Shown here: one piece after another, positions 1-36,611 of the stretch
Layout of the letters: each line of letters begins with the position of its first letter
Position numbering within the stretch: position 1 is the stretch's first letter
Assembly (NCBI GenBank): GCA_902576125.1
Contig: CACGUF010000004.1
Coordinates: forward strand, 64,363-100,973
From: an uncultured Alphaproteobacteria bacterium
Lineage (GTDB): Bacteria > Pseudomonadota > Alphaproteobacteria > HIMB59 > GCA-002718135
Length of the DNA: 36,611 bases
Reading direction: 5' to 3'
Notes under the pieces: generated by a model
Seen by the model: the letters and a program-made list of their open reading frames with translations, nothing else
Told to the model about the DNA's origin: nothing
Database searches by the model: none
Translations under genes and position numbers: made by a program

Positions 1-23
1 TTAAAAGTAGAAAATAGGCTCAT
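1..23 (-). CDS. ftsY: Start of a downstream gene, probably signal recognition particle receptor FtsY (partial)
   Basis: On the minus strand an ATG overlaps the mtaB stop codon in an ATGA arrangement and opens a frame (MSLFSTF) that stays open to the window edge. Only seven codons are visible, so the sequence cannot identify the product. The call is inferred from the common alphaproteobacterial order dapF-mtaB-ftsY, and the N-terminus is compatible with FtsY, which often starts with a short Met-Ser-Phe/Leu-Phe segment. FtsY would be the membrane-side GTPase partner of Ffh, which is encoded divergently nearby. Confidence 0.45.
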
Positions 24-1279
24 AATCTCTTGGCCATTAACATATCATTATTCACTCCTACATAAACACAAGGTACAATATTTCCTTCTCTCATTGTTTC
101 ATCCAGAATAACATTCAAAAAATTTTGGTCCTTTCCAATAGATTTTTCATTTTGATTTTTTTCAATTAAGACTAAATCTTTCTCTCCAACTTTGTCTTCC
201 ATATGTTTTTTAAGTTTTTCAACCCCCTTCTTCCGTAAAATATTTGCTCTATCTTTGATTACGGATTTGTCTACTTGTGGCATACGTGCAGCAGGAGTAT
301 TGTCACGAGGTGAATATGGAAACACATGAAGATGTGTCAGATTGCATTTATCTACTAAATCTAAAGTATCTTTGAACATTTCATCAGTTTCTGTAGGAAA
401 ACCTGTAATTAAATCAGCCCCAAAAGTTGCCCCTTTTCTTTTAAGTAAAACTTTATTGCAAAAATTGATTGCCATTTCTTTTGTATGACGTCTTTTCATT
501 CTTTTTAAAATTAAATTATTTCCTGCTTGCAAACTTATATGAAAATGAGGCATTAATTTTTTTTCGTTTATTAAATCCCAAAATTCCTCGTCAATTTCAG
601 CACAATCTATTGATGATAATCTTAATTGCCCTAAATCAGGTACAAGCTTTAATATTCGTTTAATTAAATTTGAAAAAGTTGGTTTCCCAGGTAAATCTTT
701 ACCATAATCTGTTATATCCACACCTGTCAAAACAACTTCCTTATAACCATTACTAACTATTTTTTTTATTCTCTCGACTATTTCGCCTGCAGGCACACTT
801 CTATTATTTCCTCTACCGTAGGGAATAATGCAAAAAGTACAACGGTGGTCACAACCTTGCTGAATTTCAATATATGCTCTTGATTTACCATCAAACTTTT
901 CAATTGAACTGGGAACTGTTTTTTTCTCTAACAAAATATCTTCAACTTGTATTGGTTTATTAAAATTTAAATTATTCCATACATTGGAAATTAATTTCTC
1001 TTTATTGCCTAAAACTAAATCGACTTCCTTAATAGCATCATATTTTTTTGGATTAATTTGAGCTGCACATCCAGTAACAATAAGTTTATTTTCTGGATTA
1101 TTTCTTTTTGCTTTTCTAATTTCATATGCTACTTTTTTTTCTGCTTCAGCAGTAACAGCGCATGAATTTATAACTGTGACATTATTTAAATTATTGTTTT
1201 TTAAATGATTTTTAATAATTTCACCTTCATAAATATTAAGTCTACAGCCAAGATTTATAAGTGAATTTTTTTTATCCAT
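20..1279 (-). CDS. mtaB: MtaB-type tRNA methylthiotransferase (threonylcarbamoyladenosine 2-methylthiolation)
   Basis: 419 aa radical-SAM methylthiotransferase. The N-terminal domain carries the three cysteines of the auxiliary iron-sulfur cluster (C12, C40, C71). The radical-SAM CxxxCxxC motif is CDHRCTFC (C143, C147, C150), and a TRAM-like C-terminal region follows the TIM barrel. Members of this branch add a 2-methylthio group to t6A37 of ANN-decoding tRNAs. The paralogues MiaB and RimO have the same architecture. The MtaB choice rests on the short N-terminus and the dapF neighbourhood, so the subfamily is less certain than the family. The gene begins 2 nt after the dapF stop codon, so the two form an operon; its stop overlaps the next start. 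Confidence 0.9.
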   Translation of the reverse strand: MDKKNSLINLGCRLNIYEGEIIKNHLKNNNLNNVTVINSCAVTAEAEKKVAYEIRKAKRNNPENKLIVTGCAAQINPKKYDAIKEVDLVLGNKEKLISNVWNNLNFNKPIQVEDILLEKKTVPSSIEKFDGKSRAYIEIQQGCDHRCTFCIIPYGRGNNRSVPAGEIVERIKKIVSNGYKEVVLTGVDITDYGKDLPGKPTFSNLIKRILKLVPDLGQLRLSSIDCAEIDEEFWDLINEKKLMPHFHISLQAGNNLILKRMKRRHTKEMAINFCNKVLLKRKGATFGADLITGFPTETDEMFKDTLDLVDKCNLTHLHVFPYSPRDNTPAARMPQVDKSVIKDRANILRKKGVEKLKKHMEDKVGEKDLVLIEKNQNEKSIGKDQNFLNVILDETMREGNIVPCVYVGVNNDMLMAKRL

Positions 1280-1281
1280 TA

Positions 1282-2100
1282 TTAAATAAAAATGTATCCA
1301 TTGTAACTAATTTCTGCTGGACCAGTCATTATAGCTTCATCATCAACAATATTTATGTGTAAGGATCCTTTTTCAAGTTGAACTTCAGCATTATTTTTAA
1401 TTAGTTTTTTTTTCCATCCTGCATAAACAGCTGCACAAGCGCCACTGCCACATGCAAGTGTTATTCCTGCCCCCCTTTCCCATACCTTCATTTTAATTTT
1501 ATTTGAATTTACTACTTCAATGAATTCAACATTAGTTTTATTTGGAAAAAAATGATGCTTTTCTATTTTAGGACCAATTTCATTTAAACTAATATCTTCA
1601 ATTGATTTGCCAAAAAAAACAATGTGGGGATTGCCTATATTTACTGCTACACCTGCATCAAATCCATCAACATGAATTGGAACACTTAACGTATTCATTT
1701 CTTTACTAAGTGGTATTCTATTCCAGTCAGTTGTTATTTTGCCCATATTAACACTTATGAGATCTGCTGCTTTTTTTGCGATTAGTGTGCCAGCGTCTGA
1801 TAGAATTTTTAGATATTCTTTTTCACTACTTTCTTCAAAAAGAATTTTTGCAACACACCTTGTTCCATTACCACATGCCTCTGCCTTATCTCCCGCTGGA
1901 TTAAAAATATCAATGCTTATATCTACGTTATTATTTTGTGGAGTGTTAATAGTAATTAATTGATCGCACCCAGCCCCAGTTCTGCGGTCGCTTAATTTCT
2001 GAATTAAATTATCATTTATTTCAATTTTACTTGATCTTTTATCAATGATAACAAAATCATTTCCTAGTCCATGCATTTTTGTAAATTCTATTTTTTGCAT
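1282..2100 (-). CDS. dapF: Diaminopimelate epimerase
   Basis: 272 aa, full length for the family. It interconverts LL- and meso-diaminopimelate, supplying lysine and the peptidoglycan cross-linking residue. The two catalytic cysteines are in the expected contexts: C76 in ACGNGTRC and C217 in ACGSGAC. The N-terminus (FTKMHGLGNDFVIID) is the canonical DapF start, which supports the ATG at 2100. It is first in a minus-strand operon with mtaB. Its 5' side faces ffh across 195 bp, so dapF and ffh are divergently transcribed. No strong promoter is evident; a TATAGA element lies about 10 nt before the start codon. Confidence 0.97.
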   Translation of the reverse strand: MQKIEFTKMHGLGNDFVIIDKRSSKIEINDNLIQKLSDRRTGAGCDQLITINTPQNNNVDISIDIFNPAGDKAEACGNGTRCVAKILFEESSEKEYLKILSDAGTLIAKKAADLISVNMGKITTDWNRIPLSKEMNTLSVPIHVDGFDAGVAVNIGNPHIVFFGKSIEDISLNEIGPKIEKHHFFPNKTNVEFIEVVNSNKIKMKVWERGAGITLACGSGACAAVYAGWKKKLIKNNAEVQLEKGSLHINIVDDEAIMTGPAEISYNGYIFI

Positions 2101-2244
2101 AAAGTCTCTATACCTTAATTTACCCAGAAATCCTGGAAATTTTTAAAATTTTAAGAAAACTTGACTTTATTAGTCTCAATAAATAGAGGGGTTCTTACAA
2201 ATCCTAAATTGTAAAGTAAAAAGCTTGTTACAATTGTGATAGGT

Positions 2245-2275
2245 ACATCAGCCCACGAGTTTCGTGCCCTGGTGT
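2245..2275 (+). promoter_or_regulatory. GC-rich hairpin in the ffh leader (candidate cis-regulatory RNA)
   Basis: A stem-loop ends about 20 nt before the ffh start codon. The outer arm 2245-2251 pairs with 2269-2275 (7 bp including one G-U), then there is a symmetric CC/CC internal loop. The inner arm CACGA (2254-2258) pairs with TCGTG (2262-2266) around a GTT loop. It is far richer in G+C than its surroundings. A structured RNA preceding ffh was reported from Candidatus Pelagibacter ubique intergenic regions. This element is in the equivalent place, but I have not matched it to that motif. A likely role is control of Ffh synthesis. Confidence 0.6.
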
Positions 2276-2295
2276 TGCAATGCTATTGGAGAAAT

Positions 2296-3660
2296 ATGTT
2301 TGAAACATTAAATGATAAATTTGAAAAAATTGTTCGTGGTATTCGTGGTAAGGCAGTTATATCAGAGTCAGATTTAGACTCCACTCTTCGAGAAATTCGT
2401 ATTGCTCTTTTAGAGGCAGATGTTTCTCTAATAGTTGTTAAGGATTTCATTAATACAGTTAAGACAAATATTTTAGGCAAAGAAGTTTTAAAATCAATTA
2501 AGCCCGATCAGATGATCATAAAGCTTGTTCAAGATGAGTTGGTAAATATTCTGGGGGCTGAAAATCAACCACTTAATATAGTTACCTCTCAAATGACAAA
2601 AATTTTATTTTGTGGACTGCAAGGATCTGGAAAAACAACCTCTGTTGCAAAACTTGCAAATCATTTAGTAAAATCTTCCAAGAAAAAAATTTTACTATCC
2701 TCTGCTGATATTTATAGACCAGCAGCACAAGAACAATTAAAAATTTTAGCTGAACAAGTTAAAGTTGATTTTTTTAGCCATAATTTTAATTCTACAAATC
2801 AGATAGTTAGCGAAACACTAGATTATGCTAAGAAAAATCTAATTGATGTTGTTATTCTTGATACTGCTGGAAGACAGGTAGTTGATGAAGATTTGATGAA
2901 TGAATTAATTGAAATCGAAAAATCTTTTAAACCACAAGAAACACTGCTCGTTGCTGATGCTTTGACAGGACAAGATGCTGCAAATGTAGCAAAAAGTTTC
3001 AGTGAAGCTGTTAATATTACTGGCTCGATACTTACACGTATTGATGGAGATAGTAGAGGTGGTGCCGCCTTATCTATAAAATCAATAACCAACTCTTCAA
3101 TAAAATTCATCGGAGTCGGAGAAAAAATTGATAATTTTCAGCCTTTTCACCCAGAGAGAATTGCGCAGAGAATTTTGGGTATGGGAGATATAGTTAGTCT
3201 TGTTGAAAAAGCAGCTGAAAATATTGATCAAGACGAGATGGAAATTTTAGCAAAAAAAATGTCAAAAGGTAACTTTGATTTAGATGATTTTGCTAAACAA
3301 TTAAAGCAGATGGGTAAGATGGGTGGTGTATCTGGTATTCTATCAATGTTACCAGGTGTTTCTAAGACACAAAAATTAATGGCTGAAAATAAAATTTCTG
3401 ACAAACTAATTAGTCATCAAATTGCTATAATTAACTCTATGACTAAAAAGGAAAGAGCTGATCCAAGTCTTATTAAAGCCTCAAGAAAAATTAGAATTTC
3501 AAAAGGTTCTGGAACAAGAGTTCAGGACGTTAACAAACTATTAAAACAGTTTCTCCAATCACAAAAAATGATGAAGAGAATGAAATCAATGGGTAAAGGT
3601 GGAATACCTAGTGATTTAATGCAAAAATTGCAAGGTAACTTGCCACCAAAAATTAACTAA
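2296..3660 (+). CDS. ffh: Signal recognition particle GTPase Ffh
   Basis: 454 aa protein subunit of the signal recognition particle, which binds 4.5S RNA and nascent signal sequences and delivers ribosomes to FtsY. An N-terminal helical N domain precedes the G domain with P-loop GLQGSGKTT (residues 107-115), the DTAGRQ motif and TRIDGDSRGG. The C-terminal M domain is methionine-rich (KQMGKMGG, MMKRMKSMGKG). The ATG at 2296 is chosen because GGAG lies 5 nt upstream and the protein then begins MFETLNDKFE, like its family. The same frame is open upstream from a GTG at 2236, but that stretch covers the leader hairpin. It heads the long plus-strand run; rpsP follows after 18 nt. Confidence 0.98.
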   Translation: MFETLNDKFEKIVRGIRGKAVISESDLDSTLREIRIALLEADVSLIVVKDFINTVKTNILGKEVLKSIKPDQMIIKLVQDELVNILGAENQPLNIVTSQMTKILFCGLQGSGKTTSVAKLANHLVKSSKKKILLSSADIYRPAAQEQLKILAEQVKVDFFSHNFNSTNQIVSETLDYAKKNLIDVVILDTAGRQVVDEDLMNELIEIEKSFKPQETLLVADALTGQDAANVAKSFSEAVNITGSILTRIDGDSRGGAALSIKSITNSSIKFIGVGEKIDNFQPFHPERIAQRILGMGDIVSLVEKAAENIDQDEMEILAKKMSKGNFDLDDFAKQLKQMGKMGGVSGILSMLPGVSKTQKLMAENKISDKLISHQIAIINSMTKKERADPSLIKASRKIRISKGSGTRVQDVNKLLKQFLQSQKMMKRMKSMGKGGIPSDLMQKLQGNLPPKIN

Positions 3661-3678
3661 AAAAAGGAAGGAAACATT

Positions 3679-4125
3679 ATGCCAGTAAGAATAAGATTGT
3701 CCCGTGGGGGAGTGAAAAAAAGACCTTTTTACAGAATTGTAGTGGCTGACTCAAGACGTGCAAGAGATGGAAAGTTCATTGATCAAGTAGGTACTTACAA
3801 TCCTATGTTGCCAAAAGATAGTCCAGATAGAGTCAAGATTGATGTTGAAAAAACAAAAGATTGGATGTCAAAAGGGGCTCAACCTTCTGACAGGGTGACG
3901 CTATTTTTAAGTAAGTTAGGTGTTGTAGATAAACCAGTTATTACTGAAAAAACAAAAAAACATTTACCAAAGAAAAAAGCACAAGAAAGATTAGCGGCAG
4001 CAAACGAAAAAGCAGAAGCACCAGCAGAAGCAGAAGCACCAGCACAAGCAGAAGCAGAAGCACTAGCACCAGCAGAAGCAGAAGCACCAGCAGAAGCACC
4101 AGCAGAAGCAGAAGCACAAGCATAA
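3679..4125 (+). CDS. rpsP: Ribosomal protein S16 with low-complexity C-terminal tail, truncated by an in-frame ochre codon
   Basis: 148 aa. Residues 1-82 are a normal S16 (begins [19 protein letters not shown]; contains VGTYNP and SDRV), a component of the 30S body. From about residue 112 the protein is only Ala, Glu, Pro and a few Gln/Leu, encoded by tandem GCA/GAA/CCA codons. TAA at 4123-4125 interrupts this repeat. The same frame then continues for 22 more codons to TAA at 4192-4194, just before rimM. The strong purine-rich SD (AAGGAAGG) lies 8-10 nt upstream of the start. The core is intact, so ribosomal function should be retained. Confidence 0.95.
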
Positions 4126-4162
4126 GCAGAAGCACCAGCAGAAGCAGAAGCACCAGCGCCAG
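4012..4162 (+). repeat. GCA-GAA-GCA-CCA codon repeat in the rpsP tail
   Basis: About 150 bp of near-perfect triplet-based repeat built from GCA, GAA and CCA with occasional CAA or CTA variants. Reading frame is kept in units of 3 bp. Such tracts expand and contract by replication slippage. It spans the end of the shortened S16 reading frame and the downstream remnant. Confidence 0.95.
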
Positions 4163-4194
4163 AGACAAAAGATGAAGAAAATAAAGCTGAGTAA
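4126..4194 (+). pseudogene. In-frame remnant of the original S16 C-terminus downstream of the ochre codon
   Basis: The frame after TAA 4123-4125 continues with the same Ala/Glu/Pro repeat and then leaves low complexity with PETKDEENKAE before TAA at 4192. This end is 3 nt before the rimM start, the usual spacing in this operon. That supports the idea that the ancestral S16 ended here, at 171 codons, and that a single base change (GAA or CAA to TAA) shortened it. A sequencing error or strain polymorphism is the alternative. Confidence 0.7.
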
Positions 4195-4197
4195 AAA

Positions 4198-4710
4198 TTG
4201 AACAAATTAAATTTCGTTCATGTAGGTACTTTTGGTGCTGCAATTGGATTAAAAGGTGAAATTAAAATAAATCTTTTAACATCCAATTTTGATGTTTTTA
4301 AATCATTGAGTCATTACTACAACTATGATCAATCTACTGAATGGAAGTTTGAATTCATTAAAATGCGTAATGAAAAGTGTGTTGCTCTGCCATCACATTG
4401 TAGAAATCGTGATGATGCTGAGAATTTAAAAAATATAAAAATATTTGCTATGAAAGATAATTTGCCAAAAACTAAATCTAACGAATATTACGTTGTTGAT
4501 TTGATTGGTTGTAAGATTGTGCATAAAGATGGAAACTATATAGGCAATGTAATAAATGTTGATAATTTTGGAGCGGGAGATTTATTAGAAACAATATTTA
4601 GAGAAAATAAAATTTATATTCCTTTAGATGTTGATAATGTTCTTTCTGTTGATATTGAAAATAAAAAAATTTTAGTGGATCCAATTAAAGGAATTATTGA
4701 TAATGCTTGA
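4198..4710 (+). CDS. rimM: 16S rRNA processing / 30S maturation factor RimM
   Basis: 170 aa. RimM binds S19 in the 30S head and promotes late maturation of 16S rRNA. The N-terminal RimM beta-barrel is recognisable (VGTFGAAIGLKGEIKI), and the C-terminal PRC-barrel is seen in YYVVDLIGCKIVHKDG and FGAGDLLE. The start is TTG at 4198: no ATG precedes the conserved VGTFG segment, and the frame is closed at 4192-4194. There is no convincing Shine-Dalgarno sequence, so initiation probably relied on coupling to rpsP translation. The ochre codon in rpsP now stops those ribosomes about 70 nt short. The 3' end overlaps trmD by 8 nt. Confidence 0.92.
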   Translation: MNKLNFVHVGTFGAAIGLKGEIKINLLTSNFDVFKSLSHYYNYDQSTEWKFEFIKMRNEKCVALPSHCRNRDDAENLKNIKIFAMKDNLPKTKSNEYYVVDLIGCKIVHKDGNYIGNVINVDNFGAGDLLETIFRENKIYIPLDVDNVLSVDIENKKILVDPIKGIIDNA

Positions 4711-5419
4711 TATCAAAATATTAACTGCTTATCCTGAAATGTTTCCAGGAAATTTAGAACATTCTTTGATAGGTAAGGCGCTTAAAGAAAAAATATTTAA
4801 TATAGATACTATTAATTTGCATGAATATGGGATTGATGATCGAATGAGCATTGATGACGAGCCATTTGGTGGTGGGCCAGGAATGGTTTTAAGACCTGAT
4901 GTTGTTGAAAAAGCTCTAAATTCTATTCCAGAGCAGCACAAAAGGGACTCTGTAAAAATATATCTTACTCCTTCTGGAACTCCATTAAACCAAGAAAAAC
5001 TAGGAATTTTAGCCAAGCAGGAGAAAATCACTATTTTATGTGGTCGTTTTGAAGGCGTAGATCAGAGAGCTCTAGATGTCTTGGGATTTGAAGAAATTAG
5101 TATTGGTGATTATGTTCTAGCAGGGGGAGAGATTGCGGCCCAAGTGCTACTTGAAGGTTGTATTCGTCTCATTCCTGGAGTATTAGGGCACCCGGAAAGT
5201 ATATTGGAAGAGAGTTTTTCTAATAGCCTTCTAGAGTATCCTCATTATACTAGACCACAGGTTTGGGAAGATTCTCTAGGTAACAAACATGATGTGCCAG
5301 AAGTATTAAGATCCGGTCATCATGAAAATATAAAAAAATGGAGACTAAATAAATCGGTTGAAAAAACTAAAACTATAAGACCAGATTTGTATGTTAAAAA
5401 AATAAAAAAACAGGATTAA
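4703..5419 (+). CDS. trmD: tRNA (guanine37-N1)-methyltransferase TrmD
   Basis: 238 aa SPOUT-class methyltransferase that makes m1G37 in tRNAs reading CNN and some GGN codons, preventing +1 frameshifting. Seen: [11 protein letters not shown] near the N-terminus, the knot signature [11 protein letters not shown], the [10 protein letters not shown] segment, and the VLRSGHH motif near the end. The ATG at 4703 gives the standard [14 protein letters not shown] start and overlaps the rimM stop (ATGCTTGA), which favours translational coupling. A TTG two codons upstream is also open but unnecessary. Its place between rimM and rplS is the common bacterial order. Confidence 0.97.
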
Positions 5420-5421
5420 AA

Positions 5422-6021
5422 ATGAGCAATTTATTGGAAACGTTTGAAAAAAAACAAATAGAAAAATTAACTGGAAAAAAACGTATTCCCACTTTTCGTC
5501 CTGGAGATACATTAAAAGTAACAATAAGAATTACAGAAGGTGATAAATCAAGACTTCAGGCTTTTGAAGGAATGTGTATTGCAAGAAAAAATAATTCAGT
5601 AAACTCTAATTTCACAGTGAGAAAACTTTCTCATGGTGAAGGAGTAGAAAGAGTATTTCCTTTGTTTAGTCCAATAATAGAAAAAATTGAAGTTATTCGT
5701 AAAGGGGATGTTAGAAGAGCTAAGCTATACTATTTAAGAGACAGAACTGGTAAGAGAGCTCGTATCGCTGATCGTGATAGAGGTGATGAAGCTGATCAAT
5801 ATGCAATGATTGAAGAAGATCCTGTTCAAGAATTAAATTCAAAGGAGAATGAGTCTTCAATTGAACCACAACAAGAAACAGCAAATGAAGTAAAAGAAAA
5901 AGAAGTTGAGGCTGTGCAAGATAAGCAAAAAGAAGAATCTTCTGAAAAGCCAAAGGTAGAAGAAAAAAAAGAAGAGGCAACAGCAGACGAAGCTGAAAAT
6001 AAAACGGATGAAAAATCCTAA
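5422..6021 (+). CDS. rplS: Ribosomal protein L19 with long acidic/lysine-rich C-terminal extension
   Basis: 199 aa, against about 115-125 for typical L19. Residues 1-120 are the canonical protein ([55 protein letters not shown]), a 50S protein at the subunit interface. Residues 121-199 are low complexity, dominated by Glu, Lys, Gln, Ser and Ala, and probably disordered. AGGA at 5412-5415 is a good Shine-Dalgarno site 6 nt before the ATG. The last 14 nt overlap the start of leuC in another frame, so the tail contains the leuC initiation region. Confidence 0.97.
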
Positions 6022-7411
6022 CCCTAAAACTCTATTTGATAAAATTTGGCACCATCACCTTGTTAACCAGCAAGAAGATGGAACATGCCTCATATATATA
6101 GATCGTCATTTAGTTCATGAAGTAACCAGCCCACAAGCATTTGAGGGTTTAAGAGATAACAATAGAAAGGTTCATCGTCCAGAAAGCACATTTGCCGTTG
6201 CTGATCATAACGTTCCAACATCTGACAGATCTAAAGGAATAGATAACGAAGAAAGCAGAATCCAAGTAGAGACACTTGAAAATAATTGTAAAGAATTTGG
6301 AGTAACAATATTTCCCCTTTTAGATAGAAGGCAAGGAATTGTGCATATTGTTGGTCCAGAGCAAGGAATAACACAACCCGGTATGACAATTGTATGCGGT
6401 GATAGTCATACAGCTACACATGGCGCTTTTGGAGCACTAGCTTTTGGTATAGGAACTAGTGAAGTTGAGCATGTTTTAGCAAGTCAAACTTTGATTCAGC
6501 AGCCTGCAAAAAATATGAAAATTTCAGTTAATGGAAACCTTAAACCTGGAGTGACAGCAAAAGATATTATACTTCATATTATAGGCTTGATTGGAACAGC
6601 TGGTGGCACAGGATATGTTATTGAATATGCTGGGGATGTAATTCATTCACTTAGTATGGAAGGTCGAATGACTATTTGCAACATGAGTATAGAAGCAGGG
6701 GCTAGAGCAGGTTTGATTGCTCCTGATCAAACTACTTTTGATTATATTGAAGGGAGACCTTATGCTCCAAAAGGTGAAGATTGGGATAAGGCAATAGAGT
6801 TTTGGAAATCATTACCATCAGATGAAAATGCAAAATACGATAAAGAAATACATATTAAAGCTGAAGAGATTTCACCACAAATTACTTGGGGAACAAGTCC
6901 ACAAGATGTAGTTCCAATAAATGGAAAGGTCCCTAACCCAGAAACTATTATGGATCTTAATCGAAAAAAAGCTGTTGAGCGTTCATTAGAATATATGGGT
7001 TTAGAGCCAGATCAAGAAATTGAAAAAATAAAAATTGATAAAGTATTTATTGGTTCTTGTACAAATGGAAGAATAGAAGATTTAAGAGAGGTTGCTAGAG
7101 TCGTTGAGGGAAAAAAAGTAACTGTTGATTCGATGATAGTTCCTGGATCTGGTTTAGTTAAAGAGCAAGCTGAGAGCGAAGGTTTAGATAAAATTTTTAT
7201 TGATGCAGGATTTGATTGGAGAGAACCTGGCTGTTCAATGTGTCTGGCAATGAATCCAGATCAATTAAAACCAAAAGAAAGATGTGCCTCAACATCAAAT
7301 AGAAACTTTGAAGGAAGACAAGGTAGAGAAGGTAGAACTCATCTAGTAAGCCCTGTTATTGCTGCTGCTTCAGCCATTAAAGGAACCTTTGCCCAAGAGA
7401 GTGATTTGTAA
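6008..7411 (+). CDS. leuC: 3-isopropylmalate dehydratase large subunit
   Basis: 467 aa aconitase-family subunit. With LeuD it isomerises 2-isopropylmalate to 3-isopropylmalate in leucine synthesis. The three 4Fe-4S ligands are visible: C351 in GSCTNGR, and C409 and C412 in CSMC. The substrate-loop [12 protein letters not shown] is at 131-142, and [12 protein letters not shown] is near the C-terminus. The start codon lies within the end of rplS (14-nt overlap) and gives the expected KTLFDKIW N-terminus. There is little Shine-Dalgarno sequence, so coupling to L19 translation is likely. The stop shares one base with the leuD start (TAATG). Confidence 0.98.
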
Positions 7412-8013
7412 TGGAAAAATTTGAAATTTTAAAAGGGATTGCAGCTCCACTTCCTATGATGAATGTTGATACAGATATGATCATACCAAAACAGTTTTTA
7501 AAAACAATTAAACGTTCAGGGTTAGGTAAAAATCTTTTTCATGAACTTCGTTATGATATGCAAGGCAATATAAAAAATGATTTTGTATTAAACTGGGATC
7601 CTTATAAACAAGCATCAATTCTTATTGCTGGAGATAATTTTGGTTGTGGATCAAGTAGAGAGCACGCTCCCTGGTCGTTATTAGATTTTGGTTTTAAATG
7701 TATTATTGCCCCAAGTTTTGCTGATATTTTTTACAATAATTGTTTTAAAAATGGAATTCTTCCAATTAGCCTAACTCAAGATAAAGTTGATATTTTAATG
7801 GAGCAAGCAAATAATAAAAATAATTTAACTATAGACCTTAAAGAACAAAAAATTATTTCTGAAGATGGTAATTCAATAAATTTTGATATCGACGAATTTA
7901 GAAAAAAATGTTTATTAGAAGGACTTGATGATATTGGTCTAACACTTCAAAAAAAAGAAAAAATAACCCAATATGAAACTAAGCTTAAATCCTCACATCC
8001 GTGGATTATTTAA
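7411..8013 (+). CDS. leuD: 3-isopropylmalate dehydratase small subunit
   Basis: 200 aa swivel-domain subunit of isopropylmalate isomerase, the partner of LeuC encoded immediately upstream. Hallmarks are [15 protein letters not shown] near the N-terminus, [14 protein letters not shown] around residues 75-88, and [16 protein letters not shown]. The length is normal. It begins on the last base of the leuC stop codon and ends directly against the leuB ATG, so leuC, leuD and leuB should be made in fixed proportion. Confidence 0.98.
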
Positions 8014-9126
8014 ATGAGTAATAAAAAAATTCTTGTATTACCAGGCGACGGCATTGGTAATGAGGTTATGGCAGAAGTACTTAATATAATTGATTGGTTA
8101 TCTAAAACCCGATCTATATCATTTGATATATCTGAGAGATTAGTTGGAGGAACAGCATATGATAAAGAAGGCGACTCTATAAGCGATTCAACTATGCAAG
8201 AAGCACTAGAATCGGATGCAGTTTTGTTTGGTGCGGTCGGCGGACCTCAATGGGATAATGTTGAAAGAAACAAACGTCCTGAAGCAGCGCTTTTAAGATT
8301 AAGGAAAGAATTAGATTTATTTGCTAATTTGCGACCAGCTGTTGTTCTAGATGCCCTTTCTGAATCTTCATCTTTGAAATTAGATTTAGTAAAAGGATTA
8401 GATATTTTAATAGTAAGAGAATTAACAAGCGGTGTATATTTTGGTCAACCAAGAGGAATTTCTAAAATTAGTGATACAGAAAGCAAAGCTATTGATACTC
8501 AAGTTTATACTACATCAGAGATAGAAAGAGTTTCAAGAGTTGCATTTGAATTAGCAAAATTAAGAAGAAACAAAGTTTCATCAGCTGAGAAATCTAATGT
8601 TATGGAAACAGGGTTATTTTGGAGAAATATTGTTACTGATTTACATAGAAATGAATATGCTTCAGTTGAGTTAGAACATATACTTGCAGATAATTGTGCA
8701 ATGCAACTTGTTAGATATCCAAAACAATTTGATGTTATTTTGACAGACAATCTTTTTGGAGATTTGCTAAGTGATACTGCTGCTATGTTAACAGGTTCAC
8801 TCGGCATGCTTCCTTCAGCATCACTTGGACCAGTAAAAGAAAATGGTACTAGAGCGGCTATGTATGAACCAGTTCATGGAAGTGCCCCAGATATTGCTGG
8901 TCAATCAAAAGCTAATCCACTTGCTATGATTATGAGTTTTGCAATGATGCTCAAATATAGTTTTGATATGGAGGAAGATAGCAAACTAATTGAAAAGGCT
9001 GTTCAAAATGTTTTATTAAAAGGTTTAAGAACTGCTGATATTAAGGATGGAGCAGATAAAATTATTTCTACTAAAGAAATGGGTGTTGCTGTTATAAAAG
9101 AGTTGAAAGTTTTATCTGGAAATTAA
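8014..9126 (+). CDS. leuB: 3-isopropylmalate dehydrogenase
   Basis: 370 aa NAD-dependent beta-hydroxyacid oxidative decarboxylase giving 2-oxoisocaproate. It shows the N-terminal [11 protein letters not shown], the substrate arginines in the [21 protein letters not shown] region, and the metal/NAD region [33 protein letters not shown] follows near residues 287-298. The ATG follows the leuD TAA with no gap. The absence of leuA and of other branched-chain genes in the window is not informative, since leuA is often unlinked in Alphaproteobacteria. Confidence 0.98.
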
Positions 9127-10170
9127 ATGAGTCAAAAATTTAATATAGCAGTAGCAGGAGCTACAGGAGCAGTAGGAACTGAGATTGTTCAAATTTTAGA
9201 ACAAAGAAATTTTCCAATTGACAATTTATTCTTGTTGGCATCTTCAAAGTCAAAAGGAAAAAAGGTAGAATTTAGAGATAAACAAATTGTTGTAGAAGAT
9301 TTATCAGAGTTTGATTTTGCAAAAGCAGACATAGGTTTATTTTCACCTGGAGGAAAAATTTCTGCTGAATATGCACCTAAAGCAGCTAAAGCAGGATGTT
9401 TAGTAATTGACAACACTTCACATTTTCGAATGCAGGAAAATATTCCCTTAATAGTACCTGAAGTAAATGCAAATGCACTCGATGAATTTTTTGATGATGA
9501 AAATAGAGCTAATATAATTTCCAATCCTAATTGCTCAACAATACAAATGGTTGTTGCTTTAAAACCATTTCATGAAAAAGTAATTATAAACAGAGTAGTT
9601 GTGTCCACATATCAAGCAGTATCTGGTGCAGGGAAAACAGGTATGGATGAATTGTTTAATCAAACACAAAACGTTTATGCAAACCAAGAATTAAAAAAAG
9701 AAAAGTTCACAAAGCAAATTGCATTTAATGCTATTCCACATATTGGAGCTTTTTTAGAAAACGGTAATACTGAAGAAGAACAAAAAATGATTGATGAAAC
9801 AAAAAAAATTCTAGATGTGGGGATTAATGTTTCAGCGACATGTGTTAGAACTGCTGTTTTCATAGGACATTCTGAAGCTATAAATATAGAATTTGATTCT
9901 CCAATTGATGAAAAGGAAGCTAACGAAATATTGTCTAAATCTGAAGGTATTTCAGTAATTGATCATAGAAAAGATGAAGGTTATGTTACTCCAGTTGAAA
10001 TAGCAGGAGAAGATAAAGTTTATGTTAGTAGAATTAGGAATGATCACTCAATAGATAACGGTTTAAACTTATGGGTTGTATCTGATAATCTACGAAAGGG
10101 AGCAGCTCTCAATGCTGTTCAAATTGCTGAATTAGTAATCTCTAAATATTCAAATTATATAAAAATTTAA
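9127..10170 (+). CDS. asd: Aspartate-semialdehyde dehydrogenase
   Basis: 347 aa. It reduces aspartyl phosphate to aspartate semialdehyde, the branch point to lysine/diaminopimelate, threonine and methionine. The NADP-binding GATGAVG is at residues 11-17, the catalytic C136 is in SNPNCST, and YQAVSGAGKTG marks the substrate loop. The gene abuts leuB with no gap and closes the ffh-to-asd run. Its product feeds the pathway of DapF, encoded at the other end of the window's first block. No clear hairpin terminator follows; a T-rich stretch occurs near 10225-10235. Confidence 0.98.
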   Translation: MSQKFNIAVAGATGAVGTEIVQILEQRNFPIDNLFLLASSKSKGKKVEFRDKQIVVEDLSEFDFAKADIGLFSPGGKISAEYAPKAAKAGCLVIDNTSHFRMQENIPLIVPEVNANALDEFFDDENRANIISNPNCSTIQMVVALKPFHEKVIINRVVVSTYQAVSGAGKTGMDELFNQTQNVYANQELKKEKFTKQIAFNAIPHIGAFLENGNTEEEQKMIDETKKILDVGINVSATCVRTAVFIGHSEAINIEFDSPIDEKEANEILSKSEGISVIDHRKDEGYVTPVEIAGEDKVYVSRIRNDHSIDNGLNLWVVSDNLRKGAALNAVQIAELVISKYSNYIKI

Positions 10171-10273
10171 TTATCCAGTATTAATTTTTTCCATAAATTT
10201 CAGATTCTTGAAAATATACTGATTTTTTATAAAAAGATTTTACTTGCATATTTGTAGTTCTTTCATAATTAAA

Positions 10274-10348
10274 TGGCGGTTTCGTAGGGACTCGAACCCC
10301 AAACCCATGTTCCGAAGACATGTGTGATATCCATTTCACCACGAAACC
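10274..10348 (-). tRNA. tRNA-Arg (anticodon UCG), CCA encoded
   Basis: A full cloverleaf can be drawn on the minus strand. The acceptor stem GGTTTCG pairs with CGAAACC, and the D stem is GTGA/TCAC. The anticodon stem CATGT/ACATG encloses loop CTTCGGA, and the T stem TGGGG/CCCTA has loop TTCGAGT. The discriminator base is G, followed by genomic CCA. Loop positions 34-36 are U-C-G, matching arginine codon CGA and possibly other CGN codons by wobble. The gene stands alone between asd and the YccF gene and points against both. No clear terminator follows it. Confidence 0.97.
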
Positions 10349-10354
10349 ATTTCG

Positions 10355-10363
10355 TTATCCACA
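10355..10363 (+). promoter_or_regulatory. Exact DnaA-box sequence beside the tRNA-Arg gene
   Basis: TTATCCACA, the E. coli consensus DnaA box, lies 7-15 bp upstream of the tRNA 5' end (the tRNA is on minus). A single box in AT-rich DNA of this length can arise by chance, so no function is claimed. Confidence 0.25.
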
Positions 10364-10443
10364 TTTTTTTTAAATATTACTCAATTTAACTTATAGTAAT
10401 ATAATTAAAATATTTATTTTAGTTTTAAAAATTGGAGGTTGAT

Positions 10444-10899
10444 ATGAGACTACTAGGTAACATAATATGGTTTCTGTTGGGCGGAATATTTCTAGGAATA
10501 AGTTGGTGGATACTTGGAGTATTGATGTATATTTTAATAATTACTATACCTTTTGGGAAAGCAAGTTTTGTTATTGGTAATTTTTGCTTCTTCCCTTTTG
10601 GTAAAGAATTAATTTCAAGAAAAGAACTCTCAGGTAAAGATGACATTGGCACTGGAGCACTAGGACTAATAGGAAATATAATATGGATTATAATTGCAGG
10701 TATATGGTTATGTATTGGTCATGTGATATCTGGTGTAATATGTTGTATAACAATCATAGGGATTCCTTTTGGCATTCAACATTTTAAAATTGCAGGGGCG
10801 TGCTTTGCACCTATCGGCAAGACAGTAGTAACTAAGGAAGTGGCCGCTGCAGCTCTTAAAGCAAACGCTGAAGCAAAAATTGATAACCTAAGGAAATAA
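10444..10899 (+). CDS. yccF: YccF-domain inner-membrane protein
   Basis: 151 aa membrane protein with two YccF (DUF307) repeats. Each begins GNIIW and has a hydrophobic hairpin followed by the signature IPFG plus an aromatic/glycine-rich segment (FCFFPFGKEL in the first, ACFAPIGKTV in the second). Four membrane-spanning stretches are evident. The biochemical function of the family is unknown. ATG at 10444 is preferred to the in-frame TTG at 10432 because GGAGG (10434-10438) sits 5 nt before the ATG. It appears to be a single-gene unit between the divergent tRNA and the convergent DUF924 gene. Confidence 0.9.
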   Translation: MRLLGNIIWFLLGGIFLGISWWILGVLMYILIITIPFGKASFVIGNFCFFPFGKELISRKELSGKDDIGTGALGLIGNIIWIIIAGIWLCIGHVISGVICCITIIGIPFGIQHFKIAGACFAPIGKTVVTKEVAAAALKANAEAKIDNLRK

Positions 10900-10970
10900 T
10901 TTATAAAAAATAATTATGCATTGAGGAGGCTTTTTGTATATCTGGAATTTTTTTAAACTGAAATTTAAAT

Positions 10971-11531
10971 TTACCATGAGCTATTAGGTTTTTTTAAAAA
11001 TTTTTTTTCTTCATCAGTAGATTGACGGTTTAAAATATTATTTCTATGCGGATATCTTCCAAATTTTTTAATTGGAATTGAATGAGCATTCCATGCTTTT
11101 TTTATCTTTTCATAATGTTCAAAATTTTTTAAATATATATCAATAAGTTTGTGACCAAATTCATGATCACTTATATCTTCACTATGTATTAGTGGCATCA
11201 GAAGAAAATGTATTTTAGTTTGACTTAATTCCTCTAAAAATCCTCTGTCTATTGCCTCATTAACTATTAACCTTGATTTATAATCTTGTTCAAAAGATTT
11301 TTCGCTATTTCGATAGAGATTTCTAGAAAATTGATCTAACACCACAACTAATGCTAAGCATTCTTCTGGTGTATCTTGCCATTCGTCATACTCATTATTA
11401 ATTGCTTTTTTAAGGTCTTCAAAAAATAATTTTTTTATTTTTTCGTCATATTTGTCGTTTTTTTTAAACCAATCTTCAATACTAGATTGTACAAACCAAA
11501 AATCTAAAATTGCTTTTGCTCTTTCATTCAT
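10971..11531 (-). CDS. DUF924 family protein
   Basis: 186 aa soluble, alpha-helical protein. Family hallmarks: N-terminal ILDFWF, then WFKKNDKYD, the highly conserved LVVVLDQFSRNLYRNS, and FLLMPLIHSED. The family has a TPR-like fold and no established function. The start is placed at the ATG at 11531, because the family begins just before the ILDFWF segment. An in-frame upstream ATG at 11597 would extend it across the start of the divergent uracil-DNA glycosylase gene. Only 31 bp separate the two starts, so they share a compact divergent promoter region. Confidence 0.88.
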   Translation of the reverse strand: MNERAKAILDFWFVQSSIEDWFKKNDKYDEKIKKLFFEDLKKAINNEYDEWQDTPEECLALVVVLDQFSRNLYRNSEKSFEQDYKSRLIVNEAIDRGFLEELSQTKIHFLLMPLIHSEDISDHEFGHKLIDIYLKNFEHYEKIKKAWNAHSIPIKKFGRYPHRNNILNRQSTDEEKKFLKKPNSSW

Positions 11532-11539
11532 ATGTGAGC

Positions 11540-11545
11540 TATAAT
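11540..11545 (+). promoter_or_regulatory. Consensus -10 element for the uracil-DNA glycosylase transcript
   Basis: TATAAT on the plus strand lies 17 nt before the ATG at 11563, implying a very short leader. A weak -35 candidate (TTGCTC, 18-bp spacer) is inside the DUF924 gene. The same AT-rich segment read on minus offers TATATT/TATTAT, so it could serve both divergent genes. Confidence 0.4.
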
Positions 11546-11562
11546 ATAGAAGACCAACCTTC

Positions 11563-12240
11563 ATGACATTAATTAAATTAAACAATAAAATTACCAAGTG
11601 CCGTCAGTGTGAGCGTTTAGTTAATTTTCGTGAAAAAATTGCTACTGAAAAAAGACGACAATATATTAATCAAGATTATTGGGGTAAACCAATTACTGGA
11701 TACGGCGATATTAATTCTCAATTACTGATGATTGGACTTGCGCCAGCGGCACATGGGGGGAATAGAACAGGGAGAGTTTTTACAGGAGATAAGTCTGCTG
11801 ATTTCTTGTTTAAATGTCTACATAAAGCAGGATTTGCAAATCAAAGCATTTCAATATCTAAGGATGATGGATTAAAGCTAAATAATCTTTATTTAACTAC
11901 AGCATTAAAATGTGTTCCTCCAGAAGATAAACCAAAGCCTGATGAATTAAAAATGTGTTTTAAGTTTTTTAAAGAAGAAATAAATTATTTACCAAAAATA
12001 AACACTATTGTTGCTTTAGGAAAAATTGCATTTGATGCATGTCTAAATTTTTATATGCAAGACTATGATTTAAAAAGAAAAGATTTTATATTTCATCATG
12101 GAGCCAAATATATTCTTCCAGATAAAAAATTTTTAATAGGTTCTTACCATCCAAGCCCCAGAAATGTAAATACTGGAAGAATAGATGAAAGTAAAATGTT
12201 GAAGTTGTTAAAAAAAGTTCAGAAAGTCTTGGATCGATAA
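11563..12240 (+). CDS. Family 5 (UDGb-type) uracil-DNA glycosylase with iron-sulfur cluster
   Basis: 225 aa. It removes uracil and related deaminated bases from DNA to start base excision repair. The four cluster cysteines are C13, C16, C117 and C132. Motif GLAPAAHGGNRTGRVFTGD (from residue 58) carries the family-5 signature Ala-His in place of the catalytic acid of other families. A second motif, SYHPSPRNVNTG, is near the C-terminus. It heads a coupled chain: its TAA shares a base with the next ATG at 12240. Family 5 assignment follows from the GLAPAAHGGNR block; family 4 enzymes have a different sequence there. Confidence 0.94.
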   Translation: MTLIKLNNKITKCRQCERLVNFREKIATEKRRQYINQDYWGKPITGYGDINSQLLMIGLAPAAHGGNRTGRVFTGDKSADFLFKCLHKAGFANQSISISKDDGLKLNNLYLTTALKCVPPEDKPKPDELKMCFKFFKEEINYLPKINTIVALGKIAFDACLNFYMQDYDLKRKDFIFHHGAKYILPDKKFLIGSYHPSPRNVNTGRIDESKMLKLLKKVQKVLDR

Positions 12241-12443
12241 TGCCTATAAGGAGGAAATCAAGTATTTTTAAAAAATATTATGAAGACATTGGTCAGGGAT
12301 TATTATTTGGTCATGATAATCTTAACTTCAAAACAGTAAATCTTCCAAAAAAACAACGTCTAACAAATCTCTGTAAAAAATTTAGAATAAAACTAATAAT
12401 TCAAACTAATCAAAATTTATTAAATGTAATTAAAATATCTTAA
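12240..12443 (+). CDS. Small basic protein of unknown function
   Basis: 67 aa, lysine-rich, with no membrane segment. I do not recognise it. Support for being real is positional: its ATG overlaps the preceding stop by one base (TAATG), its TAA directly abuts the MFS start codon, and the frame has no other explanation. Features seen are a basic N-terminus (PIRRKSSIFKKYYEDIG) and alternating hydrophobic residues at the C-terminus that could form a strand. It might be a domain lost from a larger protein. A non-coding spacer of this length would be unusual in this compact stretch. Confidence 0.6.
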   Translation: MPIRRKSSIFKKYYEDIGQGLLFGHDNLNFKTVNLPKKQRLTNLCKKFRIKLIIQTNQNLLNVIKIS

Positions 12444-13637
12444 ATGAAAAATTTTTTCTCCCATGATCCAAAACTTTTGTTTTATGGATTTTTAATTGTT
12501 TTTTTTGCTAGTTATGGTCAAACTTTTTTTATATCTCTTTTTAATACTGATATCAGAGAATTTTATGTTTTATCAGATGGTGAATTTGGTTTTGTTTATG
12601 CTATCTCTACTTTATTTAGCTCATTTATTCTTATTAGTTTTGCAAAATTAATTGATCATATAGATTTACGAACTTATTCATTAATAGTTACAATCGGACT
12701 TTTATTAGCATGTTTTGGTATGGTTATTTTAGTTGATCATGTTCTCTATCTTTTTTTAATAATTTTTATGCTTAGATTTTTTGGCCAAGGAGCGATGACT
12801 CATGCTGGAGAAACAACCATGGCCAGATATTTTGGAAAAAATAGAGGAAAAGCATTATCAGTTGCAACCCTTGGAGGAATGACAGGGGTAATGTTTCTTC
12901 CTTATATAACTCTAAATTATTTTAAAAATATAGAAATGAGCCAGCTTTGGCTTTATTCCTCAATTTCAATTATTTTATTTATTCCTTTTATTTTTTTGGC
13001 GTTATCAGATCAGCAAGCTAGACATAATAAATTTGATCAAGAATTAATAAATGATCCCTTAAATTTAAAACTTCGCACGAGAGATATTATTAAAGATAAA
13101 AAATTTTATATCTATTTGCCTCTTTCTATAGCAGCGCCATTTATATCTACAGGGCTGATGTTTCATCAAATTTATATTTTTGGTAAAAAAGGATGGTCCT
13201 TAGAAATGCTAGGAAATGGCTATATTTTATTTGGTTTTTTTTCAATACTTGGCCTTTTAATTGGAGGACCTATCATAGATAAATTTGATACTAAAAAAAC
13301 TGCAATTACAGTTTTAGTGCCTCTATTATTATCAGTAATTATACTTCTCTTGTTTAATAATGTATTTTTTTTAATGGCCTACATGTCTTTATATGGTCTT
13401 AATATGGGTATTAGCGCTCCATTCATCGGATCATTATGGGCGGAAATATATGGTGTGAAAAGCTTGGGAACTGTTAAGGCATTGCTCCATGCTGGATCCG
13501 TATTTGCAAGTGCGTTTGGCCCCTTAGTATTTGGATACTTAATCGACTGGGGATTTGGAATTACAACCATTGCTACTATTAGTATAACTTTAATAGTTGT
13601 TTCAACGTCAGTTCCTATTTATAAAAAACTTCCATGA
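12444..13637 (+). CDS. Major facilitator superfamily transporter
   Basis: 397 aa with about twelve hydrophobic membrane segments in two halves, separated by a polar loop near residue 200 (LNLKLRTRDIIKDKKF). It has charged cytoplasmic loops typical of the superfamily (FAKLIDHIDLRTYS after the second helix, GPIIDKFDTKK in the second half). RFFGQGAMTHAGETTMARYFGKNRGKA in the first half resembles monocarboxylate/oxalate-formate-type antiporters. The substrate cannot be told from sequence alone. Its ATG directly follows the preceding stop, and its TGA overlaps the next start (ATGA). Confidence 0.93.
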   Translation: MKNFFSHDPKLLFYGFLIVFFASYGQTFFISLFNTDIREFYVLSDGEFGFVYAISTLFSSFILISFAKLIDHIDLRTYSLIVTIGLLLACFGMVILVDHVLYLFLIIFMLRFFGQGAMTHAGETTMARYFGKNRGKALSVATLGGMTGVMFLPYITLNYFKNIEMSQLWLYSSISIILFIPFIFLALSDQQARHNKFDQELINDPLNLKLRTRDIIKDKKFYIYLPLSIAAPFISTGLMFHQIYIFGKKGWSLEMLGNGYILFGFFSILGLLIGGPIIDKFDTKKTAITVLVPLLLSVIILLLFNNVFFLMAYMSLYGLNMGISAPFIGSLWAEIYGVKSLGTVKALLHAGSVFASAFGPLVFGYLIDWGFGITTIATISITLIVVSTSVPIYKKLP

Positions 13638-13774
13638 CTGAAAAAGTAGCCAAAAGTATTAAATTTTTAATGTTAGAATATGAAAGATTATTAAAAAAAC
13701 AAAAAGATGGGCAGTTATCAAAATCTGAATTAGAAACACTGAATAGTTTGAAAAAATTTTTGGGAAAAAATTAA
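13634..13774 (+). CDS. 46-residue helical protein of unknown function
   Basis: A short frame begins at the ATGA overlap with the MFS stop. It ends in TAATG, sharing a base with the zapE start, so it fills the junction exactly. The product starts MTEKVAKSIKFLMLEYERLL and is rich in Lys, Leu and Glu with heptad-like hydrophobic spacing, suggesting a short coiled coil or helical hairpin. I do not recognise a family. Both junctions being coupling overlaps makes chance unlikely. A possible role is a small partner of the neighbouring ZapE or the transporter, but that is only inference from position. Confidence 0.7.
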   Translation: MTEKVAKSIKFLMLEYERLLKKQKDGQLSKSELETLNSLKKFLGKN

Positions 13775-14817
13775 TGAGTTTTACCGTTCTTGATCATTAT
13801 AAAGGTTTTGTATTAAATAGTTTTATAAAAAAAGATATTAAGCAAATTGATTTGTTAAACAAAATTTCTTTTGCCTGGGAGCAATTCAATAAAAATAACC
13901 TTTTTTTTTCTAAAAAGAAAAAAATAGGCATTTATGTTTATGGTTTTGTTGGCACAGGTAAAACTTTTTTACTTAGTTTATTTTGCCAATATAGTAAGAC
14001 TGGAAAGAAAATTCATTTTAATCACTTTATGAACTATATTCATGAAGCTCTTAATTCAAAAGAAAATATAAATAAAAATAAAAAACTAGAAACCTTCATT
14101 AAAGAATTCTGCAAAGATATTAAAATTCTTTTTATCGATGAATTGCATATTTTTAATATAGTTGACGCTCTTCTTATTAGAAAAATTTTTCTTCTTCTTG
14201 AAGAAAATAATATATTCGTAATGACCTCTTCAAATTTTAAGCCAGGTGATCTTTATAAAGATGGTTTGCAAAGATCAGATTTTATACCTTTTATAAAACA
14301 CATAAAGGAAAACTATGATGTGATTGGTGTTGATAGTCAAACTGATTATAGAAGGCTTGCCCTTAATCAATCAAAGACATATTTTACCCCTATTAACAGA
14401 GATACTGAAGAAGAATTTAATTTACTTTTTAATAGGTTAGTGGATATTAACAATATAACTTCTAAAAAAATTGAAGTTAAAAGTAGAGAAATAAATTTTA
14501 CTAAATGTTCAGCAAATGTAGCTTATTGCACTTTTAAATTTATTTGTAATACTAATCTTGCACACGAAGATTATGCACGTATTGCAAAAGAATTTAAACT
14601 TATTTTTATTGAAAAGGTTCCCAAAATGACAAATGATTACTCTGATCAATGTAGGAGATTTATAAGCCTTATAGACATGCTCTACGACAATAAGTGTTCA
14701 GTTGTTATTCTTGCCGAAAATCCGATTTCTTCACTATGCCAAATTACCAATCTTTCAAATGAATTTCAGAGAACGGCAAGTAGATTATATGAAATGACTA
14801 TCACACAAACATCATGA
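13774..14817 (+). CDS. zapE: ZapE / AFG1-like P-loop ATPase
   Basis: 347 aa AAA-type ATPase. The Walker A is GFVGTGKT (57-64) and the Walker B is ILFIDELH (118-125). The family segment FVMTSSNFKPGDLYKDGLQRSDFIPFI follows, then DYRRL and an AFG1-type C-terminus with CRRFISLIDMLYDN. In E. coli ZapE is linked to cell division and the Z ring; mitochondrial Afg1/LACE1 acts in respiratory-chain protein quality control. Alphaproteobacterial copies commonly lie near sdh/mdh/suc genes, as here. It overlaps the upstream 46-codon ORF by 1 nt and the downstream hydrolase by 4 nt. The sequence is divergent and AT-biased but its motifs are intact. Confidence 0.92.
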   Translation: MSFTVLDHYKGFVLNSFIKKDIKQIDLLNKISFAWEQFNKNNLFFSKKKKIGIYVYGFVGTGKTFLLSLFCQYSKTGKKIHFNHFMNYIHEALNSKENINKNKKLETFIKEFCKDIKILFIDELHIFNIVDALLIRKIFLLLEENNIFVMTSSNFKPGDLYKDGLQRSDFIPFIKHIKENYDVIGVDSQTDYRRLALNQSKTYFTPINRDTEEEFNLLFNRLVDINNITSKKIEVKSREINFTKCSANVAYCTFKFICNTNLAHEDYARIAKEFKLIFIEKVPKMTNDYSDQCRRFISLIDMLYDNKCSVVILAENPISSLCQITNLSNEFQRTASRLYEMTITQTS

Positions 14818-15803
14818 AAAAATTACTTTTAATACTATTGCCTTCTATGATTTTTTTTAGCCTTATAATTTATGGAGCAGTGGGGTTTTATGTTGCATAT
14901 AGTATTCTTAAAATAGATCATACATGTGGTTGGCATGAAAATTCAAAACCTAATACTTGGAGCACTAAAATTGATGCTCATGAATATACAAACTTATCAA
15001 GAAATATATTGAGATCTAATTTTCCTTCTAATGAATACCATCTTGATGAATGGAAAAATGTCTATTTTCCATCAAGAGAAAATGGAATTCAAATTAATGG
15101 ATGGTTATTTAATTATTATGCAGATCGTCCAGTGGTTATTGTTATTCATGGTCTTTTTCCAAATGGCAAGTGTAAACCTGAATCAAATTTAATTGCAAGT
15201 TTGCTAATAAAGGAAGGGATTAATGCTTTAACTATAGATTTACGTAACTATGGGCAAAGCGATAAAGTAAGCGATTATGAAGATTTGGGATTAAAATCTT
15301 TTAACGATGTTTTGGGTGCATATGATTTTTTAAAAAAAATTGGCTTTGAGAGTAATAGCATTGGCCTTCATGGTATCTCATTAGGTGCAGTTCCTGCAAT
15401 CTTTGCCGCTAATGAAGAAAAAGATATTAAAGCCATTTGGGTAGATAGTTCTTTAGCTGAATTTAGTATGGTGCTTAAAGATGAAATTGCTAGATATGGA
15501 TTATCAATTGAGTTTGGACCTGCTGTTAGTTTTTTTGGAAAGTTATTATCAGGTGTTGATCCCGTTAATTTAAATCCTGCTAAAAAATTAACTAGTGACC
15601 AAAATTATTTTTTTACACATGGTGACAAAGATCAAAGGATGTTGGTAAGGCACTACTATTATTTTAAAAAATATGCAGAGGATAATAATATTAAATCTAA
15701 GTTTTGGTTAGCTGAAAACTCATATCATGTAGATGGTATGTTTAAATACCCAGATTTATATTCAGAAAAAATGAAAGATTTCTTTGAGGATAATTTAAAA
15801 TAA
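14814..15803 (+). CDS. Membrane-anchored alpha/beta hydrolase
   Basis: 329 aa. An N-terminal hydrophobic segment (residues 4-32) is an uncleaved signal or anchor that places the catalytic domain outside the cytoplasm. The fold signatures are VIVIHGLFPNG (oxyanion region) and nucleophile elbow GISLG with S189. An acid is likely in HGDKDQRM (D271 or D273), and the histidine is H305 in SYHVDGM. The layout resembles BAAT/DUF1749-type or acylaminoacyl-peptidase-like hydrolases; the substrate is unknown. It starts at an ATGA overlap with zapE and is the last gene of the coupled chain. Its stop codon touches the 3' end of a minus-strand RNA. Confidence 0.9.
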   Translation: MKKLLLILLPSMIFFSLIIYGAVGFYVAYSILKIDHTCGWHENSKPNTWSTKIDAHEYTNLSRNILRSNFPSNEYHLDEWKNVYFPSRENGIQINGWLFNYYADRPVVIVIHGLFPNGKCKPESNLIASLLIKEGINALTIDLRNYGQSDKVSDYEDLGLKSFNDVLGAYDFLKKIGFESNSIGLHGISLGAVPAIFAANEEKDIKAIWVDSSLAEFSMVLKDEIARYGLSIEFGPAVSFFGKLLSGVDPVNLNPAKKLTSDQNYFFTHGDKDQRMLVRHYYYFKKYAEDNNIKSKFWLAENSYHVDGMFKYPDLYSEKMKDFFEDNLK

Positions 15804-15943
15804 AAAAGTCGGACTGTCTTTGCTAGTTTGTACCTTGGCAGACACTTCTCTAGTAAAAAACTCGGTTATCATCAAACGGCGGGTAAGATGAAAACAATTT
15901 CTAGGCGTTCCTCCGAAGCAAAGAAAATGAGTTACAATCCGAC
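15802..15943 (-). ncRNA. Unidentified structured small RNA (about 142 nt), 6S-like rod architecture
   Basis: The two ends pair perfectly on the minus strand: 15934-15943 with 15808-15817 (10 bp, one G-U). A further 7 bp (15917-15923 with 15818-15824) stack after a 10-nt bulge on one side only. Inside are CTAG/CTAG pairing (15901-15904 with 15850-15853) and an apical hairpin TCATC/GATGA around 15869-15891, whose 13-nt loop contains ACCCGCC. A run of six U follows the closing stem. On the plus strand the closing helix has a C-A mismatch and there is no U tail, so minus is favoured. A promoter sits at the right place. The rod-like shape and size suggest 6S RNA, but I could not match conserved 6S bases. 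Confidence 0.75.
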
Positions 15944-15950
15944 TAAAATC

Positions 15951-15979
15951 AGATTACAATCAATGGGCAATAAATTCAA
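15951..15979 (-). promoter_or_regulatory. Sigma-70 type promoter of the small RNA
   Basis: Read on minus: -35 TTGAAT (15974-15979), a spacer of exactly 17 bp, and -10 TAATCT (15951-15956). Seven bases then lead to the G at 15943 that opens the RNA's closing helix. Spacing and start purine are ideal, and nothing but the RNA lies downstream. Confidence 0.75.
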
Positions 15980-16045
15980 CTTTTAGAAGAAAATTTTGTT
16001 AATATTTTCTTGGATTCTATAGAAAAATTACTAATACAATATAAT

Positions 16046-16066
16046 CTATCCACAGACTTATACACA
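16046..16066 (+). promoter_or_regulatory. Two tandem DnaA-box-like sites in AT-rich intergenic DNA
   Basis: CTATCCACA (16046-16054, one mismatch from TTATCCACA) and TTATACACA (16058-16066, matching TTWTNCACA) lie in the same orientation, 3 bp apart. The rest of 15980-16168 is AT-rich with no gene seen; a weak inverted repeat AAGAAAAT/ATTTTCTT lies just before. The pair could be a DnaA regulatory site for sdh or chance in AT-rich DNA. I see too few boxes to call an origin. Confidence 0.3.
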
Positions 16067-16168
16067 TTAATAAAATTACCCTTTTATACTTGAGTTTCAG
16101 GATTTTTTTTGAATTTCTGCAAAAAAAATATACTTAGAAGATATAAAGTTTCTGTTTTACTATATAAA

Positions 16169-16540
16169 ATGTCATTGAATCGCCCTTTATCCCCACACCT
16201 CTCTATTCATAAGAAGGTTCTAACATCAGTTTTCTCTATTTTTCATAGATTTACCGGTATCTTTCTTAGTCTTGGAGCTATCTTATTGTCCGTTTGGATT
16301 ATTCTCATTGCGCTTGGTCCTTCTTTTTATGCTAAATTTCAGACTTTCAGTTCTCTAATTTTTTTTAAAATATTTTTATTTCTTTGGACGCTAACTATTT
16401 TTTATCATCTTTATAATGGAATCAGGTATTTATTTTGGAGTTATGGCAAAATGATGGATTTAAGCACCGTATATAAATCTGGTTACGTCGTGATAATTTT
16501 ATCAATTTTATCGACAATGTTAGTTTGGTTTTCAATATGA
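16169..16540 (+). CDS. sdhC: Succinate dehydrogenase cytochrome b556 subunit
   Basis: 123 aa membrane anchor with three transmembrane helices. It holds haem b with SdhD and forms the quinone site of complex II. The family start RPLSPHLSIHKK follows the ATG at 16169. Quinone-pocket residues lie in SVFSIFHRFTG, and the haem-ligand histidine is H80 in FYHLYNGIRYLFW. An in-frame TTG at 16109 would add 20 residues not typical of the family, so the ATG is preferred, although no good Shine-Dalgarno precedes it. It starts the sdhCDAB operon; its TGA overlaps the sdhD ATG. Confidence 0.94.
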   Translation: MSLNRPLSPHLSIHKKVLTSVFSIFHRFTGIFLSLGAILLSVWIILIALGPSFYAKFQTFSSLIFFKIFLFLWTLTIFYHLYNGIRYLFWSYGKMMDLSTVYKSGYVVIILSILSTMLVWFSI

Positions 16541-16869
16541 AAAATTATGCATTTAAATGGATAATGCAGCGACTAACTGCTGTAATATTAATACCTCTTA
16601 CATTTTGGTTTGTTTATCAATGTGTTATTCTTTCAAGTTATGAATATGATCAAATTAGAACTTTTTTCTTTTCAAAAATAAACACTTTCCTCTTTTTTAT
16701 TCTAATAATGTCAATGCTTTATCATGCAAAATTAGGCAATGATACTATAGTAGAGGATTATGTCACATCACATAATTTAAAAAACATTACTAAATTAATT
16801 ATAAGTGCATTGACTTATATATCCATGATTTTAACAACCATTTCTCTTTTTTATATAATTAGTTCATGA
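16537..16869 (+). CDS. sdhD: Succinate dehydrogenase hydrophobic membrane anchor subunit
   Basis: 110 aa with three membrane helices. The conserved [15 protein letters not shown] carries the haem/quinone-side histidine H63 and the D74-Y75 pair of the ubiquinone site. The start at 16537 is set by the ATGA overlap with sdhC; the family-like ending of the first segment is [13 protein letters not shown]. The 3' end overlaps sdhA in the same manner, so the anchor and flavoprotein subunits are translationally coupled. Confidence 0.94.
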
Positions 16870-18659
16870 ATAAAGCTTATCAGGTAATAGATCATCATTA
16901 TGATGTTGTTGTTGTAGGGGCGGGCGGATCTGGATTGCGCGCAACTTTAGGTTCAGCAGAAGCTGGTTTAAAAACAGCATGTATCTCAAAAGTATTTCCA
17001 ACTAGAAGCCATACAGTTGCTGCTCAAGGAGGTATTGGAGCAGCTCTTGGAAATATGGGTGACGACAATTGGAAATGGCATATGTATGACACTGTTAAAG
17101 GTTCTGATTGGTTGGGCGATCAAGACGCCATAGAGTATTTGTGTGCTAATGCCCCAGAAGCAGTAATTGAACTTGAAGAATACGGAATGCCATTCAGCAG
17201 AACAGACGATGGTAAAATATATCAAAGACCATTTGGTGGTCACTTAACTAATAATGGAGAAGGAGCGCCAGCGATGCGAGCATGTGCAGCGGCTGATAGA
17301 ACAGGACACGCCTTGCTTCATACTCTCTATCAACAATCACTTAAACACAATGTAGAGTTTTATATAGAATATTTTGTTTTAGATTTGGTCATGGATAAAG
17401 ATGGAAATTGCAAAGGTGTTGTTGCTTGGTGTTTAGAAGATGGAACAATTCATCGTTTTTTATCTCATCAAACAGTTCTTGCTACAGGCGGATATGGTAG
17501 GGCGTATCTTTCATCTACAAGCGCGCATATTTGTACAGGTGATGGAAGTGCTATGGCTTTGAGACAAAATTTACCTCTATCTGATATGGAATTTATTCAA
17601 TTTCACCCAACAGGTGTTTATGGTGCTGGAGTTTTAATAACTGAAGGAGCTAGGGGTGAAGGTGGGTATTTGACAAATAGTGATGGTGAAAGATTTATGG
17701 AGCGATATGCACCAAATGCCAAAGACCTAGCATCAAGAGATGTAGTTAGTCGTGCTATGACAATTGAAATAAATGAAAATAGAGGGTGTGGAGAAGATGC
17801 TGATCATGTTCTTTTACATTTGGAGCATATTGACTCCACCACTCTTCATAAAAGATTACCTGGAATTTCAGAAACTGCAAAAATTTTTGCAGGTGTAGAT
17901 TTAACCAAAGAACCAATTCCCGTATTACCGACTGTACACTATAATATGGGAGGTATACCCACAAATCATAGAACTGAAGTACTCCGCCCAACAGAAAATA
18001 ATCCTGATAATGTATGTGAAGGGTTATTGGCAGTTGGTGAGGCAGCATGTGTATCTGTACATGGAGCCAACCGTTTAGGAACAAACTCCTTAATTGATCT
18101 TGTCGTATTTGGGAAAGCCTCAAGTGTTACAGCCAAAGAAAAAGTGAAACCTAACAGTAAGCCAGTTGAAATTGATGAAACTACAATTGACCCAATATTA
18201 GATCGTTTTGATAAAATCCGATTTAACAAAGGGGATAGTTCAACTGGTGAAGTGAGAACTTCGATGCAAAAAGTTATGCAAGAAAAATGTGCAGTTTTCA
18301 GAACAGATGAACTTATTTCAAAAGGTATTGAGGAGTTTAGTCTTATAGAAAGCTCAATGGATAACATAGATGTGAAAGATAAATCCATGATCTTTAACAC
18401 AGACTTAACTGAGTCTCTTGAGTTACATAATTTAATGGCACAATCGAAGGTTACTCTTCATTCTGCTTTAAACAGAACAGAAAGCAGAGGAGCGCATGCA
18501 AGAGAAGATCATCAAGAAAGAGATGATTCTAATTGGCTGGTCCATTCTTTATCATGGCTTGATAATAAAGGTGGTGTTAGAATAGGAACACGACCTGTAA
18601 ACATGAATACTTTAACCAATCATGTCCAACCTATTCCTCCAAAGAAAAGAGTGTATTAA
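16866..18659 (+). CDS. sdhA: Succinate dehydrogenase flavoprotein subunit
   Basis: 597 aa, the normal length. It oxidises succinate to fumarate on a covalently bound FAD. Seen: the dinucleotide fold [12 protein letters not shown] (residues 15-26), FAD-linking histidine H49 in [11 protein letters not shown], the catalytic region [14 protein letters not shown] and EGARGEGG, and the C-terminal [18 protein letters not shown]. The start overlaps the sdhD stop by 4 nt; sdhB starts after a 2-nt gap. Sequence conservation is high and there is no sign of disruption. Confidence 0.99.
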
Positions 18660-18661
18660 AG

Positions 18662-19456
18662 ATGGTTGAATTTACTTTACCTGCCAATTCAAAAGTACAA
18701 AAAGGTGTTACTCACCCAGTAAAAGAAGTATCAAATAAACCAAAGAAGGTTTTAATTTATCGTTGGAATCCTGAAGATCAAGAAAATCCCCGTTTAGATA
18801 GTTATGAAATTGATTTAAGTAAATGTGGCCCAATGGTTTTGGATGCTTTAATGAAAATAAAGAATGAAATTGACTCTTCATTAACCTTTAGAAGATCTTG
18901 CCGAGAGGGTGTTTGTGGTTCCTGTGCTATGAATATAGATGGGGTCAATACCTTGGCGTGTTTAAAACCTATTGAAGAGGTAAACGGTGAGATAAGTATT
19001 TATCCACTTCCTCATATGCCTGTTATTAAAGACTTAGTGCCTGATCTTAGTAAAGCTTACGAACAGTTAGCTTCTATTAAACCTTGGCTGCAACGCTCTA
19101 ATGAAAATTCTAATACCACAGCAAGTATAAGTGAGGAAAAAAAACAAACACCGGAAGATAGAGAAAAATTAGATGGTCAATGGGAATGTGTTTTATGCTT
19201 TTGTTGTACAACTGCGTGTCCAAGCTATTGGTGGAATAGTGAAGAATATTTAGGTCCTGCAGTTTTAATGCAAGCAGCTAGATGGGTGAATGACTCTAGA
19301 GACTCTGAAAGAAAGAATAGATTGAAAGCAGTAAACGACAAAATGAAGCTATATCGATGTCATTCGATTATGAATTGTACGCGCTCTTGTCCTAAAGGAC
19401 TCAATCCTGCAAAAGCAATTGCAGATTTAAAGAAGGCTATTGTTACAGAATTATAA
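18662..19456 (+). CDS. sdhB: Succinate dehydrogenase iron-sulfur subunit
   Basis: 264 aa electron-transfer subunit that passes electrons from FAD to quinone. The [2Fe-2S] ligands are C80, C85, C88 and C100 (CREGVCGSC...C). The [4Fe-4S] and [3Fe-4S] ligands lie in [16 protein letters not shown] (from C176) and [17 protein letters not shown]. An insertion of about 25 polar residues ([20 protein letters not shown]) lies before the second cluster domain and is slightly longer than in many homologues. It is the last subunit gene of sdhCDAB; mdh starts 18 nt downstream. Confidence 0.98.
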
Positions 19457-20428
<972 letters not shown>

Positions 20429-20433
20429 GGAGT

Positions 20434-20463
20434 TTGGCGCAATTAGTGTCAGGTTAATAAAAT
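20434..20463 (+). promoter_or_regulatory. Possible promoter ahead of sucC
   Basis: TTGGCG (20434-20439), an 18-bp spacer and TAAAAT (20458-20463) lie in the 56-bp mdh-sucC gap. The GC-containing patch stands out from its AT-rich flanks. It would give sucCDAB-lpd an internal start within the larger operon. Similarity to sigma-70 is moderate. Confidence 0.35.
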
Positions 20464-20484
20464 TTTGTTATTTAAGATTTATAA

Positions 20485-21672
20485 ATGAACATACACGAAT
20501 ATCAGGCAAAAGAAATTCTTAAAAATTTTGGCTTACCTGTCCTTGATGGGAAAGTATATAATAAAAATCTTGATAATCTTGAGGCTGATCTAATTGATTT
20601 AAATGGCCCCCCATGGGTTGTAAAATCACAAATTCATGCAGGAGGAAGAGGTGCGGGACACTTTAAGGATCCTTTTAATGACAAAGGAGGAGTTCAAGTT
20701 ATTTTTGAAAAAGAACAAGTATTTCCTATTGCAACATCAATGATGGGTAATGTCTTAATAACAAAACAAACTGGGGAGAATGGCAAAACTGTAAATAGTA
20801 TTTTTATTGAAGAAGGTTGTGATATCGAAAGGGAATTCTATCTAAGTCTACTCATTGATAGGAATAATTCAAAAGTAATGCTCATGATTTCTGCTGCTGG
20901 CGGTATGGACATTGAAGATGTTGCATTAACCAATCCTGAAAAAATTATAAATATTCATCTTACAAAAGACAAAGATATTTCTCTAGATGAAGGCCTGCAA
21001 AAAAAACTTGAAATTTCTATAGATCAATTTGATGAACTAAACCTAATTATTAATAAACTATTTTATGCTTTTATTTCTATTGATGCTTCAACAATTGAAA
21101 TCAATCCATTAGTTTTAAATAAAGAGGGGCGCTTTATTATATTAGATGCAAAAATCAGCATAGATGATAATGCATTATTTAGACATCAAGAATTAGCTGA
21201 TTTAAAAGATTTAACAGAAGAAGATCCTTTAGAGTTGCAAGCTGCAGAGCATGATATGAATTATGTTAAACTTGATGGATCAATTGGATGTATGGTCAAT
21301 GGTGCAGGTCTTGCTATGGCAACAATGGATATAATAAAACAATTTGGTGAAGAACCTGCAAATTTTTTAGATTTAGGAGGTACTGCAAATAAAGATAGAG
21401 TAATTATGGGCTTCAAAATTATTCAATCTGATCCAAATGTTAAATCTATATTGATTAATATTTTTGGCGGCATCATACATTGTGACATGATTGCTAATGG
21501 AATTGTTGAAGCGGTAAAAGAATTAGAATTTAAACTACCTTTAGTTGTTCGCTTTCAAGGAACAAACGCTAGCGAGGGAAGAGATGTAATTAATAATTCT
21601 GATCTAGGATTAGTTTCCATTGATGATTTTACAGAAGCTGCAAAAACAGTAGTGGATTTGGCTAAAGGATAA
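20485..21672 (+). CDS. sucC: Succinyl-CoA synthetase beta subunit
   Basis: 395 aa, ATP-grasp family. With SucD it makes succinate and ATP or GTP from succinyl-CoA. It begins [36 protein letters not shown] forms the nucleotide-binding region, and the ligase domain shows [22 protein letters not shown] and [17 protein letters not shown]. The length is normal. It ends 2 nt before the sucD start, consistent with stoichiometric synthesis of the heterotetramer. Confidence 0.98.
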
Positions 21673-21674
21673 TT

Positions 21675-22559
21675 ATGTCAATAATAATTGATAAAAATAC
21701 CAAAGTTATATGCCAGGGATTTACTGGATCACAAGGGACTTATCACTCTCAGCAAGCTATTGATTATGGAACTCAAATGGTTGGGGGTGTAACTCCTGGA
21801 AAAGGGGGAACAACACATTTAGGTTTGCCTGTATTTAATACAGTTAAAGAAGCAAAAGATTATACACAAGCAGATGCAACTGTAATTTATGTTCCAGCTA
21901 AATTTGCAACACAGGCTATTCATGAGGCATTAGATGCTAATATTAAAATTATTACCTGTATTACAGAGGGCATTCCTGTGCTTGACATGGTGGAGATAAA
22001 AAAAAGAATTATTGAACAAAAAACTTATTTTATAGGACCTAATTGTCCTGGATTAGTGACACCTGGTGAATGCAAAATTGGAATTATGCCAGGTTTTATC
22101 CATAAGCCAGGTAAAATAGGAATAGTAAGTAGATCAGGCACGCTGACTTATGAAGCAGTATGGCAAACATCAGAAGTTGGACTTGGGCAAACAACCTGTG
22201 TTGGTATTGGTGGAGATCCAGTACATGGAATGAACTTTATAGATTGTCTTGATTTGTTTTTACAGGATGATGACACAAAAGGAATTTTAATGATAGGTGA
22301 AATAGGGGGCACAGCTGAAGAAGATGCTGCAGAATTCATATCTAAATCAATAATAAAAAAACCGATGTCAGCATTTATTGCGGGTGTATCAGCCCCAAAA
22401 GGTAAGAGAATGGGTCATGCCGGAGCTATAATATCTGGCAGTAAAGGAACTGCGCAGTCAAAAATTGATGCATTGCAGTCAGCTAATATTGCTGTAGCAT
22501 CCTCTCCTGCTAAAATGGGGGAAACGATGTTATTAGAGATGCAAAAAGGGTATAATTAA
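21675..22559 (+). CDS. sucD: Succinyl-CoA synthetase alpha subunit
   Basis: 294 aa CoA-binding subunit. The phosphorylated active-site histidine is H248 in [14 protein letters not shown]-terminal [19 protein letters not shown] and [14 protein letters not shown] are the CoA-binding segments, and [20 protein letters not shown] is diagnostic. It directly follows sucC. A 52-bp gap then precedes sucA, the largest gap inside the suc cluster apart from that before sucC. Confidence 0.98.
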
Positions 22560-22561
22560 AT

Positions 22562-22592
22562 TTGCAATCTAATAATATTTATAGAATATAAT
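22562..22592 (+). promoter_or_regulatory. Possible promoter ahead of sucA
   Basis: A perfect -10 TATAAT (22587-22592) lies 20 bp before the sucA ATG. The best -35 candidate, TTGCAA (22562-22567), has a 19-bp spacer, longer than optimal. In AT-rich DNA a TATAAT alone is weak evidence. Confidence 0.3.
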
Positions 22593-22611
22593 TAGTGTAT
22601 AAATATAAAAA

Positions 22612-25509
22612 ATGAATGATAGTTTTTTGAATAGTGCCAATGCTCCATACGTAGCTGAGCTTTACTTTAAGTATACCCAGAATCCCAAAAGTATTGATGA
22701 GAGTTGGAAGAGTTTTTTTTCTTCATTAAATGAAGATGAAATATCAATCATTTCAGATTTTGGCGGACCTGAGTGGAAGAAAAGAGACACCAATGTTATC
22801 AATGATATTTCTTTTGATAAAGTTATTCGCTTATCATCAGGGGTAGATTTTAATAGTTTTAAAACTTCTACTTTAGATTCAATACGCGCCCTTCGCCTAA
22901 TTCGTGCCTACCGTATTAATGGTCACCTTATTGCAAATTTAGACCCACTTGAATTACATGAAAAAATTTATCATCCAGAATTAGACTATAAATCATATGG
23001 CTTTAACGAAAATGATTTAGATAGAGAAATTTTCATTGATGGTAGTTTAGGTTTAGAAACAGCAAGTTTAAAAGAAATAATTAAAATTTTAAATAAAACT
23101 TATGCATCTTCGATAGGTGTTGAGTTTTTACATATTCAATCAGTTGAACAAAAACAATGGGTACAAGCAAGAATAGAAGACGCTTATAATAAAACTAATT
23201 TTACTAATCAGGGTAAAAAAGCAATATTTCAACGATTAGTTGAATCAGAAGTATTTGAACAATATTTAGATAAAAAATTTTTGGGAACCAAAAGATACGG
23301 AATTGTAGGTGGTGAATCTATGATACCTGGCATTGAGCAGATCGTTAAACAATCTTGTTTATTAGGAGTAGAGGATATTTATTTTGGAACAGCGCATAGA
23401 GGTAGATTAACATTATTGTCTACTGTCCTGGGGATGCCTTACAGAGGAATTTTATCAAAATTTCAAGGAGATTTAAATGATCCTAATGAAGTTTTAGGCT
23501 CAGGTGATGTAAAATATCATTTAGGTGTATCAAGTGATAGAGAGTTTGATGGAAAAAAAATACATTTATCTCTAACTCCGAATCCTTCACATCTTGAGGC
23601 AGTAGATCCCGTTGTAGTAGGTAAAGTAAGAGCAAAGCAAACTATAACAAATGACAAAACTAATGATAAAGTTTTTGGAATTTTAATTCATGGTGATGCT
23701 GCTATGGCTGGACAGGGGATTGTCGCGGAAACATTTGCAATGTCACAACTTAGAGGATTTCGCACAGGAGGAACTATACATTTTGTTATAAATAACCAAA
23801 TCGGTTTTACAACAACACCTCATTATGGACGCTCCGCTCCATACTGTACTGAGATTGCTAAAATGGTTCAAGCCCCTATTTTCCACGTAAATGGTGATGA
23901 TCCAGAAGCTGTAGTTCATGTATGTAGACTTGCAGCAGAGTATAGAAATTTATTTAAAGAAGATGTTGTTGTTGATATGTTTTGTTACAGACGTTCAGGA
24001 CATAATGAAGCGGATGAACCAATGTTTACTCAACCTTTAATGTATAAAAAAATTAAGAGTCATTCAACAACTCTTAATTTATATAAAGAACAACTACTTA
24101 GAGAAAAAGTATTAACTGAGGAAGAAGCGAAAAGTAAAATTTCTGATTTTAAAAATTTTTTAGATAGTGAGTTTGAGCTATCAAAATCTTATAAGCCAAA
24201 TAAAGCAGATTGGTTAGATGGAACATGGACAGGAATAAAGATAGCATCTATAGATGCAAGACGAGGTAAAACCTCATCTACAGAAGAAGATATAAAGGCT
24301 TTGGCTAAAGAGATTCATACTATACCTAAAGAATTTACTCCTCATAAAAGAATACAAAAAATTTATAATGAACGTCAAGAATCAATTAATGATGGCAAAA
24401 ATATTGATTGGGCTACAGCAGAAGCTCTTGCGTTTGCAACATTACTTAAGGATGGTTATGGTGTTCGTCTTTCAGGACAAGATGTTGGCAGAGGGACTTT
24501 CAGTCATCGTCATGCTGTATTATATGATCAGGAGAATGAAAAAAGATTTGTTCCTCTTCGTCATTTTAGAAAAGAACAAGCACTGTTCGAAATTGTTGAT
24601 AGTTTTTTATCTGAGTTTGGTGTTCTCGGTTTTGAATATGGTTATTCACAAGCAGATCCAAAAACATTAGTTATTTGGGAGGCTCAATTTGGAGATTTTT
24701 CCAATGGCGCTCAAACAATAATTGATCAGTTCATCACTACCGGTGAAAGAAAATGGCTAAGAATGTCTGGTTTGACTTTGCTATTACCACATGGTCACGA
24801 AGGACAAGGTCCTGAGCATACAAGTTCAAGATTAGAACGTTTTTTACAAATGTGCGCAGAAGATAATATTCAAGTAGCAAACTGTACTAGTCCTGCAAAC
24901 TATTTTCATATTTTACGAAGACAAATGATGAGAGACTTTCGGAAGCCATTAGTTTTGATGACTCCTAAATCTACTCTTCGACACAAAGCCAACACATCTG
25001 CTTTAAAAGATTTTGTAAATGGTTCCACTTTTCACCGAGTACTGAGCAACCCACTTTCAGAAGATGACTATAAACATATTAATCGTATTGTATTCTGTTC
25101 AGGAAAAATTTATTTTGAATTGCAAGATCATATAAATGAACTTCAATTAAATAATGTTTATATAATTCGTTTAGAGCAATTGTACCCTTTCCCTTACGAA
25201 GCATTAAAACAAGGAATTAAAAAATTTATTCATTGTGAATTAATTTGGTGTCAAGAGGAGCCAAAAAATATGGGAGCTTGGGAATTTATTGAAAAGAGAC
25301 TTAAATCAGTATTGCATTTAGTAGGTGCTAAAAATGAATTACATTTTATCGGAAGAAGAGCAGCCGCATCTCCTGCAACTGGCGTATTTGATCGGCACTT
25401 ATCAAATCAAAAAAATATTATTCGATTAGCTACTGAAGCAAAACTTGATGAAATTGAAAATGAAAAATCAGGCGTTTCTCTTGTTAAATATAAACTGCCA
25501 ATTGAATAA
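22612..25509 (+). CDS. sucA: 2-oxoglutarate dehydrogenase E1 component
   Basis: 965 aa thiamine-diphosphate enzyme that decarboxylates 2-oxoglutarate and transfers the succinyl group to SucB lipoate. The N-terminal E2-binding helix (NSANAPYVAELYFKYTQNP) is present. Active-site motifs include FGTAHRGRLTLLS, GDAAMAGQGIVAETF (361 onward, diphosphate binding) and NNQIGFTT. The C-terminal transketolase part has GQDVGRGTFSHRHAVLYDQ and LLPHGHEGQGPEHTSSRLERFLQ. The length is within the family's range. The start lacks a good Shine-Dalgarno site. sucB follows after 33 nt. Confidence 0.99.
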   Translation: MNDSFLNSANAPYVAELYFKYTQNPKSIDESWKSFFSSLNEDEISIISDFGGPEWKKRDTNVINDISFDKVIRLSSGVDFNSFKTSTLDSIRALRLIRAYRINGHLIANLDPLELHEKIYHPELDYKSYGFNENDLDREIFIDGSLGLETASLKEIIKILNKTYASSIGVEFLHIQSVEQKQWVQARIEDAYNKTNFTNQGKKAIFQRLVESEVFEQYLDKKFLGTKRYGIVGGESMIPGIEQIVKQSCLLGVEDIYFGTAHRGRLTLLSTVLGMPYRGILSKFQGDLNDPNEVLGSGDVKYHLGVSSDREFDGKKIHLSLTPNPSHLEAVDPVVVGKVRAKQTITNDKTNDKVFGILIHGDAAMAGQGIVAETFAMSQLRGFRTGGTIHFVINNQIGFTTTPHYGRSAPYCTEIAKMVQAPIFHVNGDDPEAVVHVCRLAAEYRNLFKEDVVVDMFCYRRSGHNEADEPMFTQPLMYKKIKSHSTTLNLYKEQLLREKVLTEEEAKSKISDFKNFLDSEFELSKSYKPNKADWLDGTWTGIKIASIDARRGKTSSTEEDIKALAKEIHTIPKEFTPHKRIQKIYNERQESINDGKNIDWATAEALAFATLLKDGYGVRLSGQDVGRGTFSHRHAVLYDQENEKRFVPLRHFRKEQALFEIVDSFLSEFGVLGFEYGYSQADPKTLVIWEAQFGDFSNGAQTIIDQFITTGERKWLRMSGLTLLLPHGHEGQGPEHTSSRLERFLQMCAEDNIQVANCTSPANYFHILRRQMMRDFRKPLVLMTPKSTLRHKANTSALKDFVNGSTFHRVLSNPLSEDDYKHINRIVFCSGKIYFELQDHINELQLNNVYIIRLEQLYPFPYEALKQGIKKFIHCELIWCQEEPKNMGAWEFIEKRLKSVLHLVGAKNELHFIGRRAAASPATGVFDRHLSNQKNIIRLATEAKLDEIENEKSGVSLVKYKLPIE

Positions 25510-25542
25510 ATGAGTTAACATGTTAAATAGAAGATAAATACT

Positions 25543-26727
25543 ATGGAGTTAATTGTACCAACCCTTGGAGAGTCTATTACAGAAGCAACTGTTTCTAAAT
25601 GGTTAAAAAAAGTTGGGGATTCATTTGAAGCTGATGAACCTTTAGTTGAAATTGAAACAGATAAAATTACCGTAGAAGTTCCAGCGCCAAATGCGGGCTC
25701 TATATCTGAAATAAAAGTACATGAAGGTGCTGATGTTAATATTGGAGGAGTGCTCGCTCTTTTAGGAGATAAAAAAGATCAAAATGAATCTTCAAAGATA
25801 AAAAAATCTGTTACAGAAAAAACTACAAAAGAAACAAATAAAGAAGAAATAGTGACGACTTCCAATAATGGCGAAAGTAATAAACTATCACCAGCAGTAA
25901 AAAAACTAATTAATGAAAATGATTTAGACTCAGACAAAATTATATCATCAAGATCAGATGGTCGTTTAACTAAAAGTGATGTATTTAATTTTATGAATAA
26001 CCCATCGATGACTAACAAAACTTCAAAAGAAAGAGAAGAAGTTGTGAAGATGTCTAAGATCAGGAAAACAATTGCAACTAGATTAAAGGAATCTCAAAAT
26101 ACTGCAGCAATTCTAACAACTTTTAATGAAGTTGACATGTCAGAGATAATGAAAGTTCGTGAAACAAAAAAAGAAGACTTCATGGAACGCTATAATGTAA
26201 AGCTTGGCATGATGTCTTTTTTTGTCAAAGCTGTTGTCAAAAGCCTTCAAGAATTTCCTGCTGTTAACGCTGAAATTCGTGAAGAAAATATTATTTATAA
26301 AAATCATTTTGATATTGGTATTGCTGTTGGAACAGAAAAAGGTTTAGTAGTTCCTGTTTTAAAAGATGCTGACACAATGACTTTTGGTGATATCGAGCAA
26401 CAAATTGTTGAGCTTAGCTCAAAAGCAAAAGAAGGTACTTTAACTTTGGATGATTTAACAGGTGGTACTTTTACTATTTCAAATGGCGGTGTATATGGTT
26501 CAATGTTAAGTACACCAATAATTAACAGACCTCAATCAGGAATTTTAGGTATGCATAATATTCAAAAAAGAGCTGTGGTTGTTGATGATGAAATTGTTAT
26601 TCGACCAATGATGTATCTTGCCTTTAGTTATGATCACCGAATTATTGATGGAAAAGAGAGTGTTGGGTTTTTAATAAGCATTAAAAATTTATTGGAAAAC
26701 CCATCAAAGTTAATTTTAGGAGTATAG
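25543..26727 (+). CDS. sucB: Dihydrolipoamide succinyltransferase (2-oxoglutarate dehydrogenase E2)
   Basis: 394 aa core of the 2-oxoglutarate dehydrogenase complex. One N-terminal lipoyl domain has K41 in [13 protein letters not shown] Lys/Glu/Thr-rich linker runs roughly over 80-115. A peripheral-subunit-binding domain follows ([18 protein letters not shown]...GRLTKSDV), then the catalytic acyltransferase domain ending in [10 protein letters not shown] with H365 and D369. The succinyl- rather than acetyl-transferase assignment follows from the sucA neighbour and the sequence of the catalytic domain. The gene end contains the GGAG that serves lpd. Confidence 0.98.
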
Positions 26728-28125
26728 ATGGCAGATTTTGATTTAATTGTTATTGGAACTGGGCCTGGAGGATATGTTGCGGCTATCAGAGCTTCACAAT
26801 TAGGAATGAAAGTTGCTTGTATCGAAAAGGAAAAAACACTTGGGGGTACTTGTTTAAATATTGGCTGTATTCCTTCAAAAGCTCTATTGAATTCATCAGA
26901 AAAATTTGCAGAAATATCAAAACATGCAGAAGAGCATGGCATCTCAACTGGAAAAGTTTCTCTAGATTTGGCAAAACTTATGCAACGTAAAAACAAAATT
27001 GTAAAACAATTAACTTCTGGAATTGGGTTTTTATTTAAAAAAAATAAAATTACTCACATACAAGGATCTGCATCTTTTTTGGATACAAAAACAATAAAAG
27101 TATCTTCCATTGATGGAGAGAAAAATTATTCAGCAAAAAATTATATTATTGCAACTGGATCTACTTCTATTGCTATTGATGCAATACCGATTGATGAAAA
27201 ACAAATTGTAACGTCAACAGGCGCATTAGCATTAGAGTCGGTACCTAAATCACTTCTTGTAATTGGAGGTGGTTATATTGGATTAGAGATGGGCTCAGTA
27301 TGGAATAGACTTGGATCTAAAGTTACGATTGTAGAAGCTCTGGATAGAATTGTACCCACAATGGATGAAGAGATTGCAAAAGAATTTATGAAATCCCTTA
27401 AAAAACAAGGATTAGAATTTAAACTTTCTCATAAAGTAATTTCTACGAAAGCAGGTAAGTCAGGTGTAGAAGTTTCAATGGAGTCATCTGATAAAAAACA
27501 AATTAAACAAAAATATGATGTAGTTCTAATGTCTGTTGGTCGTAAACCAAATACCGAAGGATTAAATTTAGAAGGTATTGGTGTGAAGATTAATCAAAAG
27601 AAAGCTATTGAAATTAATAATCAGTTTAAAACAAACATTGAAAATATTTTTGCTATTGGTGATGTAGTTCCAGGTCCTATGTTAGCGCATAAGGCTGAAG
27701 AAGAAGGTGTTGCATGTGTAGAATTTATCAATGGTCAAAAACCACATATTAATTATGATATTATTCCAGCTATTGTTTACACTAATCCAGAAGTAGCTTC
27801 TGTTGGAAAAACAGAGAGTCAACTTAAAGAAGCAAAAATTGATTATAAAGTTGGCAAGTTTCCTTTTATGGCAAACGGAAGAGCACTAACAACATCCTCT
27901 CCTGAGGGTTTTGTTAAGATTTTAGCAGACACGAAAACTGATGCAATCTTAGGTGCGCATATTATAGGACACGATGCAGGACAGCTTATTGCAGAAATAG
28001 TTACGACGATGGAATTTGGTGGGAGTTCTGAAGATATTGCTCGTATATGTCATGCTCATCCAACAACAAGTGAAGCTGTAAAAGAGGCAGCAATGAATAT
28101 TGAAGGAAGAGCTATTCATATTTAA
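26728..28125 (+). CDS. lpd: Dihydrolipoyl dehydrogenase (E3)
   Basis: 465 aa flavoprotein that reoxidises dihydrolipoamide with NAD. FAD fold GTGPGGYVAAIRA is at 10-22, and the redox disulfide is C42/C47 in GGTCLNIGCIPSKALL. The NAD fold is VIGGGYIGLEMGSVW, and the dimer-interface catalytic pair lies in CHAHPTTSEAVKEA near the C-terminus. It abuts sucB with no gap and uses the GGAG 5 nt upstream. It is the last gene of the TCA block. A T-rich 41-bp stretch without an obvious hairpin separates it from the convergent MATE gene. Confidence 0.98.
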   Translation: MADFDLIVIGTGPGGYVAAIRASQLGMKVACIEKEKTLGGTCLNIGCIPSKALLNSSEKFAEISKHAEEHGISTGKVSLDLAKLMQRKNKIVKQLTSGIGFLFKKNKITHIQGSASFLDTKTIKVSSIDGEKNYSAKNYIIATGSTSIAIDAIPIDEKQIVTSTGALALESVPKSLLVIGGGYIGLEMGSVWNRLGSKVTIVEALDRIVPTMDEEIAKEFMKSLKKQGLEFKLSHKVISTKAGKSGVEVSMESSDKKQIKQKYDVVLMSVGRKPNTEGLNLEGIGVKINQKKAIEINNQFKTNIENIFAIGDVVPGPMLAHKAEEEGVACVEFINGQKPHINYDIIPAIVYTNPEVASVGKTESQLKEAKIDYKVGKFPFMANGRALTTSSPEGFVKILADTKTDAILGAHIIGHDAGQLIAEIVTTMEFGGSSEDIARICHAHPTTSEAVKEAAMNIEGRAIHI

Positions 28126-28166
28126 CTTTTTCTTTTTTATAGTTTATTTTCCTGATTTTTTGCACT

Positions 28167-29480
28167 TTATGGAAGCCGCTGGTAAATTCTTGGTAAAAAA
28201 TAGAATAAAGATAATGCTCTCAAGGCAAAAAAGATACAAAGTGATATCCATAAACCTGTATTACTAAAAGTATCTGCCAAGAAGATGGCACACACTATAT
28301 AAATACCAACAGATACAATCATAGCATTACGTAATTCTTTTGTTTGTGAAGCACCAACAAAAATACCGTCAAATTGATAACAAAAGGAAGATACAAATGG
28401 AATTATAACAATCCAATAAGAATATGAGAAACTTAAACTTTTAATATCAGGTAGATCAGTCATTATGGAGATAAAGTGATTTTTACCCAAGAGATATATT
28501 ATAGAAATTAATAATCCTGTTGTTGCACTTAAGATAAATGAATTTTTAATTACATTTGTAAGTAATGTTTTATTTTTGGAGCCAATAGAATAGCCAACAA
28601 TTCCTTCTGTTGAAAACGCATACGCATCTAAAATAAAAGCAGATAACATGATGAGATTTAACAAAATAGTATTGGCGGCCACCACATCTTCACTAATGGA
28701 GTTTCCTAAGTAGGTAAAAAAAATAAAAGAAAATGTAAGGAGGGCTGATCTAATAAATATGTCTATGTTGATGCTAAATAATTTTTGAATTTCTTTTATA
28801 TTAAATATTTTTGCTAAATTAATTTTTATGGATGTAAATTTTTGTAATTCAAAGAATGTATAAATTAAAAAAATTATAGCAGTCAGTGTCGAAGATATCA
28901 CCGTTCCAAGAGCAACACCTTGAACATCTAATTTAAAGTAAATAACAAATACTATACTGAATAAAATATTAGTGATTGAAAAAAAACTAATCGCTATGCT
29001 TGATATAGTTGTTCGTTGTAAACCAATAAACACTCCTGTTATTATAAAAATACTTAGTTCACCAAAAGAAGAGTAGATTCGTAATTCAAAATATTCTTTA
29101 AAATATTTTGTAGTCACATCTGATAATTCAAAAATACTTAATGCAATTATAAAAATATATTTTTGACATAAAATTAAAAGCAACGAAATAAAAATGACAA
29201 AAGAAATATTTTGAAAAACTAAATTAACAATCTTTTCATATTTCTCTGAGCCATGAGCCTGGGCTACCAAACCAACAGTGCCCATTCTAAGAAAACCAAA
29301 ACTCCAAAAAATTAATGAAAATACACTGGTCGCAATACTGGTAGCAGTTAGATAACTCGCATTATCTAAATTTCCCATTAAGCCTGTATCCACAATTGCT
29401 ACTAACGGAATAACAAGATTAGCAAAAAAAATAGGAATTGATAATTTTAAAATATTATTAATTGAAGATCTTGAAGACAT
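28167..29480 (-). CDS. MATE family efflux transporter (DinF-like)
   Basis: 437 aa integral membrane protein with about twelve helices. The N-terminal LKLSIPIFFANLVIPLVAIVDTGLMG is the MATE signature, and the second half repeats it weakly. The family exports organic cations, drugs or metabolites using Na+ or H+ gradients; closeness to DinF-type members is suggested by the VDTGLMG and AYAFSTEGIVGYSIG segments. It is convergent with lpd and divergent from the secreted hydrolase (67-bp gap). The substrate is not predictable. Confidence 0.92.
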   Translation of the reverse strand: MSSRSSINNILKLSIPIFFANLVIPLVAIVDTGLMGNLDNASYLTATSIATSVFSLIFWSFGFLRMGTVGLVAQAHGSEKYEKIVNLVFQNISFVIFISLLLILCQKYIFIIALSIFELSDVTTKYFKEYFELRIYSSFGELSIFIITGVFIGLQRTTISSIAISFFSITNILFSIVFVIYFKLDVQGVALGTVISSTLTAIIFLIYTFFELQKFTSIKINLAKIFNIKEIQKLFSINIDIFIRSALLTFSFIFFTYLGNSISEDVVAANTILLNLIMLSAFILDAYAFSTEGIVGYSIGSKNKTLLTNVIKNSFILSATTGLLISIIYLLGKNHFISIMTDLPDIKSLSFSYSYWIVIIPFVSSFCYQFDGIFVGASQTKELRNAMIVSVGIYIVCAIFLADTFSNTGLWISLCIFFALRALSLFYFLPRIYQRLP

Positions 29481-29526
29481 ACCAGCACTATTATCACTAT
29501 ATTTAATTTATTTTAATTAAACACAA

Positions 29527-29545
29527 TAATTCATGATATGAATTA
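29527..29545. promoter_or_regulatory. Perfect 8-bp inverted repeat just before the secreted hydrolase gene
   Basis: TAATTCAT-GAT-ATGAATTA ends 2 nt before the ATG at 29548, inside the divergent MATE/hydrolase region. It could be an operator for a dimeric regulator or an mRNA hairpin that covers the ribosome-binding region. There is no separate Shine-Dalgarno sequence. Confidence 0.5.
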
Positions 29546-29547
29546 AT

Positions 29548-30516
29548 ATGCTTAAATTTTTCATTATTTTAGTAGTTTCTATTTCTACTTATGTGTCAGC
29601 AAAAGAAACTAAATTTGAAAAAAGACTTCAAAAGGATATAAAAAAACTTTCAAGAATTAGCGGATTTATTGATGATGATTTAAATTTGTATAGTGAAGAT
29701 GAAATAACCAATAGAAAAAATACAATAGTTATAATTTTCAACCATGGGCAACAAGATGGTCAAAAAAGAGTTGAAAGATGTAATAAAGGGGCATCAGATG
29801 TTCCTGAATTTGTAAGAATTTTACATAATAAAAAGATCAACGGCTTAACAATAAAAATTTACCGTATGTGTTCTGGTGTTAGAGGTCTTAATGATCCTCA
29901 AATGGATAGAACATATAATATGATTGAACAAGATGAAAACACAAACGGCCTTCTTGAAATAGTTGATTATGATGGAATGAGATTATTTGATAAAGTTAAA
30001 CAACACCTCAGAAGACAAATTGTATTAGATAAAATTAACGAGCTAAAAGAAAAAAATTTTTCAAATATTGTTCTCATGGGCCACTCTTGTGGCGCATTTT
30101 TATCAATATATTTAACAGCACATTTTCCTGAAAAAATTAAAGCATCTATTGTCACTAATCCAGCTTGTTATGGTGAAAACGTTAAGCCAAGAAATATCAT
30201 AGGAGATAAAAATACTTATTCAATATGGAAAGCATTGCGAAACGACTGGGAACAAACCATATCAAAATTTTCAGAAATTAATTCTCTAGCATTTATTCAT
30301 GATGAAGATGCATATGAAAATAGAGAGACACTCTCTTTTTTAAGTAAAATTAATAAATTTAAAATGATTAACTATACTGATTTTGGATGTGAAAAAATGT
30401 TAGGAACAGATTTTCATTCTGCACCAGTTTATCCTAAAAAAGATAATTGTTTTACTCAATGGGAAGCTAAAAATAATTACATAATTAATTATTTAGAAGA
30501 AGTTTTTGAAAACTAA
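29548..30516 (+). CDS. Secreted alpha/beta-fold serine hydrolase, function unknown
   Basis: 322 aa. Residues 1-18 are a signal peptide (LKFFIILVVSISTYVSA, cleavage predicted after A18), so the protein is exported to the periplasm or beyond. IIFNHGQQDG is the oxyanion-region strand, and the nucleophile elbow GHSCG places S180. DEDAYENRE and DFHSAPVYP supply plausible acid and histidine. Several cysteines (C80, C108, C181 and later ones) could form disulfides. I do not recognise a named family. It is probably monocistronic, and its stop codon overlaps the end of a possible minus-strand ORF. Confidence 0.85.
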   Translation: MLKFFIILVVSISTYVSAKETKFEKRLQKDIKKLSRISGFIDDDLNLYSEDEITNRKNTIVIIFNHGQQDGQKRVERCNKGASDVPEFVRILHNKKINGLTIKIYRMCSGVRGLNDPQMDRTYNMIEQDENTNGLLEIVDYDGMRLFDKVKQHLRRQIVLDKINELKEKNFSNIVLMGHSCGAFLSIYLTAHFPEKIKASIVTNPACYGENVKPRNIIGDKNTYSIWKALRNDWEQTISKFSEINSLAFIHDEDAYENRETLSFLSKINKFKMINYTDFGCEKMLGTDFHSAPVYPKKDNCFTQWEAKNNYIINYLEEVFEN

Positions 30517-30656
30517 TTTCTTAAATTGAAGATAGACTCATTTTTTTTGAATATTTTTTTAGGAGCATTTTTAATAACGGCTTGTCCACACCGCATCAAT
30601 CCTCTTTTTTTATCATGAGAGCTATTAGCTTCATAATTGATGAATTTTAATTTCAA
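30513..30656 (-). CDS. Possible 47-residue protein downstream of DUF484
   Basis: A minus-strand frame opens with TTG at 30656, inside the last codons of the DUF484 gene, and runs to TAG at 30513. It overlaps the hydrolase stop by a few bases. A shorter version starts at ATG 30596 with AGAGGA close upstream (27 aa). The middle reads SSHDKKRGLMRCGQAVIKN, with balanced composition and richer codons (CGG, TGT, GGA, GCC) than AT-rich spacer. I do not recognise it. The stretch could also be a conserved RNA element or a remnant of a longer gene. Confidence 0.4.
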   Translation of the reverse strand: MKLKFINYEANSSHDKKRGLMRCGQAVIKNAPKKIFKKNESIFNLRN

Positions 30657-31296
30657 TAATTTTTATTAAGTATTCAATAAGATCAACCTGTTGATCAGGA
30701 TTAAATTTATTGATATCTTTTGATCCCATAGCAACAATAAATATATCTTCCTGAAAATTAATTTTTAATAAAATATAGGATTTTATTTGTGGTGATTTGT
30801 TAGGAAAAAACAATAACACACCTTTTGGATTTTGATTTAAGTTTGTTATTGCTTTGTCACGAAAATAACTTTTTGCAACGCGTGTATCTATTTTTTGAAC
30901 CTCATTGATACCAACATTATTATTAGTACTGAAACAGTTAATATATTCACATCCAAGTAAGATTTTAAAATCAGATAAGATAACCTCAAATACTTTTTTT
31001 AATGACTTGCAATTTAATATTTTAATAGAGGATTTTAAAATTCTTTTTTGTGATTGCATATGGCTTTTGCCAGCAAGCAAAATCTGCGTCATCTGATTTT
31101 GTAAATCAATATTTTCTTGATTGATTTTTTTATAGCGATAAACTTGAAGATCAATTACCTTGTCTGATTCACTAATTTTAGTTGGAAATTGTAATTCTTT
31201 AAGAAGATTAGGGTGTTTTAAAAAAAAATTTTTATTTTTTTTAAGAAAATTTTTAACTAGCTCTTCAGGCGAACTGTTATCATCTTTTCTTTTCAT
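30631..31296 (-). CDS. DUF484 family protein
   Basis: 221 aa. The N-terminal FLKKNKNFFLKHPNLLKEL matches the DUF484 start (a helix with the phrase F..HP..L). A coiled-coil helix (KINQENIDLQNQMTQILLAG) leads into a GAF-like domain ending IEYLIKIIEIKI. The molecular role is unknown; in Proteobacteria it usually sits beside xerC or dapF. Here it directly follows fsa with no gap, so the two are one operon. xerC, a common neighbour, is not seen downstream. Confidence 0.85.
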   Translation of the reverse strand: MKRKDDNSSPEELVKNFLKKNKNFFLKHPNLLKELQFPTKISESDKVIDLQVYRYKKINQENIDLQNQMTQILLAGKSHMQSQKRILKSSIKILNCKSLKKVFEVILSDFKILLGCEYINCFSTNNNVGINEVQKIDTRVAKSYFRDKAITNLNQNPKGVLLFFPNKSPQIKSYILLKINFQEDIFIVAMGSKDINKFNPDQQVDLIEYLIKIIEIKIHQL

Positions 31297-31956
31297 TTAT
31301 TTTGGGAGGATGGATTGTCCTGTTTTTTTCCAATCATCTAAAAAGGCATTTAATCCCTTTTCAGTTAAAGGGTGATTATATAATTCATGAATAACTTTTG
31401 GTGGCAGCGTTGCTACATGAGCTCCAATTACTGCAGCATCAATTATATGCTGTTGTGATCTTACAGACGCAACCAACACCTCTGTATCAAAATCATAGTT
31501 CTCATATATATCTACAATATCCTCAATTAAATCCATTCCATTTTCACCTAGATCATCCAACCTTCCAACAAAAGGAGAAATAAATGATGCTCCCGCTTTT
31601 GCTGCCAATAAAGCTTGAGCGGCAGTAAAGCACAATGTGACATTAACCAAAATTTCCCTCTCTCGCAGTGTTTTACAAGTCCTTAAACCACTTGGTGTTA
31701 AAGGAACCTTAACTGCAACATTTTTGGCAAGAGAAGCTAAGTATTCACCTTCTTGCATCATAGTATTATAATCTGTTGCAGTAACTTCTGCACTAACAGG
31801 CCCTGATACAATAGAGCAAATAGCTTTTATAGTTTTAGCCATATCATCACCATTTTTAGCAATAAGAGATGGGTTTGTTGTAACTCCATTAACGAATCCA
31901 GTTGGGATAAGCTCTTCTATTTGCTTAATATCTGCAGTATCGACAAAAAATTTCAT
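31297..31956 (-). CDS. fsa: Fructose-6-phosphate aldolase / transaldolase (small TalC/Fsa type)
   Basis: 219 aa class I aldolase. It begins [16 protein letters not shown], then [11 protein letters not shown]. The Schiff-base lysine is K83 in [13 protein letters not shown], and [14 protein letters not shown] is the phosphate-binding region. Small enzymes of this group act either as transaldolase or as fructose-6-phosphate aldolase, and sequence alone does not decide between them. It is divergent from priA over a 64-bp gap and is the first gene of the fsa-DUF484 operon. Confidence 0.95.
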
Positions 31957-31966
31957 TGATTGCTGT

Positions 31967-31984
31967 ATATCATATACGTGATAT
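31967..31984. promoter_or_regulatory. Inverted repeat in the fsa/priA divergent region
   Basis: ATATCA, 6 bp, TGATAT. It lies 10 bp before the fsa start and about 36 bp before priA. It may be an operator, or chance in AT-rich DNA. Confidence 0.3.
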
Positions 31985-32020
31985 TTAAAAAGTTAAGATT
32001 ATAAAAATTTATTATTGAAT

Positions 32021-33973
32021 ATGTATTATAACATTATTATTGCCAGACCTTTTGATAAAGTCTTTACTTATAAGCTAGATGATCAGTCTTTAGAAATAGG
32101 GCAAATTGTTATTGTGCCTTTTGGAAAAGCCATGGAAGTAGGAATGGTAATGGAGATTGATGTTAAGAAACCAGATTATAATATTAAAAAAATAGAATCT
32201 GTTATTAGCGGAATAAAATTTAATGAAATAAATATTAAATTTTTAAAATGGGTAAGTGATTATACATTAGCTCCAATAGGATCGGTTTTAAAATTATTTA
32301 CTATCAACAAAGATATTATAAACTATCAACGAGATACCAATGATCTTCCTCAGCCATCATTTAAATCAATTATATTAAATGATGAACAGGATAAAGCTAA
32401 AGTAGATATTTTAAAAATACAAGAGCACTCACACAAACCTATTGTATTAGAAGGAGTAACTGGTTCTGGAAAAACAGAAGTTTATTTTGATTTAATTGAG
32501 CGTGAGATAAATGAATCAAAACAAATACTGATTATGGTACCAGAGATAAGTTTAACACCTCAATTAGAAAATCGGTTTAAAGAAAGGTTTGGGTTAGAAA
32601 TAAAGATATGGCACTCTAAAATTACCCCCAAAAAAAGAAAGGAAATTTGGCACAAATGCTTTGATGGTGAACCATTAGTTGTTATTGGAGCACGATCAAG
32701 CCTTTTTCTACCTTTTAAAAATCTAGGATTAACAGTCATTGATGAAGAACATGACTCTTCATATAAGCAAGAGGATAGCATACGGTATCAAGCAAGAGAT
32801 TTGGCGGTTGTAAAGGCAAATTATGAAAAAAGTAAATTGATACTTGCTTCAGCAACACCTTCCCTTGAGACCATAAATAATATTAATAAAAAAAAGTATC
32901 ATCATGTTTTTTTATCTAAACAATATTCAGGTTTGCCACTTCCCCAAATAAGTTTAGTTGATTTATCAAAGCATAAATTAGAAAAAAATCAATGGATATC
33001 AAGTATTCTTAAAAATGAGATTGAAAATTGTTTATCCAATAAAGAACAGGCATTAATTTTTTTAAACAGAAGAGGATATTCACCACTAAGCTTATGTGTA
33101 GAATGTGGGTATAGACATCAGTGCGCACAGTGTTCATCTTGGTTGGTTATGCATCAACAAAAAAAACGTCTTCTCTGCCATCAATGTGGTAGCATTGAAG
33201 AGATGTCTTTTAATTGTCCAAAGTGTTCTGCTAAAGACTCTATTAAATTTATTGGGCCCGGAGTGGAGAGAATTGCTGAAGAGCTCATTCAATCTTTTCC
33301 TGACAAAGTGGTAAATGTGATGTCGAGTGATCTTATTAATTCACCAAAAAAAATAAAAGAATTAATTGATAAATTTTCTAATAAAAAGATTGATATTATT
33401 GTCGCTACACAAATAATGGCCAAAGGTTATGATTTTCCTAACTTATCATTAGTAGGTGTGATTGATGCTGATGCTGGATTGTTTGGTGGAGACATGCGTG
33501 CAATAGAGAAGACTTATAACATGTTGCAACAAGTGAGTGGTAGAGCAGGGCGATCTCAACAAACAGGTAAAGTTATTATTCAAACATACTATCCAGAACA
33601 ACCTATCATTAAATCTTTACAAGAAAGAGACCGAACTTCTTTCATCCAACAAACTCTTATGGAGAGAGAACAATTTAAAATACCACCCTTTGGTTTTATG
33701 ACATCCATTATTATATCAGGTTCATCAAAAGCGAATGTTGAAAAAATTTCTCAGCAATTAGTTTATTTTAGGAAATATTCAGAAGAATGTAATGTGCTTG
33801 GCCCAGTCGAAGCTCCTATTAATTTATTAAAAGGTCAGTTTAGATACAGAATACTTTTAAAAGGAAAAAGTAGGAAAAATCTAAACGTTTTTACCAAAAA
33901 AATGGTAAATTCAGTTAAATTACCATCGGCTGTTAAAGTAATTATCGATGTGGATCCTTATACTTTTATGTGA
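32021..33973 (+). CDS. priA: Primosomal protein N' / replication-restart helicase PriA
   Basis: 650 aa 3'-to-5' helicase that reloads the replisome at collapsed forks. An N-terminal DNA-binding domain (FTYKLDDQSLEIGQIVIVPFGK) precedes the helicase. Walker A is GVTGSGKT (145-152) and the DEAH-like box is VIDEEHDSSYKQ. The zinc-binding CVECGYRHQCAQC and CHQCG...CPKC motifs follow, with a C-terminal domain after QVSGRAGR. It is somewhat shorter than E. coli PriA (732 aa). ATG at 32021 gives MYYNIIIARPF; a TTG two codons earlier is possible. It lies next to the F1 ATPase genes. Confidence 0.96.
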   Translation: MYYNIIIARPFDKVFTYKLDDQSLEIGQIVIVPFGKAMEVGMVMEIDVKKPDYNIKKIESVISGIKFNEINIKFLKWVSDYTLAPIGSVLKLFTINKDIINYQRDTNDLPQPSFKSIILNDEQDKAKVDILKIQEHSHKPIVLEGVTGSGKTEVYFDLIEREINESKQILIMVPEISLTPQLENRFKERFGLEIKIWHSKITPKKRKEIWHKCFDGEPLVVIGARSSLFLPFKNLGLTVIDEEHDSSYKQEDSIRYQARDLAVVKANYEKSKLILASATPSLETINNINKKKYHHVFLSKQYSGLPLPQISLVDLSKHKLEKNQWISSILKNEIENCLSNKEQALIFLNRRGYSPLSLCVECGYRHQCAQCSSWLVMHQQKKRLLCHQCGSIEEMSFNCPKCSAKDSIKFIGPGVERIAEELIQSFPDKVVNVMSSDLINSPKKIKELIDKFSNKKIDIIVATQIMAKGYDFPNLSLVGVIDADAGLFGGDMRAIEKTYNMLQQVSGRAGRSQQTGKVIIQTYYPEQPIIKSLQERDRTSFIQQTLMEREQFKIPPFGFMTSIIISGSSKANVEKISQQLVYFRKYSEECNVLGPVEAPINLLKGQFRYRILLKGKSRKNLNVFTKKMVNSVKLPSAVKVIIDVDPYTFM

Positions 33974-34021
33974 TTTATTCACAATTAGAGACTAAATATC
34001 AAAAATTACATATTTGACGCA

Positions 34022-34036
34022 TAAACTGGGAGTTTA
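34022..34036 (+). promoter_or_regulatory. Hairpin beside a -35-like element ahead of atpH
   Basis: TAAACT-GGG-AGTTTA follows TTGACG (34013-34018) in the 121-bp priA-atpH gap. A matching -10 element at normal spacing is not evident, so the promoter is uncertain. GGAG at 34082-34085 is the atpH Shine-Dalgarno site. Confidence 0.35.
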
Positions 34037-34094
34037 CCTGCTTTTTCTGATGTGTTATTAGCCTTTCACAAATTTCCTTACGGAGAATAAATTA

Positions 34095-34652
34095 ATGGCA
34101 TCACAACTTGCATCTGGAGACCTAGTATCTGATAGATATGCTTCAGCACTTTATGATTTAGCAATTGAAAAAAATCTTATTGATCCTGTTTTAAACGATT
34201 TATCAAATTTAAAAAATATTTTGAAGGACAATAAAGAATTAAGTTTAGTTGTTAAAAGTCCTCTTATAACTCCCGCGGATAAACTTAATATATTTGAAAG
34301 TTTATTAAAAAAAATAAATGCTAATGAGCTCACCAATACATTTATTAAAGTAATTGAAAAAAATAAAAGATTTTCTAATTTAGCATCTATCATTTCACAA
34401 TTCATGAATATCAATTCACAAAAAAGAGGTGATATTCTTGCTGATATAACATCAGCTGGTGAATTAGATGATAATCAAAAAACTAATATTACTAATCAGC
34501 TAAAAAGTATTTTAGGTGATAAATTATCATTATCATTTGATGTTGATAAAAATATTATGGGCGGACTAATTGTTAAAGTGGGATCAAAAATGATTGATAC
34601 TTCACTGGCAAATAAAATAAATAAACTTAAAATCGCAATGAAGGGGGCGTAA
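34095..34652 (+). CDS. atpH: F1F0 ATP synthase delta subunit
   Basis: 185 aa peripheral-stalk subunit that joins F1 alpha to the F0 b subunits. It starts [22 protein letters not shown], has a helical N-terminal domain, and ends in the conserved [32 protein letters not shown] lies 9 nt before the ATG. It is first of the F1 operon in the usual alphaproteobacterial order atpHAGDC, with F0 genes elsewhere. Its stop shares a base with the atpA start (TAATG). Confidence 0.95.
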
Positions 34653-36187
34653 TGGAAATAAAAGCAGCTGAAATTTCATCAGTAATAAAAGATCAAATTG
34701 CCAATTTTGAAACTAAAGCAGATGTAGCTGAAGTTGGAACAGTACTAAGTGTAGGAGATGGTATCGCGCGCGTATATGGTCTTGATCAAGTACAAGCTGG
34801 TGAGATGGTAGAATTTCCAGGTGGAATCAAAGGTATGGCCCTTAACCTTGAAATGGACAATGTTGGTGTTTCAATCTTTGGCGATGATACAGGTATTAAA
34901 GAAGGTGACACAGTAAAACGCACAGGAGAAATTGTTGATGTTCCTGTTGGAAAAGAATTATTAGGACGTGTCGTAGATGGCTTAGGAAATCCAATTGATG
35001 GTAAGGGGCCTATTCAATCTTCAGAAAAAAGAAGAATTGAATTAAAAGCTCCAGGAATAATTCCTCGTCAAGGCGTATCTGAACCTATGCAAACTGGAAT
35101 AAAAGCGCTTGATGCTTTAGTTCCTGTTGGAAGAGGACAGCGTGAGCTAATTATTGGAGATAGGCAAACTGGTAAAACAGCTGTTGCTATTGATACAATT
35201 CTTAACCAAAAGTCTGTTAACCAATCTAATAACGAAAAAGATAAGTTATATTGTATCTATGTAGCTATAGGCCAAAAAAGATCAACAGTTGCACAAATTG
35301 TTAAAACTCTTGAAGATAATGGGGCTATGGAATACACTATTGTAGTATCTGCTACTGCATCTGAACCAGCTCCCCTTCAATTCTTATCTGCTTACACAGG
35401 TTGTACAATGGGAGAATTCTTCAGAGATAACGGAATGCATGCTCTTATAGTTTATGATGATTTATCTAAACAAGCAGTTGCTTATAGACAAATGTCTTTG
35501 TTGTTAAGAAGGCCTCCAGGGCGTGAAGCATACCCTGGTGACGTTTTTTATATTCATAGTCGTTTACTTGAGAGAGCTGCTAAAATGAGTGATGAACATG
35601 GTGGTGGAAGTTTAACAGCCTTACCAATTATTGAAACGCAAGCAGGTGATTTATCAGCTTATATTCCAACAAACGTTATTTCTATTACAGATGGTCAAAT
35701 CTTCTTAGAGACTAACTTATTTTTTGCTGGAATTCGTCCAGCGATTAACGTTGGATTATCTGTTAGTCGTGTTGGTTCTGCAGCGCAAACAAAGGCAATG
35801 AAAAAAATTGCTGGTCCAGTTAAGTTGGAATTAGCTCAGTATCGTGAAATGGCAGCATTTGCCCAGTTCGCATCTGATTTAGATGCATCAACCAAGCAAT
35901 TATTAGATCGAGGGGCAAGATTAGTTGAAATCTTAAAACAAGGACAATACTCTCCACTTACGGTATCTGAACAAGTAGTATCTATTTATGCAGGAGTTCG
36001 TGGCTATTTAGATAAGGTTGCTGTTAATGATGTTGTTCGTTTTGAAACGGAAGTTTTAAATGAAATGAGATCTAGTCACACTGATTTATTAGACGCTATT
36101 GCAAATGAAAAAGAATTATCAAAAGATAATGATGATAAATTAAAATCTATCTTAGATAATCTTGTTGAAAAATTTACGAGTAACTAA
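34652..36187 (+). CDS. atpA: F1F0 ATP synthase alpha subunit
   Basis: 511 aa, full length. Walker A is GDRQTGKT (169-176). The beta-barrel domain shows [25 protein letters not shown], and the catalytic-interface arginine lies in the conserved [34 protein letters not shown] region. Together with beta it forms the hexamer that makes ATP. GGGG lies just before the ATG, which overlaps the atpH stop. Base composition here is slightly richer than neighbours, as usual for highly expressed conserved genes. Confidence 0.99.
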
Positions 36188-36190
36188 TTA

Positions 36191-36611
36191 ATGCCAAGTT
36201 TAAAAGATATTAAAACACAGATCAATTCTGTTGGATCTACAAAAAAAATTACTTCAGCTATGAAAATGGTTGCAGCAAGTAAGTTGCGTAGATCTCAAGA
36301 AAAAGCTGAAGCCGCAAGACCTTATTCTTCACGTCTTGAAGAAATGTTAGCATCACTAGCTTCTTCGGTAGCATCGGGAGAGGGAATTATTAAGCTTCTT
36401 ACGGGTACTGGTAATGATCAAAATTATATTGTTGTTCCAGTTAGTGCAGATAGAGGTTTATGTGGTGGCTTTAATAGCAGTATTAATAGAGAGACTTTTA
36501 AACTTGTAAAGTCACTAGAAAGTAGTGGTAAAAATGTTCAACTCATGCCTGTTGGAAAAAAAAGCAGGGATTTTTTTAACCGAGTAATGAAAGATCAAAT
36601 TGCGGAGAGTT
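36191..36611 (+). CDS. atpG: F1F0 ATP synthase gamma subunit (partial, cut by window end)
   Basis: The first 140 codons are visible with no stop. It begins MPSLKDIKTQINSVGSTKKITSAMKMVAASKLRRSQ, the N-terminal helix of the rotating central stalk. VVPVSADRGLCGGFNSSINR is the typical core-strand region. It starts 3 nt after the atpA stop, so it is part of atpHAG(DC). The C-terminal helix lies beyond the window. Confidence 0.97.
   Translation, partial: MPSLKDIKTQINSVGSTKKITSAMKMVAASKLRRSQEKAEAARPYSSRLEEMLASLASSVASGEGIIKLLTGTGNDQNYIVVPVSADRGLCGGFNSSINRETFKLVKSLESSGKNVQLMPVGKKSRDFFNRVMKDQIAES

Follow-up and report, generated by a model that had tools for sequence, protein, structure and literature searches.

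The window analysed here, a 36,611-nucleotide stretch of DNA from an uncultured alphaproteobacterium, carries a predicted structured small RNA gene on the minus strand, flanked by two plus-strand genes. The RNA gene runs from a predicted start G at 15943 to 15808 (136 nt), is followed directly by six U in the host window, and is assigned on the basis of fold, conservation and covariation. Convergent with it lies an alpha/beta-hydrolase-like gene (14814-15803, plus strand, stop codon at 15801-15803), a predicted label that we have kept from an earlier reader of this DNA, and divergent from it lies sdhC (16169-16540, plus strand, start at 16169). We found that sdhC adjoins the RNA in 50/50 aligned loci and that a match to the hydrolase lies beside it in 50/50, which bears out the convergent arrangement with the hydrolase gene that had been described before. 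The gap kept between hydrolase and sdhC is 365 bases; as genomes of the host family are given a mean intergenic spacer of only 3.32 bp in PMC10734472, the retention of such a gap is telling. At a single locus (L038:4385-4775) the hydrolase is apparently broken and shortened, being represented by a short remnant (a 93-aa match in a frame with stops) beside an intact RNA and promoter, and the RNA therefore does not seem to serve the hydrolase.

The host group is known under several names, AEGEAN-169, SAR11 subclade V and HIMB59 being equated in PMC10308909, and PMC10734472 describes the order HIMB59 as comprising the families HIMB59 and GCA-002718135. In the community survey that accompanies a Gulf of Aqaba data set (PMC5069720), AEGEAN-169 accounted for 4.55% of reads. 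Our genome set covered this one order with its two families, namely 110 genomes of the host's own family, which we infer to be GCA-002718135, and 52 genomes of a sister family, which would then be HIMB59. The two strains in pure culture, HIMB59 and LSUCC0245, are placed in the sister family. Fifty of the loci present in 80 host-family genomes, the window's own included, were fetched and contain 46 distinct RNAs. Alignment A1 holds 36 of the 50 (the host and 35 relatives, near-duplicates being left out), and the identity figures given below for parts of the locus refer to 16 chosen divergent loci.

Upstream of the RNA, on the same strand, a -35 hexamer TTGAAT (15974-15979) and a -10 hexamer TAATCT (15951-15956) stand 17 bp apart, with seven bases between the -10 and the predicted start G. 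This is the promoter as the earlier note had read it, and it is kept in 48-49 of the 50 loci: TTGAA is readable in 49/50, and a 17-bp spacer together with a start G 6-8 nt past the -10 was found in 48/50 when the best placement by script was taken. Mean identity was 89.6% for the -35 and 84.6% for the -10 hexamer, with 49.5% for the promoter spacer and 36.0% for the region upstream of the promoter. At the other end the six U (15807-15802, minus strand) overlap the hydrolase stop codon and form what looks like an intrinsic-terminator tail in the host subclade. At least four U directly follow the helix in 19/50 loci, a further five are U-rich at this point and 26 are neither; since the U run is present in just 19/50 loci, the tail is confined to some subclades, and the six U remarked on previously hold for the host and not for the RNA in general. 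In the subclades with a U-tail the 3' end would be formed by an intrinsic terminator, while at loci without one it would have to come from another terminator or from processing.

The consensus structure was derived from RNAalifold and pair counts over 36 sequences and comprises 33 pairs in helices P1, P3, P4 and a two-part P5. The 10-bp helix P1 pairs a 5' side (GUCGGAUUGU, 15934-15943) with a 3' side (ACAGUCCGAC, 15817-15808) and closes the RNA at 15808; 100% of its cells are paired (n = 36), and two-sided changes occur in 4/7 counted pairs, for example GUCGGA/UCCGAC to GCCGGA/UCCGGC, with GCUGAGU/ACUCAGC in the most distant genus. Helix P2 (AACUC at 15929-15933 with GAGUU at 15863-15859) is predicted by the single-sequence fold; by eye, relatives show one-sided G·U changes in it, and it was left out of the pair counts because it is misaligned in A1. 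Hairpin P3 (UUUCUUUGCUUCGGAGGAACGCCUAGAAA, 15898-15926) has a GGAG loop, a core that is 92.6% identical, 98.5% of cells paired and a two-sided change in 1/9 pairs. In hairpin P4 (UCAUCUUACCCGCCGUUUGAUGA, 15869-15891) 95.2% of cells pair and two-sided changes are found in 3/7 pairs; its C-rich apical loop ACCCGCCG (15884-15877), the ACCCGCC loop singled out in the earlier note, is conserved at 91.9% identity. Hairpin P5 (CUAG-AGAA-GUGUCUGCCAAGGUAC-AAA-CUAG, 15823-15853) contains an invariant tandem G·U/U·G wobble, and its first 24 nt are 97.9% identical. The inner helix of P5 is 100% paired with 5/6 pairs invariant; as its pairs hardly vary and none changes on both sides, covariation neither supports nor refutes this hairpin. 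The resulting layout is branched, a closing helix plus three hairpins, instead of the bulged rod that had been proposed.

It can be seen that 98.4% of the 1186 helix cells form pairs and that eight pairs (34 cells), all in P1, P3 and P4, are altered on both sides, so that the compensatory changes in aligned relatives for which a search had been suggested do occur. Shuffles scored as high in 0/500 cases on four measures and in 1/500 on the fifth. When the helix partners were slid out of register, pairing fell to 31-44%; at a slide of +1, two-sided changes remained in six pairs (17 cells), at only 40% pairing. Overall the RNA is 72.1% identical, compared with 64.5% for the last 50 bases of the hydrolase, which is a small margin. 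The longest reading frames within the RNA span 7-38 aa on the minus and 11-43 aa on the plus strand (50 loci), and RNA lengths differ among relatives by amounts not divisible by three; with frames this short and variable, a protein-coding role is improbable. One long form was noted at L037:4473-4640, where the RNA measures 168 nt and is longer by roughly 25-30 bases in the stretch from P1 to P2.

The helices also bear on the strand. Read on the minus strand, the helices counted in 36 sequences have G·U in 143 cells and A·C in 2, which indicates that the RNA is a minus-strand one. Of these 143 cells, 72 are contributed by two P5 wobble pairs that do not vary, leaving 71 vs 2, and the count leans to the minus strand because the helices were derived on it; the promoter is strand evidence independent of this count. 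The RNAalifold consensus energy for the 36 sequences is -25.9 on the minus vs -14.7 on the plus strand, and single-sequence energy is lower on the minus strand in 30/36. For the host alone, the minus strand folds at -36.3 kcal/mol (z -2.68, with 3/200 shuffles as good) and the plus strand at -33.1 kcal/mol (z -1.74, 11/200). The element starts 4 bases past the hydrolase stop codon and, as these values show, folds on the plus strand too, which would suit a plus-strand element forming the 3' end of the hydrolase mRNA; however, the G·U to A·C ratio, the conserved minus-strand promoter and the intact RNA at the locus with an apparently broken hydrolase argue against such an origin, which we regard as very improbable. 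We conclude that the RNA is very probably real and encoded on the minus strand, as originally proposed and as the wobble ratio, the energies and the promoter together indicate.

In order to define its distribution we combined DNA similarity searches with a covariance model, R1, for which 36 of the 50 loci served as input and which was run in the large searches with stricter filters. Homologous DNA was detected in 80/110 host-family genomes, covering all six genera, and the RNA region was present in 10/10 genomes of this family that are at least 90% complete. R1 recovered the same 80 genomes, with one match per genome, and under the stricter filters matched 0/52 sister-family genomes. SdhC was detected in 83 host-family genomes, the remaining 27 having no SdhC match. 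The three with sdhC and no RNA have the site at contig ends: the relevant contigs of G014 and G024 begin within sdhC, and that of G053 has 14 bases upstream of it. As every sdhC without the RNA thus lies at a contig edge, the RNA is present in each host-family genome in which the site is seen assembled. Across 385 genomes of the class R1 gave three matches, two of them in members of the host family and one in G443. The G443 match (24.2 bits, E 0.06) was taken as chance; a motif check there gave no P3 or P5 motif and a single CCCGCCG, on the opposite strand and outside the R1 match.

An exact scan of named contigs for a 19-base P5 motif (GARGTGTCTGCCAAGGTRC) found it in 85 genome stretches. Among the 80 listed of these 85, R1 scores 72 as the RNA, at 52.7-153 bits and with one of them truncated by the end of its contig; the other eight are from unrelated bacteria and score at most 22.6 bits or have no R1 score. 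The labels of the 72 confirmed stretches include uncultured Alphaproteobacteria, Pelagibacteraceae AG-337-I02, Pelagibacterales SAG-MED31 and MarineAlpha5 bins, as well as one unplaced Proteobacteria MAG. Viral contigs gave 0 exact matches to the motif.

The sister family has a conserved element of its own upstream of sdhC, in the same place and read on the same strand, of the form GGUCG...UCUCACCCCGCAUGAGA...CGACC. It was present, with small changes at its ends, in 12/12 sister-family loci fetched and measures 80-131 nt; the example at L189:1230-1322 has a 7-base CCCCGCA hairpin loop. A model of this element, R2, matched 42/52 sister-family and 0/110 host-family genomes; SdhC was detected in 43 genomes of the sister family, of which only G148 lacks the element, its SdhC match being a partial one. 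In an alignment of 11 of the 12 loci (A3), 96.6% of cells are paired and five pairs show two-sided changes, and shuffles scored as high in 0/500 cases on four of five measures and in 95/500 on the other. G·U cells outnumber A·C cells by 12 to 1. The strand of this element is less sure: the consensus energies of the minus and plus strands are nearly equal (-10.8 vs -10.5), and of the sequences folded singly 8/11 reach the lower energy on the minus strand.

Likenesses between the two elements are the site divergent from sdhC, a closing helix, a C-rich hairpin loop and, by eye, TAnnnT seven bases before a G in most of the 12 sister-family rows; they differ in sequence, in topology and in length, the sister-family element spanning 80-131 nt. 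Cross-searches without filters, on 8 and 7 loci, gave no match of either R1 or R2 to the other family's element, and Rfam gave no match for the sister-family element. On the 385 class genomes R2 gave six matches, of which three belong to the sister family; the remaining three score 20-21 bits and were taken as chance. The shared position and C-rich loop hint at a common origin without proving it. Two further features were observed at the sister-family loci L189-L200. A conserved near-palindrome like ATAGTAAAAAACTAT lies near the sdhC start and is possibly a regulator site, and a box like TATATAAT stands just before a divergent TRAP-transporter-like gene (named by eye), a position that suggests a nearly leaderless mRNA for that gene.

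To place the host-family RNA among known families, the whole window was compared with Rfam 15 at gathering cut-offs. The only match was a tRNA at 10277-10348, with none at the RNA, which accordingly keeps the description of unidentified RNA that it had been given. At E up to 10 the RNA locus yielded chance-like rows far below the cut-offs with no 6S row among them, and in five relatives the RNA matched nothing, 6S included, when E values up to 5 were admitted. The earlier note had likened the supposed bulged rod, of about 142 nt, to 6S RNA (SsrS, RF00013), and own promoter, closing helix and existence as a free-standing small RNA are indeed common to both. However, the alphaproteobacterial matches to RF00013 usually run to about 150-165 nt and 6S is a rod with a large central bubble, whereas the RNA beside sdhC has 136 nt and branches from its closing helix into three hairpins. 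Given the missing model match, this length and the lack of a rod-and-bubble shape, we rejected the identification as 6S.

A looser version of the idea is that the RNA is a highly diverged 6S, or its functional replacement, that binds RNA polymerase. RF00013 finds 6S in 83/115 alphaproteobacteria and had no match in the host, in any of the 110 host-family genomes (searched with the stricter filters) or in G110, the sole sister-family genome searched; this pattern, the RNA's own promoter and its closing helix would speak for the idea. Yet 32/115 other alphaproteobacteria also lack an RF00013 match, so that the absence is not unique to the family and proves little alone, the large searches used stricter filters, and the size, the branching and the missing 6S row point the other way. 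We consider either form of this idea improbable.

Other known RNAs were compared as well. SRP RNA (RF00169) was ruled out, as a separate copy exists in 37/40 genomes, with the host's at G000:C2. Alphaproteobacterial small RNAs of the CcsR/cuckoo type have a C-rich hairpin loop with an anti-Shine-Dalgarno repeat. They share the C-rich loop with the RNA described here, but its loop reads CCCGCC, which is no anti-Shine-Dalgarno repeat, and it differs further in having the extra invariant hairpins P3 and P5 and in coming from an order in which Hfq was not found. CsrB/RsmZ decoy RNAs carry several GGAGGA-type sites; GGAGGA at the P3 hairpin loop is a likeness to these, whereas here there is one site. 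No report of this RNA appeared among the matches listed in searches of open-licence papers, and it would appear to be the first member of a new family of RNAs.

We then considered whether the RNA might act by pairing. The Hfq model PF17209 gave 0/60 matches in genomes of the HIMB59 order, 20 of which are at least 90% complete and one of which is the host's (72% complete), with a model that in a control detected Hfq in 5/14 known genomes. In the available host genome (72% complete) the complement of the P4 loop, CGGCGGGW, occurs only at the RNA itself; CpG is rare, with a CpG/GpC ratio of 0.39 in the window, so about three would be expected and a host count of 0 means little. In eight genomes CGGCGGGW was found 14 times outside the RNA vs 91 times for the reversed control. 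The CpG-corrected expectation, with the window ratio applied to all eight genomes, is about 36, and the shortage is therefore moderate.

The suggestion that the exposed loop would suit a trans-acting regulator has thus fared unevenly: the loop is conserved, but Hfq was found in 0/60 genomes, the U-tail is not general and in the host the loop complement lies nowhere else. An antisense regulator that uses the P4 loop (or P3/P5) to pair with mRNA leaders without Hfq would suit the conserved CCCGCC and a loop in the sister-family element, CCCCGCA, that is also C-rich. Against it stand the moderate shortage of complements, the Hfq result and the loss in relatives of the one good fit seen, in sdhC, and we think this mode unlikely, though the least so of the alternatives.

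That fit deserves separate mention. By eye, UAGAGAAGUGU in P5 is complementary, with one mismatch, to ACACCUCUCUA near the start of host sdhC (codons 9-13). Among relatives the sdhC site varies (CTC, CTA, CTT, TTG and others) and the RNA segment hardly varies; we rejected pairing with sdhC, as the near-perfect host site is not kept. Local regulation of the sdh operon, by pairing with sdhC mRNA or by tying the two promoters together, would draw on this complementarity, on the divergent arrangement in 50/50 loci and on the sister-family element at the same place, but it is hard to reconcile with a target that changes while the RNA hardly does, and we consider it improbable.

Our preferred reading, to which we give a probability of about 50%, is that the locus encodes a stand-alone, Hfq-independent structured small RNA of a new family that is most likely recognised by a protein. 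At the level of sequence it rests on the conserved sigma-70-type promoter, the strand, the covarying helices P1, P3 and P4 and the fixed site divergent from sdhC. The RNA would be transcribed in ordinary growth and would form a closed multi-branch scaffold, with P1 closing it, P2 enclosing P3 and P4, and P5 following. The nearly invariant P3 and P5 may be read by a protein, the RNA working as an RNA-protein complex, and the C-rich P4 loop could serve as an exposed contact. As the stems of P3 and P5 are frozen as well as their loops, recognition by a protein would fit better than a single-stranded seed. Frozen P5 and P3 would also suit an RNA that acts by pairing, or one that forms a pocket for a ligand, and we propose protein recognition as the main mode only tentatively, at slightly less than an even chance.

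What makes the stand-alone RNA of interest is its setting: these are streamlined ocean bacteria with little spacer DNA, and within the abundant AEGEAN-169/HIMB59 group one family still retains the RNA and its promoter. Hfq was found in 0/60 genomes of the order searched and 6S in none of the order's genomes examined, and the RNA lies outside Rfam 15. It thus offers a precise, testable probe of RNA-based gene regulation in such cells, and the covariance model can be run on existing marine metatranscriptomes. A far bolder proposal would be that the HIMB59/AEGEAN-169 order, which has no detectable 6S or Hfq, uses a clade-specific branched RNA beside sdhCDAB as a global RNA regulator, the elements of the two families being extremely diverged forms of one 6S-replacing RNA; we offer this as a speculation with a small chance of being right.

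Two observations concern the DNA around the RNA. Between its promoter and sdhC, at 16046-16066 of the window (CTATCCACAGACTTATACACA) and also in relatives, there are two DnaA-box-like sites, and a strict DnaA box is present in the RNA-sdhC gap of 26/50 loci. A replication origin at this pair was considered and dropped, as GC skew shows no switch near 16 kb. The skew does flip sign at about 2000-2200, at the junction of the minus-strand genes (1-2100) and the plus-strand genes, and beyond this point it is positive through most of the window.
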